DNA from: Prochlorococcus sp. AG-402-L18
Lineage (GTDB): Bacteria > Cyanobacteriota > Cyanobacteriia > PCC-6307 > Cyanobiaceae
Reading direction: 5' to 3'
Length of the DNA stretch: 64,000 nucleotides
Assembly (NCBI GenBank): GCA_003216725.1
Contig: QCIL01000005.1
Span: forward strand, 1-64,000
Part shown: piece after piece, positions 1 to 64,000 of the stretch
Position numbering within the stretch: position 1 is the stretch's first letter
Layout: each line of letters starts with the position of its first letter
Notes under the pieces: generated by a model
What the model saw: the letters and a program-made list of their open reading frames with translations, nothing else
Database searches by the model: none
What the model was told of the DNA's origin: nothing
Translations under genes and position numbers: made by a program

Positions 1-683
1 AACTTTATATTTTTTATTTTTGAGTATTCTTTAAAACCTAACCAATAAGCAGTTATATTTCCTGCATTTCCCATAGGGATGCAAAGCCAATCAGGAGCAA
101 TTCCTAAGTCATCTACTATTTCAAATGCAGCAGTTTTTTGTCCTTGTATTCGATATGGGTTAACAGAATTTACGAGATCTATTGGATATTCTGAAGATAA
201 ATCCCTTACAATCTCTAGTGCTTTATCAAAATTGCCTTTAATAGATATTATTTCTGCTCCATACATTAATGCTTGTGCAAGCTTTCCTTGAGCTACAAAG
301 CCATCAGGAATTAAAACGTATGACTTCAAACCTCCACGAGATGCATAAGCAGCAGCGGCAGCAGATGTGTTCCCAGTACTTGCGCAAATTACTGCTTCAC
401 TACCCTCTTCTTTTGCTTTGCTTATCGCCATGGTCATCCCCCTATCTTTGAAAGAGCCAGTGGGATTTAAACCGTCATATTTTAAATATACATTACAATC
501 ATTGCCAATTAGTTCACTTATTGATTGACTAAAAATAAGAGGGGTATTACCTTCGTTAAGTGAAACAATTGGTGTTTTAGAAGATACAGGTAAATATTGT
601 TTATAAGCATTTATTAATCCAGGCCATCTTTTTTTTCTATAATTAATGTGGATCTTATTTTTGATTTTATTTAGTAAGAACAT
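1..683 (-). CDS. thrC: Threonine synthase, 3' part cut off by window edge
   Basis: PLP-dependent enzyme that converts O-phosphohomoserine to threonine and phosphate, the last step of threonine synthesis in the cytosol. From the ATG at 683 the frame stays open to base 1, giving 227 of the usual roughly 360 residues. The PLP lysine lies in [11 protein letters not shown] (K79), the N-terminal substrate segment reads EGNTPLI (44-50), and the cofactor phosphate loop GNAGN is near residue 205. It lies 2 bases downstream of the DUF1400 gene on the same strand and is probably co-transcribed with it. The family assignment is firm; only the C-terminus is unseen. Confidence 0.93.
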
Positions 684-685
684 AA

Positions 686-1258
686 TTAATTGCTTTTAAA
701 TTTTTTCAATGGAGATTTAGTAAAGAATTCTAATAATTCAGAAATAGATTCTACTTTATTCATAATTTTACTTAACGCATTTACATCTAAAATAACAGTC
801 TGTGTAGGATAACTTTTGAAGAACTTTATTAGATTTATTTTTCCATCACCTAAATTTAATCCTTGTATTACACTTGCTCTTAAAGCTAGTGTGCCAGTTT
901 TTACGTCTCTTGCAACCGGTGGATGTATTATTGACGAAAGTCTTATTAAAAAAACGTTTCCTATTTCTGAGTAAACTAATTTGTTAGCAATAGTTATTGG
1001 TATATCAAAGTTTTTATTTAATATTGAACGAATTTTTTTATCTGATGATCCAGTTGCATTTAAAATTCTTCTGAGATCATCAGTAGCATAGCCACTTTCA
1101 GAAAAAATTTTTAAAGAATCTACTGTAACAGTTCTAGAAAAAATCCCATAAATTATTTTGATATTTTCAGCAGAATTAACTTTAGGAATATTAAAAAAAA
1201 GGGTATTACTGATAAATAATAAAAAAATTTTTGTAATGAAAAATTTATAAAATTTCAT
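686..1258 (-). CDS. DUF1400-type exported protein
   Basis: Short exported or lipid-facing protein of unknown function, 190 residues. Residues 1-30 form a signal peptide: basic start, hydrophobic core, and a likely cleavage after VNSA. Residues 30-130 resemble the cyanobacterial DUF1400 domain, which is often found at the N-terminus of alpha/beta hydrolases: a [13 protein letters not shown] start, then helical pairs ending in [12 protein letters not shown] and [11 protein letters not shown]. No hydrolase catalytic domain follows, so it is either a free-standing DUF1400 protein or a lineage-trimmed one. It begins 1 base after the ABC1 kinase stop and precedes thrC by 2 bases, so an operon of kinase, this gene and thrC is likely. 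Confidence 0.75.
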
Positions 1259-1259
1259 T

Positions 1260-3116
1260 TTAAATGCTTGCGCCTGCAGCTATTTTTACAAGTCTAACAA
1301 CACCTTTTTCTGTTACATTTTTTGCTATTTTGAAGCTCATTTCCTTTGTATAAGGTTCATTGATGAGCCTTGGTAATTTTTTTATAAATATATCAATAGA
1401 GTAACCAGGAACTTTTTGGATAACTTTAAAAAAGTTTCTAAAAGGCTCTATGTTTAAAATTAATTCATTAAAACTAGAATAACTTCTATTTGTACTTAAT
1501 TTAATTGATTGAGGGAGATAATTATTAATACCTTTAAGTAAACTTAAACTAATTAAATCTATTTGATTAGTTAATCCTTCTACAATTTCATTTCTAAGAA
1601 ACCCACCTCTTGGTGAAAATAAGAGATTTATTACTTCATCAAGTAGTTTTTCTAAATTCAGGTCGGTTTGTTTTGCAGCATTTGATAATAAATCTTCTAG
1701 ACGATCCCATTTAAATTTTTTATTATCAAAGAGCATTTCTTTTAAACTTTCCCTTAATTGAGGATCAGGATCTTCCATTAATCTTCGTGCAAAATATGGA
1801 TATGCAGCACCCAGTATTTTAAAATTTTCATCTACGCTTAAGGCGATTCCCTCTAAGGTCAGAAGCGATCTAATAATTAGTGCGTAATATGGAGGTAATT
1901 TAAAAGGAAATTTGTACATAACGCCAGACATATCATCAGTTACACTTTTAAAATCCATTTTTGAAACTCCTAACTCTATTGCATTTACAAAAACATCTTG
2001 AAAAGCAGGAACTATTGGTTCTAGATTAACTTCTTCTGAGAGAAAACCTAATTTAACAAAATCGTGTGACAATTTATCAAAGTTTTTATTTACGAGATGA
2101 ACTACAGCTTGTATTAAACCTGATCTAGATTCTCTAGAAACTTCACTCATCATACCAAAATCTAAATAGCATAATCGTCCGTCTTCTAAAGCTAATAAGT
2201 TTCCTGGATGCGGATCGGCATGAAAAAAACCATGTTCTAGTAATTGCTCTAAACTACATTGAACACCAATTTTTATCATTTCATCTGGATCAATTCCTAA
2301 CTTTTTCACTTCTTCAAGATTTGTAAGTTTTGTTCCATCTATCCACTCCATTGTCAAAACTCTACGCGAAGTAATTTCTCTATAAATTTTAGGAACAGCA
2401 ATTTTAGAATTATGTGAGTGCATTTCTCTAAATTTTTCAGCATTATCAGCTTCGTTTAAATAATCCATCTCTTCAAAAACCCTTTTTCCTAGCTCATCAA
2501 TCAAAGCTACAAGGTCGCTCCTTATAAGTCCAATATTATTTTTTAACCAGTAAGCTATGTTTCTAACGATATATAGATCAAGAGTAATTTGTTCTCTTAA
2601 TCCTGGTCTTTGGACTTTTACTGCTACGATTTCTTGGTTTTTTAAAACAGCTTTATGAACTTGACCTAACGATGCTGCAGAAATCGGTTCTTTATCAATT
2701 GATAAGAATATTTTATCTATTGTATTGCTTAAATCTTCTTCTATTAATTCCATAGCTTTATCACCATCAAACCCTGGTAATTGATCTTGCAGTTCAGACA
2801 GCTCTTCAAGTAGAACTGTAGGAATGATATCAGGTCTTGTTGATAGCGCTTGACCTGCTTTTACAAATGCAGGACCTAGATCAACTAATAAATTTGTTAA
2901 TTGCTTAGATCTATATATAGCTTGCTTTTTATTTTTCAGCTTCCCAGTTAATTTATCCCACCCAACTGAAATTATGTAAACAAATATTGGTATAAGAGTT
3001 TGCCAAAGTCTTTTAAACAGTCTTTTTGGATTTTTCTTATAAATTTTAGAAATTGTGTCTGGATTATATTCAAGTAATCCTGACGCTTCAATAAAATCGG
3101 TATATTCTTCATTCAT
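1260..3116 (-). CDS. ABC1/UbiB/AarF-family atypical protein kinase
   Basis: Member of the ABC1K (ADCK/UbiB) family, which in cyanobacteria and plastids is linked to prenylquinone metabolism. Seen: the family KxGQ motif at 86-89 (VKAGQALSTRP), the alanine-rich ATP loop SAASLGQVHKAV at about 146-157, the catalytic-loop equivalent HADPHPGN at 299-306 and the metal-binding DFG at 319-321. Residues 40-52 are hydrophobic. The length of 618 is typical for cyanobacterial members with a C-terminal extension. It is divergent from recN across a short gap and leads the minus-strand cluster with the DUF1400 gene and thrC. The substrate cannot be told from sequence. Confidence 0.92.
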   Translation of the reverse strand: MNEEYTDFIEASGLLEYNPDTISKIYKKNPKRLFKRLWQTLIPIFVYIISVGWDKLTGKLKNKKQAIYRSKQLTNLLVDLGPAFVKAGQALSTRPDIIPTVLLEELSELQDQLPGFDGDKAMELIEEDLSNTIDKIFLSIDKEPISAASLGQVHKAVLKNQEIVAVKVQRPGLREQITLDLYIVRNIAYWLKNNIGLIRSDLVALIDELGKRVFEEMDYLNEADNAEKFREMHSHNSKIAVPKIYREITSRRVLTMEWIDGTKLTNLEEVKKLGIDPDEMIKIGVQCSLEQLLEHGFFHADPHPGNLLALEDGRLCYLDFGMMSEVSRESRSGLIQAVVHLVNKNFDKLSHDFVKLGFLSEEVNLEPIVPAFQDVFVNAIELGVSKMDFKSVTDDMSGVMYKFPFKLPPYYALIIRSLLTLEGIALSVDENFKILGAAYPYFARRLMEDPDPQLRESLKEMLFDNKKFKWDRLEDLLSNAAKQTDLNLEKLLDEVINLLFSPRGGFLRNEIVEGLTNQIDLISLSLLKGINNYLPQSIKLSTNRSYSSFNELILNIEPFRNFFKVIQKVPGYSIDIFIKKLPRLINEPYTKEMSFKIAKNVTEKGVVRLVKIAAGASI

Positions 3117-3150
3117 AACTATATTAGTTCAAACCCTTTTATTTTAATTA

Positions 3151-3158
3151 AAAAGGAG
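3151..3158 (+). promoter_or_regulatory. Shine-Dalgarno-like AAAAGGAG before recN
   Basis: The sequence AAAAGGAG lies 9 bases before a TTG at 3168 and 27 bases before the ATG at 3186, both in the recN frame. Spacing favours TTG, while alignment with the usual RecN N-terminus (M-L-x-x-L-x-L-x-N-I-A-L-I-E) favours ATG. The site therefore bears directly on which start is used. Confidence 0.4.
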
Positions 3159-3185
3159 TTAATTTTTTTGTATGAAAGATTTATC

Positions 3186-4862
3186 ATGTTAATACACTTA
3201 AGATTAAAAAACATTGCCTTAATAGAGATTATAGAAATTAATTTTGAAAAAGGTTTGAATATTTTTACAGGAGATTCTGGTTCAGGAAAGTCACTGATTT
3301 TAGATTCTTTAAATGTTTTATTTGGTGGAACTAATATACCTATAAAGCACTTAATTCGTCCAGGAAAAGATGATTGTTTAATCGAGGCAAAATTTGCTGT
3401 ATCTTCAATCGTAAAAGATTGGCTTTTTAAAAATGGCTTTAAAATAAAATCAAATGAAATTTTTTTATCGAGACATTCATACAAAAAATGTCAAAAAATA
3501 ATTTCAAAATTTATGGTAAATAATGAATCCATAAGTAAAAAGCTTTTGGGAGAACTAGGTGTTTTTTTAGTTGATTTTGCCGGTCAATCTGATAGTTTTT
3601 TGTTTGATTCTCTTGATTATAGAAGAAAAATAATTGACGATCTTGGTTCTGAAGAATTAATAACTGTTAATAATGATATTAAAAATTATTGGGAAGAATT
3701 TGAGATGTTGCAAAAACGAAGAATAGAAAAGTTCCAAGTTTTTAAGAATAAAGAAGAGAATAATTTTGCTCTCAAAAAAATGTTTAATATTTTGCAAAAA
3801 GCTAATTTAGATGATGATCAAGAAATAACAAAGCTTAAAGCAAAAGAATTTATTCTTTCTAACAACTTCGAAATAAAAAATGCTATACAGCTTTCACTCA
3901 ATAATTTAAATCATACTAAAAATGATGTTCCTTCTGTAAGTTCCTTAATAGCTGAATCAATTAAACACTTAAATAAAATTGTTCAATTTGATATTAAAGT
4001 TGAAGTTTTAAGGGATAATTTGGTAAATATCCAAAATGATTTAGAAAATTTACATTTTGATTTGAATAAATATTTAGATGCAGTTGGGAATGAGGATTCA
4101 ATTTTAGAAGAAGTTCAAAATAGATTATTTTATTTACAAAATCTGGAGAGAACTTTTTCATTAGAACTTCCAGAATTAATTCAAAAAAGAGAAGAACTGA
4201 GAACCTTTGTCGATAATACAAATGATGAAGAGATAAAGAATCTTGATTTTCAAATCAATAATTTACGAATTATTTTGGAAGATCTTTTTCAAACTCAGTC
4301 TTCCTTGAGGAGAGAAACTGCTAATCAACTTCAGGAATCTGTATCCAAAATTTTAAAAAACTTAGGATTAGAGAATTCAACTTTCATTATAGATTTTAAT
4401 AAGGTCAAGCCCTCTGCTGAAGGTGTTGACAATATAAATTTCCTTTTTTCTGCTAATCCTGATCAAAATTTAGCACCTCTTTCTAAAGTTATATCAGGTG
4501 GAGAAATGTCAAGATTTTTGTTAGCCATAAAGTCTTGCATTTCAAAAAAATCAGAAACTTTTTTCTTAGATGAACTTGATAATGGGTTAAGCGGCAAATC
4601 CTTGCTTTCTCTTGTTGAATTAATAAAAATTATTGGAAAAAAACGACAAGTTTTGTGTATTACTCATCAGCCTTTTCTGGCCGCAAATGCAACAGTCCAC
4701 TATAAAGTAAAGAAAAATGTTGTTAATGGAATGACTTTTACATCTGTAGCAAAACTTAGTTCAAAAACAGAAAGGCAAAACGAATTAATAGAGCTTATAG
4801 GTGGCGGTTTTTCTGATGCAAAGAATTATGCATCTTCATTATTAGAAAGAACAGCCGCATAA
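3186..4862 (+). CDS. recN: DNA repair protein RecN
   Basis: SMC-like ATPase of recombinational double-strand break repair. Walker A is GDSGSGKS (29-36). The C-terminal half carries the ABC signature ISGGEMSRF followed by Walker B FFLDELDNGLSG and a switch histidine in ITHQPFLA; a long helical coiled-coil region lies between the two halves. At 558 residues it matches the family (about 550). The start chosen is ATG 3186, which gives the usual MLIHLRLKNIALIE beginning. A TTG at 3168 with a better-placed ribosome site would add six residues. It is followed by uvrA on the same strand after about 50 bases, making a repair gene pair. Confidence 0.95.
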   Translation: MLIHLRLKNIALIEIIEINFEKGLNIFTGDSGSGKSLILDSLNVLFGGTNIPIKHLIRPGKDDCLIEAKFAVSSIVKDWLFKNGFKIKSNEIFLSRHSYKKCQKIISKFMVNNESISKKLLGELGVFLVDFAGQSDSFLFDSLDYRRKIIDDLGSEELITVNNDIKNYWEEFEMLQKRRIEKFQVFKNKEENNFALKKMFNILQKANLDDDQEITKLKAKEFILSNNFEIKNAIQLSLNNLNHTKNDVPSVSSLIAESIKHLNKIVQFDIKVEVLRDNLVNIQNDLENLHFDLNKYLDAVGNEDSILEEVQNRLFYLQNLERTFSLELPELIQKREELRTFVDNTNDEEIKNLDFQINNLRIILEDLFQTQSSLRRETANQLQESVSKILKNLGLENSTFIIDFNKVKPSAEGVDNINFLFSANPDQNLAPLSKVISGGEMSRFLLAIKSCISKKSETFFLDELDNGLSGKSLLSLVELIKIIGKKRQVLCITHQPFLAANATVHYKVKKNVVNGMTFTSVAKLSSKTERQNELIELIGGGFSDAKNYASSLLERTAA

Positions 4863-4878
4863 AAAGAAAAAATTTTAT

Positions 4879-4884
4879 TATAAT
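4879..4884 (+). promoter_or_regulatory. Candidate -10 box for uvrA
   Basis: A perfect TATAAT, followed by GTAGG, lies 31 bases before the uvrA ATG in the recN-uvrA gap. No convincing -35 hexamer is seen 16-18 bases upstream. I infer that uvrA may have its own promoter in addition to read-through from recN. Confidence 0.35.
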
Positions 4885-4915
4885 GTAGGTTCTTTAAATC
4901 ATATTCGATTTAAAT

Positions 4916-7816
4916 ATGTTAAAAAATAATATTCATTCTAATGAGAGTAATTCAATAAAAATTAGAGGGGCTCGTCAGCATAATTTAAAAAATGTTGATC
5001 TTACTCTCCCTAGGAATAAATTTATTGTTTTTACTGGAGTTAGCGGTAGTGGTAAGAGTTCTTTAGCTTTTGATACCATTTTTGCTGAAGGTCAAAGAAG
5101 ATATGTAGAGAGTTTGTCTGCCTATGCAAGACAATTTTTAGGGCAAGTAGATAAACCAGATGTTGATAATATTGAAGGTTTATCACCAGCAATTTCAATA
5201 GATCAAAAATCAACAAGTCATAATCCTAGATCAACTGTTGGAACAGTCACTGAGATACAAGATTATTTAAGATTATTATTTGGCAGAGCTGGCGAACCTC
5301 ATTGTCATCATTGTGGCGTTCCAATTGCTCCTCAAACCATTGATGAAATGGTCGACCAAATCTTACTGTTACCTGAGGGAACTAGGTACCAACTTCTGGC
5401 CCCTGTAGTAAGAGGTAAAAAAGGCACACATTCAAAATTAATTAGTGGATTGGCAGCGGAAGGGTTTGCTCGTGTAAGAATTAATGGAGAAGTTAGAGAA
5501 TTATCAGATAATATTGAATTAGATAAAAATCATATTCATAATATAGAAGTCGTAGTTGATCGTTTAATATCTAGAGAAGGAATTCAAGAAAGGTTGAATG
5601 ACTCTCTTCAAACTTGCCTAAAAAGAGGCGATGGCCTTGCAATTGTTGAAGTTGTTCCCAAAAAAGGCGAATCCCTGCCAGAAAATATAGAGAGAGAAAA
5701 GTTATATTCTGAAAATTATGCTTGTCCAATTCATGGTTCGATTGTTGATGAATTATCTCCTAGATTATTTTCTTTTAATAGTCCATATGGTGCATGTCAA
5801 GACTGTCATGGGATTGGGTTTTTAAAGAAATTTACTGCAGATAGAGTAATTCCTGATACTTCCTTGCCTGTTTATGCTGCGATTGCTCCTTGGAGTGAGA
5901 AAGATAATACTTATTATTTTTCATTACTTTACTCAGTTGGCCAAGCTTATGGTTTTGAATTAAAAACCCGATGGAAAGATTTAACTGATTTACAAAAAAG
6001 TGTTCTATTAACAGGATCTGATAAACCAATAGTTATACAAGCAGACAGTCGTTTTAAATCAGGTAGTGGTTTTGAAAGGCCTTTTGAAGGAATTTTGCCA
6101 ATATTAGAAAGGCAATTAAGCGAAGCCAATGGAGAGTCAGTTAGACAAAAACTTGAAAAGTACTTAGATTTAGTTCCATGTAAAACATGTTCTGGTAAGA
6201 GATTAAGACCAGAAGCATTGGCTGTTAAAGTTGGGCCTTACAGCATTACAGATTTAACATCTATTAGCGTTGTAGAAACTTTATCTCATATTGAGAACAT
6301 AATGGGATTAAGTAAAGATCTTAAAAAACAGATTTCTTTATCTGAAAAGCAAAAGCAAATTGGTGAATTAGTCTTAAAAGAAATTCAATTACGTTTAAAA
6401 TTTCTTATCAACGTAGGTTTAGATTATTTAACATTGGATAGACCTGCAATGACTTTATCAGGTGGTGAAGCTCAGCGTATTAGACTCGCAACGCAAATTG
6501 GAGCTGGATTAACAGGTGTTTTGTATGTTTTAGACGAACCAAGTATTGGTCTCCATCAGAGAGATAATGATAGATTACTTGAAACTTTAAAAAGTCTCAG
6601 AGATCTAGGAAATACTCTAGTAGTTGTTGAACACGATGAAGATACTATGAAATCCGCTGATTATTTGGTGGATATTGGACCGGGAGCTGGAGTCTATGGA
6701 GGAGAAATTATTGCAAAAGGAACATTTGATGATGTTTTGAAATCAGAAAAGTCTTTAACTGGAGCTTATTTGAGTGGTAGAAAATCAATACCCACACCTA
6801 AAGAAAGGCGATCTGCAGTTAAAAAAAGTTTAATATTAAATAATTGTATTAAAAATAATTTAAAGAATATATCTGTGGAGTTTCCTCTAGGTAGGCTTGT
6901 ATCCATAACAGGAGTAAGTGGTAGCGGAAAAAGTACATTGGTTAATGAATTATTGCATCCTGCTCTTTGTCATTCTCTTGGATTAAAAGTTCCTTTTCCT
7001 AAAGGCGTTAAAGAATTAAAAGGAATAAAAGCTATAGATAAGGTTATTGTTATTGATCAGTCGCCAATTGGGAGAACTCCTAGATCAAACCCTGCGACTT
7101 ATACAGGAGCTTTTGACCCCATTAGGCAAATATTTACTGCAACAGTTGAAGCCAAAGCTAGAGGCTACCAAGCTGGCCAGTTTAGTTTTAATGTCAAAGG
7201 AGGGAGATGCGAAGCTTGTAAAGGTCAAGGAGTTAATGTCATAGAAATGAATTTTTTGCCTGATGTATACGTGCAGTGCGAAGTATGTAAAGGTGCTCGT
7301 TTTAATCGTGAAACACTTCAGGTCAAGTATAAAGGGTTTAATATTTCTGATGTTTTGGAAATGACTGTCGAACAAGCAGCTGAAGTTTTTTCTGCTATTC
7401 CACAAGCTGCTGAAAGATTATCGACTCTGGTAGATGTAGGACTTGGTTATGTAAAAATGGGCCAACCTGCACCTACACTATCTGGTGGAGAGGCGCAAAG
7501 AGTAAAATTAGCAACTGAGCTATCAAAAAGAGCCACTGGAAAAACATTATATTTAATCGATGAACCAACAACTGGTTTAAGTTTTTATGATGTTCATAAA
7601 TTAATGGATGTTATACAACGCTTGGTAGATAAAGGCAATTCAGTGATTGTTATTGAGCATAATTTAGATGTTATTAGATGTTCTGATTGGATAATTGATC
7701 TGGGGCCTGATGGTGGTGATAAGGGAGGAGAGATAATCGTGGAGGGAACGCCCGAAACAGTGGCTATGAACACTAAAAGTTATACAGCGAAATATTTAAA
7801 AAAAGCACTTAATTAA
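4916..7816 (+). CDS. uvrA: Excinuclease ABC subunit A (UvrA)
   Basis: Damage-recognition ATPase of nucleotide excision repair, acting as a dimer with UvrB. Two ABC modules are visible: Walker A GVSGSGKSS at 41-49 and GVSGSGKST near residue 665, each with its signature (LSGGEAQRIRLA and LSGGEAQRVKLA) and Walker B (VLDEPSIGL and LIDEPTTGL). Zinc-finger cysteine pairs are present in both halves (CHHCG; CPIHG with CQDCHG; CEACKG with CEVCKG). At 966 residues it is slightly longer than E. coli UvrA (940). It has its own -10-like box upstream. Confidence 0.98.
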   Translation: MLKNNIHSNESNSIKIRGARQHNLKNVDLTLPRNKFIVFTGVSGSGKSSLAFDTIFAEGQRRYVESLSAYARQFLGQVDKPDVDNIEGLSPAISIDQKSTSHNPRSTVGTVTEIQDYLRLLFGRAGEPHCHHCGVPIAPQTIDEMVDQILLLPEGTRYQLLAPVVRGKKGTHSKLISGLAAEGFARVRINGEVRELSDNIELDKNHIHNIEVVVDRLISREGIQERLNDSLQTCLKRGDGLAIVEVVPKKGESLPENIEREKLYSENYACPIHGSIVDELSPRLFSFNSPYGACQDCHGIGFLKKFTADRVIPDTSLPVYAAIAPWSEKDNTYYFSLLYSVGQAYGFELKTRWKDLTDLQKSVLLTGSDKPIVIQADSRFKSGSGFERPFEGILPILERQLSEANGESVRQKLEKYLDLVPCKTCSGKRLRPEALAVKVGPYSITDLTSISVVETLSHIENIMGLSKDLKKQISLSEKQKQIGELVLKEIQLRLKFLINVGLDYLTLDRPAMTLSGGEAQRIRLATQIGAGLTGVLYVLDEPSIGLHQRDNDRLLETLKSLRDLGNTLVVVEHDEDTMKSADYLVDIGPGAGVYGGEIIAKGTFDDVLKSEKSLTGAYLSGRKSIPTPKERRSAVKKSLILNNCIKNNLKNISVEFPLGRLVSITGVSGSGKSTLVNELLHPALCHSLGLKVPFPKGVKELKGIKAIDKVIVIDQSPIGRTPRSNPATYTGAFDPIRQIFTATVEAKARGYQAGQFSFNVKGGRCEACKGQGVNVIEMNFLPDVYVQCEVCKGARFNRETLQVKYKGFNISDVLEMTVEQAAEVFSAIPQAAERLSTLVDVGLGYVKMGQPAPTLSGGEAQRVKLATELSKRATGKTLYLIDEPTTGLSFYDVHKLMDVIQRLVDKGNSVIVIEHNLDVIRCSDWIIDLGPDGGDKGGEIIVEGTPETVAMNTKSYTAKYLKKALN

Positions 7817-7907
7817 ATTCTTTTCTTGTAGTATTTCTTCGTATTTATTATTGAACTAATAATATTAATTCTCTTGTAAAGCATTTAATTGCAATAGTTT
7901 TCATTTT

Positions 7908-7937
7908 TTGACCTCTTAATATTTCATAAATTATAAT
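7908..7937 (+). promoter_or_regulatory. Sigma70-type promoter for sucrose-phosphate synthase gene
   Basis: TTGACC at 7908-7913 and a perfect TATAAT at 7932-7937 are separated by 18 bases, in the 190-base gap between uvrA and the glycosyltransferase gene. Transcription would begin near 7944, leaving a leader of about 64 bases before the ATG at 8008. It is one of the better promoter matches in the window. Confidence 0.55.
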
Positions 7938-8007
7938 TTTTTCTTAATATTTCAGCTTGTTTTCTATATTAAATCTATTAACAGTTTTAGTCTTCAATGC
8001 ATTGTCG

Positions 8008-9390
8008 ATGAGTTTACGATTTCTACATTTACATTTGCATGGTTTAATACGGTCCAGAAATTTAGAGTTGGGTAGAGATTCAGATACAGGAGGACAAACT
8101 CAATATGTTTTAGAATTAGTAAAAAGCTTAGCCAATACTTCGGAGGTGGATCAAGTTGATTTAGTTACTCGTTCTATTAATGATCCTAAAATACATAATG
8201 ATTATTCAAAAAAAGAGGAATTTATAGAACCTGGTGCTAGGATTCTTAGATTTACATTTGGGCCTGATAAATATTTAAGAAAAGAATTACTTTGGCCGTA
8301 TTTGGATGAATTAATAAATAATTTAATTTCCTATTATCAAAAGCCTGAAAATAAGCCAACATGGATTCACGCACATTACGCTGATGCAGGTTATGTAGGA
8401 GTTAAATTAAGTAAAGCTCTAAATATACCTTTAATCTTTACTGGGCACTCTTTAGGAAGAGAGAAACAAAGAAAATTACTTGATACTGGTTTAAGTGAAA
8501 ATCAAATTGAAAAGTTTTATCGTATTAGTAAGAGGATTAATGCAGAGGAGCAAGCTTTAAAACATGCTGATATTGTTATCACGAGCACTAAACAAGAATC
8601 TGTTTATCAATACTCTCAATATGAATCTTTTTCTAGTGAGAAGTCTAAAGTAATTTCTCCTGGAGTTGATCGTGTTAAATTCCATCATATTCATTCAACA
8701 ACCGAGACCTCTGAAATAGATAATATGCTTTTGCCTTTTTTAAAGGATTTAACAAAGCCTCCTCTTTTGGCTATTTCAAGAGCAGTAAGAAGAAAAAATA
8801 TTCCTTCTTTAGTTGAGGCGTTTGGGAGATCTGAAAAGTTAAAAAGAAAAACTAATTTAGTCTTAATTCTTGGCTGTAGAGAAAATATATCAAAATTGGA
8901 TTCTCAACAAATTCATGTTTTTAGACAAATTTTTGAAATGATTGATAAATATAATCTGTATGGAAAAGTTGCTTACCCTAAAAAACATATGCCATCAAAT
9001 ATTCCTGAATTATATAGGTGGGCTGCAAGCAGAGGTGGATTATTTGTTAATCCTGCCCTCACAGAGCCTTTTGGGTTAACTTTGCTTGAAGCATCTTCTT
9101 GTGGCTTGCCAATTATTTCGACTGATGATGGTGGCCCTCAAGAAATTCAATCTAAATGTCAAAATGGCTTATTATTTGATGCCTCAGATGTTAATAAATT
9201 AAAAATTGAACTTGAAAGAGGTATTTCAAATAATTCTTACTGGAAATTATGGAGTAGAAACGGTATCGAAGGAGTTCATAGGCACTTTAGTTGGGATTCA
9301 CATGTCAGAAATTATCTATCAATTTTGAATTATCAATACCAAAAATCTAATATGTTTTCTCATCATCTGGTATCAAGCAAAGTTGCTTGA
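8008..9390 (+). CDS. sps: Sucrose-phosphate synthase, glycosyltransferase domain only
   Basis: GT4-family retaining glycosyltransferase forming sucrose 6-phosphate from UDP- or ADP-glucose and fructose 6-phosphate; sucrose is a compatible solute in marine picocyanobacteria. SPS hallmarks: the N-terminal LELGRDSDTGGQTQYV, FTGHSLGREK, a KRINAEEQALKHAD block, SPGVDRVKF, and the C-terminal donor-site EPFGLTLLEA. The start is ATG 8008 (MSLRFLHLHLHG); an in-frame TTG at 7957 would add 17 residues that do not look coding. The protein is 460 residues and stops right after the GT-B fold. There is no HAD-type sucrose-phosphate phosphatase domain, which many cyanobacterial SPS proteins carry. Its 3' end overlaps the opposite-strand gene by 44 bases. 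Confidence 0.88.
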   Translation: MSLRFLHLHLHGLIRSRNLELGRDSDTGGQTQYVLELVKSLANTSEVDQVDLVTRSINDPKIHNDYSKKEEFIEPGARILRFTFGPDKYLRKELLWPYLDELINNLISYYQKPENKPTWIHAHYADAGYVGVKLSKALNIPLIFTGHSLGREKQRKLLDTGLSENQIEKFYRISKRINAEEQALKHADIVITSTKQESVYQYSQYESFSSEKSKVISPGVDRVKFHHIHSTTETSEIDNMLLPFLKDLTKPPLLAISRAVRRKNIPSLVEAFGRSEKLKRKTNLVLILGCRENISKLDSQQIHVFRQIFEMIDKYNLYGKVAYPKKHMPSNIPELYRWAASRGGLFVNPALTEPFGLTLLEASSCGLPIISTDDGGPQEIQSKCQNGLLFDASDVNKLKIELERGISNNSYWKLWSRNGIEGVHRHFSWDSHVRNYLSILNYQYQKSNMFSHHLVSSKVA

Positions 9391-9601
9391 ATGGTTTTTC
9401 TTCACTTATAAAACCCCATTGATCAAAAACTTTTGGGTCAGGATGAATGATTAATTGATTTTTTGATGTCTTTTTTAATTTAAATCCTTTTTCTGATAAT
9501 TTCTTCATTAACTTTGCTGTTTCTTCAAATCTTGAAGCCATAGCTTCTAGACTGAGACAATCACTTGTTAATCCATTATCTTTCCATGTAAAAAAACTCA
9601 T
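9347..9601 (-). CDS. Small conserved protein of unknown function, 84 aa
   Basis: I do not recognise a named family; the sequence looks like a small protein conserved in marine picocyanobacteria. It starts MSFFTWKDNGLTSD and has an amphipathic helix (SLEAMASRFEETAKLMKKL), then short strands and HPDPKVFDQWGF. There is no membrane segment or signal peptide. The gene lies 9 bases downstream of mraY's stop in the opposite reading order, that is between mraY (higher coordinates) and the convergent sucrose-phosphate synthase gene, whose last 44 bases it overlaps. A real gene is supported by its position, codon pattern and a clean ATG. Confidence 0.7.
   Translation of the reverse strand: MSFFTWKDNGLTSDCLSLEAMASRFEETAKLMKKLSEKGFKLKKTSKNQLIIHPDPKVFDQWGFISEEKPFKQLCLIPDDEKTY
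9373..9399 (+). terminator. Palindrome with T-run at end of sucrose-phosphate synthase gene
   Basis: TCAAGCAA-AG-TTGCTTGA (9373-9390) is a perfect 8+8 inverted repeat that contains the stop codon TGA as its last three bases. It is followed by ATGGTTTTTC. This fits a compact intrinsic terminator built into the final codons; it also lies inside the opposite-strand gene's 3' end. Confidence 0.45.
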
Positions 9602-9610
9602 TTTGAGGGT

Positions 9611-10687
9611 TTATAAATTAATTTTTAAAACTATACCTAAAATTACAAGTAAAATGTTTACTTTCCAAAAGTTTTCAACAATTTTTTCTTCTTTAATACC
9701 TTTAAGTTCATAATGGTGGTGAAGAGGCGACATTAAAAAAATCTTTTTACCATTTTTAAATAATTTTTTTGTTATTTTGAAAAAAGTAACTTGAAGAATC
9801 ACAGAATAAGCCTCAGCAATAAATATTCCTGAAATGATAAATAAAGTAATAAAACTATTAGTCAATATTGAGATAGAGCCTAAAGTTGCTCCTATGGTTA
9901 ATGATCCTGTATCTCCCATAAAAATTTTTGCGGGATACTTATTATATTTTAGAAAACCCATACATAATCCCGACATCATATAGCTAAGAACGCTGTATAT
10001 GATAAGTTCTTTTTCTCCATTTAATAAAATTTCTGTACCAAGACCATAAAATACTATTGCACTACATCCTGAAGCTAAACCATCAAGACCATCAGTTAAA
10101 TTAACGGCATTGCTTAAACCAATTAATGTAAAAAAAACTATGGGAAAAATCATAATTCCAGTATCGACTGACCAATTATTAGAAATTGTGATAGTTGAGT
10201 TCAGGAAATCATTTTGTGATGCTAAAAAGATGAAAAAAATTGTAGTTATGCCTTGTAATAAAAGTTTTTCATTAGATCTCAAACCTCTATTTTGTTTATT
10301 CTTTATACTTAAGTAGTCATCTAAAAATCCAATAATAAAAAAACAAGAAACAAATAAAAACGTTAATGGTATCGATGAAGAATTTAGTGAATAATTTGCA
10401 ATAATAAGCGAAAACAAAAAAGGAAGTATTAAAAAAACTCCTCCCATAGTTGGGGTATTTTTTTTTCTTAAGTGGGTTAAGGGTCCCTCTTCTCTTATAT
10501 TTTGTAAAAGTTCAAATTTCTTAATTATCTCTAAGCCATATTTTGTACTGAGGATTGAAATTAAAAAAGATACAACAAAAATAACTATAAAATAAATATT
10601 CTTGTAAAGGTAAGCGTTTAATCCTAAAGCAATTAATATTAAAAAAAATAATGATTTGTAATTAAATTTTTTAATCTTCCCAATCAT
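9611..10687 (-). CDS. mraY: Phospho-N-acetylmuramoyl-pentapeptide-transferase (MraY)
   Basis: Integral membrane enzyme that makes lipid I by transferring phospho-MurNAc-pentapeptide to undecaprenyl phosphate, the first membrane step of peptidoglycan synthesis. About ten hydrophobic helices are visible, with the cytosolic catalytic motifs FLDDYLSIK, NLTDGLDGLASG, FMGDTGSL and SPLHHHYELKG. The length is 358 from ATG 10687. ATGs at 10690 and 10702 are also possible and lengthen the overlap with the upstream DUF3134 gene, which ends at 10671. That overlap suggests translational coupling. The gene is isolated from other mur genes in this window. Confidence 0.96.
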   Translation of the reverse strand: MIGKIKKFNYKSLFFLILIALGLNAYLYKNIYFIVIFVVSFLISILSTKYGLEIIKKFELLQNIREEGPLTHLRKKNTPTMGGVFLILPFLFSLIIANYSLNSSSIPLTFLFVSCFFIIGFLDDYLSIKNKQNRGLRSNEKLLLQGITTIFFIFLASQNDFLNSTITISNNWSVDTGIMIFPIVFFTLIGLSNAVNLTDGLDGLASGCSAIVFYGLGTEILLNGEKELIIYSVLSYMMSGLCMGFLKYNKYPAKIFMGDTGSLTIGATLGSISILTNSFITLFIISGIFIAEAYSVILQVTFFKITKKLFKNGKKIFLMSPLHHHYELKGIKEEKIVENFWKVNILLVILGIVLKINL

Positions 10688-10949
10688 CATCTGAAGGATC
10701 ATCTTCAGTTTTGTAGTCTTCTTTTTCTCCCATTAATGCTGATAATTCTTCTTCCTCTATAGTACTAATTTCTTGAGAGTCGCCCTCTTTTTCAGAAACA
10801 AGTCTTCCTGTTTCTTCAAGCCAGGATAATAAGTCAGGTTCTTCTCTTAATGGTAAAACTGGTGATGGTTCGTCTCTGTGATAGCAAGATAAAGCTGGAT
10901 TTACTTCAGCAACTTCATTCAATCTAATTTTTAACTTATTGGAATCCAT
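10671..10949 (-). CDS. DUF3134 family protein
   Basis: Cyanobacterial DUF3134 protein of unknown function, 92 residues. The family core NPALSCYHRDEPSPVLPL then LREEPDLLSWLEETGRL is at about residues 17-51, followed by a strongly acidic tail that ends DDPSDDDWED. There are no membrane segments. It overlaps the start of mraY, so the two are presumably co-transcribed and translationally coupled. It is divergent from the small membrane protein gene at 10987 across a 37-base gap. Confidence 0.85.
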   Translation of the reverse strand: MDSNKLKIRLNEVAEVNPALSCYHRDEPSPVLPLREEPDLLSWLEETGRLVSEKEGDSQEISTIEEEELSALMGEKEDYKTEDDPSDDDWED

Positions 10950-10986
10950 TTAATAAATACCACTATATATAAGATAATACATAATT

Positions 10987-11205
10987 ATGCTTTTTAAAAA
11001 TTTGTTCGATAAAGAAAATTATAAATATTTTTTAATTTGGGCAATTTCAATCTTGCTTAGTATTTTTTTTAAGTTGTTAGGGTTTTTAAATTCTGAGGTT
11101 TTATTAATTAATAATTATCTTATTCTTTTACTGGTTTTTGGACCATCTCTTGTAGTTACAATAATATTAGTTTTGATAAAGAATTTAAAATCTAAAAAAA
11201 ATTAG
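10987..11205 (+). CDS. Small two-helix membrane protein
   Basis: No recognised family; 72 residues. A basic N-terminus is followed by two hydrophobic segments at about 15-34 ([18 protein letters not shown]) and 42-63 ([20 protein letters not shown]), ending in a lysine-rich tail (KNLKSKKN). This predicts a hairpin in the membrane with both ends cytoplasmic. It lies 31 bases upstream of argG on the same strand and may be its operon partner. A functional link to arginine synthesis is not implied by the sequence. Confidence 0.65.
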
Positions 11206-11222
11206 GATTTTTGTTTTTCACT

Positions 11223-11227
11223 GGAGG
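11223..11227 (+). promoter_or_regulatory. Strong ribosome-binding site for argG
   Basis: GGAGG sits 9 bases before the argG ATG at 11237. Most genes in this window have no recognisable Shine-Dalgarno sequence, so this near-perfect match stands out and fixes the start. Confidence 0.6.
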
Positions 11228-11236
11228 TCACTTTTA

Positions 11237-12445
11237 ATGCAACAATTGAAAAAAGTTGTTCTTGCTTATTCTGGAGGGGTTGATACTAGTGTATGTATCC
11301 CTTATTTAAAAGATAAATATGAATTTTCTGAAGTCATAGCTTTTGTAGCTGATCTTGGTCAAGGTGAAGATTTAGAAAAGATAAAACAAAAAGCCTTAAA
11401 TTCTGGTGCAACAAATTCAATAATTGCTAATTTAGTAGATGATTTTGCTAAAAAATATGCTTTTCCTGCTATTAGGGCTAATGCTTTATATGGAAATAAG
11501 TATCCTTTATCGACTGCTTTAGCAAGGCCATTAATTGCTCAAAATCTTGTAAATACAGCGCGAGAATTAGGAGCAGATGCTGTTGCTCATGGTTGTACAG
11601 GAAAAGGAAATGATCAAGTAAGATTTGATTTGGCTATAAATGCTTTAGGACCTGATTTAAAGATTATTACTCCTGCCAGAGAATGGGATATGAGTAGAGA
11701 AGAGGCAATATTGTATGGAGAAAAATTCGGAATACCTGCGCCAGTATCTAAAAAATCACCATACTCGATTGATGTTAATCTTCTTGGTCGTAGTATAGAG
11801 GCAGGTTTGTTAGAAGATCTAATGAATGAACCTGATGAAGATGTTTTTGCAATGACTTCATCTATTGAGGATGCACCTGATTATCCTGAAGATATTGAAA
11901 TTGTATTTAAGAATGGATTTCCTGTAGCTATAAACAATGATTTTTTAAATCCTGTATCTATTGTTCAAAAAGCTAATCTTTTGGCAGGAAAACATGGTTT
12001 TGGAAGAATTGATATGGTAGAAGATAGAGTGGTAGGAATTAAGAGTAGAGAAATATATGAAACTCCAGGGCTTTTATTGTTAATAAAAGCTCATAAAGAA
12101 TTAGAATCATTAACATTAAACCCAGATGTTAGAGATTTCAAAGAAATAATTGAAAAGAAGTGGGGTCAACTAGTGTACCAGGGCTTTTGGTTTGGCCCTC
12201 TAAAGACAGCATTAGATAGTTTTATTGATTCAACTCAAAGGTCTGTAAATGGTAAAGTAAAAATAAGATTACAGAAAGGAAATGCCATAATAATTGGGCG
12301 TTCCTCTGAGAATAATTCACTTTATAGAGAGGATTTGGCTACTTACAGCAAAGATGATATCTTTAATCATAAATATGCTGAAGGGTTTATATATATGTGG
12401 GGTATGTCTAATAAAATATGGGCAGAGCAAAATTCAAAAAAATAA
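11237..12445 (+). CDS. argG: Argininosuccinate synthase
   Basis: Condenses citrulline and aspartate with ATP to argininosuccinate, the penultimate step of arginine synthesis. The N-type PP-loop is [13 protein letters not shown] at about residues 8-20, followed by the citrulline/aspartate site ([14 protein letters not shown]) and [11 protein letters not shown]. The 402 residues match the family. A strong ribosome site precedes the ATG. It converges on rpsF with only 10 bases between the stops. Identification is firm. Confidence 0.98.
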
Positions 12446-12455
12446 TACCCTTTAT

Positions 12456-13022
12456 TTAAGATTTTACTTTTTCTTTAATATTAGAGGATTTACTTTCTGA
12501 AAGTTTTGTATTTACAGGGTTAGATTCATCTGATTTAGAATCTGTATTTTCTATTGATTCTACTTTTTCTTTAATATTAGAGGATTTACTTTCTGAAAGT
12601 TTTGTATTTTCAGGACTAGATTTATCTGATTTAGAGTCTGTATTTCCCATTGATTCAATATTCTCTTTTTCTTTTTTTTCTGATTGGGCACTAACTTTAT
12701 TAGAGGCTCTTGGTGTAGGTAAAGGACCTTCTTGCTTGACAGTCATGTATCTTATTACATCTTCACTTAGACGCATTGCTTTTTCAATTTTAAAAATGTG
12801 TTGTCCATCTCCATTATGACTTAGCTGTACATAAATTCCTTCCCTATGCTTAGCTATTTGATAAGCTAGTCGCCTTTTTCCTCTCATTTGGCTGTCAAGA
12901 ACTTTACCACCTAATTCTTCAAGTAATTTATTATATTTTTCAATATGATTATTAACTTCATCCTCTGCTATATCAGGGCGAAGGATATACATTGTTTCGT
13001 AATAAGTTTGTTGATTAGTCAT
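12456..13022 (-). CDS. rpsF: 30S ribosomal protein S6 with long repetitive tail
   Basis: Ribosomal small-subunit protein S6, binding 16S rRNA together with S18. The S6 core ([14 protein letters not shown], then [17 protein letters not shown] and [12 protein letters not shown]) covers roughly residues 4-100. The start chosen is ATG 13022 (MTNQQTYYE), which puts the core near the N-terminus; the frame is open to 13085 but that extension does not resemble S6. After the core is a Ser/Lys/Glu/Asn-rich tail of about 80 residues, built partly of two nearly identical 32-residue units ([20 protein letters not shown]). The total of 188 residues is well above the usual 95-140. Confidence 0.95.
12466..12657 (-). 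repeat. Two tandem 96-bp repeats inside rpsF tail
   Basis: Copies span about 12466-12561 and 12562-12657, with a 96-base period and only a few differences. Each encodes a 32-residue unit, so the reading frame is kept. The pattern suggests recent slippage or unequal-crossover duplication within the S6 tail. Confidence 0.85.
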
Positions 13023-13028
13023 AGTTTT

Positions 13029-13070
13029 CAGACAAGGTCTTAGGCTCATCGTTGTATGTATGAGCGTCTG
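13029..13070 (-). promoter_or_regulatory. Structured rpsF leader (candidate S6 autoregulatory hairpin)
   Basis: Read on the minus strand, an outer stem CAGAC/GTCTG encloses an inner perfect stem GCTCAT/ATGAGC with a 10-base loop. The two stems abut on the 5' side, and a 10-base bulge (CTAAGACCTT) lies on the 3' side. It ends 6 bases before the rpsF ATG. Bulged leader hairpins upstream of rpsF are known to bind the S6:S18 complex in other bacteria. I infer the same role but do not see the classical CCG bulge. Confidence 0.4.
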
Positions 13071-13073
13071 TTC

Positions 13074-13101
13074 ATTATTAACCATACATTAAGATGTGCA
13101 A
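13074..13101 (-). promoter_or_regulatory. Candidate rpsF promoter
   Basis: On the minus strand TTGCAC (13101-13096) is followed after 16 bases by AATAAT (13079-13074). The predicted start is near 13067, so the leader hairpin would form the very 5' end of the transcript. The site lies in the 105-base gap between the aroE stop and the rpsF start. Confidence 0.4.
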
Positions 13102-13127
13102 TTTATTCAAAAAATATACTTTGAAAT

Positions 13128-13988
13128 TTAAAGATGTTTTTTTAAAGCGTCATGCATAATTTCAAAAGGCACTTCTAAACCGTCTGTCCAGTATGTTAAT
13201 GATTTTGCTCCTTGAGCAATTAACATTTGTGTACCATCAAGTGTCATGCATCCTTTCTTTTCGCAGAATTCTAAAAAAGGAGTTGGAGCTGGATTATAAA
13301 TAAGGTCGTATACTATTGTTTGAGAATTAAGAGAGTCCCATAAATTTTGTCCGAAGGGTAATAAATTGTCTTGATTAGCTGTTGTTTTCATTCCTACAGG
13401 AGTAGTGTTGACAATTAAATCTGCTTTTTCAATTAAATTCAAAATCCCTTTATCATGATCTAGTAAACCTTCTATATTTTTTTGACTAGGAAAATCATCT
13501 ACTAATTGACTTAATGATTTTTTATTACGTGAAATTACTGTAATTTTAGAAAATTTTAGATCAATAAGGCCTTGTACAACAGATCTGGCTGCTCCTCCCG
13601 AACCGAGTACTATTGATTGTTTTTTTGTAAAATTAAGGGATTGTATTGGATACACAAAACCATCGACGTCCGTATTAGTAGCACTCCATTCATTATTAGA
13701 GTTCAATTTTAGAGTATTAATAGCTTTAAGTTTCTGGGCTATTGGTGAAATATCACTGCAAAGACGGAATACTTTCTGTTTAAAGGGGATTGTTATATTT
13801 AAACCTTTACAGTTGATTTTTTTTAGAGAGTTTAGAACTGAACTTAAATTTTCTTCCTCACAAGGGATTGCTAAATAAATCATATCTAATCCTAAATATT
13901 CAAGCGCGGCATTTTGAATAATTGGTGATAAAGAGTGATTGACGGGATTTCCAATTAGTGCGAGAAAAGAAGTTTTACTTGTAATCAT
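13128..13988 (-). CDS. aroE: Shikimate dehydrogenase
   Basis: NADPH-dependent reduction of 3-dehydroshikimate to shikimate in the aromatic amino-acid pathway. The substrate site SLSP is in LIGNPVNHSLSPIIQN at about 9-24, the catalytic lysine is in GLNITIPFKQKV, the nucleotide loop is LGSGGAARSV, and the C-terminal GTQMLIAQGA is present. The start is ATG 13988 (MITSKTSFLALIG, 286 residues); the longer frame to 14030 adds residues without homology. It is divergent from dnaK across 113 bases and followed by rpsF. Confidence 0.96.
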   Translation of the reverse strand: MITSKTSFLALIGNPVNHSLSPIIQNAALEYLGLDMIYLAIPCEEENLSSVLNSLKKINCKGLNITIPFKQKVFRLCSDISPIAQKLKAINTLKLNSNNEWSATNTDVDGFVYPIQSLNFTKKQSIVLGSGGAARSVVQGLIDLKFSKITVISRNKKSLSQLVDDFPSQKNIEGLLDHDKGILNLIEKADLIVNTTPVGMKTTANQDNLLPFGQNLWDSLNSQTIVYDLIYNPAPTPFLEFCEKKGCMTLDGTQMLIAQGAKSLTYWTDGLEVPFEIMHDALKKHL

Positions 13989-14017
13989 TTTTAACTTTCC
14001 AAAAAAAATTGTGATCT

Positions 14018-14067
14018 GTTCGGGAACCACTCCCCGTCGTTGAGTAACAATAATGACGGCAATGAAC
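14018..14067 (+). promoter_or_regulatory. GC-rich, foldable dnaK leader
   Basis: In the aroE-dnaK gap a 50-base patch is markedly richer in G and C than its surroundings. It contains nested complementary segments: GTTC (14018-14021) with GAAC (14064-14067), and CCGTC (14034-14038) with GACGG (14055-14059). An alternative pairing is CGGG (14021-14024) with CCCG (14033-14036). It ends 34 bases before the dnaK ATG. A structured or temperature-sensitive leader is possible, but this is inference. Confidence 0.3.
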
Positions 14068-14101
14068 GATTATGGAGAGTAGCAAATTAAAGTATTTACC
14101 T

Positions 14102-16000
14102 ATGGGTAAGGTAGTAGGAATCGATTTAGGAACAACCAATAGTTGCGTTGCTGTCATGGAAGGTGGCAAACCTACTGTAATAGCAAATGCTGAAGGTTTC
14201 AGAACAACACCTTCAGTTGTTGCATATACTAAAAACCAAGATCAGCTTGTTGGTCAGATTGCAAAGAGACAAGCTGTTATGAATCCTGAAAATACTTTTT
14301 ATTCAGCCAAACGCTTTGTTGGTAGAAGAGTAGATGAAGTAAATGAGGAATCTAAAGAAGTTAGCTATTCTGTTGAAAAATCTGGTTCTAGTGTCAAATT
14401 AAAGTGTCCTATCTTAGATAAACAATTTTCTCCGGAAGAAGTAAGTTCTCAAGTTCTAAGAAAATTAGCAGATGACGCAGGTAAATATTTAGGTGAAAAA
14501 GTCACACAAGCTGTAATAACTGTTCCTGCTTACTTTAATGATTCACAAAGACAAGCTACTAAAGATGCAGGGAAAATTGCCGGTTTAGAAGTTTTAAGAA
14601 TAGTAAATGAACCAACTGCAGCTGCGTTAGCATATGGTTTAGATAAGGAAAATGAAAAAATTCTTGTTTTTGATCTTGGTGGAGGAACATTTGATGTCTC
14701 TGTGATCGAGGCTGGTGATGGCGTGACTGAAGTTCTCTCAACATCAGGTGATACTCATTTAGGAGGAGATGATTTTGATAGGTGTATAGTTGATCATCTA
14801 GCGAGTACTTTTAAATCAAATGAAGGGATCGACCTTAGACAAGATAAGCAAGCTTTACAACGTTTAACTGAAGCAGCAGAAAAAGCAAAAATTGAGTTAT
14901 CAAACGCTACACAAAGCGAGATTAATCTACCTTTTATTACAGCAACTCCTGAAGGTCCAAAACACCTTGATTTAAACCTAACACGTGCAAAGTTTGAGGA
15001 ACTAGCAGCTTCTTTAATCGATAGATGTAAGACCCCTGTTGAGAGAGCTATTAGTGATGCAAAAATTTCAACAAGTGAAATTGATGAGGTTGTTATGGTA
15101 GGAGGCTCCTCCAGAATTCCTGCAATTTTAGATTTAGTTAAAACAATAATTGGTAAAGAGCCTAATCAAACTGTCAATCCTGATGAAGTTGTAGCAGTCG
15201 GTGCTGCTATACAAGGTGGTGTACTAGCAGGAGAAGTTAAAGATATTTTATTGCTTGATGTTACTCCTCTTTCTTTAGGAGTGGAGACTTTGGGAGGAGT
15301 TATGACAAAAATGATTAATCGTAATACAACGGTTCCTACAAAAAAATCAGAGACTTACTCAACTGCTGTTGATGGCCAAACTAATGTAGAAATTCATGTT
15401 TTGCAAGGTGAAAGAGAAATGGCTTCTGATAATAAAAGTCTAGGGACTTTTAGACTTGATGGTATACCGTCAGCGCCAAGAGGAGTTCCTCAAATTGAAG
15501 TTACATTTGACATTGATGCCAATGGTATTTTAAGTGTTACAGCGAAAGACAAAGGTAGCGGCAAAGAACAAAGTATTTCTATAACTGGTGCTTCAACTTT
15601 ATCTGATAATGAAGTCGAAAAAATGGTTAAGGATGCGGAATCAAATGCATCTGCTGATAAGGAAAAAAGAGAAAAGATAGACCTTAAAAATCAAGCCGAA
15701 ACTCTTGTTTATCAGACAGAGAAACAATTAGCTGAATTAGGAGATAAAGTTGATGCTGCCGCGAAGTCTAAAGTTGAAGAGAAAAGTAGTGCTTTAAAAG
15801 AAGCGACATCAAAAGAAGATTACGAATCAATGAAAAAACTTCTAGAGGAACTTCAGCAAGAACTTTACGCAATTGGATCATCCGTTTATCAGCAACCGGG
15901 TAATCAGCCTCCCACGGCGGGAACTCCTGATCAGAGTGAATCAAGTGATAAAGGTGACGATGATGTTATTGATGCAGATTTTACTGAGAGTAAAGATTAA
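14102..16000 (+). CDS. dnaK: Chaperone DnaK (Hsp70)
   Basis: ATP-dependent Hsp70 chaperone acting with DnaJ and GrpE on unfolded proteins. The N-terminal ATPase begins [16 protein letters not shown], with phosphate loops GGGTFDVS and VGGSSRIP; the linker [13 protein letters not shown] leads to the substrate domain and a helical lid, ending [13 protein letters not shown]. The 632 residues match canonical DnaK rather than the divergent cyanobacterial paralogues, so it is probably the essential dnaK2-type copy. The start is ATG 14102; an ATG at 14072 would add ten residues before the universally placed MGK. No dnaJ or grpE is adjacent. It converges with the next gene, sharing 4 bases. Confidence 0.97.
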
Positions 16001-17076
16001 AAAATTTTTTTTAATTCATTAGCAACCCAACTAGTGCATGCAGGGGCAAGTAAAAATCCGTTTTTATAAAAGCCAGTACACAAAATTAATCCCGTTTCAA
16101 GATGTTTGATTATTGGAGAGGGCTCTCCTTCAGGCCTACATCTTATTCCATACCAACTTTTGGTTGTCTTTGCGCAATTAATCCATTTTGGTTTTTTTTC
16201 TAGAAAATTTGTAAGACTTTCGAATGAATCTTTTCTTGGTCTAGTACTAAATTCATCTGTAGATCCTATAATGATTTTATTTTTTGTTATTGGCATAATG
16301 TTTTTGCCATTAATACTAAAGTGGCGAGGAAGTGATAATAAATTAATTTTTTTATCATCAACATAAAGCTCAACGGCTTGACCTAAAACTGGTTTTAAGT
16401 AAATTGTATGGGATGTATTGTCGATAAGATCTAGTGCTTTTAAAGAATTACATAAAATAATTGCATCAGATTCAATTTTTTCATCATTTTTAGAATTAGA
16501 AATCCATTTATCCTTTGATTTTTTAATTGCTATTATTTCATCACTTAAAAAATTTACTTTTTTATATTTTAGGTAGATATCTAATGTATTCAATAATGCA
16601 TGAGGCTCTATCTTTCCATCTTCATATGAAATTAATCCTTGTAAGTTATTTGTTTCAAATGCTTTATTTAAATTTTTGATAATAGATGAGTCTTTTTTTA
16701 GTATTTTCAAGTTTTGATCAGCAGTTTGTTTTACAAATTTTTCGAGTTTTTCAAACTTTTGATTGTCTGAAGTTAACTGTATTAATGGTTTTTCTATCTT
16801 TAATTTCTTATTGAATTTCTGCAAGAATTTTATCCATTTTGGCCACAATTCAATACTCTCTTTTCTTAGTCTCCAACTTCTTCCATTTCTTTTTTGATAC
16901 ATATGTCCCATGAGAAGACCTAATGCAGCATTGCTGCTGCTTTTGTTGTGAGCTGGATCTACAATAGTTACTTGGTAACCCTGTTCTGCAAGTTCTAATG
17001 CGGTAAATTTTCCTATAATTCCTGCACCAATAATTAAAATGTTTATTTTTTGGAAATTTTCTTTTAAACCTTTCAT
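15997..17076 (-). CDS. FAD-dependent amine oxidase of the DAO/ThiO type
   Basis: D-amino-acid/glycine oxidase-family flavoprotein of 359 residues. The FAD dinucleotide-binding fold is [19 protein letters not shown] at about 15-33, followed by the ribose-binding acidic residue in VTIVD. The C-terminal end reads [14 protein letters not shown], then [12 protein letters not shown], which closely resembles the GHYRNGILLAP signature of ThiO glycine oxidases. If it is ThiO, it would make dehydroglycine for thiazole synthesis by ThiG, encoded separately at 60984-61778. The family is certain and the specific substrate is inferred. It overlaps the dnaK stop by 4 bases and is divergent from purU across 49 bases. 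Confidence 0.8.
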
Positions 17077-17125
17077 TGATATATTAGATTTACTTACCTT
17101 TTTGGTTAAATAATTAAATCTATTC

Positions 17126-17980
17126 TTGGAACATCCTTCAATTATATTAAAAATTGTTTGTCCTGATCGTCCTGGACTTGTAAGTAAACTTACAAGTTGG
17201 ATATCTAATTATGGAGGTAATATTAAGCATTCGGATCATCATACAGATCAAGATGCAGGTTTATTTCTTAGTCGAATTGAATGGAATAGTAAAAATGCAT
17301 CTTTTAATAGAGAAGAAATTTATAAAGAATTTAAAAAAATTGCAGATGAAGTAAATGGAAAATTTAACGTAAATTATTCGGATGAAATTCCAAATGTTGC
17401 TATTTTCGTGAGTAAACAAAATCATTGTTTGATTGATTTACTTTGGCGAGTAAGAAATGGTGAACTCAAAATGAAAGTCCCATTAATAATTTCAAATCAT
17501 TCTGAGCTTGAAAATATTGCAAATGACTTTAATGCAAAATTTGTCCATTTTGATACCTTTAATACTGATAAGTCTATTATTGAAGATCAATTTTTAAATT
17601 TACTAAAAGAATATGAAATTGATCTTGTTGTATTAGCCAAATATATGCAAATTTTGAGTGATTCTTTTTTAAAAAAGTTTTCTTCAATAATAAATATTCA
17701 TCATTCTTTTTTACCTGCCTTTAAGGGAGCCCAACCATATCATCGAGCATGGAAGAGAGGTGTTAAATTGATTGGTGCTACTGCTCATTATGTTACTGAA
17801 GATCTTGATGAGGGCCCTATAATAGAGCAATGCACAGTTAATGTAAGTCATAGGGATGAAGTTGATGATTTGATTAGAAAAGGAAGAGATATTGAAAGAA
17901 TAGCTTTAGCAAGAGCGGTTAGATTACATCTGAATCATCAAGTATTTGTTTATAACAGCAAAACTGCTGTTTTTGATTGA
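17126..17980 (+). CDS. purU: Formyltetrahydrofolate deformylase
   Basis: Hydrolyses 10-formyl-THF to formate and THF, balancing the one-carbon pool fed by the glycine cleavage system. An N-terminal ACT domain (SIILKIVCPDRPGLVSKLTSW) occupies residues 4-85. The C-terminal formyltransferase fold carries the catalytic Asn-His-Asp set in NIHHSFLPAFKGAQPYHRA and TAHYVTEDLDEGPII. The start is TTG at 17126: an in-frame stop at 17111 and the absence of any early ATG leave little choice. The 284 residues are normal. The 3' end carries a hairpin that may act as terminator. Confidence 0.94.
   Translation: MEHPSIILKIVCPDRPGLVSKLTSWISNYGGNIKHSDHHTDQDAGLFLSRIEWNSKNASFNREEIYKEFKKIADEVNGKFNVNYSDEIPNVAIFVSKQNHCLIDLLWRVRNGELKMKVPLIISNHSELENIANDFNAKFVHFDTFNTDKSIIEDQFLNLLKEYEIDLVVLAKYMQILSDSFLKKFSSIINIHHSFLPAFKGAQPYHRAWKRGVKLIGATAHYVTEDLDEGPIIEQCTVNVSHRDEVDDLIRKGRDIERIALARAVRLHLNHQVFVYNSKTAVFD
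17954..17974 (+). terminator. Hairpin terminator overlapping purU 3' end
   Basis: AACAGC (17954-17959), loop AAAACT, GCTGTT (17966-17971), then TTT. The 6-bp stem plus T-run sits inside the last codons of purU, 17 bases before the convergent ClC gene stop. It is small but well formed for such an AT-rich genome. Confidence 0.4.
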
Positions 17981-17990
17981 AGATAGTTTC

Positions 17991-19349
17991 TTAGTCTTCT
18001 AATTCTATTTGTATTTGTCTTTCATAAATTGATTCTTCATTAAAAGCTCTTGCTATCAAGAAACTGGCAATACAGCTGATTAAGACAGGTTTCATTATTA
18101 ATAAATTTTTTGTTAAAGCAAAAGCTAAAAACATTGCTGTTATTGGTGTTCGTGAACATCCCGCTACGAAAGCTCCCATTCCTGCAAAAATGTATGTACT
18201 TGGTGCATGTCCTGTCGCAATTTCCACCCAGCTCCCTATTATTAGTCCGATTGACCCTCCTAAAGTAAGCATTGGATAGAACAATCCTCCAGGAGCACCA
18301 GATGCTGCAGCTAAGCCTGTCGTGATAAATAATACTAAAACTGCTAATAAAGCAATTCCAATACTTGTATTTTGTTCAGCTATTATTTTCTGTAATTCAT
18401 CTAAATTATGAAATGTACTGGGTAAAGAAGAATAGATACTTCCTAAAATAAGTCCACAAATACTCATTTTTAAAACAAATTTATTTTTATACCATTTTTT
18501 CCCAAGATTTTGCATCAACAAAACATATCTGCTGTACAATTCTGCAAAGATTCCAATAATTATTCCTAGTAAAACTAGGTAAATAAAATCTATAGGTAAG
18601 AAAAAAACTGATGGGTCATATTCTTTTTGGATCAAAAATCCGAGGTTAAAATCAAAGCCTCCTGCTTTAGGATCTAAACCCAAGGCTTGAATAATATCAG
18701 CAGATGAATCTGCAATAAAAGTTGTGATCAATACTAATAGCAAAATTACTGGCCTAGCAGAGTTCAATAACTCTTCTATTGCATAGACAAACCCTCCTAA
18801 TGGGGCGCTAAATACTGCAGCTATTCCAGCACCACCACCTGCTGCAACTATTACTCTTCTGAAGGCTGTAGGAGCTTTGAGCCACTTAGCCATTTGCCAA
18901 GCTACTGATCCTCCCATTTGAACTGATGGACCTTCTGGACCCAAAGGGAATCCACTACCAATAGCAATAATTCCTGATATGAGCTTTACTAATCCTACTT
19001 TTATATTCATTGGAACTTTTTTATGCCTTAAAAACCCCATGATTTGACTCACACCTGAACCTTTTGCAGCAGGCGCTATATTTTTGATCAAATATCCTGC
19101 AATGGCTCCTCCTAGAGCTCCAAAAATTGGTAATACTGCAATAGATGGCAATTGGTTTAAAAGTGCTAATCTCCAATTATTTATAAAGTAAATTCCAGTT
19201 TTAAAAAATATGCTAGTAATTGAAGCTCCTAAGCCTGTTAATAAGAGCGACAATACAACAACGAGAGATCTTTGTTTTAATAATTTTTTGATGCTACGAG
19301 AAGAATTATTAGTGGTTTTTTGAATATTTTCTTTTATAAGGTTTGGCAT
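17991..19349 (-). CDS. ClC-family chloride channel/antiporter
   Basis: Membrane protein of the voltage-gated chloride channel family, moving Cl- or a similar anion, usually in exchange for H+. Filter elements seen in order: KGSGVSQIMGFL (GSGIP-type, with the serine kept and the proline replaced), GPEGPSVQMGG (the gating glutamate kept; the usual GREGP arginine is proline) and GAPGGLFYPMLTLGG (GxFxP). About ten or more hydrophobic helices fill 452 residues; no CBS domains follow. The retained gating glutamate suggests an exchanger. It begins 9 bases after the acnB stop on the same strand and is probably co-transcribed. Confidence 0.93.
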   Translation of the reverse strand: MPNLIKENIQKTTNNSSRSIKKLLKQRSLVVVLSLLLTGLGASITSIFFKTGIYFINNWRLALLNQLPSIAVLPIFGALGGAIAGYLIKNIAPAAKGSGVSQIMGFLRHKKVPMNIKVGLVKLISGIIAIGSGFPLGPEGPSVQMGGSVAWQMAKWLKAPTAFRRVIVAAGGGAGIAAVFSAPLGGFVYAIEELLNSARPVILLLVLITTFIADSSADIIQALGLDPKAGGFDFNLGFLIQKEYDPSVFFLPIDFIYLVLLGIIIGIFAELYSRYVLLMQNLGKKWYKNKFVLKMSICGLILGSIYSSLPSTFHNLDELQKIIAEQNTSIGIALLAVLVLFITTGLAAASGAPGGLFYPMLTLGGSIGLIIGSWVEIATGHAPSTYIFAGMGAFVAGCSRTPITAMFLAFALTKNLLIMKPVLISCIASFLIARAFNEESIYERQIQIELED

Positions 19350-19358
19350 AATCCATGA

Positions 19359-21932
19359 TCATTTTGACAAACTGAAATCGTGTATTTCATCAAATTGAAG
19401 ATAACGATAAAGTTCATCTGAATATGGATTAATTTTATTTTTAGTAATATCCTGATACTCTTCTACTCCAGGGATTTTTCCAAGAAGTGCGCAAACAGCT
19501 GCTAATTCAGCACTACCTAAAAATACTTGCGCATTTTTCCCAAGTCTATTGTCAAAATTTCTTGTACTAGTAGAGAATACTACAGATCCTTCATCCACTC
19601 TAGCTTGATTTCCCATACATAAAGAACAGCCTGGCAACTCTAATCTTGCACCACAACTTTCAAATATTTTATAATATCCTTCAGATTTTAGAGTTTCTTC
19701 ATCCATTTTTGTTGGTGGACAAATCCATAATTTAGCTTTTAAATTTTGTACACCTTCAAGAACTTTCGCAGCTGCTCTGTAATGACCAATATTTGTCATG
19801 CATGAACCTATAAAAACCTCGTCAATATTTGTATTTTCAACATCAGTGATTTCTTTTACATTATCTGGATCGTTAGGGCAAGCAACTATAGGTTCTGTTA
19901 CTTTTGCTAAATCAATTTCAATGATTTCTTCATACTGAGCATTTGGATCTGGTTTGATTAATGATGGTTTTTGTAACCAATTTTTCATATCATTTATTCT
20001 TCTAGAAATTGATTTTGAGTCTTCATAATTGCTCTCAATCATTTTTTCTAGCAGGCATATATTACTTCTTAAGTATTCTTGAACAGTTTCTTGTGATAAA
20101 AGTATTGTGCTACCAGCGCATGAGCGTTCTGCAGTAGCATCAGTGAGTTCAAAAGCTTGTTCAAGTTTTAGGTTTGGCAATCCCTCAATTTCCATAATTT
20201 TACCGTTAAATATATTTTTCTTATTTGCTTTCTCAACAGTTAAGAGTCCTTTTTTAATTGCGAAGAGAGGGATTGCATTTACTAAATCTCTAAGAGTGAT
20301 TCCTGGCAATAATTCTCCCTTAAATTTGACTAGCACAGATTCGGGCATATTTAATGGCATTGATCCTATTGCGGCGGCAAAAGCAACAATGCCCGAGCCT
20401 CCAGGAAATGAAATGCCAAGAGGAAATCTTGTATGACTATCTCCACCTGTGCCAACAGTATCAGGGAGAAGCATTCTGTTAAGCCAGCTATGAATTATGC
20501 CGTCTCCAGGCTTAAGAGCTACTCCACCTCTTTGAGATATAAAATCAGGTAATTCTTTATGGGTCACAAGATCTACTGGTTTAGGATATGCAGCTGTATG
20601 ACAAAAACTTTGCATGACTAAATCCGCAGTGAATCCTAAACAAGCTAGTTCTTTTAGTTCATCTCTAGTCATTGGCCCAGTAGTATCTTGACTGCCAACT
20701 GTGGTCATAATTGGCTCACAGGTAGTTCCTGGTCTAACTCCATCTAAACCGCATGCTTTGCCTACTATTTTTTGAGCTTGAGTAAATCCAGCATTACTTT
20801 CGGTTGGATTTTGTGGTCGGATAAATATTTTGCTCGGTTGATAATCTAATTTTCTTCTAATTTTGTCTGTAAGAGATCTTCCAATCATAAGATTAATTCT
20901 GCCGCCAGCTTGAATTTCGTCAGTAAGCGTTGATGGATGTAAGTCGAATTTGCTTATTAACTCTTCAGTATTTGAATCTTTTTCAATTTTTTTGATAATG
21001 CCTTCATAAGGATATATTTTAATAATATCTCCGGTTTTCATATCAGATACGTCAGCTTCTATAGGTAAAGATCCAGAATCTTGTGCTGTATTAAAAAAAA
21101 TAGGTGCTATTTTGCCACCAATTATTATTCCACCTGTTTTTTTGTTTGGAACAAAAGGAATATCTTCGCCTATATGCCAAATGAGTGAATTAATGGCAGA
21201 TTTTCTAGAACTCCCCGTTCCAACAACATCTCCAACATAAGCTATTGGTAAATTTTGCTTTTTTAAATTATTAAGAATCTTTAGTCCATCTGGTTTTTTA
21301 AATTCCAACATAGCCAATGCGTGCATCGGAATATCAGGGCGTGTTGTTGCATGAATAGCCGGAGATAAGTCGTCTGTGTTTGTCTCCCCGTCAACTTTAA
21401 ATACTAAACAAGTAATTTCTTTCGCTAGAACTTTTTTATTTTTAAACCATTCTGAATTTGCCCAACTATTAATAACTTCTTTTGCATAAATATTATTTTG
21501 AGATAATTCAAAAATTTCATTAGCTGAGTCGTAAACAAGAATAATATTTTTTAAAACTTCTGAAGCTTTTTTAGCAAGTAAACTATTTTCTCCTTTAAGT
21601 ATTTCAACTAAAGAATTTACATTATATCCTCCTATCATTGTTCCCAATATTTCAATTGCTTTTTCAGGATTAATTGATTTGCAATATTTTTCGGAATTAA
21701 CAATAGCTGTAAGCCAGCTTGCTTTTACATAAGCAGCCTCATCAACCCCTGGCGGCACTCTATTTATAAGTAAATCAAGTAGATCAAATGAATCGTAAGT
21801 GCTATCTTGTTCCAATAACTTTATAATACAATTTGTTTGTTCAGAATTTAAAGGTAAAGGAGGTATACCTTTGGCAGCTCTTTCAGCTACGTGATCTGCA
21901 TAATCTTTTAGCAATGTTTCCAAATTCTTCAT
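19359..21932 (-). CDS. acnB: Aconitate hydratase B
   Basis: [4Fe-4S] dehydratase interconverting citrate and isocitrate, here feeding 2-oxoglutarate for nitrogen assimilation. It has the AcnB domain order: an N-terminal HEAT-like helical domain (1-160), a swivel domain with VGDVVGTGSSRKSAINS near residue 240, then the catalytic domains with TVGSQDTTGPMTRDEL, TGGDSHTRFPLGISFPGG and the cluster cysteine in GSCMTNIGHYR, with the other two in ELPGCSLCMGNQA. The 857 residues match the family. It is divergent from the DAHP synthase gene across 97 bases. Confidence 0.97.
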   Translation of the reverse strand: MKNLETLLKDYADHVAERAAKGIPPLPLNSEQTNCIIKLLEQDSTYDSFDLLDLLINRVPPGVDEAAYVKASWLTAIVNSEKYCKSINPEKAIEILGTMIGGYNVNSLVEILKGENSLLAKKASEVLKNIILVYDSANEIFELSQNNIYAKEVINSWANSEWFKNKKVLAKEITCLVFKVDGETNTDDLSPAIHATTRPDIPMHALAMLEFKKPDGLKILNNLKKQNLPIAYVGDVVGTGSSRKSAINSLIWHIGEDIPFVPNKKTGGIIIGGKIAPIFFNTAQDSGSLPIEADVSDMKTGDIIKIYPYEGIIKKIEKDSNTEELISKFDLHPSTLTDEIQAGGRINLMIGRSLTDKIRRKLDYQPSKIFIRPQNPTESNAGFTQAQKIVGKACGLDGVRPGTTCEPIMTTVGSQDTTGPMTRDELKELACLGFTADLVMQSFCHTAAYPKPVDLVTHKELPDFISQRGGVALKPGDGIIHSWLNRMLLPDTVGTGGDSHTRFPLGISFPGGSGIVAFAAAIGSMPLNMPESVLVKFKGELLPGITLRDLVNAIPLFAIKKGLLTVEKANKKNIFNGKIMEIEGLPNLKLEQAFELTDATAERSCAGSTILLSQETVQEYLRSNICLLEKMIESNYEDSKSISRRINDMKNWLQKPSLIKPDPNAQYEEIIEIDLAKVTEPIVACPNDPDNVKEITDVENTNIDEVFIGSCMTNIGHYRAAAKVLEGVQNLKAKLWICPPTKMDEETLKSEGYYKIFESCGARLELPGCSLCMGNQARVDEGSVVFSTSTRNFDNRLGKNAQVFLGSAELAAVCALLGKIPGVEEYQDITKNKINPYSDELYRYLQFDEIHDFSLSK

Positions 21933-22029
21933 TAGTAAGGTTTAATGCCTAATCTATTGTTATTTTTAATATTGAAAAGGAGAGTATTCATAAATGCTTT
22001 TTTAAATATTCAAACTTCTTAATTAATCA

Positions 22030-23097
22030 ATGACGACATCATCAAATAATTCAGCTTTAGAAAAGACATCAGATTTGCATGTTGTTGAAACACGTCCATT
22101 AATTTCTCCTAATAAACTGCATAATGATCTACCTTTAGATTATACCTCTGCTGATACTGTCTCGAAAACTAGGAGATCAATACAAAAAATTTTGCATGAC
22201 AGTGATTCTAGACTTTTAGTAATAGTAGGACCTTGCTCAATACATGATATTGAGGCGGCTAAAGAATATTCAGAATACATTAAGAAATTTAGAAATACTT
22301 ATAAAGATAAACTTGAAATAGTAATGAGGGTTTATTTTGAAAAACCAAGAACTACAATTGGATGGAAGGGATTAATTAATGATCCCCATTTAGATGGTTC
22401 TTATGATATCAATACTGGCTTAAGACGAGCTAGAAGTTTGCTTTCTTATCTAGCAAAAAGTGAAATACCATCAGCTACAGAATTATTAGATCCTATTGTT
22501 CCTCAATATATTGCAGATTTAATTAGTTGGACAGCTATCGGCGCAAGGACTACTGAAAGCCAAACTCATAGAGAAATGGCATCCGGATTATCTATGCCAA
22601 TTGGATTTAAGAACGGAACAGATGGTTCTTTTACAACTGCAATAAATGCAATGAAATCGGCATCAAAGTCACACCATTTTTTAGGAGTCAATGATCATGG
22701 CTATGCTTCTATAGTAAATACTACGGGTAATCCCGATGGCCATATTGTTTTAAGAGGTGGTGAAAAGGGAGTGAATTATGAAAATCAACATGTAACCAGT
22801 ATTTCAGACGAATTAAAATCAGTTAATCTACCTCATAAAGTTATGATTGACTGTAGTCATGGTAATTCTAATAAAGACTTCAGAAAACAATCTGATGTAC
22901 TAAAAAATGTTGCGAATCAAATAAAGACTGGAGAAAAAAATATTTTGGGAATTATGCTTGAAAGTCATCTAAAAGATGGAAATCAAAAGCTTATTAATAA
23001 AAAGAATTTAGAGTACGGAAGAAGCATTACTGATGCGTGTATAGATATTAATACCACAGAAAAATTACTTGAAATTTTGTATGATTCAATGCTCTAG
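22030..23097 (+). CDS. aroF: 3-deoxy-7-phosphoheptulonate synthase (type I, AroF/G/H class)
   Basis: Condenses phosphoenolpyruvate and erythrose 4-phosphate, the entry step of the shikimate pathway. Characteristic segments: LVIVGPCSIHDIEAA near residue 58, PRTTIGWKGLINDPHLDGS, SWTAIGARTTESQTHREMASGLS, GFKNGTDGS, and IDCSHGNSNKD with the metal-binding histidine. At 355 residues it matches the long microbial class I enzymes that are feedback-inhibited by an aromatic amino acid; which one cannot be read safely. It converges with the phytol-kinase-like gene, with one base between the stops. Confidence 0.96.
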   Translation: MTTSSNNSALEKTSDLHVVETRPLISPNKLHNDLPLDYTSADTVSKTRRSIQKILHDSDSRLLVIVGPCSIHDIEAAKEYSEYIKKFRNTYKDKLEIVMRVYFEKPRTTIGWKGLINDPHLDGSYDINTGLRRARSLLSYLAKSEIPSATELLDPIVPQYIADLISWTAIGARTTESQTHREMASGLSMPIGFKNGTDGSFTTAINAMKSASKSHHFLGVNDHGYASIVNTTGNPDGHIVLRGGEKGVNYENQHVTSISDELKSVNLPHKVMIDCSHGNSNKDFRKQSDVLKNVANQIKTGEKNILGIMLESHLKDGNQKLINKKNLEYGRSITDACIDINTTEKLLEILYDSML

Positions 23098-23098
23098 T

Positions 23099-23743
23099 TC
23101 ACAGACCAGTAATAAAAATATTAAAGAAAATCCCTCCTGCAACAGGAACTATCAAATTATCTATCCCAAAAATGCTAATTTGCTCTAAAAATGTTGATAT
23201 TAAAGCTATTAAAAAGAAACTTATATTGAAAGAATAATTAAAAAAATAACCAATACCAACTATGACAATACAACTTGTCAAAAACATAGTTATAGTTCCA
23301 TACAAAGATTTTTTTTGTTCTAAAAAAAGCCAACTTTTTGACTCATAATTTTTACCAATTAAACCAGCGAAGCCGTCTCCAAATGTCATTATGAAAAAAC
23401 CAACTATCAAGGAACTAGGATCTTTATCCCAATAAAGATAAATTAAAATAAATAAGCTTAAACAATAAAATAATGTTCCAAAACTTTTTCTATCTACATC
23501 TTCTATCGTTGGAAATAATTTATATTTATAATTGGAGACGATAAGTACCGCAATAATACTAGTAAAAAGAAGTGCAGAGTACCTATCAATTTCTAAGTAT
23601 TTTGCTATTGGAATTAAAGGTCCTATTCCAATATGAATAATCTTTCTGAGAAATTCTTTATTGCTTGGATTAAATTTTTTATAAATTATTGATAATAAAA
23701 AGATTAAACATAAGTAAACTAAAATTAATATAAATTTTATCAA
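23099..23743 (-). CDS. Phytol kinase/dolichol kinase-like membrane protein
   Basis: Polytopic membrane protein of the VTE5/DGK1/SEC59 group (CTP-dependent lipid-alcohol kinases), 214 residues. Features: about six to seven hydrophobic helices, an early LRKIIHIGIGPLIPIA block, DRKSFGTLFY, and the diagnostic FGDGFAGLIGK near residue 121, followed by KSLYGTITMFLTSC. In cyanobacteria such proteins phosphorylate phytol for tocopherol or chlorophyll salvage; the substrate here is inferred. It starts 6 bases after the sigma-factor stop on the same strand and may share its transcript. Confidence 0.8.
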   Translation of the reverse strand: MIKFILILVYLCLIFLLSIIYKKFNPSNKEFLRKIIHIGIGPLIPIAKYLEIDRYSALLFTSIIAVLIVSNYKYKLFPTIEDVDRKSFGTLFYCLSLFILIYLYWDKDPSSLIVGFFIMTFGDGFAGLIGKNYESKSWLFLEQKKSLYGTITMFLTSCIVIVGIGYFFNYSFNISFFLIALISTFLEQISIFGIDNLIVPVAGGIFFNIFITGL

Positions 23744-23749
23744 CTTAAT

Positions 23750-24772
23750 CTATGCTGCTTTTTGATGAGTAGTCATTACTCTGAGTTTTAATATTGCTTT
23801 TGCTTCTAATTGTCTTACTCTTTCCCTAGATACATTTATTTGTCTTCCTATCTCTGCAAGCGTTAAAGGTTCCTCTCCATCAAGCCCGAATCTAAGTTTC
23901 ATAATTTTTTGTTCTCTTTCATTTAATTGAGCAAGCCAAGTACCAAGATGTTCTTTTTGTATTGTTCTATCCATTCCTTCCATTGGTTCTTCGCAGTTTG
24001 GATCAGGAATAAGTTCGCCTAGGGTACTTCTATCTTCTTCTCCTCTGGCATGAGCATCTAGAGAAGCGCAGGGGGCGCTTTGCGAGATTAGATCTTCTAA
24101 ATCTTTAAGTTCAATTCCCATTGATGAAGCCATTTCTAGTCTGGTGGGTTGTCGCCCAAACTTATGTGATAATTCCCTAGAAACTCTTCTCATTTTTGAT
24201 AGTTTTTCACTTATATGAATTGGTAATCTAATAGTTCTAGCACTATTATCAATTGCTCTAGTCATTCCTTGCCTAATCCACCAATAAGCATATGTAGAGA
24301 ATTTATATCCCATAGCAGGATCAAATTTATCAACTGCTCTCTCTAAGCCAATAGCACCCTCTTGAACTAAATCTAATAGTTCTAATCCTTGATTTTGATA
24401 TTTTTTTGCAACAGATACAACTAATCTTAAATTTGCTGCCATCATTCTATCTCTAGCTCTTTTACCGACTTTTATAAGATGTCGATTCCGTATTGACCTT
24501 TCATCTGCAGGAGTTTCTAGCAATTTTTTCATGTTTTGAACATGATGTGCTAACTCTATTTCTTCTGCAGCCGTTAGAAGAGGAACTCTTCCTATGCTGC
24601 TTAAGTAATAACCAATAGAATCTGAAGCTAGTCTTGTAGATTTTTTTTGGCTTTGCTTAGAAGTTAAGCGTGTTTTTGTTGTACGAGTTTTGTTCGTAGT
24701 GTTTGGTAATCTAGGCTCTTCAAAATTATTTCTTGAAGAATCCTTTGCTGATTCCAGAGGGATCCCCATCAC
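23750..24772 (-). CDS. RNA polymerase sigma factor, group 2 (RpoD-like)
   Basis: Sigma70-family factor with regions 1.2 to 4.2 but no region 1.1 and a short N-terminal basic spacer, typical of the cyanobacterial non-essential group 2 factors. Region 1.2 is SIGRVPLLTAAEEIELAHH, the region 2 core includes LVQEGAIGLERAVDKFDP and FSTYAYWWIRQGMTRAI, and the region 4 helix-turn-helix is LTLAEIGRQINVSRERVRQ. The 340 residues fit. It has a 188-base upstream gap, long for this genome, as expected of a regulated promoter. Which Sig type (SigB/C/D/E-like) it is cannot be set without a tree. Confidence 0.95.
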   Translation of the reverse strand: MMGIPLESAKDSSRNNFEEPRLPNTTNKTRTTKTRLTSKQSQKKSTRLASDSIGYYLSSIGRVPLLTAAEEIELAHHVQNMKKLLETPADERSIRNRHLIKVGKRARDRMMAANLRLVVSVAKKYQNQGLELLDLVQEGAIGLERAVDKFDPAMGYKFSTYAYWWIRQGMTRAIDNSARTIRLPIHISEKLSKMRRVSRELSHKFGRQPTRLEMASSMGIELKDLEDLISQSAPCASLDAHARGEEDRSTLGELIPDPNCEEPMEGMDRTIQKEHLGTWLAQLNEREQKIMKLRFGLDGEEPLTLAEIGRQINVSRERVRQLEAKAILKLRVMTTHQKAA

Positions 24773-24960
24773 CCTGGCCTCCTAAAATGGATTTTTTAGA
24801 AAACTAGCACTGAAATCGCAAGAAAAACTACTTTTGCGTTGAAACTTTAAAGACAAAATAAAATTATTTTTTTAATATTTCTTCTAATCACTTGCTATAA
24901 AAGGGTTTTAAGAAATATAAAATTTTTTAAAATATTAAGTAATTTTTTTAAAATGTTATA
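24773..24960. other. 188-base gap between ppk and sigma-factor gene
   Basis: Very AT-rich upstream region of the sigma-factor gene. It contains a short inverted repeat CGCAA (24817-24821)/TTGCG (24834-24838) about 50 bases before the ATG. I see no clear promoter hexamer pair and no small ORF of note. Confidence 0.4.
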
Positions 24961-27054
24961 TTAATCAATTTTTTGCCAATTATTTATTAAATCAATTTGA
25001 GAACGATTTGAAATTGATTTTTTTGCTATTTTTTTGTATACCCCATCTTTATTCATTACCCAAGAGTAATGTTCATCCTGAATATATATTTGCAAGAGAT
25101 TATAAAGCTGAGATTTTAATTTTAAATCCTCTATAGGTGTTACAGCTTCTATTCTTCTGTCAAGATTTCTTCTCATCCAGTCAGCGCTGCCAATAAAAAC
25201 TTCTGCATCATTATTATTATAAAACCAAAAAATTCTGGAATGTTCAAGAAAATGGCCAATAATACTTGTTATTCTAATATTTTCACTTAAATTTTCTCTT
25301 TGAGGATATAAGCAACAAATTCCTCTTATTATTAAATTAATTTTTACTCCCGCTTGAGATGCTGAATAAAGTAATTGAATTATTTCTGGATCTACCAATG
25401 AATTCATTTTTGCGATAATCTCAGCTTTTTTATTATTTTTTGCATTTTCAATTTCTCGATTTATCAAAAATATAAATCTTTGTCTTAAAGAATAAGGTGA
25501 TACTAATAATTTTTGATAGGTATTTTGTTTAGAAAAACCCGATAGGTAATTAAATAATTTGATTAAATCTGAGGCAATATCAGGATCTGTAGAAATTAAA
25601 CCTAGATCTGTATAAAAATTTGACGTATTGGAATTGTAATTACCTGTACCAATATGAAAATAATTTCTTAATCTACCTTTTTCTTTCCTTATTATTAACG
25701 ATATTTTTGTATGTGTTTTAAAGCCGATAATTCCGTACACCACATGAACTCCAGCTTGCTCTAATTGTTTTGCCCATTGGATATTATTATCTTCGTCGAA
25801 TCTGGCTTTAAGTTCCACCAAAGTCATTACTTCTTTGCCATTTTCAGCTGCTCTCATCAAAGCATCAATAATAGGCGAATCTTTTGAAACTCGATAAAGA
25901 GTAATTTTTATTGCTAATACAAGAGGATCATCAGCAGCGTTATTTATCAATTGTTCAACAGAAGTTTTAAATAAATCGTAGGGGTGATGAAGAAGGATAT
26001 CTTGTTTTCTCGCAATATTGAAAATGGAGTTGCTGTTTTTATGTGTAGAATTTTCAATTGATTTTAATAACGGATGAGTTTTTCCAATGCGTAAATTTTC
26101 TTTTAAATCATCGCGATCTACTTGTAAAAGACAGCTTAAATCATCCAATGCTAATAAACTTTTGCAGTAGTAAATGTACTCTTCTGGTATCTCAATACTT
26201 TCAATAAGAAGTTTTAAAATATTAATTGGTACTTTTTCTTCTACTTCTAATCTGACAACATCTCCACCTAACCTCCTTTTTTGTAAGCTTTTTTCGACAG
26301 CTAAGAGCAAGTCATCAGCCTCTAATTCTTTCAATTCTAAATCTGCATCTCTAGTCAAACGAAAAAATGAATAATTTATACATTCCATCCCATTAAATAA
26401 AGTATTAATGTTGTTTCCAATTAAGTCTTCAACTGTAAGAAAAAATCGATATTTTTCGTCTTTACTTTCTATAATATCGTTTGGAATTTGTATGAATCGA
26501 CTAATATTTTTTGTAGGTATTTTTATTCTGACAAATTGATTTTTAGATTCTTCTTCATCTTTGATTAAAGCAGCTAAATTAAGACTTAAATTGCTAATAA
26601 AAGGGAATGGATGTGCAGGATCAACTACTAGTGGAGTTAATAAAGGGAAAATTGATGATGTGAAATAATTGTCACACCAATTTTTTTGATTTGTGGTTAG
26701 TTCTTCATATTTTTTTAAAAAAATGCCTTCACTTTTAAGTTCATTATTTAATTCATTATTAAAAAATTCTTCTTGTAGAGTGGTTAGTTTTTTAACTTCT
26801 TGATTAATTCTTTTTAATTGCTCCTTGGGAGTAAGTCCATCAATACTTTTTTTTCTTATTCCTGCTTCTAATTGTGCTTTTAATGAAGCAACTCTTACCA
26901 TGAAAAATTCATCAAGATTATTACTGAAAATCGAAAAAAATTTTATTTTATCTAATACTTTATAGTCTTTTTCCATGCCAGTTAGAAGAACTCTTTTATT
27001 AAAGTCGATCCAACTTAATTCTCTATTTATAAAATTATCAGTCTCATTTTTCAT
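24961..27054 (-). CDS. ppk: Polyphosphate kinase 1
   Basis: Reversibly transfers the ATP gamma-phosphate onto inorganic polyphosphate, phosphate storage relevant to an ocean-surface cell. N-terminal domain NRELSWIDFNKRVL at 10-23; core VVDPAHPFPFISNLSLNLA; the phosphorylated histidine region GFKTHTKISLI followed by RNYFHIGTGNYN; and C-terminal IRGICCLYP and GSADWMRRNLDRRIE. The 697 residues are normal. The MFS transporter gene lies 14 bases upstream on the same strand, suggesting a two-gene transcript. Confidence 0.97.
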   Translation of the reverse strand: MKNETDNFINRELSWIDFNKRVLLTGMEKDYKVLDKIKFFSIFSNNLDEFFMVRVASLKAQLEAGIRKKSIDGLTPKEQLKRINQEVKKLTTLQEEFFNNELNNELKSEGIFLKKYEELTTNQKNWCDNYFTSSIFPLLTPLVVDPAHPFPFISNLSLNLAALIKDEEESKNQFVRIKIPTKNISRFIQIPNDIIESKDEKYRFFLTVEDLIGNNINTLFNGMECINYSFFRLTRDADLELKELEADDLLLAVEKSLQKRRLGGDVVRLEVEEKVPINILKLLIESIEIPEEYIYYCKSLLALDDLSCLLQVDRDDLKENLRIGKTHPLLKSIENSTHKNSNSIFNIARKQDILLHHPYDLFKTSVEQLINNAADDPLVLAIKITLYRVSKDSPIIDALMRAAENGKEVMTLVELKARFDEDNNIQWAKQLEQAGVHVVYGIIGFKTHTKISLIIRKEKGRLRNYFHIGTGNYNSNTSNFYTDLGLISTDPDIASDLIKLFNYLSGFSKQNTYQKLLVSPYSLRQRFIFLINREIENAKNNKKAEIIAKMNSLVDPEIIQLLYSASQAGVKINLIIRGICCLYPQRENLSENIRITSIIGHFLEHSRIFWFYNNNDAEVFIGSADWMRRNLDRRIEAVTPIEDLKLKSQLYNLLQIYIQDEHYSWVMNKDGVYKKIAKKSISNRSQIDLINNWQKID

Positions 27055-27068
27055 GAAAATAAATTTGA

Positions 27069-28337
27069 TTATGGAGCATTTATTGAATTTTTATCTTTCC
27101 CCTCTGCAATAAGGTATATCATGAAAAGTAAGATAATGGAACCAGCTATAAATGGCGATTTAGGGCCAAAGTCATCATATACTCTTCCTGCCATTGCTAT
27201 TCCTAAAACCCCACCCAGACTTTGGAGTCCTTGTAGATTACTAAGTATAGATCCTTGATTATTAACATCTAATTTTTTTGAAATAAGTGCTCTTAATGTA
27301 GGCGTAATTAAACCTGCTCCAATTGCTAAGAATGAGACAGCTGAATAAATACTTAATGATGCATTTTCTTTTGGAGTATTTATTAACAATATGCATGCTA
27401 CGAGAATAAATCCTGATCCGATTAAGGTTAATTTCTTTTCACCAAATTGTTTAACTAAAGGCCCAATCAGACCACCTTGAACAATTATGGCAATAACTCC
27501 AACTACAACAAGAGTTCCACTTGATGCTTTTGTTGTCCAGTTTAGAGATTCTTGAAGGAAAAAGATCAAGATATTTGTTAGTCCAGTAAAAGCTATAAAA
27601 TAAATAAAAAATGCTAAGGATAATTTTTTGATTTTTTCTTCTTTGAAAACAGTGAATAATTGTTTTAAAGGGTTTTTAAAAATAGACTTCGATTTTTTGA
27701 AATTTGAGATAGGTTTAGTTTCTGGTAAGTAGAAGAATACTAAAATAAAATTTATTATAGGTATTATTGAGGCTATCAAAACCGGGATAATAAAATTGTT
27801 GTCTGTATTTTTAGCAAAAATTACAACAAAAATATTACCTAAGAAAAAACTTAATCCAAAAGCTACACCTATAAGTCCAAATGTTTTTGCTCTTTTTGCA
27901 GGGCTTGAGATATCTGCAAGTACTGTAGTAGCTGTAGCAGCCGTACCACCGCTTAAACCGTCAATAAGTCTTGCTATGAATAGTAAAAATAATGGGATAG
28001 TAGCTATTGATGTTGACCAATTAAATAGAACTGTAAAAGATAATATTGATATTCCTATTATGGATCCAGAAATGCAAAAAAGTGTTACTGGTCTTCTTCC
28101 ATATTTATCACTCATTAGTCCAATAAAAGGGGAGGCTGTAAATTGCGCTAATTGGTAAGTACAAGATAGTAATCCATAAGTACTTGCTTTTGCATCAAAA
28201 AGAAGAACGAAAGAGGGTAAAATAGGTAAAAGGATACTCTCACTCAACCGATCATTGAGAAGAGTGACAAAGGCACTAAGTAAAGTAAATTTTTTATTTG
28301 ATTTCAATAAACTTTCTTTCACAATATTTATCTTCAT
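27069..28337 (-). CDS. MFS transporter (drug-efflux/TetA-like)
   Basis: Twelve-helix major facilitator, 422 residues, with no attached domains. The loop 2-3 motif is GLMSDKYGRRPV (a good match to G-x-x-x-D-x-x-G-R-R), and a second-half copy reads GPLVKQFGEKKLT. The helix-5 region RAKTFGLIGVAFGLSFFLG resembles the antiporter motif of TetA/Bcr-type exporters. The substrate is unknown. It is divergent from cobA with only 30 bases between starts and lies upstream of ppk on the same strand; neither neighbour fixes a function. Confidence 0.88.
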   Translation of the reverse strand: MKINIVKESLLKSNKKFTLLSAFVTLLNDRLSESILLPILPSFVLLFDAKASTYGLLSCTYQLAQFTASPFIGLMSDKYGRRPVTLFCISGSIIGISILSFTVLFNWSTSIATIPLFLLFIARLIDGLSGGTAATATTVLADISSPAKRAKTFGLIGVAFGLSFFLGNIFVVIFAKNTDNNFIIPVLIASIIPIINFILVFFYLPETKPISNFKKSKSIFKNPLKQLFTVFKEEKIKKLSLAFFIYFIAFTGLTNILIFFLQESLNWTTKASSGTLVVVGVIAIIVQGGLIGPLVKQFGEKKLTLIGSGFILVACILLINTPKENASLSIYSAVSFLAIGAGLITPTLRALISKKLDVNNQGSILSNLQGLQSLGGVLGIAMAGRVYDDFGPKSPFIAGSIILLFMIYLIAEGKDKNSINAP

Positions 28338-28367
28338 TCTGATTAACTTCTACTACCATACTTCTTA

Positions 28368-29183
28368 ATGGATAATTTTGTGCCTGGTATTGTTTATTTG
28401 GTTGGAGCTGGTCCAGGAGATCCTGAGCTTTTAACCTTAAAAGCCTTACGGCTTATAAAAAATTGTGATGCCTTGATTCATGATGCTCTAATCCCTTATG
28501 AAATAATAAAAGAAGCTCAGAAAAATACAGAAATTTACAATGTTGGCAAAAGAGCAGGTAAATGTTCCGTTCCCCAGAATGAAACTAATGCTCTTATTTT
28601 AAGACTAGCAAAGCAAGGTAAAAATGTTGTAAGGCTTAAAGGAGGAGACCCATTTGTTTTTTCTAGAGGAGGTGAAGAAGTATCTTTCTTAGAAAAAAAT
28701 GGGATTTTAGTTGAAATTGTTCCTGGTATAACTTCTGGTACAGCAGCTCCTGCATATTTTGGAATTCCTTTAACACATAGAGATGCCGCAAGCACCGTAA
28801 CTTTTGTTACTGGGCATGAGCATGTTGATAAGGAAAAAAAGAGCGTCAATTGGAGAGATTTAGCAAAATCTTCAGATAGCTTAGTTATTTTTATGGGTAT
28901 AAAAAATATTGAATTTATTGTCAAGGAATTAATTTTAGGCGGCTTATCTAAGAATACAAAATGTGCTGTAATCCAGGAAGCTACTTTGAAAAATCAAAAA
29001 TGCTTTGTTGAGAAATTAGGTAATCTCGCAGATAAAATTAAAGATAAAGAATTTTTAGCTCCATCCATTATTATTATTGGAAAAATTGTTGAATTTAAGG
29101 TCAATAACAATATAACTAAAGTATCTGATGTTTATTTATCAGAGATTGATAAAGTTCAACTATATAATAAATCCCAAAAGTAA
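28368..29183 (+). CDS. cobA: Uroporphyrinogen-III C-methyltransferase
   Basis: SAM-dependent bismethylation of uroporphyrinogen III to precorrin-2, the branch point from chlorophyll/haem to sirohaem and cobalamin. The tetrapyrrole methylase fold starts GIVYLVGAGPGDPELLTLKA (7-26) and continues with GKRAGKCSVPQNE, VRLKGGDPFVFSRGGEE and VPGITSGTAAPAYFGIPLTHR. It is a single-domain 271-residue protein without the CysG oxidase or HemD fusion. Its last 28 bases overlap the convergent pabC-like gene. The start follows an ATG 30 bases from the divergent MFS gene. Confidence 0.96.
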   Translation: MDNFVPGIVYLVGAGPGDPELLTLKALRLIKNCDALIHDALIPYEIIKEAQKNTEIYNVGKRAGKCSVPQNETNALILRLAKQGKNVVRLKGGDPFVFSRGGEEVSFLEKNGILVEIVPGITSGTAAPAYFGIPLTHRDAASTVTFVTGHEHVDKEKKSVNWRDLAKSSDSLVIFMGIKNIEFIVKELILGGLSKNTKCAVIQEATLKNQKCFVEKLGNLADKIKDKEFLAPSIIIIGKIVEFKVNNNITKVSDVYLSEIDKVQLYNKSQK

Positions 29184-29983
29184 ATTGGATCGAATTTAGG
29201 TTTTAGCTTTAAATCATTAATTTGATTAATTTGTCTGCAAGATAAGCTGTTAATTGCAACTATTGTGTCATTATTTTGGAATTTTGGATAAATTAATGCT
29301 TCTTTTACAATTTTTAATTTTAAAGCTTTAGAAACCATAATCCCCTCTAAACAGCCGCTCTTTTTTCTAGGAGTTATCCATTCATTATTTCTTTTAATTA
29401 AAAGATTAAATGTACTTCCACAGCAAAGTTCACCTGACGTATTCAAGAGGATAGAATCATCAAATGATTTTTCATTAGCCTCTGTCAAAACTTGTATTGC
29501 CTGATTATATGAAAATGTTTTGCATTTACTTATAAGACTGAATTCATTTATTTTTTCTCTTTGACTAATACAAACGCTTATCGGACTAAAATTTGGTTTT
29601 ATTCTATAGAATTCAAGCCATAAATTATCTAAATCTTTTGTCTTTAAAGTGCTATTAATTGTTAGTTTTCGACCTTTATTTTTTCCTCTACTATAGTTTA
29701 TTCTTACTGAAGCAAATTGATCATTTTTAAGCAATAACTTTCTAATTCCATCATTAATAAGTTTTCTCAAAGTTAATTTATTTATTTTGAGATTAATATT
29801 TAAAATTTTGCTACTTTTTTCTAACCTTTTTAGATGTTCATCCAAAAGAACAGGTTTGTTTTCTCTAATTAAGATGGTTTCAAAAAGGCCATCAGCAAAT
29901 CTTAATCCTCTATTATTCGCTGCAATAAATATTCTATCAATATCTAACCATTCATTTTTGTACCATCCTAACGATTCTTTCAT
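29156..29983 (-). CDS. pabC: Class IV aminotransferase, probable aminodeoxychorismate lyase
   Basis: Fold-type IV PLP enzyme, 275 residues, most likely releasing pyruvate from aminodeoxychorismate to give 4-aminobenzoate for folate. Seen: NRGLRFADGLFETILIREN at about 24-42, VRINYSRGKNKGR, the likely PLP lysine in KCKTFSYNQAIQVL, and ELCCGSTFNLLI with GCLEGIMV. Its start overlaps the pabB stop by 4 bases (ATGA type), which strongly supports PabC over a branched-chain or D-amino-acid aminotransferase. Its 3' end overlaps cobA. Confidence 0.87.
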   Translation of the reverse strand: MKESLGWYKNEWLDIDRIFIAANNRGLRFADGLFETILIRENKPVLLDEHLKRLEKSSKILNINLKINKLTLRKLINDGIRKLLLKNDQFASVRINYSRGKNKGRKLTINSTLKTKDLDNLWLEFYRIKPNFSPISVCISQREKINEFSLISKCKTFSYNQAIQVLTEANEKSFDDSILLNTSGELCCGSTFNLLIKRNNEWITPRKKSGCLEGIMVSKALKLKIVKEALIYPKFQNNDTIVAINSLSCRQINQINDLKLKPKFDPIYFWDLLYS

Positions 29984-31299
29984 TTTAAAGAATCAATTAA
30001 TGGTAAAAGCTTCCACTTTAGTTCATTTGTTTCTTCTTCAGGATTGGAGTCAATAACTATTCCGCAACCAGCATATATATTAATTTTTTTGTTTTTTATT
30101 AAAAATGATCTTATTAATATATTGCTGTCAAACTCTCCATTCCAGTCAAGTTTTAAAAATGATCCACAATATGGTCCACGTTCACATTCCTCTAATTCAA
30201 AAAGTCTCTGACATGATCTTAATTTAGGCGCTCCAGTTATAGAACCCCCAGGCCAACAAGCCTTTAATAAATCAATCCAGGTCTTTCCTTTTTTTAATTT
30301 TCCTCTGATTACTGAAGTTAGATGATGAACTTTTAAGAAACTTTCAAGTTTTAATATTTCAGGCACGATAATACTTCCTGTTTCGCAAACTTTACTTAAA
30401 TCATTCCTTATAAGGTCGACAATCATGATATTTTCAGCTCTATCTTTTTCGTTAGTTATTAAATCGATAGCATTTAGTGCATCTTGATTTAAATCCTTAT
30501 CTCTTGATCTTGTTCCTTTGATAGGTCTTGATTCTACAAAATTTTTATTGTCCATTTTTATAAATCTTTCAGGTGAGGTAGATAATACAGCCTCTTTATA
30601 ATCATCAAGATTATTTATAATTATTCCGCCAAAGGGAGCTCTTAATTTACTTCTTATTTTTAAATATATATCAAGCGGACTATAGATTTTGGAAGATTCA
30701 ATTTCGCATTTAGTTGTTAGGTTTGCTTGAAATAAATCTCCTAATGAAATTAATTTTTTTAATTTTAAAATATTTTTCTGAAATTTTTCGGCCATTTCGT
30801 CCATATTAATTTTTGAAAAATCGAAACTTAAATTTGTTTTAATAATATTCTCATTTTCAAGAGTATTTATATTGTTGATTATCTTTTTATAATTCATTAT
30901 TTCATATGAATTTGTGCCTTCGATAATTATTTCTTTTTTTATTAAATTGCATTTAATAATTGGATCATATGATGCAATCCATAAAGTTGCCATATCAGAT
31001 TTTCGCCATGGGTTTTTTGGTTCTATGAATACCCCAGCTTCATAACTTAACCACCCTATCCAAAAGCCTTTTTTAATATTTTTTAAACTGTCAAAGGGAT
31101 TATTATTTTTGTCCAAGTTGTTGATATCTCTTGATTGGATTATTTTTTTAGGTTTAATTCCTATTATTGACCATTCCCCATTCTCTTTACCATCACTGTC
31201 TAACCAAGCTAATCCTTGATCTCCAAATTGTTTTGCTAGACAATGCGTAATACGTGCTGGATCTATCCATTTATCTAGAGTTAATTTTTTTATTTTCAT
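29980..31299 (-). CDS. pabB: Aminodeoxychorismate synthase component I
   Basis: Chorismate-binding amination enzyme of 4-aminobenzoate (folate) synthesis, 439 residues. The conserved C-terminal core holds ESRPIKGTRSR, DLIRNDLSKVCETGS, the SITGAPKLRSC signature, and GPYCGSFLKLDWNGEFD, then YAGCGIVIDS near the end. The SITGAPK and lysine-containing PIKGT motifs match PabB rather than TrpE, and the pabC-like gene directly follows with a 4-base overlap. The glutaminase subunit PabA is not in this window. It overlaps queC by 4 bases upstream. Confidence 0.93.
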   Translation of the reverse strand: MKIKKLTLDKWIDPARITHCLAKQFGDQGLAWLDSDGKENGEWSIIGIKPKKIIQSRDINNLDKNNNPFDSLKNIKKGFWIGWLSYEAGVFIEPKNPWRKSDMATLWIASYDPIIKCNLIKKEIIIEGTNSYEIMNYKKIINNINTLENENIIKTNLSFDFSKINMDEMAEKFQKNILKLKKLISLGDLFQANLTTKCEIESSKIYSPLDIYLKIRSKLRAPFGGIIINNLDDYKEAVLSTSPERFIKMDNKNFVESRPIKGTRSRDKDLNQDALNAIDLITNEKDRAENIMIVDLIRNDLSKVCETGSIIVPEILKLESFLKVHHLTSVIRGKLKKGKTWIDLLKACWPGGSITGAPKLRSCQRLFELEECERGPYCGSFLKLDWNGEFDSNILIRSFLIKNKKINIYAGCGIVIDSNPEEETNELKWKLLPLIDSLK

Positions 31300-31970
31300 T
31301 TTTTATTTTGGTTATTTAGCCATTTTTCATAAGCAGTATTTCTAATTCTGCAACTATCACACTTGCCGCATGGTTTTGAATTACCTGAATAACAACTCCA
31401 TGTCTTTTCTAAAGGCACATGATTATCTAAAGCTAATTGAATAATTTCTTCTTTATTTAATTCTAAAAGAGGTGTCCAAAGTTTTATTGGATTATTTTCT
31501 CTGCCTCTTTTGTTTGCTAGATTGGCTAATTCTTGAAATTTTTTAATGTAGTCAGGTCTGCAATCTGGATAACCAGAATAATCCAGTGCATTAACTCCTA
31601 ATCCTATAAAATTAGCATCTATTGCTTCGGCGTAACTTAGTGCGACGGAAATGAATATAGTATTTCTCCCCGGAACATAAGTATTAGGAATTTTATTAGT
31701 TTGCACTCCCTTTATCGGAATATTTTTTTTAGTATCAGTTAATGATGAGCCTCCCCATAAAGACAAGTCAAGTTTAATAATTTTAAATTCTTCGATATCA
31801 AAGTGACTGGCTATTATTGCTGCAGAATTTAATTCTTTTTTATGACGTTGACCATAGTCAAATGAAAGACCAAAAATTTTAGCCTTGGATTTTTTTGCAA
31901 TCCCAGTAACTGTAGAAGAATCTAATCCTCCAGATAATAAAACTACTATTGATTTATTTTTAAGATTCAT
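31296..31970 (-). CDS. queC: 7-cyano-7-deazaguanine synthase
   Basis: ATP-dependent conversion of 7-carboxy-7-deazaguanine to preQ0 in the queuosine pathway. The PP-loop is VVLLSGGLDSST (9-20), with FGLSFDYGQRHKKEL, YVPGRNTIFISVALSYAEA, and a C-terminal zinc site CYSGNSKPCGKCDSCRIR. The 224 residues are typical. It lies 6 bases downstream of queE and overlaps pabB by 4 bases, so the queuosine pair and the folate pair share a transcript. Both pathways begin from GTP or chorismate-derived folate precursors, but a functional coupling is only inferred. Confidence 0.97.
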   Translation of the reverse strand: MNLKNKSIVVLLSGGLDSSTVTGIAKKSKAKIFGLSFDYGQRHKKELNSAAIIASHFDIEEFKIIKLDLSLWGGSSLTDTKKNIPIKGVQTNKIPNTYVPGRNTIFISVALSYAEAIDANFIGLGVNALDYSGYPDCRPDYIKKFQELANLANKRGRENNPIKLWTPLLELNKEEIIQLALDNHVPLEKTWSCYSGNSKPCGKCDSCRIRNTAYEKWLNNQNKK

Positions 31971-31976
31971 ATAATT

Positions 31977-32648
31977 TCATTTAATTTTTAGGTATTTGTG
32001 AGTTTGAAGGCTCAATTTCCAATCGGGGTTATTTTTTACGAAATCAATAGCAAGAGAAAACCCATTCTTATTGTTCCATGCTGGTTGTAAATAAAAAACT
32101 TTATCTTCTTTTTTTAAGTAATCTACGTTTTTTGAGTATTTTTGTTGTTTTAAAGTTTCTTTCTTTATTTGAATAGCAAATTCAATATCTTCTATTTCAT
32201 TTATAACTATTTTTATTTCATTACAGTTTTTTAAAAAATAATTTTTTGGAGGTGAGTGTCTTTTGGGAGATAAAGTAATCCAGTCGTAGATTCCTGATAT
32301 CGAATTAACTCCACTTGTTTCAATATGAATTTTCATTGAGTTTTGTTTTTCTCCAATTGTCATTTGTTTTATTGCTTTGCAAAAATTATCCAAGTTATGT
32401 TGTAAAGGTTCTCCGCCTGTAATAACGCAAAAAGACGCTCCTTTTTTTCTTGCAATTTTGATACGGCCTATTATTTTTTCAATTGATATAGATGGGTATT
32501 TTTTCTCATCCCATGAATTCTTGGTATCGCACCAAGAACACCCAACTTTACAACCCGCTAATCTTATAAAAAAAGCACTTTTTCCAGCGTGATAACCTTC
32601 ACCTTGTAATGAATGAAATTGTTCGACTAAGGGTAAAAAATTTGTCAT
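31977..32648 (-). CDS. queE: 7-carboxy-7-deazaguanine synthase (radical SAM)
   Basis: Radical SAM enzyme turning 6-carboxy-tetrahydropterin into 7-carboxy-7-deazaguanine. The N-terminus reads PLVEQFHSLQGEGYHAG, with the cluster motif CKVGCSWCD (CX3CX2C) near residue 30, the SAM glycine-rich VITGGEPLQH, and HIETSG. The start is ATG 32648; an ATG at 32660 is also in frame. It is about 223 residues. It follows pyrG by 26 bases and precedes queC by 6 bases. Confidence 0.95.
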   Translation of the reverse strand: MTNFLPLVEQFHSLQGEGYHAGKSAFFIRLAGCKVGCSWCDTKNSWDEKKYPSISIEKIIGRIKIARKKGASFCVITGGEPLQHNLDNFCKAIKQMTIGEKQNSMKIHIETSGVNSISGIYDWITLSPKRHSPPKNYFLKNCNEIKIVINEIEDIEFAIQIKKETLKQQKYSKNVDYLKKEDKVFYLQPAWNNKNGFSLAIDFVKNNPDWKLSLQTHKYLKIK

Positions 32649-32674
32649 TTTTTCATTCAAAAAAATAAGTAATA

Positions 32675-34285
32675 TTAATTTGATTGAGTTAACTTTTCTT
32701 GAGAGGCTTTGATTAAACCTTTAAATAAAGGATGTGGTTTGCCAGGTCTTGATAAAAATTCAGGATGATATTGACATGCCAAGAAGTAAGGATGATTTTC
32801 TAACTCAATTAACTCTACTAATCTGCCATCTGGAGATGTACCACTAATTTTGTATCCAGAATTTAAAAAACTTTGTTTGTAGTAATTATTAAATTCGTAT
32901 CTGTGTCGATGTCTCTCATAAATAACATCTTCATTATACAATTTTTTCCCAGTTGTATTATTTGTCAATCTACATGGATAAACTCCAAGTCTCATTGTTC
33001 CACCTAAATTAATTACATCTTCCTGTTCTGGTAATAAATGAATTACTGGATTGGGAGTTTTTGGATCTAGTTCTGAACTTGAAGCATCTGGAAGATTAGC
33101 TACATTCCTAGCCCATTCTATAACTGCACATTGCATACCAAGGCACAGACCTAAAAAGGGAATTTTATTTTCTCTTGCGAATTTAATAGCCGAAATTTTG
33201 CCATTGACTCCTCTATTTCCAAATCCTCCAGGCACGACAATTGCGTCAACTTCATTTAAATAAGTTTCTGCTGAATCTTTTTCTATCATCTCAGCGTTTA
33301 CCCAATGTAAATCTAATAAAGCATGTTTTTCAATGCATGCATGTCTTAAAGCTTCAACAACGGATAAATATGCATCTCCAAGTTCAATGTATTTACCTAC
33401 TAGAGCAACCTTGATTGGAGCCCCAGGATTTCTTAGATTGTGAATAAGTTTTTCCCAATTTTTTAAATCACATTCTTTATCTTCAAGTTCTAGATACTTT
33501 AGAGTCTCTTTGCATAAACCTTCTTTTTTTAATAAGAGAGGTACGGAATAAATACTATCTGCATCTAATGCTTCTATTACAGAGTTAATATTAACTCCAC
33601 AAAAACCACTAAGCTTTTTTTTAAGACCTTCATTTATTGATTTATCACTTCGGCATACAAGCAAATCTGGCTGAATTCCAATTGATCTTAATTCTTTCAC
33701 TGAATGTTGTGTGGGTTTGGTTTTTATTTCGCCAGAGGTTTTGATGTAGGGAAGTAACGTTACGTGTATGTATGCAACGTCATTCCTATTAACATCATTT
33801 TTAAATTCTCTTATTGCTTCTAAAAAAGGTAAAGATTCAATATCGCCAACTGTTCCACCAATTTCAGTAATAATAATATCGGCATTGCTGTTGGCTGCGA
33901 CTCTATGAATTCTCTCTCTTATTTCTCCTGTTATGTGAGGTATTACTTGCACAGTTCCACCGTTATAATTTCCTCTTCTTTCTTTATTAATAACTGCCTG
34001 GTAAATAGATCCCGTAGTTACACTATTTAACCTGTTCATAGCAGTGTCAGTGAATCTTTCATAGTGACCTAAATCTAAATCTGTTTCAGCCCCATCTTCC
34101 GTTACAAATACTTCTCCATGTTGGAAAGGACTCATTGTTCCAGGATCAACATTTAGATATGGATCTAGTTTTAATATTGAAACACTATATCCTCTAGATT
34201 TTAATAATCTCCCTAAACTTGCCGCTACAATCCCTTTACCAATGCTAGAAACTACTCCTCCTGTGACAAAAACAAATTTTGACAT
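32675..34285 (-). CDS. pyrG: CTP synthase
   Basis: Glutamine-dependent amination of UTP to CTP. Synthetase domain: [16 protein letters not shown] at about 4-19, [21 protein letters not shown], and [13 protein letters not shown]. The C-terminal class I glutamine amidotransferase has VPGGFGNRG, the nucleophile in LGLCLGMQ, and the HPE of [11 protein letters not shown]. At 536 residues it matches the family. It sits between aspS and queE in the long minus-strand run. Confidence 0.98.
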
Positions 34286-34360
34286 TAAATATTTTTAATT
34301 AAGCACATCCTCCTTATATTTTATTTAAACAAAAAACTTTTAGAACATCCATATATATTC

Positions 34361-36157
34361 TTATTCATCAATTGTTATTTCAATATTTAATTCTTTTAAT
34401 TGTGATTTAGAGACATTTGAAGGTGCATTTGTGAGAAGACATTTTGCTTGTTGATTTTTTGGAAAAGCAATGGTTTCTCTGATTGAATCTGCACCAATGA
34501 TGAGCATGGTAATACGATCTAATCCAAACGCTATTCCACCATGAGGAGGAGCACCCATTTCTAAGGCTTCTATTAAAAATCCAAATTTTTCATCAATCTC
34601 TTTATTAGTCAGTCCTACTGTTTTCAGAACCTCTCTTTGTAGGTTCGCTTCATGAATACGTAAAGAGCCTCCTCCTAACTCTAATCCATTAAGAACTAAG
34701 TCATAAGCATTAGCTATAGAGTTCTCAATTTCTTTTTTCAAGTTTCCAGAATCTTTAGATTTAATATTTTTTGGAGAACAAAAAGGATGATGTAAAGCTT
34801 CATATCTATTTTCCTCTTCATTTCTCTCAAACATCGGGAAATCAGTTACCCACAAAAAATTCCATTTACTTTTATCTATGAGATTTAAGTCTTTTGCGAT
34901 GTATTGTCTTACTCTATCTAATGACTGGTTGACAATTTGTTTATCTCCAGCTCCCAAGAGGATTAAGTCTCCATCTTGTGCTTCTGTGATTCTTAAAATA
35001 TCAGCTATATGCTCTTCACTTAAATTATTTTTAATTGCCCCAATAGTCTCAAGCTCATCCCCTTTGACCCTTATAAAGGCCAAACCACCTGCTCCTGCAT
35101 CTTGAGCTACTTGAAAGATATCACCCCCTGGTTTAATTCTTACGTTACTAATACTTGAATTACCTCCTTTGACTGTTATGGATTTTATATAACCTCCAGA
35201 CCTAATTGCCTTGGTGAAAATATTAAATCCAATATCACCTAATACTTCTCCTAAATCTTTTAATAACATTTGATATCTAGTATCTGGTCTATCAGTGCCA
35301 TAATTATCCATTGCTGCCTGCCATGACATTCTTGGAAAAGCATCATTAAAATTAATATTTAAGACTTCTTTCCATATTTTTTTTATGAGACTTTCATTAA
35401 AAGAAATAATTTCTTCTTCACTAATAAAGCTCATCTCAATATCTAATTGAGTAAACTCTGGCTGTCTATCTGCCCTTAAGTCTTCATCACGGAAACATTT
35501 TGCGATTTGATAATACTTATCCAGGCCTCCAACCATTAAAAGTTGTTTAAAAAGTTGTGGGGATTGAGGTAAAGCAAAAAATTCTCCATTTGAAAGACGT
35601 GCAGGAACAAGAAAATCGCGAGCACCTTCTGGAGTTGACTTTGTAAGTAATGGAGTCTCCACTTCTGTAAATCCAAAATTATCAAGAAATGCTCTTGCAA
35701 CTTTAATAATCTTATGTCTTGTTTTTAAATTTTCTAGTAATTTTCCCCTTCTTAAATCAAGGTATCTATATTTTAATCTGAGTTCCTCTTTTGTATTTTC
35801 ATAATCATGTATAGATACTGGAAAAGGTAAGTTTTTTTTAATTTGGTTGAGAATTTGCAAATCTTTAATCTTAAGCTCTAACTCTCCAGTACTTAAATTG
35901 GTATTTATGGAATCTTTGGGCCTTTTATTAATGATTCCGCTAACTATTATTACTGTCTCATTTCTTAAAGTTTCTGCCTGTTTAAATAGATCTACACCAT
36001 CATCGGGGTTAATTGTTATTTGTAGGAATCCACTATGGTCTCTTAAATCAATAAAAATTACACCACCATGATCTCTTCTTCTATCTACCCATCCGCATAA
36101 ATTAACTAATTTACCAATATCTGTATTATTGAGTTCTTTGCAAATTTTGTTTCTCAT
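34361..36157 (-). CDS. aspS: Aspartyl-tRNA synthetase
   Basis: Class II synthetase charging tRNA-Asp. An N-terminal OB-fold anticodon domain carries [19 protein letters not shown]; motif 2 lies in [20 protein letters not shown], the bacterial GAD insertion is in the middle third, and motif 3 is [15 protein letters not shown] near the end. The 598 residues are the bacterial (not archaeal) type. In cyanobacteria this enzyme may be non-discriminating, with GatCAB making Asn-tRNA; that cannot be read here. It follows gcvT on the same strand after 55 bases. Confidence 0.97.
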
Positions 36158-36212
36158 CTAAGTATGATTTATTTATCAATAACTTATAATAATTCTTTAA
36201 GGGTAAATTTAG

Positions 36213-37325
36213 TTAATAATTTTTTTTATAAAATGCTCTTTTTGTTATAACCCCTTTAAATTTTTTGCCTCTTATTAATATTTGAACTTCATTATTTATT
36301 AAGGCTTGCGAAGTATTGATGTATGCAAAAGCTATAGCTTGTTGTTTAGTTGGAGACCAACTGCCACTTGTGATAGTCCCAATATTTTCTTCACCTTTAA
36401 GAACTGCGCAACCTTTTCTTCCTATTGCTTTACCTTCTATAGAGAGACCAACTAACTTTTTTTGAATACCTAATCTTGACTGCTCTTCAAGAAATCTTCT
36501 TCCAAAGAATTCGTGATTATTTTCTAGATGTACTAGCCAACCTAACCCTGCTTCATATGGAGAAGTTTCTTCATTTATGTCTTGACCATAAAGATGCATG
36601 CCTGCTTCAAGTCTTAGAGTATCTCTAGCTCCTAAACCACAAGGTTCAACATCTTTGGAAATTGAGAAATCCCATAAATTAATTGCTGCTTTTTTAGATA
36701 AAAGTATTTCTAGACCATTTTCCCCTGTATATCCTGTTTTTGAAAAGAAAATTTTTTCTTTAGGCGAAATATGTTCAAAAATTTTATATTCGCATCCAAA
36801 GTTAGGGATATGTGAGATCGAAGATTCAATCCACTCTTCAAATACATCGAATGAGTTTTTTCCTTGTAGTGCTAAAAGTACTTTGTTTGTTTTAAAGTTT
36901 GTTATCGAAATTTCATATTTATTTAAATTATTTTTTATCCACTGAAAATCTTTTTCATATCTACTTGCATTAACTATTAACAATAATTCTGATATGTCAT
37001 TTTCTTGTATACCAAGGTCATAAATTATTAAGTCATCTATTATTCCTCCTTTATCATTGAGCATTACTGTATAAAGCCCCTGACCTTCAGAAAAGGAGTA
37101 TAAATTAGTAGGAAAAAGTTTTTGAATATAATCCTTTGGATTGATTCCCTTAACAGATATCACACCCATGTGAGAAATATCAAATAATCCTGCCGAAGAT
37201 CTAACTGATTCATGCTCTTTAATTAATCCTGAAAATGATATTGGCATTTCCCAACCTGCAAAATCAACTAATTTTGCATTGGATTCAAAATATTTTGAAT
37301 AAAGAGGACTTTTTAGCAAATCCAT
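36213..37325 (-). CDS. gcvT: Glycine cleavage system T protein
   Basis: THF-dependent aminomethyltransferase that takes the methylamine from lipoyl-GcvH, giving NH3 and 5,10-methylene-THF. Folate-binding and catalytic features: [15 protein letters not shown] at 18-32, the catalytic aspartate in [31 protein letters not shown], and the C-terminal [11 protein letters not shown]. The length of 370 is typical. It is separated from gcvH-gcvP (54725-58069), so the complex is encoded at two loci here. It stands between speB and aspS. Confidence 0.96.
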
Positions 37326-37375
37326 GAAATATTTAGTTTGTATTTAGTATTTTTACACTGTAGTTTAGAAATTTT

Positions 37376-38257
37376 TTATTGCATCTTTTCTAATGACAAA
37401 ATTAAGCTTCTAAGTACTTTGGTTGCAACTATGCTACTTACTCCGCTTGTATCAATTTCTGGAGATAATTCCACAATATCTGAAGCCACAATTCTAAAGT
37501 CTTTTAAAGTTTTCAGTATTTCTTCAAAATCATTCCAAAAAAATCCTCCAGGTTCTGGAGTGCCCGTCCCTGCCAATAAACTGGGATCAAACCAATCTAA
37601 ATCTATTGTTAAATAGATTGGAGACTTAGCGTATGGTAGAAGAGCTTGTTTTAACTCATATGCATTTCCGCCTGGACTAAAGTTCACTAATTGGTTGTTG
37701 TTATGCATAATTTCAAATTCTTCCTTAGTCCCACTTCTAATTCCTACTTGCAAAATTTTCTTTTCAGGTAGCACTTCTAAGCATCTTTTCATAGTACAAG
37801 CATGACTATGTTTATTTCCTATATATGATTCTCTTAAATCTGCATGAGCATCAAGTTGAACCAATATCAAATCTGGATATTTTTTTACTAATGCTTCAAT
37901 AGCACCTCTTGTAATAGAGTGTTCGCCTCCAAGCATAATAGGACTTAGGCGTTTACTAATTAAATAATTTGTTGCTGATTTAACCGATTCAATAACGGAC
38001 TTTGAGTCATTTTTATCAATAAGTATTGATCCAAAATCAACATACATAATATCCTCTAAGTCTTTTTTTATTTTTGGACAATATGTTTCTAAACAAGAAC
38101 TGACTTGTCTTATTGCTTCTGGACCAAATCTTGCTCCCGGTTTAAACGAACATGTCCCGTCATAATTAACTCCAAATATACCAATTGAGCAATTCTCAGG
38201 ACTTCTTCTTGCTCCCATATAAATTGCATTTTCGTTATTAAATAAATTTTTTGTCAT
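37376..38257 (-). CDS. speB: Ureohydrolase: agmatinase/arginase family
   Basis: Binuclear manganese (or nickel) hydrolase of guanidino compounds, 293 residues. Metal ligands are visible in MLGGEHSITRGAIEAL, VQLDAHADLRESY, HSHACTMKR and LTIDLDWFDPSLLAGTGTPEP. It lies 1 base downstream of speE, so the natural reading is agmatinase giving putrescine for spermidine synthase. Related cyanobacterial proteins have been shown to be guanidine hydrolases, and this cannot be excluded. It is followed by gcvT after 50 bases. Confidence 0.88.
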   Translation of the reverse strand: MTKNLFNNENAIYMGARRSPENCSIGIFGVNYDGTCSFKPGARFGPEAIRQVSSCLETYCPKIKKDLEDIMYVDFGSILIDKNDSKSVIESVKSATNYLISKRLSPIMLGGEHSITRGAIEALVKKYPDLILVQLDAHADLRESYIGNKHSHACTMKRCLEVLPEKKILQVGIRSGTKEEFEIMHNNNQLVNFSPGGNAYELKQALLPYAKSPIYLTIDLDWFDPSLLAGTGTPEPGGFFWNDFEEILKTLKDFRIVASDIVELSPEIDTSGVSSIVATKVLRSLILSLEKMQ

Positions 38258-38258
38258 C

Positions 38259-39110
38259 TTATGAATCTAGTTCTTTTACAATTTTATTTGGCATCATTTT
38301 GAATGCTGCATTTTGAAAATTTAAATTCCAAATTTCACATCCTGTTTCTATTTTTAGGGCTTCATCATAATTTTGCTTTGATAAATTTAGATTTTCTGAA
38401 GAAGCGAATGTCCAACTCCAAATCCCGCTTGGATATATAGGCACAAATGAATACATAGTTTCAGAAACTTTAAATACATTTTTTAAGGTTTTCAAAATAT
38501 TTATGTGAATATTTTTGAAGGATTCAGGAGATTCGCTTTGCGTCGCTAATATCCCCTTTGGTGTAAGTATTCTTTTACATTCTTCATAAAAAGAATCTGA
38601 AAACAATAAATTTGAAAATTCTGAGGGATCTGAACAATCTATAAATATAACGTCGTAAAAATTATCTCTTGTTTTTTTTACCCATTTAACACCATCATCA
38701 ACATGTATTTCTAATCTTTTATCATTCCATGCTTCCCCTCCAATTTCTTTTAGAAATTTTTTAGATATTGTGATTACCTCCTCATCAATTTCTACTAGAT
38801 CAATTTTTGATATTTGAGAATATTTAACGCATTCTCTTACAGTACCACCGTCACCACCGCCAATAATTAGTACATTAGATTTTTCGTCAATGCTACTTAA
38901 TGCAGGATGCACAAGACACTCATGATAATATTTCTCGTCTTTTAATGATGTCATCCAGCAACCATCTAACATTAAAGCTTTACCATAATACTCATTTTCT
39001 ATAACAATAATTTCTTGATATTTAGAGGTTTTTTTAATTAGAATTTTCCCATTTAGGCCGAATCTTGAGCCTTTATGATATTCATCTATCCATGTTGTAA
39101 TATTTGTCAT
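38259..39110 (-). CDS. speE: Spermidine synthase
   Basis: Aminopropyltransferase moving the propylamine of decarboxylated SAM onto putrescine. It is a Rossmann methyltransferase-like fold with the SpeE signature: YHECLVHPALSS, then VLIIGGGDGGTVREC, DLVEIDEEVI, and the catalytic FIDCSDPSE. The start is ATG 39110 (MTNITTWIDEYH, 283 residues), overlapping the mazG stop by 4 bases, which supports this choice over the longer frame to 39158. It is directly followed by the agmatinase-like gene. Confidence 0.96.
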   Translation of the reverse strand: MTNITTWIDEYHKGSRFGLNGKILIKKTSKYQEIIVIENEYYGKALMLDGCWMTSLKDEKYYHECLVHPALSSIDEKSNVLIIGGGDGGTVRECVKYSQISKIDLVEIDEEVITISKKFLKEIGGEAWNDKRLEIHVDDGVKWVKKTRDNFYDVIFIDCSDPSEFSNLLFSDSFYEECKRILTPKGILATQSESPESFKNIHINILKTLKNVFKVSETMYSFVPIYPSGIWSWTFASSENLNLSKQNYDEALKIETGCEIWNLNFQNAAFKMMPNKIVKELDS

Positions 39111-39961
39111 TTGCTTTTCGGATTTTTTCCCGCCAGTTTTTGCTTGGCTATTTCCCAAAGCCTTTGAAAGTCTTTGGGAGTTTGTTTTTTAATATTATCT
39201 CCTGCATGCTCTTCGACGATTGAAAATCTGTCTAAAAATTTTATATTAGTTTTCTGAAGAGCAGACCCAGGATTTATTTTTAAAAAGTTTGAGAGATTCA
39301 GAAGGGTAAAATAAATATCCCCAAATTCATTTTTTATATTTAAATCATTTTTGCATTTAATTGCCTCTTTTAATTCATTTATTTCTTCTTCTAACTTTTG
39401 AAAAATCTCATCAGTACTTTCCCACTTGAAACCATATTCTTTAACAACATTTGTTATTTTATCTGTACCAATCGTTGGTGGTAAATTTTTAATTTTTAAA
39501 TTTAAATTTCTACTAATTGAAGATTTCATATAAGGCGCTTCTTTTTCTAAATTTTTTAAATTTCTCCAAATCTGTTGTGATTTTTTTAATGATACTTTTT
39601 CTTTTTTGTTAAAAATATATGGATGTCTATTAATAATTTTCTTATTTAGATTTTTTATAACATCATTTAGTTCAAATTCTTTTTCTTCGTAACCGATTTC
39701 AGCATGAAGCATTACTTGTAATAAAATATCTCCCAACTCTTCACATATGTTATCTGCATTTTTTTCATATATAGCATCTATAAATTCATTACTCTCTTCA
39801 TACAAAAATGGGATCAACGATATATGAGACTGTATTTTCTGCCATGGGCAGCCCCAAGTTTTATCCTTTAATGCTTTGATATTAGAGATTAAGATTTTAA
39901 AACTATTTATAGTCTTTAAATCGGAATCGTTTTCCAATTTATATCTATTGTTTGAGGACAT
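39107..39961 (-). CDS. mazG: Nucleoside triphosphate pyrophosphohydrolase MazG
   Basis: House-cleaning NTPase removing aberrant nucleotides or controlling (p)ppGpp. It has the two tandem MazG modules. The first has CPWQKIQSHISLIPFLYEES, then ICEELGDILLQVMLHAEIG (ExxE...D metal site). The second is divergent: EEEINELKEAIK and NEFGDIYFTLLNLSNFL. The start is ATG 39961 (284 residues), with two further in-frame starts upstream to 39994. It heads the minus-strand run, divergent from tRNA-Val. Cyanophages carry their own mazG, but this two-domain form is the cellular type. Confidence 0.94.
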   Translation of the reverse strand: MSSNNRYKLENDSDLKTINSFKILISNIKALKDKTWGCPWQKIQSHISLIPFLYEESNEFIDAIYEKNADNICEELGDILLQVMLHAEIGYEEKEFELNDVIKNLNKKIINRHPYIFNKKEKVSLKKSQQIWRNLKNLEKEAPYMKSSISRNLNLKIKNLPPTIGTDKITNVVKEYGFKWESTDEIFQKLEEEINELKEAIKCKNDLNIKNEFGDIYFTLLNLSNFLKINPGSALQKTNIKFLDRFSIVEEHAGDNIKKQTPKDFQRLWEIAKQKLAGKNPKSK

Positions 39962-40059
39962 AGGATATATTTTATTAATTAAATTTTGCCTCAATCATGA
40001 AATATTTAAATACTTAGTATAAATTTTTCAACTTCATCTATTAGAATGATTTATCATAA

Positions 40060-40131
<72 letters not shown>

Positions 40132-40146
40132 TTTATTATTTTTCTA

Positions 40147-40488
40147 ATGACTGAGATCGTCAATCTTTCAATCAGTCAAAGCGCTGCTTCAGAACTATCT
40201 AGGCAAGCTTCTTTTGGAGGTTCTCCAGGACAAATGTCGATTGATTTGGTAGAGGATAAAAATTGTTCCGAAGGATGGATGCATATTAAATTAAGGCCAG
40301 GTACATGTAATGGATCCCCTATTTCAAGAACTGAAGGAGTAACTTTATACGCGGATGTAAAAAAGTTTAATTTACTGAAAGATTTAAAATTAGATTATTA
40401 CGGTGATTTGAGCGGTGGTGGATTTCTTATTTCAACACCAAAAAATGCAAAACGTTGTTCCTGTGGTTCTGGCTTCAAACTTTTATAG
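40147..40488 (+). CDS. HesB/IscA-type iron-sulfur cluster assembly protein
   Basis: A-type Fe-S carrier family, 113 residues. The three conserved cysteines are present: C54 in RPGTCNGSP and the CxC pair C104/C106 in KRCSCGSGF. The first cysteine is only 50 residues from the pair, against 64 in E. coli IscA, so it is a divergent HesB-like member. The start is ATG 40147, 15 bases after tRNA-Val; the longer frame begins inside the tRNA and cannot be right. It is followed by a possible 27-codon lipoprotein ORF and valS. Confidence 0.85.
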   Translation: MTEIVNLSISQSAASELSRQASFGGSPGQMSIDLVEDKNCSEGWMHIKLRPGTCNGSPISRTEGVTLYADVKKFNLLKDLKLDYYGDLSGGGFLISTPKNAKRCSCGSGFKLL

Positions 40489-40490
40489 AA

Positions 40491-40574
40491 TTGAGTTGTT
40501 TTTTTTGCAAACTAATATTATTTTCATTAATTGGCTGCTCTCAAGATAAAATAAAAAAAAGTTTACTGAAATAA
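40491..40574 (+). CDS. Possible 27-residue mini-lipoprotein
   Basis: Short ORF from TTG 40491 to TAA 40574. The translation begins MSCFFCKLILFSLIGC and continues SQDKIKKSLLK. The hydrophobic stretch ending in LIGC is a good lipobox, placing the lipidated cysteine at residue 16, which would leave a 12-residue lysine-rich mature peptide. It fills nearly all of the 95-base gap between the Fe-S gene and valS. Against it: a TTG start, no ribosome site, and a length where chance ORFs are common. Confidence 0.3.
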   Translation: MSCFFCKLILFSLIGCSQDKIKKSLLK

Positions 40575-40583
40575 AATTTGCAC

Positions 40584-43340
40584 ATGACAGAGATGAATGA
40601 TCAATTATCTTTAAAGAATTATTCACCTTTTGAAGTAGAGAAAAAGTGGCAAGCAAAATGGGAAAGTCTAAAGGCGTTTAGTCCTAATCCTGAGGATGAT
40701 GGGGAGCCTTTTTGTGTTGTTATTCCTCCACCAAATGTAACTGGATCTTTGCATATGGGGCATGCATTTAATACGGCTTTGATAGATGTTGTAGTACGTT
40801 TTCAAAGACTTTTAGGTAAGAATGTTTTGTGTTTACCAGGAACTGATCATGCTTCAATAGCTGTTCAAACTATTCTCGAAAAACAATTAAAAAGTGAAGG
40901 CAAAACAAGCGAGGATATTGGAAGAGATGAATTTCTTAAAAGAGCATGGAACTGGAAAGAACAAAGTGGTGGAAGAATAGTTTCTCAATTAAAAAGGATA
41001 GGATATTCAGTTGACTGGACTAGAGAAAGATTTACTCTTGATCAAAAATTAAATGAAGCAGTTATTGAGGCTTTTAATATTCTCTATAAAAAGAATTTAA
41101 TTTATAGAGGCGAATATTTGGTTAATTGGTGCCCTGAATCTCAATCTGCTGTAAGTGATCTTGAAGTTGAAATGCAAGAAGTAAATGGTCATTTATGGCA
41201 TTTTAAATACCCTTTAATTTCTGAAAGTGGTGAACAATTAGATAAGTACTTAGAAGTTGCAACAACAAGACCAGAAACTCTTTTGGGTGATACTGCTGTG
41301 GCAGTTAATCCTGATGATGATAGATATAAAGAATTTATTGGTGTCAAAGTAAAAGTCCCTTTCGTTGATAGAGAAATACCTATTATTGCTGATTCACATG
41401 TTGATAAAGATTTTGGTACTGGTTGTGTGAAGGTTACTCCAGCCCATGATCCAAATGATTTTGCAATAGGAAAAAGGCATAATTTAAAACAGATTAATGT
41501 AATGAACAAAGATGGAACTTTAAATATTAATGCAGGTGTTTTTCATAATTTAGATAGATATGAGGCTAGAAAGAAAATTATCAAAGAATTGGATAACTTA
41601 GGCCTTTTGACAAAGATAGAGGATTATAAACATACTGTTCCTTTTTCTGATAGAGGTAAGGTTCCAATTGAACCTTTGTTGTCAACACAATGGTTTTTGA
41701 AAATGGATGATATATCACAAGGATGTCTTAATGAAATTGATTTGAATAAACCATCTTTTATTCCTTCACGTTGGGAGAAAGTTTATAAAGATTGGTTAGA
41801 GAATATTAATGATTGGTGTATAAGTAGACAATTGTGGTGGGGGCACCAAATACCAGCATGGTATGTTTTAGATGACTCTCAAGACTCAATAGAACAAAAT
41901 ACTCCATATATTGTTGCAAGAAATGAAGAAGATGCCTTAATCGAAGCTAATAAAAAATTTGGATTAAATATTAAATTGGTTCGTGACAAAGATGTTTTGG
42001 ATACATGGTTTTCAAGTGGTTTATGGCCTTTCTCAACCCTTGGTTGGCCAAATACAAATGATCCGGATTTTAAAAAATGGTATCCAAATAATGTTCTTGT
42101 TACTGGTTTCGATATTATTTTCTTCTGGGTGGCCAGAATGACAATGATGGGGAATACTTTTACGAATAATATTCCTTTTAAGGATGTTTATATTCATGGT
42201 CTAGTTCGAGATGAAAACAATAAAAAAATGAGTAAAAGTTCAGGTAATGGTATTGATCCAATACTATTAATTGATAAATATGGTTCTGATGCTCTAAGAT
42301 TTGCTTTAATTCGAGAAGTTGCAGGCGCTGGACAAGATATCCGGCTTGATTTTGATAGGAAAAAAGATACATCTTCAACTGTTGAAGCTTCAAGAAATTT
42401 TGCGAATAAATTATGGAATGCAACTAAATTTGTGTTAATTAATAAAACTTCTCATAATAATTATTCGCTTAATGAGAGTGATGAAACTTCTTTAGAATTA
42501 TGTGATAAGTGGATTTTATCTAAATTGAATCAGGTAAATATAAAAGTCGCTGCTTTGTTGAAAGAATATAAATTGGGAGAATCTGCGAAACTTCTATATG
42601 AATTTGCATGGAATGATTTTTGTGACTGGTATGTAGAATTTGCTAAACAAAGGTTTAATAATAAAGAGATTAAAAATAGACAAATATCTGAAAAAGTTTT
42701 AATAAAAGTGCTCAATGATATTTTGGTAATGATTCATCCTTTTATGCCGCACATTACTGAGGAACTTTGGCATGTACTGCAATTAAAACCAGATAATACA
42801 TTATTATCCCTTCAAAAATGGCCATTTCACGAAAATAAATTTGTTGATAATAAGCTTGATAATTCCTTTCAGCAACTCTTTGAAATTATTAGGCTGATTA
42901 GAAATTTGAGAGCTGAATTAGGTCTTAAGCCATCAGAAAAAGGTCCTGTATATTTAATTTCAGACAATGATGAATTGATTGATTTTTTAAAAACTTTAGT
43001 TGATGATATTCAAACCTTGACTAAATCTTCTGAAGTATTTATTTTGAAAACTAATGATGTTGATAAAAAAGAGTTTGCTAAATCTTTTTCTGGGATAATT
43101 AGTGATTTAGAGGTTTACTTACCTTTTCAGGATTTTGTAAATATAGATGCATTAAAGGAAAGGTTAATCAAGGATTTAAAAAAGGTGACTATTGAATTAG
43201 AAAATTTAAATAAGAGATTATCCAATAAAAATTTCGTTGATAAGGCTCCAAAAGATATTGTTGATGAATGCAGATTTAAATTAAATGAGGGTTTGGTGCA
43301 AAAGGAGAGAATTACTAAAAAACTCCAACTTTTGAATTGA
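40584..43340 (+). CDS. valS: Valyl-tRNA synthetase
   Basis: Class I synthetase charging tRNA-Val, with editing of mischarged threonine. HIGH motif PPPNVTGSLHMGHAFN at about 48-63, CP1 editing domain with TTRPETLLGDTAVAVNP, KMSKS motif KKMSKSSGNGIDP near residue 547, the anticodon-binding helical domain, and the C-terminal coiled coil characteristic of ValRS. At 918 residues it is normal. The start is ATG 40584 (MTEMNDQLSLK); a TTG two codons earlier is unlikely. tRNA-Val(UAC) is about 450 bases upstream on the same strand. Confidence 0.97.
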   Translation: MTEMNDQLSLKNYSPFEVEKKWQAKWESLKAFSPNPEDDGEPFCVVIPPPNVTGSLHMGHAFNTALIDVVVRFQRLLGKNVLCLPGTDHASIAVQTILEKQLKSEGKTSEDIGRDEFLKRAWNWKEQSGGRIVSQLKRIGYSVDWTRERFTLDQKLNEAVIEAFNILYKKNLIYRGEYLVNWCPESQSAVSDLEVEMQEVNGHLWHFKYPLISESGEQLDKYLEVATTRPETLLGDTAVAVNPDDDRYKEFIGVKVKVPFVDREIPIIADSHVDKDFGTGCVKVTPAHDPNDFAIGKRHNLKQINVMNKDGTLNINAGVFHNLDRYEARKKIIKELDNLGLLTKIEDYKHTVPFSDRGKVPIEPLLSTQWFLKMDDISQGCLNEIDLNKPSFIPSRWEKVYKDWLENINDWCISRQLWWGHQIPAWYVLDDSQDSIEQNTPYIVARNEEDALIEANKKFGLNIKLVRDKDVLDTWFSSGLWPFSTLGWPNTNDPDFKKWYPNNVLVTGFDIIFFWVARMTMMGNTFTNNIPFKDVYIHGLVRDENNKKMSKSSGNGIDPILLIDKYGSDALRFALIREVAGAGQDIRLDFDRKKDTSSTVEASRNFANKLWNATKFVLINKTSHNNYSLNESDETSLELCDKWILSKLNQVNIKVAALLKEYKLGESAKLLYEFAWNDFCDWYVEFAKQRFNNKEIKNRQISEKVLIKVLNDILVMIHPFMPHITEELWHVLQLKPDNTLLSLQKWPFHENKFVDNKLDNSFQQLFEIIRLIRNLRAELGLKPSEKGPVYLISDNDELIDFLKTLVDDIQTLTKSSEVFILKTNDVDKKEFAKSFSGIISDLEVYLPFQDFVNIDALKERLIKDLKKVTIELENLNKRLSNKNFVDKAPKDIVDECRFKLNEGLVQKERITKKLQLLN

Positions 43341-43342
43341 GA

Positions 43343-43939
43343 ATGAATATATTTCTAGAAAATATTTATAATTTGTCTTTTTTTTTTAATACTGGAATTG
43401 GAATCTTATCGTTTGTTTGTATTTATATTTTAATTGTTTTATTAATACTTCCAGCTTCTTGGTTATCTTTATTATCAGGTTTTTTATATGGCTCATATTT
43501 AGGATCAGTTATAGTTTTCATTTCCGCTTCCATTGGAGCATCAGTTGCATTTTTTTTATCAAAAACTTTTTTTGCAAAAAAGCTAAAAAACCTTTTTAGC
43601 CGTTATCCAAAATTAAGTGTTATGGAGAAAGTAGTAGAAAAAGGCGGACTTAAATTAATTTTTTTAGCGAGATTATCGCCGATATTTCCCTTCAGTATTC
43701 TAAATTATTTTTATGGTTTGAATAATATTAAATTTAGAGATTTCTCTCTTGGCCTTCTTGGAATTATTCCAGGAACTTTTCTTTATTGCTCAATAGGTAG
43801 TTTGGCAAAAAGTCTCCAGGAGTTAAAAAATGTGCAATCACCAAATAATTTGTATATGACTATCATCGGCGTTGTTTCAACTTTTTTGGTTGTATATTTC
43901 TTAGCTAAATACTCCAGAGAATATTTTGAAAACTCCTAA
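43343..43939 (+). CDS. TVP38/TMEM64-family (SNARE-associated fold) membrane protein
   Basis: DedA-related VTT-domain integral membrane protein of about 198 residues; relatives act in lipid scrambling or envelope maintenance. Family features: LPASWLSLLSGFLYG near residues 36-50, a GASVAFFLSKTFF helix, the re-entrant-loop segment KLIFLARLSPIFPFSILNYF, and GIIPGTFLYCSIG. The ATG at 43343 is preferred; a TTG at 43337 overlaps the valS stop. Translation coupled to valS is likely. The function in this organism is unknown. Confidence 0.85.
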   Translation: MNIFLENIYNLSFFFNTGIGILSFVCIYILIVLLILPASWLSLLSGFLYGSYLGSVIVFISASIGASVAFFLSKTFFAKKLKNLFSRYPKLSVMEKVVEKGGLKLIFLARLSPIFPFSILNYFYGLNNIKFRDFSLGLLGIIPGTFLYCSIGSLAKSLQELKNVQSPNNLYMTIIGVVSTFLVVYFLAKYSREYFENS

Positions 43940-43943
43940 GAAT

Positions 43944-44096
43944 TTAATTTTTAATATTCCAATCTCTAATAGATGCAATTAAGATAAACCAAAATAGCCT
44001 AACTTTACCTAACAAAGTTTTATTGGTTTCTAATTCTATATATTTTGCCTGTCCACAAGGTGTTTTTATGTAGTTAAAAACTGTTTTCTTAGTCAT
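43944..44096 (-). CDS. Unrecognised 50-residue protein
   Basis: Complete small ORF, ATG 44096 to TAA 43944. The translation begins MTKKTVFNYIKTPCGQAKYI, has ELETNKTLLGKVRL, then a hydrophobic FWFILIASIRDWNIKN end. The mix of basic, polar and aromatic residues looks like real protein rather than noise, and it occupies the one large gap in this stretch (270 bases). It is on the same strand as, and 113 bases downstream of, the phage-type DNA ligase. I do not recognise a family. It is too short for most automatic calls. Confidence 0.5.
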   Translation of the reverse strand: MTKKTVFNYIKTPCGQAKYIELETNKTLLGKVRLFWFILIASIRDWNIKN

Positions 44097-44209
44097 AAGT
44101 CTCTCAAAAGTCCTGATAAATATTTTTATATTTTATAGCCAATATCTTAAGTTTTTTTATTTAAAAACCACATTTATCATTGACTACTTTGTTGAATAAT
44201 TTATAAAAT

Positions 44210-45523
44210 TTACACTTTTTCTCCAGCTTTAAATCCTCTAAAGCATTTGAATCTTGGAAACCTAAGACTAAAAGCCACCGCATCCTTGGATTTAGTTTTA
44301 GCATCAGCTCTGATTTCTACAAGTTGACCAATGAGATGATTACGTTTTGACCAATATTCTTCACGTTGGATATCACTAAATCCGCTTCCGCAACTAAGAC
44401 TGTATTTATACCCATCATCTTCCCCTTCTACCAGTATTGCTCCTAGTCTCCCTTTATTACGGCCTGTGCCTTCCTCAACCGATACAACTTTTAAAGTGAC
44501 TTCAATGAAAGGTTTTGCTTTTAACCAACTGTGTGTTCTTTTACATTCATACATAGCATCAGGATCTTTAATCATTACTCCTTCATATCCACCTTCAACG
44601 GCAGATTTATTCAGTTCTACAAATCTTTTCTGCCCCTCAATGGTGTCAAGATCTACATTTTCCCATTCCAGTGTTTGTACATGTTTTAGAAGCTTAGAAT
44701 GTTTTGCTACCCATTCTTTTATTAACAAACTTCTTGATGTTTGATTAGTGTTCCATCTCCCTTGTTGAAAGTTTTCAAGGGGACATAAATCAAATAAGTG
44801 TAGAACTGCGTCTTTTGTTTGTTTGCCATCTTTTCTATGAACCTGTTTCATTAAATCCTGAAAGTTAGCGCTCATTACTTCACCATCTAGGACTAAGTCA
44901 TAAGGTGCAGGATTTTCCTTTAAGACGTTCTCTATTTCTGAGATAATATGACCAAAATTATGGAATTGTTTACCATTACGAGAAAACATTTCTACTTTAT
45001 TTTGTCTAATAATAGTTAGGACGCGTACACCATCTAATTTAATTTCAATTTGCTTTTTCCCTATCATTTTTTTTTCATGATTTGCACTGTCATGAGCTAA
45101 AGGACAAGAAAAAATAGGAATCGCATATTTGGGAAATTTCTTTGCTATCTTGTTGATTGTTTTTTCAGATACTCCACATCTAAGATCTTTAATTAAAACT
45201 CGTCTATAAAATCCATTCCACTCTTCTTTTGTCGCAGATTCCATAGCCTTAAGAATTGCATCGCGAGCAGCGTGACCAGTAAGTTCTCTTTGAATAAGCT
45301 TATTGGCTAATTCTTTAAAATCTTGCCATAAAAAATTTTGACTTTTTTCATTCTCTTTCTCAGGCACAATTTTTACACCAAAAGTTACCAATGGATCAAG
45401 TGCCATTCGGATCCCTTCAAAAAAATCATCTAGACCATCTTCCATTGCTTTTAAGATGATTTTTTCTTTTTCTAATCTACTTGGGTTTAATTCTAATTGT
45501 TGTATTATCTCTTCTTTAAACAA
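44210..45523 (-). CDS. ATP-dependent DNA ligase, bacteriophage T4-type
   Basis: Seals nicks through an enzyme-AMP intermediate. Nucleotidyltransferase motifs in order: I IKLDGVR (adenylated lysine K162), III FSRNGK (180-185) and LDGEVM (212-217), IIIa HLFDLCP, IV YEGVMIKD (313-320), V SWLKAKP (332-338), then an OB-fold with SCGSGFSD. The N-terminal 130 residues resemble T4 gp30: LTGHAARDAI and RRVLIKDLRCGVSEKTINKI align by eye with T4's LTGNAAIEEL and RRVMMRDLECGAS. There is no export signal, unlike LigE. It is an accessory ligase in addition to the presumed NAD-dependent LigA. The upstream partner is the NTF2-like gene, 23 bases away. Confidence 0.92.
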   Translation of the reverse strand: MFKEEIIQQLELNPSRLEKEKIILKAMEDGLDDFFEGIRMALDPLVTFGVKIVPEKENEKSQNFLWQDFKELANKLIQRELTGHAARDAILKAMESATKEEWNGFYRRVLIKDLRCGVSEKTINKIAKKFPKYAIPIFSCPLAHDSANHEKKMIGKKQIEIKLDGVRVLTIIRQNKVEMFSRNGKQFHNFGHIISEIENVLKENPAPYDLVLDGEVMSANFQDLMKQVHRKDGKQTKDAVLHLFDLCPLENFQQGRWNTNQTSRSLLIKEWVAKHSKLLKHVQTLEWENVDLDTIEGQKRFVELNKSAVEGGYEGVMIKDPDAMYECKRTHSWLKAKPFIEVTLKVVSVEEGTGRNKGRLGAILVEGEDDGYKYSLSCGSGFSDIQREEYWSKRNHLIGQLVEIRADAKTKSKDAVAFSLRFPRFKCFRGFKAGEKV

Positions 45524-45546
45524 TTCTTTTCCCTCACAAGAAATTA

Positions 45547-45966
45547 TTAATTTACTTTAGCTATTCTGTCTATTTTCCAATCATTGTCAGTTTTTGCGAA
45601 AGTAAAATCTAATGGGAGTTCATCTTGTTTGTCTTCTGATTTTAAATTCAAAGTTATTATGATTTGATCTTCTTGAACTCTAGGTCTTCCTGATTTTAGA
45701 TTTCTGTATTTATTGAGGTTTAAACTAGCTAAAAATTTAAGAAAGTCTTGGCGTTTAACATGAGTTTTATAAGTTTTTGTAGTCAAACCATAAGCAGCAT
45801 CAATTCTGCCAGCAGCTATTTGATCAAAAAACTTTCTTACTAATGGATTAATTCCTCTGGCGCTTATAACTAATTTGACTGCATTAAAAGTCCAAAAAGC
45901 AACTAGTACTGCTCCGCCAACTAATAATGCTTTAATTCCGATATCTTTAACTAGTGTTGCGTCCAT
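45547..45966 (-). CDS. Membrane-anchored NTF2-like protein, unknown function
   Basis: 139 residues: one N-terminal transmembrane helix at about 11-33 (IKALLVGGAVLVAFWTFNAV), then a soluble domain. The order FFDQIAAGRIDAAYGLTTKTYK, FLKFLASLNLNKYR and DFTFAKTDNDWKIDRIAKV is the helix-helix-sheet pattern of NTF2/SnoaL-like or DUF4864-like domains. No catalytic residues are obvious. It leads the ligase gene on the same strand and is divergent from the SprT-like gene across 85 bases. The fold is inferred by pattern only. Confidence 0.65.
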   Translation of the reverse strand: MDATLVKDIGIKALLVGGAVLVAFWTFNAVKLVISARGINPLVRKFFDQIAAGRIDAAYGLTTKTYKTHVKRQDFLKFLASLNLNKYRNLKSGRPRVQEDQIIITLNLKSEDKQDELPLDFTFAKTDNDWKIDRIAKVN

Positions 45967-46051
45967 GTTAATTTGAGTTTTTTATTACTTTAAGAAAAGA
46001 AATCGTTTTTGATGGCTTTTTTTGTCAAAATAATACTAATTTTAATCCATA

Positions 46052-46579
46052 ATGCCTTTAATTCCTCTTTTACCCTTATTTCATAAATTTAATAGCCAAT
46101 ATTTTGAAAATTCTTTAACGGTTAATAATAAACCTTTAGTAAAAGTAAGATGGAGTGATAATAGATTAAAAACTACTGCTGGTTTTTATAAAAGAAAACG
46201 AATTAATGGTCTTGTAGATTCTGAAATTATCTTATCGAAACCTATTTTGAGTAAATTATCTACTAGTGAAATAAATAGTACTTTATGTCATGAAATGATT
46301 CACGCATGGGTAGATAGGATATTAAAAAAAAATGAGATACATGGTCCAAATTTTCTAGCAAAGATGAATGAAATTAATAAGAAAGAGAAGAGTTTTATAA
46401 TCTCTATAAGACACTCATTTCCTATTGAAAGAAGAGAACTAAAATATATAGGAACTTGTCAAAACTGTGGTGAGAAATTTTTCTATAGGAAAAGGATCAA
46501 GAATATTGCCTGTAAAAAATGTTGTGTAAATTTATTTAATGGATTATGGAATAAAAACTGTTTAATTTTGTTTGATTAA
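46052..46579 (+). CDS. SprT/SPRTN-like zinc metalloprotease
   Basis: 175 residues with a SprT-like protease domain: TLCHEMIHAWVDRI (zinc site HEMIH at 80-84) and the third histidine in HGPNFLAKMNEIN (H97), both strikingly like the HEMIHAY and HGPEF of the DNA-protein crosslink protease SPRTN. A C-terminal zinc ribbon follows (CQNCG at 136-140; CKKC at 154-157). It is a cytosolic protein without a signal. The role could be proteolysis of DNA-bound proteins; this is inferred from family likeness and from the divergent DNA ligase nearby. Confidence 0.85.
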   Translation: MPLIPLLPLFHKFNSQYFENSLTVNNKPLVKVRWSDNRLKTTAGFYKRKRINGLVDSEIILSKPILSKLSTSEINSTLCHEMIHAWVDRILKKNEIHGPNFLAKMNEINKKEKSFIISIRHSFPIERRELKYIGTCQNCGEKFFYRKRIKNIACKKCCVNLFNGLWNKNCLILFD

Positions 46580-46662
46580 AAATATAAGATGTGTTTTTGT
46601 TTCTATATTTGGAATTATTTATTTTTTTCATGTAATTTATATCTTAAAAAGCATATTAATTT

Positions 46663-47226
46663 ATGGATTCAAGGAGAATTAGAAATCTTAGAAATAGTTT
46701 TGATAGAAATATTGTTGATAAACAAGTTGATAAAATTTTTGAAACTGGAAGACAATTCGTTGATGGAGTATCTGGTGCTAGGCCAGGCAAAAGAAGGAAT
46801 TCAGATTTTCAAGGAATAACAAGTAAAAGTGTTAAAAAAGTAGGAAAATGGGTATCCGAAAAAGTCGATTTATTTTTTGATGAAGATAATGATGATTGGC
46901 GTGATGATAATTTTTACGATGATAACAACGATTTTAAGAATTTTACTAGAGAATCAAATCCTTATGAATCTGCCAAAGCGTACTCAAAAAGACCTTTAGA
47001 AGCAATATCTTTAAGGCAACCAAAAAACTTACAGACAACTGAGCAAAAAAAATTACCTTATGTGAAAGAGAATAAAAATGAAGATTGGCCAGATGAAATG
47101 GATTTCAAAGCTGAAAGATGGCAAAGAGCTTCAGAAAACGAGAATACTATATCAAGAGATCAATCAAACCAACAAGGTCAATCAAAATCAAGAAATCTTC
47201 CAAGATCAAGAAGAAGAAGAATATAG
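46663..47226 (+). CDS. Conserved hydrophilic protein with arginine-rich tail
   Basis: No named family recognised; 187 residues, probably lineage-conserved. The N-terminal part (MDSRRIRNLRNSFDRNI, then ETGRQFVDGVSGARPGKRR) looks structured; GVSGARPGKR is a distinctive motif. The middle is acidic and low complexity (FFDEDNDDWRDDNFYDDNND), and the tail is Gln/Ser-rich, ending LPRSRRRRI. This polarity suggests nucleic-acid or ribosome contact by a disordered tail, as an inference. Its last 21 bases overlap the convergent chorismate-lyase gene. An out-of-frame ORF at 46589-46819 is not favoured. Confidence 0.7.
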   Translation: MDSRRIRNLRNSFDRNIVDKQVDKIFETGRQFVDGVSGARPGKRRNSDFQGITSKSVKKVGKWVSEKVDLFFDEDNDDWRDDNFYDDNNDFKNFTRESNPYESAKAYSKRPLEAISLRQPKNLQTTEQKKLPYVKENKNEDWPDEMDFKAERWQRASENENTISRDQSNQQGQSKSRNLPRSRRRRI

Positions 47227-47748
47227 TTTCTTAAATTCTTGAATTCCTGAATAACCCAATAAACTTTCTAGATGTGGATTAAAGACTTCTCTAATAATTG
47301 TTAGGGGTTTTTTGTCTCGAAAAAATCTATAATTTCTTGACCAGAATGGGCCTTTAAAACAAAATTGATCTTCTAACCAATTTGAATTTACAAGTGAAAT
47401 TCGATCAACTTCTCTAAACAATTCAGATCTATCTTGTGTCAAATTCTTCCAAATTGGTTCTTCTTTGGCTTTTAAATTTTCATTCACTTGTTCTGCATTC
47501 CACCAACTTTCAGCCCATGCTAGATTTTTATTATTGTTTTTAATCCATACTTGTCTTCTAATTAAAGGGCCATTTAACTGATTTAATTCTTTAGGACCTT
47601 CTTTAATGAATAGAGGATCTACTTGCATTGAAATTAATTTAATTTTCGTTTCTTGATTAGTTAGAAGTTGTAGATGTCTAGTTGGACTTCCATCCCCAAG
47701 CAGCATTAATTTCCATGGACCTGATATCTTAGGTAATGAATTTTTCAC
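47206..47748 (-). CDS. Chorismate pyruvate-lyase, Ycf21/DUF98 type
   Basis: Releases pyruvate from chorismate to give 4-hydroxybenzoate, the first step of cyanobacterial plastoquinone synthesis. Family core: SGPWKLMLLGDGSPTRHLQL at about 9-28, QVWIKNNNKNLAWAESWWN, and a C-terminal REVFNPHLESLLGY. The only standard start is GTG 47748 (180 residues). The same frame stays open upstream for 27 codons, to the mnmG stop at 47830-47832. That stretch reads like coding (LWEEKASTFLVKNSLPK), so the true start may be a rarer codon. Confidence 0.82.
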   Translation of the reverse strand: MKNSLPKISGPWKLMLLGDGSPTRHLQLLTNQETKIKLISMQVDPLFIKEGPKELNQLNGPLIRRQVWIKNNNKNLAWAESWWNAEQVNENLKAKEEPIWKNLTQDRSELFREVDRISLVNSNWLEDQFCFKGPFWSRNYRFFRDKKPLTIIREVFNPHLESLLGYSGIQEFKKLYSSSS

Positions 47749-47829
47749 TAAAAAAGTAGAGGCTTTTTCTTCCCATAAAATTTTTGGTGAGTTAAAAAGT
47801 TTATTATTCAGTGCTCTGACGGAATGCTT

Positions 47830-49797
47830 TTAAGATGATAACTTTTTTTCAGCAACAATATTTGCTTTTTCATTCTTTATTTCTCTTATTTTTAGCCAAA
47901 CAAGTAATGCAGTTAAATCAGCTTTGCTTACTCCTGGAATTTTTGAAGCATCACCAAAATTTTTTGGCTTTATCTTTTTCAAATTCTCTCTAGCTTCTAA
48001 AGATAATGTATCTATCTTTTCGTAATTGATTTCTTGAGGCAGAGATTTACAGCTTTGACGATTTATTTGTTCAATGTTGTTTTTTTGTCTCTTAAGGTAA
48101 CCCTCGTATTTAATATCTATTTCAACTCCTTCCTGTATTGAAGAATCTAGAATTTTTTCAGTCAAATTATATTTAATTAGATCTGAATAATGAAAGTTTG
48201 GTCTTTTTAAGAGTTCTTTCAAAGTCGTTGAACCTTTGATTTTTGATCCCGTGTCTAATTCTATTTTTTTTGATGTTTTATTGGTATTTTTTAAACGGGT
48301 GTTGTTTAATCTTAATTTCTCTTCCTCAAGGAGTTGCATCTTTTCTTGATAGGCCGACCATCTTTTCTCATCAATAAGCCCTATTTGATAACCTAATGGG
48401 GTTAATCTCCTATCTGCATTATCTCCTCTAAGAGTTAACCTATATTCACTCCTACTAGTTAGAACTCTATATGGTTCTTTAAGATCTTTCGTAATTAAAT
48501 CATTAATCATTGTTCCTATATAGCTGCTTTCTCTAGTGAAAATTATTGGGTCTTTTTTGTTTAGTTTTCTTGTCGCATTGACTCCGGCAACTAATCCTTG
48601 TGCTGCTGCTTCTTCATAACCAGTAGTTCCATTAATTTGTCCAGCGCTAAACAAATATTCAATTTCTTTCGTTTCAAGTGATGTTTGGAGCTGTGTTGCT
48701 GGTATATAGTCATACTCGACAGCATATGCTGGTCGCAACATTTTACATTTACTTAATCCAGGTAAGGTTCTTAAAAGTTCTAATTGAATATTTTCGGGTA
48801 AACCTGTAGAAAATCCCTGTACATATATTTCAGGGGTATTAATTCCTTCTGGCTCTAAGAAAATTTGATGTGATTCTTTATCAGCAAATTTAACTATTTT
48901 ATCTTCAATTGATGGGCAATATCTTGGCCCTTTACTATCAATAAAACCGCCGTAAATGGGAGTTAAATGTAAATTATTTCGAATGAGTTGATGTGTTTTA
49001 GAAGTTGTTCTTGTGATATGACAACTAACTTGAGGCATATTATTTTTGATATCTGGATCAAAAGAAAAATATTTATCAGCTGCAGTACTGGGTTGAATAT
49101 CTAATTCATCAAAAATGATACTCTTTTTATCAACTCTTGCTGGAGTTCCCGTTTTTAATCGTTCTGTTTTGATACCAATTTCGTGTAAGTTTTGAGTAAG
49201 ACCTTGTGCTGCTTGTTCGCCCGATCTACCTGCTGACATTGATTTATTTCCTATCCATATTCTTCCTTCTAAAAAAGTACCAGCTGTGATGATAACTGAT
49301 TTAGCTGAATAATAACTACCAAAGAATGTTTTTACACCTTTTATTCTTTTTTTTATGATTTTTTTGGAGTTCAATCCGATTTCTTCAGTTTTTGCAATAT
49401 CCAGTTCAGTAATCATTGCTTCTTTTAAAGATAAATTATCTGTGTTCTGAAGGATTTCGATCATCTTTTTTGAGTATTCTCTTTTGTCTGTTTGGGCTCT
49501 TAATGCCCATACAGCCGGTCCTCTACTTGCATTTAATATTCTTTTTTGAATAGCTGTTTTATCAGCTAATTTTCCAATGATTCCTCCTAATGCATCAACT
49601 TCATGCACTAACTGACTTTTAGCTGGCCCTCCAACTGCAGGATTACAAGGTTGCCAAGCTATTCTATCTAAGTTCAGTGTAAATAAGGCTGTTGAGAATC
49701 CTAATTTTGCTGTGGTTATTGCAGCTTCGCATCCTGCATGACCTCCCCCTATAACGATGATGTCGAAAGATTCATTTGATGATTTATAATCATTCAT
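47830..49797 (-). CDS. mnmG: tRNA uridine 5-carboxymethylaminomethyl modification enzyme MnmG
   Basis: FAD-dependent partner of MnmE, modifying U34 of several tRNAs. The FAD fold is [20 protein letters not shown] at about 14-33. It is followed by [21 protein letters not shown] with the catalytic cysteine in [21 protein letters not shown], and [19 protein letters not shown]; the C-terminal helical MnmE-binding domain ends [16 protein letters not shown]. The 655 residues match the family. It is followed in the same frame by the chorismate-lyase gene and lies 11 bases downstream of dnaB. Confidence 0.97.
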
Positions 49798-49808
49798 TTT
49801 AGGATTAA

Positions 49809-51164
49809 TTAATTAGCTAGATTCCTAAATCTAGTGTATTGAGGTTCAAATAATAATTTAACAGTATTTGTGGGACCATTTCTATTTTTAGTGATAATAA
49901 TTTCTGCAATACCTCTATCTTCTGTTTCTGGATTGTAATATTCATCTCTGTAGATCATGCAAACCAAGTCCGCATCTTGTTCTATTGATCCTGATTCTCT
50001 GAGATCACTTAATAGTGGCCGCTTATTGGTTCTTGATTCAACTCCTCTGCTTAGTTGAGATAAAGCAATTACTGGCACATTTAATTCTCTTGCCATGCCT
50101 TTAAGTCCTCTTGTGATTCTTGAAAGTTCTTGTACTCTATTATCAGGTGTTGTTCCTTCCATTAATTGTAAATAATCAATTACTATTAGACCAAGTTTTT
50201 TCTTTTGTTCAGCAATTAATCTTCTGCAAAGTGCTCTCATCTCAAGAACACTTAGGTTAGGCTTATCATCTATAAATATGGGTATTTGACTTAGACTATT
50301 AATTCCTTCTCCAAGAAGTGGCCATTGCTCAGGGGTAAGTCTTCCTGTTTTTAATCTTCCACTTTCAATACCTACTTCTAAAGACAATAATCTATAAGTT
50401 AATTGTTCTTTGCTCATTTCGAGACTAAATACGCAAACAGGTAGATCTTGAGATTGAGCGACATTTCTTGCAATATTTAAAACCATTGAAGTTTTACCCA
50501 TAGAGGGTCTTCCAGCAACAATTATTAAATCACTTCTTTGAAAGCCTTGGGTTAAAGCATCTAAATCATAGAAAAGCGTTTTCACACCAACTTCTTCTTT
50601 GCCAAGTGATCTTGCTTCTATTTCATTAAAAGTACTTGTAAGAATTTCTGATGCTTGGGTTAAACCTTTTGTTGGTTTTTCTTGACTAATTTCAAAAATC
50701 TTCTGCTCTGCTTTATCTAGTACTTCGTTCGTTTTTTGACTTTGATCAAAACCTAGTTGAACAACTTCGTTTCCAGATTTGATTAGTTGTCTTCTTATAA
50801 ATTTATCGCTTATTAAATTTGCCACTTGTTCTATCGAGGCAGTAGAAGAAACATTTTCTACTAATTCTACTAATTTGGCATTCCCTCCAATTTTTTCTAA
50901 TGAGTTATTATCTGCAAGCCAAGCACTCATTGAAGTTAGATCAGTAGGTTTCCCTTGGGTGTGTAAAAGTAATGCTGTTTTGTATATTTCTTGATGTGCA
51001 TTTATATAAAAAGCTTCTGGTTTAATCAAGTCTGCAATTCTTCCAATCGCGTCAGGATCCAGAAGTATTCCACCTAAAACTACCTCTTCTGCTTGGATAT
51101 TTTGTGGCGGTACCAAGCCAGAGTTTTCGTTCTGACTGTTATTTGGAAAAGGAATTGCAACCAT
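49809..51164 (-). CDS. dnaB: Replicative DNA helicase DnaB
   Basis: Hexameric 5'-3' helicase of the replication fork. The N-terminal primase-interacting domain starts [19 protein letters not shown]; the RecA-like core has Walker [13 protein letters not shown] near residue 217, Walker [11 protein letters not shown], and [14 protein letters not shown]. The 451 residues show no intein at either usual insertion site, unlike several other cyanobacterial DnaB proteins. It stands between rplI and mnmG on the same strand, a gene order shared widely in this lineage. Confidence 0.97.
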
Positions 51165-51222
51165 AACTTTAAATACCTAGATATATACTCTGACTACTTT
51201 TCAAAAATATGCAACAAAGTTA

Positions 51223-51678
51223 TTAACTTGTTACTTCGATATTTATTTCTGTACTTACTTCAGGATGTAATTTAACCTTAGCAATATAGGAACCCAAATT
51301 GTGTACATCAGGAACAGTTATATCTCTTCTTTCAATATCTTTTTTTGTAGCTGCTTTTATTGCTTCTGCAACATCTCCATTTGTAACAGTTCCAAAAAGA
51401 ACTCCATCTTCACCAACTTGTTTTTTAATTACGAATCTTCCGATTGTTGTTAAAGCAGTTTTAAAGTCTCTAGCTTCTTGTTTCAATTTTTCAGCAGCTA
51501 TTTTTTCTTTTTCTCTTTTGCGTTCAATCTGTTTTAAAACTGAAGGGGTAACATTAACTGCTTTACCATAAGGCAGTAAGAAATTTCGTGCATAACCAGG
51601 GGCAACTTCAACAACATCACCGTCCTTCCCAAGGGAAGTAATTGACTCTGTTAAAACTACTTGTACTCTTTTAGCCAT
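51223..51678 (-). CDS. rplI: 50S ribosomal protein L9
   Basis: Large-subunit protein with two RNA-binding lobes joined by a long helix. The N-terminal signature is [21 protein letters not shown] at about 17-37, in [19 protein letters not shown] context; the connecting helix is [19 protein letters not shown] and the C-terminal lobe follows. The 151 residues are normal. It lies 58 bases before dnaB and 21 bases after the desaturase stop on the same strand. Confidence 0.97.
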
Positions 51679-51699
51679 GAAAATACTGTATTAATGTAT

Positions 51700-52638
51700 T
51701 TAATAATAAGACCTAGAGGGTAATTTTACTTTCTTTGCAAATCCTAATTTAGCAAGAATCTTAATATGTTCCCAAGTGAGATCAATTTGACCTCTAAATA
51801 ATCCTTGTTTTGCTGAGTTAGGAAATGCATGATGATTATTATGCCATCCCTCTCCAAATGTTAATGCAGCAACCCAGGCGTTGTTTTTGGATGAATCACC
51901 ACTTTCAAAAGGTGCTTTACCCCAACAGTGAGTTGCCGAGTTTACTAACCAAGTAATGTGATAAACGACAACAAGTCTCAATGGGATTCCCCAAAGCACC
52001 AGAGCCCACCCTCCAACTCCTAATTTTTGACCTATTGCGTACAAAGAAAGTCCAATAGGAATTTGTAAAAATAAAAAATATTTATTTAGGAATCTATAAT
52101 AAGGGTCTTTAATTAAATCTGCACTTAGTTTTGGAACAGCTTTTAGTGCTTCAACGTCTTTGAACATCCAACCCATATGACTCCACCAAAATCCCTTTTT
52201 ACTGCTGTGATGGTCTACATCTGTATCAGAAAAAGAGTGATGATGCCTATGTAAACCAACCCAATCTATGGGTCCATGTTGGCAACTGATCGCTCCGCAG
52301 GTAGCAAAAAATCTTTCTAACCATCTTGGAACTATAAAGGATCTGTGGGATAACAATCTGTGATATCCAAGCGTGACACCTAAACAGGCAGTTACCCAGT
52401 AAAAAAATAACAATGATACAACTGCAGGTAAACTCCAAAATTTTGGTTGTATAGCTACTAATGAAAGAATATGAATTGCCACCATGAAAGAAATTGTTCC
52501 CCAAGTTTTATGCAACCTTGGAGGATATTTTTTTGAATGACTAGAAGGTTCCAGTAATCTTTCTGATAGTTCCACGACTTTTTCAGCTGGAACAGGTTTT
52601 TTTAATTTTGCTGTTTCTTGGAAAATTACTGAATTCAT
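51700..52638 (-). CDS. Acyl-lipid fatty acid desaturase, delta-9 type
   Basis: Membrane di-iron desaturase acting on glycerolipid acyl chains with ferredoxin, affecting membrane fluidity. The three histidine boxes are LGYHRLLSHR, GLHRHHHSFSD and EGWHNNHHAFP, with four hydrophobic helices grouped around them. The 312 residues and box spacing match DesC-type delta-9 enzymes; the exact regiospecificity is inferred. It is divergent from the HTH-like gene at 52714 across 75 bases and upstream of rplI. Confidence 0.92.
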   Translation of the reverse strand: MNSVIFQETAKLKKPVPAEKVVELSERLLEPSSHSKKYPPRLHKTWGTISFMVAIHILSLVAIQPKFWSLPAVVSLLFFYWVTACLGVTLGYHRLLSHRSFIVPRWLERFFATCGAISCQHGPIDWVGLHRHHHSFSDTDVDHHSSKKGFWWSHMGWMFKDVEALKAVPKLSADLIKDPYYRFLNKYFLFLQIPIGLSLYAIGQKLGVGGWALVLWGIPLRLVVVYHITWLVNSATHCWGKAPFESGDSSKNNAWVAALTFGEGWHNNHHAFPNSAKQGLFRGQIDLTWEHIKILAKLGFAKKVKLPSRSYY

Positions 52639-52713
52639 GATATTGAAATGCTATTTTCAAAAATGCCGATATGTAATATTATCATACTATACTATTGATA
52701 AGTTTAATTATCT

Positions 52714-53412
52714 GTGAGTCTCGGATATCGCGATAAATTATCTAGAGGTCGAAGAGCTATGGCTCATTTGATACATCTCTGGCATGAGCGGAATGGATGG
52801 TCTCATAGAGTTTTGCCGTTGCTTTCTGAAATTCTTGACTTAGGTAAGGTCCATAATTCTCAAATCTCTAATCTTAGGAATGGAAAACTATCTTCTCCTG
52901 GACCTGAAGTTTTTCTTGCTTTGGCTCAAGTCAATATGATTCTTGATCAAGGCATTGATAAAATCAGGGATCGTTTAGAAAGTGATTATCCAGAGTTATG
53001 GAAATCTTTGCAAGAGTCCGCATTACCGGTAAAAAATGATTCTGGTAATCCATTAACCGCAGGAGAATTATTTGAGATTTTTTCTGGATTAAAGTCTCTT
53101 CCTTCTTCATTTGATTGGTACATAGAAGATGAAGAAGCTTCTGCTTTAAGTGATGCTCTATCAGAGCATTTTTGTCAAAATAGACCTTGGAGATCATGTA
53201 AAATTCAAGTAATGGCAGCTTATACCGTGAATAAATCGATTCGTAGAGAACGCTTTGCTGAGGTAATAGCAGGAATTAGAGACTATACGGCAGAAGAATT
53301 AGATGGAGAACTACTTGATTTATATGAGGCTTCAAAAAAACTTTCTTATTTTGAGGGAACAGGACCTAATGCCTTCTTAATAGAATTAAGAAATTTAGCT
53401 TCTGAAAAATAA
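52714..53412 (+). CDS. Cyanobacterial conserved protein with HTH-like segment
   Basis: 232 residues, no named family recognised. Residues 38-73 (SEILDLGKVHNSQISNLRNG, then a GPEVFLALAQVN helix) follow the pattern of an XRE-type helix-turn-helix, so DNA binding is plausible. The C-terminal half is acidic and helical (SFDWYIEDEEASALSDALSE; YTAEELDGELLDLYEASKKL). The start is GTG 52714 (MSLGYRDKLSRGRRAMAHLI). It stands between a divergent desaturase gene and a PLP enzyme gene 17 bases downstream, either of which might be its target or partner. Confidence 0.68.
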   Translation: MSLGYRDKLSRGRRAMAHLIHLWHERNGWSHRVLPLLSEILDLGKVHNSQISNLRNGKLSSPGPEVFLALAQVNMILDQGIDKIRDRLESDYPELWKSLQESALPVKNDSGNPLTAGELFEIFSGLKSLPSSFDWYIEDEEASALSDALSEHFCQNRPWRSCKIQVMAAYTVNKSIRRERFAEVIAGIRDYTAEELDGELLDLYEASKKLSYFEGTGPNAFLIELRNLASEK

Positions 53413-53429
53413 TGTGAATTTTTATAATA

Positions 53430-54722
53430 ATGACAAAAAATAATAACTTTAAATTGGCTGAACACGCAGTGCTTTCTGTAGAAGAGAGTTTAGGCAGTGT
53501 TTTTCAGGAGAGGTCGAATCAGCTTTACCATAAGTTAGATAATATTTTGACAATTTTTAAGGATGAAAAAGTTTCCACTAGTCATTTCAATCAATCATCT
53601 GGGAGTGGTCATGATGATATATCAAGAGAAAAAATTGATAAGGTTTTTGCAAGATTATTTCTTGCTGAAAAGGCAGCTGTGAGGATGCAATTTGTAAGTG
53701 GAACACATGCAATAAGTTCTGTCTTATTTGGAATTCTTAGACCTGGAGATGTGATGTTATCACTTACAGGACAACCATATGACACGTTAGAAGAAGTGAT
53801 AGGAATAAGGGGAGGAGGTAAAGGCTCACTTAAAGATTTTGATATTGAATATAAGCAAATAAATATCTGCGACAATTTTGATTCTTTTGAAGAAAAAATT
53901 GTTCACTCTTTTAAAGAAAATACATGCAAATTAGTATTTATACAAAAAAGTTGTGGATATAGTTGGAGAAAATCTCTTACCAATCATCAGATAGAGAAAA
54001 TTTGTAGTCTGGTTCATAACATTAACCCTAACTGCATATGTTTTGTTGATAACTGTTATGGGGAACTTGTTGAGGATAGTGAACCAATTTCTAAAGGGGC
54101 AAATATAATTGCTGGTTCATTGATTAAAAATTTGGGAGGAACAATAGTTCCTACTGGTGGTTATGTTGCAGGAGATGCAGAGTTGGTTGAGATGGCATGC
54201 TCTAGATTAACCTCACCAGGTATTGGTTCATCTGCAGGAATAAATTTTGGATTAGGAAGGTTAATTTTGCAGGGTTTGTTTTTAGCACCACAAATTGTTC
54301 ACGAATCACTAAAAGGTGCTGATATGGTTGCAGCAGTTTTTAAAAATTTGGGATTTCAGGTTTTGCCAGAGCCATCAACTTATAGATCTGATCTTATTCA
54401 GTCTGTAAGATTGAATAATCCTGATTTGGTACAAAAAGTTTGTCAGTCTTTTCAAAATTCTTCACCAGTAGATTCTTTCCTTAATGTTGTTCCATCATCA
54501 ATGGAGGGATATGATTCAAAATTATTAATGGCAGGAGGTACATTTATTGAAGGGAGTACAAGTGAATTTTCCGCTGATGCCCCTCTAAGAGATCCTTACA
54601 ATATTTTTGTTCAAGGTGGTTCTCACATAGCTCACATCAAAATTGCATTAATTCAATTATTATCTGAATTATTAGATGAACAATTAATTACAAAAGATTC
54701 TCTAATTTCTTTATCCACTTAA
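53430..54722 (+). CDS. Methionine gamma-lyase-family PLP enzyme (aluminium-resistance type)
   Basis: Fold-type I PLP enzyme of the Met_gamma_lyase family (PF06838-like), often labelled aluminium resistance protein. Seen: FNQSSGSGHDDISREKIDKV at about 51-70, MQFVSGTHAISSVLFGILRPGD, the aspartate in CFVDNCYGELVE, and the PLP lysine in AGSLIKNLGGTIVPTGGYVAG near residue 232. The 430 residues fit. The physiological substrate is unknown; the name reflects family history. It is followed by gcvH after 2 bases and so is transcribed with the glycine cleavage genes. Confidence 0.88.
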   Translation: MTKNNNFKLAEHAVLSVEESLGSVFQERSNQLYHKLDNILTIFKDEKVSTSHFNQSSGSGHDDISREKIDKVFARLFLAEKAAVRMQFVSGTHAISSVLFGILRPGDVMLSLTGQPYDTLEEVIGIRGGGKGSLKDFDIEYKQINICDNFDSFEEKIVHSFKENTCKLVFIQKSCGYSWRKSLTNHQIEKICSLVHNINPNCICFVDNCYGELVEDSEPISKGANIIAGSLIKNLGGTIVPTGGYVAGDAELVEMACSRLTSPGIGSSAGINFGLGRLILQGLFLAPQIVHESLKGADMVAAVFKNLGFQVLPEPSTYRSDLIQSVRLNNPDLVQKVCQSFQNSSPVDSFLNVVPSSMEGYDSKLLMAGGTFIEGSTSEFSADAPLRDPYNIFVQGGSHIAHIKIALIQLLSELLDEQLITKDSLISLST

Positions 54723-54724
54723 TC

Positions 54725-55114
54725 ATGTCTTACCAGTTTCCAGACAACTTTAACTATGCTGATACCCATGAGTATGTCTTAGAAGAAAACGGATTATTAA
54801 AAATTGGAGTTAGTGAATTTGCTATAGATCAATTAGGAGATATTGTTTTTGTTGAGTTGGCTGATCAAGGGACAACTTTAGAGAAAGGTGAGACTTTTGG
54901 AACAATAGAATCTGTGAAGGCCGTTGAGGAAGTCTACCTTCCTTTTGCAGGTGAAATAGTATCTGTAAATGAAAGTGTTATTGATAACCCTGAGCTTTTA
55001 CAGAATGATCCGATTGGTGAAGGTTGGTTAGTCATTTTGAAGCCAGAATCAAAAGTATCAATTGCTGATTTGATGACTTCTGAGGAATATCAATCAAAGG
55101 TTGTACCAAAATAA
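54725..55114 (+). CDS. gcvH: Glycine cleavage system H protein
   Basis: Lipoyl carrier shuttling the aminomethyl group between GcvP, GcvT and the L protein. The lipoylated lysine is K65 in GTIESVKAVEEVYLP; the HEYVLEENGLLKIGVS start and NPELLQNDPIGEGWL end are standard. The 129 residues match the family. It is 2 bases downstream of the PLP enzyme gene and 45 bases before gcvP. Confidence 0.97.
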   Translation: MSYQFPDNFNYADTHEYVLEENGLLKIGVSEFAIDQLGDIVFVELADQGTTLEKGETFGTIESVKAVEEVYLPFAGEIVSVNESVIDNPELLQNDPIGEGWLVILKPESKVSIADLMTSEEYQSKVVPK

Positions 55115-55159
55115 GGCAAACTTTTTAAAAAGAGCTATTTTAAAGAAAAATATTTTAAT

Positions 55160-58069
55160 ATGACATCCAAATTTGTGTCCGATTTGTTTATAGATAGGCA
55201 TCTGGGGTTAAGAGATAATGATGAGAGAATTATGCTAAACAAGCTTGGTTTTCATAATATTGATCAATTTGTAGATCAAGTTATTCCTGAAGATATTCAG
55301 CTTAAAGATAAATCTTCAGAAATATTGCCCAAAGGTTGTTCAGAAATTGAGGCTTTAAATGAATTAGAAGAGATTGCGAAGAAAAATATCAAAATGAGAT
55401 CACTTATAGGCCTTGGTTATTATGACAATCACATGCCTAAAGTAATCCAAAGACATGTTCTTGAAAATCCTAGATGGTATACATCTTATACTCCATATCA
55501 AGCAGAAATTGCACAAGGAAGATTAGAGGCTCTATTTAATTTTCAGACTATTATTTGTGAATTAACAGGATTCCCTGTTGCCAATGCATCATTGCTAGAT
55601 GAGGGTACTGCTGCTGCGGAAGCTATGGCAATGAGTTTTGCCGCGAGAAAAAATCAATCTGCAAAAGTGTACTTAGTGGAATCAAATGTTTTTGATCATA
55701 CTTTTAATGTCCTTCAAACCAGAGCAAAACCTTTGGGAATATCTTTAAAACGCTTTACTCAAAGCAACCTTCCTAATCATGATGATGTTTTTGGAATTTT
55801 GTTACAATTACCTGGCAAAAATGGGCAATTATTTGATCCTACGTTCTTAATATCCCAAGCACATAGATCAGAAATTATTGTAACGGCATGTATTGATCCA
55901 CTGGCACAAGTTTTAATAAAACCAATTTCTGAATTTGGTGTTGATGTAGCAGTGGGTAGTATGCAAAGATTTGGTGTTCCTATGGGTTTTGGTGGCCCCC
56001 ATGCCGCATATTTTGCATGTAGCGAAAAATATAAAAGGCTGATACCTGGAAGAATTGTTGGGCAAACTCTTTCTAAAAATGGAGAAAAGTCCTTAAGACT
56101 AGCATTGCAAACAAGAGAGCAACATATTAGAAGGGAAAAAGCCACTAGTAATATCTGTACTGCTCAATCTTTGTTAGCCATAATTTCATCTTTTTATGCT
56201 ATTTATCATGGACCCTCTGGATTAACGCAAATTGCTAAGAGATTAGTGGAGTTGAGAATAAATTTAGAATCATGTTTAGTTGATCTAGGTTTTGATATTC
56301 CTGATGGGATAAGATTTGATAGTGTTGATGTTTATTCTGAGCACTCCCAGAGAATCCATAATGAAGCTATAAAAAATGGGTATAACTTAAGAATTTTGCC
56401 GTTGGGATCAACTATTGAAAATTCCACTGGTTTTGGGATCTCTTTAGATGAACTGAGTGATGAAAAAGAAATCAAAGATATTGTGACTTTCATAGCCAAC
56501 CTTATAGAAATAAATGAAGATTTAGAGCCTATAAACTTTGATAAAAGATTTCATTTTGATAGTTTTGCCTTGAGATCCAGTGAATGGATGCAGCAAGAAA
56601 TATTTACAAATTATCAAAGTGAAACTGAATTAATGAGATATATATTCCGACTTGCTGAAAAAGATTTTTCTTTGGTAGATGGAATGATGCCATTAGGTAG
56701 CTGTACTATGAAGTTAAATTCTGCAGCAGAGTTAAATCCAGTCTCTTGGGCTAATTTATCTTCTATTCATCCTTTTTCTCCACCAGATCAAACTAAGGGC
56801 TATTCAAAAATAATATCTGATCTAGAAAAATGGATAAGTGATATTGTTGGTTTAAAATCAGTTTCTTTTCAACCAAATGCAGGCTCTCAAGGAGAGTTTG
56901 CAGGTTTATTAGCAATAAATTCTTATTTTGAATCACAAGGTGACCATTCAAGAAAAAAATGTTTAATTCCTAAAAGTGCTCACGGAACAAATCCTGCTAG
57001 TGCCGTTATGGCAGGTTTTGATGTGGTAACTGTTGAATGTGATGCCGAAGGAAATATTGATTTTCAAGATTTGTCGATCAAGGTCAATAAATTTGATGAT
57101 CAAATAGGAGCTCTAATGTTGACCTACCCCTCTACTCATGGAGTTTTTGAATTGCAAATCAGAAAGATATGTGATTTAATTCACTCTGTTGGAGGATTTG
57201 TCTATTTAGATGGAGCAAATCTTAATGCTCAGGTTGGATTATGTAAACCTGGGAACTATGGTGTTGATGTTTGTCATTTGAATTTACATAAAACGTTCTG
57301 CATTCCACATGGAGGTGGTGGTCCAGGAGTGGGTCCAGTTGCTGCATCAGAAACTTTAAGCCCATTTCTTCCTACTCATTCTTTAAAAGATAATTATTTA
57401 TCTAATAGTTCCAATTACGTATCCTCTGCTCAGCATGGTAGTGCAAGTATTCTTCCAATAAGTTGGATGTATATAAAGATGGCTGGTTTTACTGGTTTAA
57501 GGAAAGCAACTTCGCACGCAATTTTATCTGCAAATTATATTGCGCATTCTTTAAAGCATAAATTCAAGATTCTTTATAAGGGAAAAAATAATTTTGTCGC
57601 ACATGAATGTATTTTAGATTTTAGAGATTTAAAATCCAAAACTGGTTTGAGTGTAAATGATTTAGCTAAGCGATTAATAGATTATAGTTTTCATGCTCCA
57701 ACTATAAGTTGGCCTGTTCCAGAGACTATAATGATAGAGCCTACTGAAAGTGAAAGTTTGGTAGAGTTAGATAGATTTTGCGAGGCCATGCTATTGATTG
57801 GAGAAGAAATCAGTGAAATAGAAAATAATAATGAATTAAATAATAATAATGTAATAAGCAATGCTCCTCATACACTGCAAGAATTAATTGATGATAATTG
57901 GCATTATCCTTATTCAAAAGAAAAAGCCTCTTTTCCTTATAAAACTCCAACTAATATTAAGTTTTGGTCATCAGTTTCTAGGATTAATAATGCATATGGC
58001 GATCGCAATTTAATTTGCTCTTGTAATGTAAATCAAGCAGACACCTTAGAAGAAAAAAAATGTGCTTGA
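55160..58069 (+). CDS. gcvP: Glycine dehydrogenase (decarboxylating), P protein
   Basis: PLP enzyme that decarboxylates glycine onto lipoyl-GcvH; in photosynthetic cells it serves photorespiratory glycine and one-carbon supply. It is a fused homodimer type (both halves in one chain, 969 residues). N-terminal half FIDRHLGLRDNDERIMLNKL and LIGLGYYDNHMPKVIQ; C-terminal active half SCTMKLNSAAELNPVSW, GTNPASAVMAG, and the PLP lysine in LNLHKTFCIPHGGGGPG. It is complete, with a short cysteine-containing C-terminal extension (CSCNVNQAD). Confidence 0.98.
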   Translation: MTSKFVSDLFIDRHLGLRDNDERIMLNKLGFHNIDQFVDQVIPEDIQLKDKSSEILPKGCSEIEALNELEEIAKKNIKMRSLIGLGYYDNHMPKVIQRHVLENPRWYTSYTPYQAEIAQGRLEALFNFQTIICELTGFPVANASLLDEGTAAAEAMAMSFAARKNQSAKVYLVESNVFDHTFNVLQTRAKPLGISLKRFTQSNLPNHDDVFGILLQLPGKNGQLFDPTFLISQAHRSEIIVTACIDPLAQVLIKPISEFGVDVAVGSMQRFGVPMGFGGPHAAYFACSEKYKRLIPGRIVGQTLSKNGEKSLRLALQTREQHIRREKATSNICTAQSLLAIISSFYAIYHGPSGLTQIAKRLVELRINLESCLVDLGFDIPDGIRFDSVDVYSEHSQRIHNEAIKNGYNLRILPLGSTIENSTGFGISLDELSDEKEIKDIVTFIANLIEINEDLEPINFDKRFHFDSFALRSSEWMQQEIFTNYQSETELMRYIFRLAEKDFSLVDGMMPLGSCTMKLNSAAELNPVSWANLSSIHPFSPPDQTKGYSKIISDLEKWISDIVGLKSVSFQPNAGSQGEFAGLLAINSYFESQGDHSRKKCLIPKSAHGTNPASAVMAGFDVVTVECDAEGNIDFQDLSIKVNKFDDQIGALMLTYPSTHGVFELQIRKICDLIHSVGGFVYLDGANLNAQVGLCKPGNYGVDVCHLNLHKTFCIPHGGGGPGVGPVAASETLSPFLPTHSLKDNYLSNSSNYVSSAQHGSASILPISWMYIKMAGFTGLRKATSHAILSANYIAHSLKHKFKILYKGKNNFVAHECILDFRDLKSKTGLSVNDLAKRLIDYSFHAPTISWPVPETIMIEPTESESLVELDRFCEAMLLIGEEISEIENNNELNNNNVISNAPHTLQELIDDNWHYPYSKEKASFPYKTPTNIKFWSSVSRINNAYGDRNLICSCNVNQADTLEEKKCA

Positions 58070-58107
58070 AAGACTAGCGTCCTTGTATTTACTTAGTTAT
58101 TATCAAT

Positions 58108-58446
58108 GTGAATAAAAATTTAATAATTTCTTATAGAAATTTTTTAAATTTTTTTATTATTATATTAAGCATCAAATTTTTTGGGGTATTTGAAGCTATG
58201 ACTGAAGATTTTAATTCTGGAAATATTAAACGTTTGCCAATCAAAAATGTGGACTTGCCAGATTTTGTTAACAATTTTCACGAGGACAATTCAATTGTTT
58301 GCTCTATTGAGGGCACTAATGTAATAAGAGTTCCTTTTGGTAAAAAATTCTCCAAGAAAAAAAGGCCTGAAAAGAATCAAAATATCGCAACGTTAATCCT
58401 CCCTCTAAGTTCATATACGAGTCCTACACCCCCACACGTAGCATAA
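58108..58446 (+). CDS. Small exported or anchored protein, unknown function
   Basis: 112 residues from GTG 58108; not recognised. Residues 1-31 form a signal or anchor: basic (NKNLIISYRN), then a hydrophobic run FLNFFIIILSIKFFGVFEA. The mature part is polar, with NVDLPDFVNNFHEDNSIVCS, IEGTNVIRVPFGKKFSKKKR and a proline/threonine-rich end TSPTPPHVA. A single cysteine (in SIVCSIEG) is notable. The gene is 38 bases after gcvP and converges on sqdX. A shorter start at the ATG near 58198 would remove the signal. Confidence 0.6.
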   Translation: MNKNLIISYRNFLNFFIIILSIKFFGVFEAMTEDFNSGNIKRLPIKNVDLPDFVNNFHEDNSIVCSIEGTNVIRVPFGKKFSKKKRPEKNQNIATLILPLSSYTSPTPPHVA

Positions 58447-58457
58447 ATAAATTATTT

Positions 58458-59591
58458 TTATTTAATATTTTTGAGCGTTTCATAATAATAATGTTGTAAT
58501 TGTAAAGTAGCTTGATTCCAATCCCATTTTTCTGCTTCACTTCTTGCTTCTTTTCTCATAACTTCTCTTTTATTTTCATTTTCCAGAATTTTTTTCGTCG
58601 CCTCAATTAAACTTTGTTCCCCGTTATCTGTTTGATCAGGATCATATAAACAACCATTTACACCATCGCTTATTATGTCTGGTATCCCTCCCTTGTTAGC
58701 TCCGATAACTGGACATCCTGCAGCCATTGCTTCTAATAATACTAATCCAAGTGTTTCCGTGCTTGAGGGAAATAAAAATATATCTCCTGAGGCATAAGCG
58801 CTAGCAAGTTCATTGCCAGATAAATATCCTATGAAATTAGTCTTTGTATTTTCGAAGATTTTTTCAAGTTGGTTTCTATAAGGTCCGTCTCCTACAAGTG
58901 CTAGGCATGCATCAGGAATATTTTCTAAAACTGGTTTTATTCGTTCAATTTGTTTTTCTGCTGATAATCTTCCTACATAAATCAATAGGTATTTAGCGTC
59001 TTTATATTTTCCAAATAATTTTTCTCTCATTTTCTCATTTCTCAAATCTGGTCTGAAACTGCAAGTATCTACACCTCTTTGCCATAGAGCAGTCCTTTGA
59101 ATACCTTTATCTTTTAACTCATTTACCATAGCAGTGGAAGTACATAAATTTAATAAGGCTTGATTATGAGCTGCTTTGAGCAATTCCCATAAAAGTGGCT
59201 CTAACATACCCATACCGTAGTGTTCAAGATATTTAGGAAGATGAGTATGGTAGCTTGCAATTAAAGGGATATTATTAGTTTTAGCCAACCATATTCCACC
59301 TAAGCCAAGAACAGCTGGATTAACAACATGTATTAAATCTGGTTTGAATGTTTCTAACTTCTCTGAAACAGCAGGACCTGGGAGACCTAGCTTTAGCTCT
59401 GGGTATAAGGGTAATGGCATTGCAGCCACTCCAACAACACTTGCTCCCATATATGACTCAGGACAACCTTCCGGACAAAAAACTATAACTTCATCACCAT
59501 TTTTTATTAAAAATTCAATAGTTTTAGTTAATCTTGTTACTATGCCATCAACTTTAGGTAAAAAAGTTTCAGTAAACAATGCAATTTTCAC
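58458..59591 (-). CDS. sqdX: Sulfoquinovosyltransferase SqdX
   Basis: GT4 glycosyltransferase moving sulfoquinovose from UDP-sulfoquinovose onto diacylglycerol to form SQDG, the sulfolipid that replaces phospholipid in phosphate-poor seas. N-terminal FTETFLPKVDGIVTRLTKT at about 6-24, HVVNPAVLGLGGI, SYHTHLPKYLEHYGMG, QRGVDTCSFRP, and the donor-site SSTETLGLVLLEAMA. The 377 residues match. It lies 27 bases downstream of sqdB on the same strand, the standard sulfolipid pair. Confidence 0.95.
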   Translation of the reverse strand: MKIALFTETFLPKVDGIVTRLTKTIEFLIKNGDEVIVFCPEGCPESYMGASVVGVAAMPLPLYPELKLGLPGPAVSEKLETFKPDLIHVVNPAVLGLGGIWLAKTNNIPLIASYHTHLPKYLEHYGMGMLEPLLWELLKAAHNQALLNLCTSTAMVNELKDKGIQRTALWQRGVDTCSFRPDLRNEKMREKLFGKYKDAKYLLIYVGRLSAEKQIERIKPVLENIPDACLALVGDGPYRNQLEKIFENTKTNFIGYLSGNELASAYASGDIFLFPSSTETLGLVLLEAMAAGCPVIGANKGGIPDIISDGVNGCLYDPDQTDNGEQSLIEATKKILENENKREVMRKEARSEAEKWDWNQATLQLQHYYYETLKNIK

Positions 59592-59618
59592 TTTGTTAAG
59601 GTAATTATTTCAAAAATT

Positions 59619-60812
59619 TTAATTAGTTTTTATGGCTTCAGCTTGTTTTTTGGTCCAGGATGAAACACAAGGTATGCGCTTCAAATCACATCTATCAGAG
59701 AATTTTTTAGCAACTTCAACAACCTCTTCTAATAAGCCATTATCAAGTGTTGTTGGGTTTAAACCTAATTCTATAAAGCATTTATTATCAACAATCAAAT
59801 CATTTTCAACCGCTTCGTTCCTTGGATTTGGTAAGTAATTAATATCGGCTCCTGTTAGAGAAGCAACTTTTTTAGCTAGTTCTCCAACTTGATGACTTTC
59901 AGTCATTTGATTGAAGATTTTAACTCTCTCTCCTGATTTTGGAGGATTCTCAAGAGCAAGTTGTACACATTTTACCGAATCTTTTATATGTATAAATGCT
60001 CTTGTTTGACCTCCTGTTCCATGAACACTTAATGGATATCCAATGGCTGCTTGCATTAGAAATCTGTTTAGAACTGTTCCATAATCTCCGTCATAGTCAA
60101 ATCTGTTTGTTAATCTAGGATCTTTTAACGTTGCTTCAGTATTTGTTCCCCAAACAATACCTTGATGCAGATCAGTAATTCTGACAAGATCATTTTTGTT
60201 GTAGTAAAGAAATAGTAATTGATCTAAGGTTTTCGTCATGTGGTAAACACTGCCTGGACTTGCTGGGTGCAATATTTCTTCTTCAAAGCGGCTTCCATCT
60301 GGTTGGGGAACTTCAACTTTTAGATAACCTTCTGGAATTGTTGCGCCTCTATGGGATCCATATCCGTAGACTCCCATTGTTCCTAAATGAATGACATGAA
60401 TATCTAAATTACTTTCTACGATTGCAGCAAGAAGGTTGTGTGTGCCATTAACATTATTATCTACTGTATATCTTTTGGTAAAACTCGATTTCATCGAGTA
60501 TGGTGCGGCTCTTTGTTCTGCAAAATGGATAACTGAATCTGGTTTTTCTTCAATAAGTAAATTTAGTAATTTTTGATATTGTTTAGAGATATCCATGTTA
60601 AGAAATCTCATAGGTTTACCTCCAATCTCTTCCCATGCAGAAAGTCTTTCCGTTATTGAAGAAATGGGAGTTAAAGATTCTACTTCTAGATCAATATCTA
60701 TTTTTCTTCGACTTAAATTGTCGACAATAATTACATCATGATTTTGCTCTGCTAAATTAACCGCACAAGGCCAACCGCAAAAACCATCTCCACCTAGAAT
60801 AATAACTTTCAC
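59619..60812 (-). CDS. sqdB: UDP-sulfoquinovose synthase SqdB
   Basis: SDR-family enzyme making UDP-sulfoquinovose from UDP-glucose and sulfite. The NAD loop is LGGDGFCGWP (6-15, GGDGFCG at 7-13), the catalytic tyrosine-lysine are in SVYHMTKTLDQLL, and the sequence HFAEQRAAPYSMKS is a SqdB hallmark. The 397 residues are typical. It precedes sqdX by 27 bases; upstream is a 171-base gap with an inverted repeat that probably holds its promoter. Confidence 0.97.
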   Translation of the reverse strand: MKVIILGGDGFCGWPCAVNLAEQNHDVIIVDNLSRRKIDIDLEVESLTPISSITERLSAWEEIGGKPMRFLNMDISKQYQKLLNLLIEEKPDSVIHFAEQRAAPYSMKSSFTKRYTVDNNVNGTHNLLAAIVESNLDIHVIHLGTMGVYGYGSHRGATIPEGYLKVEVPQPDGSRFEEEILHPASPGSVYHMTKTLDQLLFLYYNKNDLVRITDLHQGIVWGTNTEATLKDPRLTNRFDYDGDYGTVLNRFLMQAAIGYPLSVHGTGGQTRAFIHIKDSVKCVQLALENPPKSGERVKIFNQMTESHQVGELAKKVASLTGADINYLPNPRNEAVENDLIVDNKCFIELGLNPTTLDNGLLEEVVEVAKKFSDRCDLKRIPCVSSWTKKQAEAIKTN

Positions 60813-60868
60813 TCAGAACTCCAGAATTAATAGATTCATAATATATTTATTAAATTACTACAGTGTGC

Positions 60869-60894
60869 TTACAATTTGCGAAAAAACATTGTAA
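60869..60894. repeat. Inverted repeat upstream of sqdB
   Basis: TTACAAT (60869-60875) and ATTGTAA (60888-60894) form a perfect 7-bp inverted repeat with a 12-base spacer. It lies 57 bases before the sqdB start in the 171-base thiG-sqdB gap. No T-run follows on the minus strand, so an operator or promoter element is likelier than a terminator. Confidence 0.35.
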
Positions 60895-60983
60895 ATAGTT
60901 TCAAAACTTTTTTCTTAAAAGGAAAATTACATTCAAATAAACAATTTTTACTCTACTTTCAACTTTGTTTAACTTTAAGAAAA

Positions 60984-61778
60984 TTAAATAGAAATGTTTT
61001 TTTCTGGTGAACTTGGTATTGCATACTCTTGTTTTTTAATTCTTCCCGCAAGAAAAGCCTCCCTGCCTGCTTTTACGCCATAGTTTATTGCTTGAGCCAT
61101 AAGAGGTGGATTTTTGGCTTGCGCAATAGCACTATTGATTAGAACACCATCAGCTCCAATCTCCATGGCTTGAGAGGCTTCACTTGGCACTCCTATTCCT
61201 GCGTCAATTATTACTGGAACTTTGGCATTCTCAATAATTATCGATATGTTTGATAAATTTAATAAACCTTGTCCAGATCCAATAGGCGAGCCTAACGGCA
61301 TTACAGTGGAACAACCCACTTCTTCTAGTCTTTTTGCAAGCATTGGATCTGCATTGATATAGGGAAGTACATTAAAACCCTTTTTTATTAAAATTTCAGC
61401 CGCTTTTAAGGTCTCTATTGGATCTGGTAGCAAATACTTTTTGTCAGGAATAACTTCCAACTTAACAAAATTATTTTCTTCTTGACCAGATAATTTTGCA
61501 AGCTCTCTTCCAAAAATTGCTATTCTGACTGCTTCATCTGCATTTATACACCCTGCTGTATTAGGAAGCATCCAATATTTTTTCCAGTTAATATTTTCTA
61601 GTAAATTTTCTCCAGTCTGATCATTCTTTATTCTCCTAACAGCGACCGTAATAATTTCTGTTTCCGACTTTGATAAACTTTCTGCCATGTCTTTTGTAGA
61701 TTTGTATTTGCCAGTACCTAACATTAATCTACTGGAAAATTGCTTTCCTCCTATTACTAAAGATGAATAATTTTCCAT
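60984..61778 (-). CDS. thiG: Thiazole synthase ThiG
   Basis: TIM-barrel enzyme building the thiazole phosphate of thiamin from deoxyxylulose 5-phosphate, dehydroglycine and ThiS thiocarboxylate. The Schiff-base lysine is K106 in [46 protein letters not shown] and [13 protein letters not shown] are family blocks. The 264 residues are a stand-alone ThiG, not the ThiO-ThiG fusion found in several cyanobacteria. It follows the TPR gene by 2 bases. Confidence 0.97.
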
Positions 61779-61780
61779 AT

Positions 61781-62338
61781 TTAAAATCCCTTATCTTTTA
61801 TACCTTTGTAAGGATTGTAATCATTGCGTTTTTCTAATTCTTTGCTTTTTTTTATTGCAGTTTTATTATCACTATCTATCTTTAAAACTTTTTTGTAAGT
61901 TATATATGCTAAGTCATACTCTAATAACCGTTGTTGCGCTGAAGCTAGATTGTTTAAAGCAATTATGTATTCTGGCAGAAATTTTATTGCTAAATTATAA
62001 TGTTTTACTGCTTTTTTAAATTCATTTTGTGCAGCATATGAAAAACCTAAAGCATTTTCTATGATAGCTTTTGCTTCATTAGGTTCTTTATCATAAATTT
62101 CTATAGCTTTTAAAAAAGTCTTCGTTGCCTCAGCATATAACCTTTTTTTTATTTGAATTGATCCGTACTCATATAATTCAGAAGCTTTTGTTAATGAGGA
62201 TAATCCTTTTTGTTCGAATTTAACCAAATTCAACTCTTCATTTCTTGTTTTTAAAAATTGTCTAAAAACAAAAATAGATATTATTATTAGTATTACAAAA
62301 AGAATTATTAGATAAGACTGAAAGGACGATATTTCCAT
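61781..62338 (-). CDS. Membrane-anchored TPR protein
   Basis: 185 residues: one N-terminal transmembrane helix ([20 protein letters not shown], about 9-28) and then about three tetratricopeptide repeats in residues 50-160 ([57 protein letters not shown]). It is probably a scaffold facing the cytoplasm or stroma. It lies between rplT (30 bases upstream) and thiG (2 bases downstream) on one transcript. The partner is unknown. Confidence 0.85.
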
Positions 62339-62368
62339 TAATCAATTTTAGTATTCTAGAACCTTATT

Positions 62369-62716
62369 TTATTTACTAACAACTGCTGCTATTTCTTCAA
62401 AACACTTTGGATCACTTAAAGCTATTTGAGCAAGCATTTTTCTATTAATTATTATTTCGGATGTTTTCATTCCGTGAATTAGTTTGCTGTAATTAGTTCC
62501 GTTCATTCTAGCAGAAGCATTTATTCTAGATATCCAAAGTTTTCTAAAATCTCTTTTTCTTCTTCTTCTATCTCTATAAGCATTACATAGAGCTTTCATT
62601 ACTCTTTGATTAGCTGTTCTAAACAGATTTTTGTTTCCACCTCTGAAACCTTTTGCAAGATTTAAGATTTTATTTCTTCTTTTTCTTGCTATGTTGCCTC
62701 TTTTAACGCGTGCCAT
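62369..62716 (-). CDS. rplT: 50S ribosomal protein L20
   Basis: Primary-assembly large-subunit protein. It starts [18 protein letters not shown], has [15 protein letters not shown] and the C-terminal [20 protein letters not shown] block. The 115 residues are standard. It follows rpmI by 29 bases, the usual rpmI-rplT pair; infC is not adjacent here. Confidence 0.98.
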
Positions 62717-62745
62717 GAATTTGAATTGATAGTTAATTTATGCTT

Positions 62746-62943
62746 TTAAGCATAGGGAATCATTAATTTTACATTATCAGCATCTTTTTCATCAACAACA
62801 GCTTTTGTAGAAAGGTGTCTTTTTAACTTTGAGCTTTTGTGATCTAGTAAATGATTATGGAAAGCTCTTCGTCTCATGAATTTACCCGTCGCAGTTGCTT
62901 TAAATCTTTTTGCTGCCGATTTGCGAGTTTTGAGTTTAGACAT
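62746..62943 (-). CDS. rpmI: 50S ribosomal protein L35
   Basis: Small basic large-subunit protein, 65 residues: [20 protein letters not shown], then [19 protein letters not shown]. Complete and typical. It heads the cluster rpmI, rplT, TPR gene, thiG and is divergent from the SpoIID-like gene across 91 bases. Confidence 0.97.
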
Positions 62944-63034
62944 TTAAGTCAGATATGTTTAATTTAAATAATCTAAACCTTTATATGCATTGGTGCAAAT
63001 TAAAGTTTCAATTAGTAGGTTAATTTCTTAAATT

Positions 63035-64000
63035 ATGCAACGAAGATTTCATTTTTTATATATTATTTGGGGATTTTTCTTTTTTGCATTATGTCCACAA
63101 ATATTTTCGGAAAATGCTTTTGCAGATGAATCTATTGAAATTAATTTGAAAAAAGAATTAAAAAAAGGAAATTTTTTAATTGGATTAAAACAATATTTAG
63201 GAGGTAGTTCTGATAAGTTAATAGGAAAAAAAAATATCATTTTTTCAACAGAAAATTCTTTTATTGATTTATATTCTGCAAATGGGATTAAGCATAGATC
63301 AAAAAAAATCAATATTTTATTTAAAAATGTACCTTTGAAAACTACTCAAAATATTCAAAGGTTAGTATTTGGACCATTTTCCAGTTATGAAACTGCCCAA
63401 AGAAAAGCAAGGAATCTACGAGCAATGGGGTATGAACCAGTTGTAACTTATCCAAAAAATTGGGAAGTTTGGATTAAAGAAGAGAAAAAGCTTTTGGATA
63501 AAAAGTTAAATTATAAATTTTTTAAGAAATCTATTAAATCAAAAATTGTTCCCTTCTTAACTAATAAGTACACTCAACATAAACTTGAAGGTCCTATATA
63601 CATCACATCTGACCAGGAAGTAAAAATTAATAATGTTAATTTTGGAAAAAAATTTTATTTGGTAAAGGATTCTTATGGAACTTGGACTTTAATTCAGAAA
63701 ATTAAATTTGATGAATACTTAGAGGGAGTTCTTCCTCATGAAATTGGCTCTAACGCTCCAGTAGAGGCACTTAAAGCACAAGCAGTAATTGCAAGAACTT
63801 GGGCGATTTATAATTCAGGTAGGTTTAATTTTGATCAATACCATTTATGTATTACCACTCAATGTCAGGTTTATAAAAAGCCTAATTTGGAAAATCCAAA
63901 TATTAAAAAAGCTATTAAAGATACGAAAAATTTAATAATTACCTATAGAGATAAACCTATAAACTCCTTTTATCATGGCTCTAATGGAGGGATAGCGAGC
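63035..64000 (+). CDS. SpoIID/LytB-domain protein, 3' end beyond window
   Basis: Partial, 322 residues visible from ATG 63035. An N-terminal signal or anchor (YIIWGFFFFALCPQIFSENA) is followed by a SPOR-like segment at about 108-142 (RLVFGPFSSYETAQRKARNL, then GYEPVVTYP) and the start of a SpoIID amidase-enhancer domain: FDEYLEGVLPHEIGSNAP, VEALKAQAVIARTWA and YHGSNGGIAS. Such proteins act on peptidoglycan (glycan-strand cleavage or amidase stimulation) in non-sporulating cyanobacteria. Opposite-strand ORF signal at 63049-63312 is a shadow. Confidence 0.9.
   Translation, partial: MQRRFHFLYIIWGFFFFALCPQIFSENAFADESIEINLKKELKKGNFLIGLKQYLGGSSDKLIGKKNIIFSTENSFIDLYSANGIKHRSKKINILFKNVPLKTTQNIQRLVFGPFSSYETAQRKARNLRAMGYEPVVTYPKNWEVWIKEEKKLLDKKLNYKFFKKSIKSKIVPFLTNKYTQHKLEGPIYITSDQEVKINNVNFGKKFYLVKDSYGTWTLIQKIKFDEYLEGVLPHEIGSNAPVEALKAQAVIARTWAIYNSGRFNFDQYHLCITTQCQVYKKPNLENPNIKKAIKDTKNLIITYRDKPINSFYHGSNGGIAS

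What the first reader, a model, noticed from the sequence alone, without database searches (positions are those of the whole stretch)
13029..13101. Promoter plus bulged hairpin at the very 5' end of the rpsF mRNA
A TTGCAC-N16-AATAAT promoter would start transcription at the base of a two-part stem (CAGAC/GTCTG enclosing GCTCAT/ATGAGC) with a 10-base 3' bulge, ending 6 bases before the ATG. This resembles in design the S6:S18-binding leaders of other bacteria, without the classical CCG bulge, so it could be a diverged version.
Basis: partly seen in the sequence, partly recalled or inferred. Interest (0 to 1): 0.5.

Follow-up and report, generated by a model that had tools for sequence, protein, structure and literature searches.

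The report
Divergent S6:S18 leader before rpsF
The messenger RNA for ribosomal protein S6 in this Prochlorococcus probably begins with a small bulged hairpin that is an altered cyanobacterial form of a known self-control switch, by which spare S6 and its partner S18 shut down S6 production.

Summary
The hairpin is real, conserved and not coding: CAGAC-GCUCAU / AUGAGC-(10-nt bulge)-GUCUG, 6 nt before the rpsF ATG (minus strand, 13070-13029). It is in 49 of 49 fetched same-genus loci. A covariance model trained on the family finds one site in the genome; its family hits lie directly before rpsF in 101 of 101 checkable cases. In 17 loci of other Cyanobiaceae the outer stem is mostly UCCGUC/GUCGGA. 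In most of 30 loci from other families it is UCCUU/AAGGA, so the Shine-Dalgarno is one strand of the stem. There the inner helix covaries strongly, and a model of those leaders finds the E. coli S6:S18 leader (RF02893) as its only hit in that locus. The bulge keeps the two cytosines needed in E. coli. The third base is not G, and this genome's 16S site also reads CCA. Differences from E. coli: no Shine-Dalgarno in the stem, CCU not CCG, rpsR unlinked. Models trained outside the genus score this leader weakly or not at all, and no binding data exist. New variant of a known kind.

The parts
13081..13086 (-). Probable -10 element TATGGT (TATCGT in most relatives)
   Evidence: Columns 87-99% conserved; TANNNT at this offset in 49 of 49 same-genus loci; the counterpart lies exactly 6 nt before the stem in 16 of 17 other Cyanobiaceae and 16 of 22 other cyanobacteria, at most 5 at any offset in 5000 mononucleotide shuffles
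13071..13074 (-). Region of the predicted transcription start, 1-4 nt before the hairpin
   Evidence: Inferred from the distance to the -10; not mapped
13066..13070 (-). Outer stem P1, 5' strand CAGAC
   Evidence: Sequence; pairs with 13029-13033; pairing probability 0.85 in this sequence
13060..13065 (-). Inner stem P2, 5' strand GCTCAT
   Evidence: Sequence; pairing probability 0.99 for its first four pairs
13050..13059 (-). Hairpin loop, variable in length and sequence
   Evidence: loop columns vary and carry gaps
13044..13049 (-). Inner stem P2, 3' strand ATGAGC
13034..13043 (-). 10-nt 3' bulge CTAAGACCTT; its CC is 13037-13036
   Evidence: CC invariant in 60 of 60 aligned leaders; matches the position of the two cytosines of the E. 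coli bulge UGAAUAAUCCGU
13029..13033 (-). Outer stem P1, 3' strand GTCTG; the place occupied by the Shine-Dalgarno AAGGA in most sampled cyanobacteria of other families
12456..13022 (-). rpsF, ribosomal protein S6, 188 aa, single-gene unit
   Evidence: PF01250 E 2.5e-27 and TIGR00166 equivalog; aroE upstream on the same strand, argG convergent downstream

Best explanation
It is the autoregulatory leader of rpsF, a cyanobacterial form of the S6:S18-binding leader. Transcription starts a few bases before the hairpin, so the mRNA begins with it. When S6 and S18 exceed free 16S rRNA, their complex binds the bulge (S18 contacting the CC) and clamps the two stems. That holds the 5' strand across the site 6 nt before the ATG, where the 30S subunit must load, and S6 translation stops. 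Shown here: the structure, its conservation, the compensatory changes, the single site before rpsF, the CC in rRNA and leader alike, and the conserved S18 contact residues. Inferred: the start site, protein binding, and repression. In most of the other cyanobacterial families sampled the outer stem contains the Shine-Dalgarno. In Prochlorococcus it does not, so there the block must act by occupying the loading site rather than by hiding a Shine-Dalgarno. Because rpsR is elsewhere, only S6 is controlled here.
For: Conserved hairpin directly before rpsF: model R1 hits 127 of 300 family genomes at E 0.01, all 24 listed genomes of the genus among them, one site each; 101 of 101 hits with printed rpsF coordinates are adjacent and on the same strand, 26 could not be checked; one site in the own genome. 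Pairing in 60 leaders 94.8%, 0 of 500 shuffles, with A-U to C-G at one outer pair in 17 rows. Other cyanobacteria: inner-stem positions 3-6 pair in 83 of 88 cells (22 of 30 loci) against 61.1 +- 2.8 when strands are swapped between species, 0 of 20000; 12-row alignment with 4 of 6 inner pairs changed on both sides. R2 finds the E. coli RF02893 leader as the only hit in its locus. CC at the expected place before the Shine-Dalgarno in 28 of 30 other cyanobacterial leaders and in 60 of 60 aligned Cyanobiaceae leaders; these cytosines are the ones mutated in E. coli with loss of regulation (PMC4647458, passages). Own 16S reads ACACCAGTGG. S18 keeps K60, R61, R63 (KRAR) here and in 26 of 30 other genomes. 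Start-site geometry.
Against: No binding or reporter data. RF02893 does not match (0 of 388 class genomes over cut-off). R2 finds none of the leaders in 17 other-Cyanobiaceae loci and not the window's, and misses 4 of 18 held-out cyanobacterial loci even at E 1. R3, trained on 16 other Cyanobiaceae, misses the window and 48 further genus loci with default filters and gives only 7.4 bits, E 0.5, with filters off, though at the right place. RNAalifold on A1 predicts only the inner stem. The outer-stem compensatory change is probably one event, and in shuffles 2 such pairs arise often (285 of 500). The fourth outer pair is not a standard pair in 17 of 17 other Cyanobiaceae rows (U.U in 15), and their outer stem is weak in silico (median 0.09, 3 of 17 above 0.5), as is the Shine-Dalgarno pairing in other cyanobacteria (2 of 21 above 0.5). 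R1 misses 173 of 300 family genomes (29 of the 300 had no rpsF match). The third base of the triplet does not track the 16S base.
Confidence: 0.78

Rival explanations
1. A 5'-terminal hairpin that only protects the rpsF mRNA from 5'-end-dependent decay; conserved for stability, with no ribosomal protein ligand.
For: The predicted start lies right at the hairpin in most loci tested, as expected for a 5' cap hairpin.
Against: It does not explain the invariant CC in the bulge, the narrow range of bulge length, the closeness to the ATG, or the match of the broad cyanobacterial form to the E. coli leader.
Confidence: 0.1
2. An S6-only or otherwise different ligand: the hairpin regulates rpsF but is not read by an S6:S18 complex, since rpsR is not in the operon.
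For: rpsR is on another contig here (C2) and absent from the 0.6-1.5 kb flanks of 165 cyanobacterial rpsF loci; no clear second site at rpsR.
Against: The CC is the S18 contact in E. coli (PMC4647458, passages) and S18's contact residues are kept; S6 and S18 assemble as a heterodimer (same paper).
Confidence: 0.08
3. A DNA operator: the palindromic inner stem is a binding site for a transcription factor overlapping the start.
For: GCTCAT/ATGAGC is a DNA inverted repeat close to the promoter.
Against: The letters of the stems change between groups while pairing is kept, with G-U pairs and loops from a few to about 100 nt; a DNA site would keep letters and spacing.
Confidence: 0.02
4. Part of a longer S6 coding region (the in-frame ATG at 13085) or a terminator of aroE.
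For: An open frame of 209 aa starts at 13085.
Against: Loop and spacer lengths vary by single bases between relatives, so no frame is kept; no terminator-like site.
Confidence: 0.01

Closest known systems
RpsF_leader, Rfam RF02893 (E. coli S6:S18 leader)
   Same: Directly before rpsF; outer stem, inner hairpin, 3' bulge of 10-12 nt with CC two bases before the outer stem; ends next to the start codon.
   Different: No sequence match above cut-off; CCU not CCG; no Shine-Dalgarno in the outer stem; operon lacks rpsR, priB and rplI; leader only about 50 nt.
S6:S18 complex-binding motif of Matelska 2013 / Fu 2014 (original papers not held; known here through passages of PMC4647458 and PMC10931766)
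   Different: The published motif has CCG; here CCU, and CCA in 24 of 30 other cyanobacteria.
Chlorobi S6:S18 leader (PMC7247131, passages and section 5)
   Same: A lineage-specific rpsF leader.
   Different: That one is reported not to resemble the rRNA; this one keeps the bulge and CC.

Membership tests
S6:S18-binding rpsF leader | Lies in the 5' UTR of rpsF | tested here: met
   101 of 101 R1 sites with printed coordinates, 26 more not checkable; that it is transcribed is inferred
S6:S18-binding rpsF leader | Stem, 3' asymmetric bulge, hairpin | tested here: met
S6:S18-binding rpsF leader | Two cytosines in the bulge beside the outer stem | tested here: met
   60 of 60 in A1; 28 of 30 in other cyanobacteria
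S6:S18-binding rpsF leader | CCG triplet | tested here: not met
   CCU here; own 16S site is CCA; CCG in 3 of 30 other cyanobacterial leaders
S6:S18-binding rpsF leader | Binds S6:S18 and represses rpsF | not testable with these tools
   None here
Rfam RF02893 RpsF_leader | Score at or above 37 bits | tested here: not met
   No hit at the window leader; 0 of 388 class genomes over cut-off; among 14 control genomes it rings only in E. coli, not in B. subtilis, which is one of the controls and whose leader is reported to bind (PMC4647458), so the model is narrow
S6:S18-binding rpsF leader | Shared operon with rpsR (usual, not defining) | tested here: not met
   rpsR on contig C2; no S18 in the flanks of 165 cyanobacterial rpsF loci, found in the E. 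coli control

The most novel reading that the evidence does not exclude
In the Prochlorococcus lineage an ancient S6:S18 operator has been rebuilt. The Shine-Dalgarno that formed one strand of its outer stem in other cyanobacteria was lost, the stem was re-paired with new letters, and the recognition triplet keeps only CC. It now works as a 5'-terminal roadblock without a Shine-Dalgarno, on an mRNA that encodes only S6 while S18 comes from an unlinked operon, so S18 supply sets S6 synthesis.
Probability: 0.45. Interest if true: 0.55.

Novelty: new variant of a known kind. Interest (0 to 1): 0.42.

Why it matters
It ties a very abundant marine lineage, thought to rely little on Shine-Dalgarno sequences (PMC5607370, passage), to a ribosomal-protein feedback loop known from E. 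coli, with binding also reported for B. subtilis, and shows how such an operator can outlive the Shine-Dalgarno it once hid. It also shows that in these organisms CC, not CCG, is what leader and rRNA share, and it offers a case in which a heterodimer would control the gene of only one partner.

Tried and rejected
Rfam at gathering and at E 10: only chance matches at the leader. RF02893 over the class: 24 weak matches in 18 of 388 genomes, none over the cut-off; the 20 fetched as loci have no S6 gene. R1 on E. coli, 30 other-family loci and L068-L076: hits only L070, a Cyanobiaceae leader (E 0.00048), and one chance match. R3 hits neither E. coli, nor the 30 other-family loci, nor the genus by default; its only hit in 60 further loci is L070, E 0.047. 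Search for a second operator at rpsR: none in the own genome with R1 over the whole genome or R2 at the rpsR locus; in 30 other rpsR loci 5 matches of E 0.29 to 5.5, best at L273. Idea that the third base of the triplet co-varies with 16S: rejected, since all three CCG leaders (L166, L167, L172) are in genomes whose matched 16S site is CCA, and G057 has CCG in 16S but CCA in the leader. Shine-Dalgarno sequestration in the free RNA of other cyanobacteria: weak by thermodynamics. The first run of that folding script gave no genus rows because of a too strict pattern and was repeated. Prochlorococcus start sites: PMC5607370 seen by passages only, rpsF not in its main text; Voigt 2014 seen only as a reference; supplements could not be read. 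Two papers from the listing were checked by word search: PMC2662882 and PMC2864571 do not name rpsF in the main text, the first mentions two unnamed ribosomal leaders in the passage seen. Rows dropped: one search used 22 of 30 loci (L148, L152, L156 no 5' anchor; L166, L168, L176 no 3' anchor; L170, L172 by a rule); L155 was mis-anchored by my script because its locus is short, and was left in, counting against pairing. A4 used 12 of 30 loci, those with an anchor and equal bulge length. A1 used 60 distinct of 66 leaders; 9 other Cyanobiaceae loci (L068-L076) did not match the pattern. R3 used 16 of 17; L067 failed the pattern. The MAFFT alignment A3 of 15 leaders was misplaced at the inner stem and not used.

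Full report
What is there. The window is Prochlorococcus by its nearest named relatives: the best 80 of 409 encoding stretches found are records titled Prochlorococcus or uncultured Synechococcaceae, among them MIT 9314. rpsF lies on the minus strand, ATG at 13022 (PF01250, TIGR00166), with aroE upstream on the same strand and argG convergent downstream. Between aroE and rpsF the hairpin is as described: 5 bp outer stem, 6 bp inner stem, 10-nt loop, 10-nt 3' bulge, 6 nt to the ATG. It is the predicted fold of a 61-nt stretch starting there, z -2.9; in 47 of 49 same-genus leaders the outer stem, and in 49 of 49 the inner stem, has mean pairing probability above 0.5.

Conservation. All 49 loci of the genus fetched match. 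Of 80 named loci 75 fit a strict pattern; L254 is cut off, and L182, L195, L260 and L261 are variants. L182 replaces an inner-stem U-A by C-G and a C-G by U-G, L195 and L260 carry one U-G pair each, and L261 has one C-A mismatch (read by eye). The named loci and the unnamed ones probably overlap in genomes. The letters of the outer stem (74 of 75), the bulge CAAAGACCUU (65 of 75) and the upstream TATCGT are the fixed parts; loop and spacer vary by single bases, which excludes coding. Model R1, built from 60 Cyanobiaceae leaders, has one site in the own genome and hits 127 of 300 family genomes and 33 of 59 genera, with 24 same-genus genomes listed, all hit. All 101 sites for which the rpsF place had been printed lie next to it on the same strand; 26 could not be checked. 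R1 was trained on this family, so the count shows distribution and placement, not independent discovery. Many genera with larger genomes are not hit. Nine of 20 loci fetched (L068-L076) did not match the leader pattern; R1 still finds L070, and the other eight mostly keep a 5' half like UCCGUCGCU but look rearranged in the 3' half, by eye.

Covariation. Inside the family the evidence is modest: 94.8% of cells paired against 90.2% in shuffles, one outer pair A-U (43 rows) or C-G (17 rows), no standard pair at the fourth outer pair in the 17 non-genus rows (U.U in 15 of them), and an invariant inner stem core GCUC/GAGC. RNAalifold alone gives only the inner stem. Across the class the evidence is strong. 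The sample is 30 genomes from 30 other families. In 22 of these 30 loci, inner-stem positions 3-6 pair in 83 of 88 cells against a mean of 61.1 (maximum 74) when strands are swapped between species, 0 of 20000. In 12 equal-length leaders 4 of 6 inner pairs have changes on both sides. Four of five outer pairs there never vary (CCUU/AAGG), as expected if the 3' strand is the Shine-Dalgarno.

The chain to the known leader. E. coli: UUCCUU-GCCUCC...GGAGGC-UGAAUAAUCCGU-AAGGAG. Most other-family cyanobacteria: UCCUU-GCUUC...GAAGC-CAUUNNGUCCAN-AAGGA. Other Cyanobiaceae: UCCGUC-GCUCA...UGAGC-CUUCAGUCCUA-GUCGGA. This genus: CAGAC-GCUCA...UGAGC-CAAAGACCUU-GUCUG. R2, trained only on 12 cyanobacteria of other families, has a single hit in the E. 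coli locus, the RF02893 leader itself (14.4 bits, E 0.0086), and finds 11 of 18 held-out cyanobacterial leaders at E below 0.01, 3 more at E up to 1, and 4 not at all. It does not find the other-Cyanobiaceae leaders or the window's. R3, trained on 16 other Cyanobiaceae, finds neither the genus nor the other families by default; with filters off it puts its best hit in 3 kb of the window on this leader, at only 7.4 bits, E 0.5. So membership rests on place, architecture, the CC, start-site geometry and intermediates such as L261, which has the 11-nt bulge CUAACGUCCUA, like those of the other genera, with the CAGAC/GUCUG stem.

The missing G. In E. coli the two cytosines of the bulge imitate C719 and C720 of 16S rRNA and their change abolishes regulation (PMC4647458, passages). 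Those cytosines are kept: 60 of 60 in A1 and 28 of 30 other cyanobacteria (CCA 24, CCG 3, CCC by the pattern 1). The 16S site of this genome reads ACACCAGTGG, so rRNA also lacks CCG; 85 of 194 class genomes matched the 16S pattern, most with CCA. That this stretch is the E. coli ACCGG site is recalled from the 16S sequence. The third base does not track between leader and rRNA. S18 keeps the contact residues in KRAR here and in 26 of 30 other genomes; in 4 my pattern found nothing.

Promoter. A TANNNT hexamer ends exactly 6 nt before the outer stem in 16 of 22 other cyanobacteria with anchor and enough upstream sequence and in 16 of 17 other Cyanobiaceae, while 5000 mononucleotide shuffles never exceeded 5 at any offset. 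In this genus the hexamer is TATCGT/TATGGT in most, 9 nt before the same reference base in 49 of 49. The start is thus predicted a few bases before the stem; it was not mapped.

How it works. Most likely translational feedback by the S6:S18 complex, as shown for E. coli (PMC4647458, introduction read). In most cyanobacteria the complex would lock the Shine-Dalgarno into the outer stem; free RNA alone does so weakly (2 of 21 above 0.5), so protein would be needed. In Prochlorococcus, reported as probably not relying on Shine-Dalgarno (PMC5607370, passage), the stem is strong by itself and carries no Shine-Dalgarno, so the bound complex would block loading of the ribosome just before the ATG. 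rpsR is not linked: another contig here, and no S18 gene in the 0.6-1.5 kb flanks of 165 cyanobacterial rpsF loci, with the E. coli control found. A review says rpsF and rpsR share a transcription unit in most groups (PMC10931766, passage). No clear second operator at rpsR was found.

Novelty. The kind is known. A wide spread over phyla is stated in PMC4647458 and PMC10931766; whether Cyanobacteria were in the original lists I could not see, as both original papers are not held. Listings for S6S18CBM (no paper), for cyanobacteria with rpsF leaders, and for Prochlorococcus with rpsF and leader (one unrelated paper) showed no description of this form; two listed papers word-searched do not name rpsF. 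Most subscription papers and all supplements are outside this search. I rate it a new variant of a known kind.

Noticed in passing
window 12460-12656: The C-terminal tail of this S6 holds a 96-base tandem repeat, 2.1 copies at 92%, giving a duplicated, serine- and charge-rich tail; S6 is 188 aa here, while the open frames at the same-genus S6 matches are mostly 163-177 aa.
   Followed up: partly
L147-L176 and L050-L067, bases just before the leader: A -10-like TANNNT hexamer ends exactly 6 nt before the rpsF leader hairpin in 16 of 22 and 16 of 17 loci, so promoter and hairpin appear to have evolved as one unit.
   Followed up: yes
L068, L069, L071-L076: In several larger-genome Cyanobiaceae the leader mostly keeps a 5' half like UCCGUCGCU but its 3' half seems rearranged, with longer bulges and other pairing (by eye).
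   Followed up: no
L273 1371-1407: A weak R2 match (14.5 bits, E 0.29) near an rpsR gene; probably chance, but the one place where a second operator could be looked for.
   Followed up: no
G000:C6:32942-32965: The 16S site that corresponds to the S18 contact reads ACACCAGTGG (CCA) in this genome and in most cyanobacteria matched, with CCG or CCT in some lineages.
   Followed up: partly
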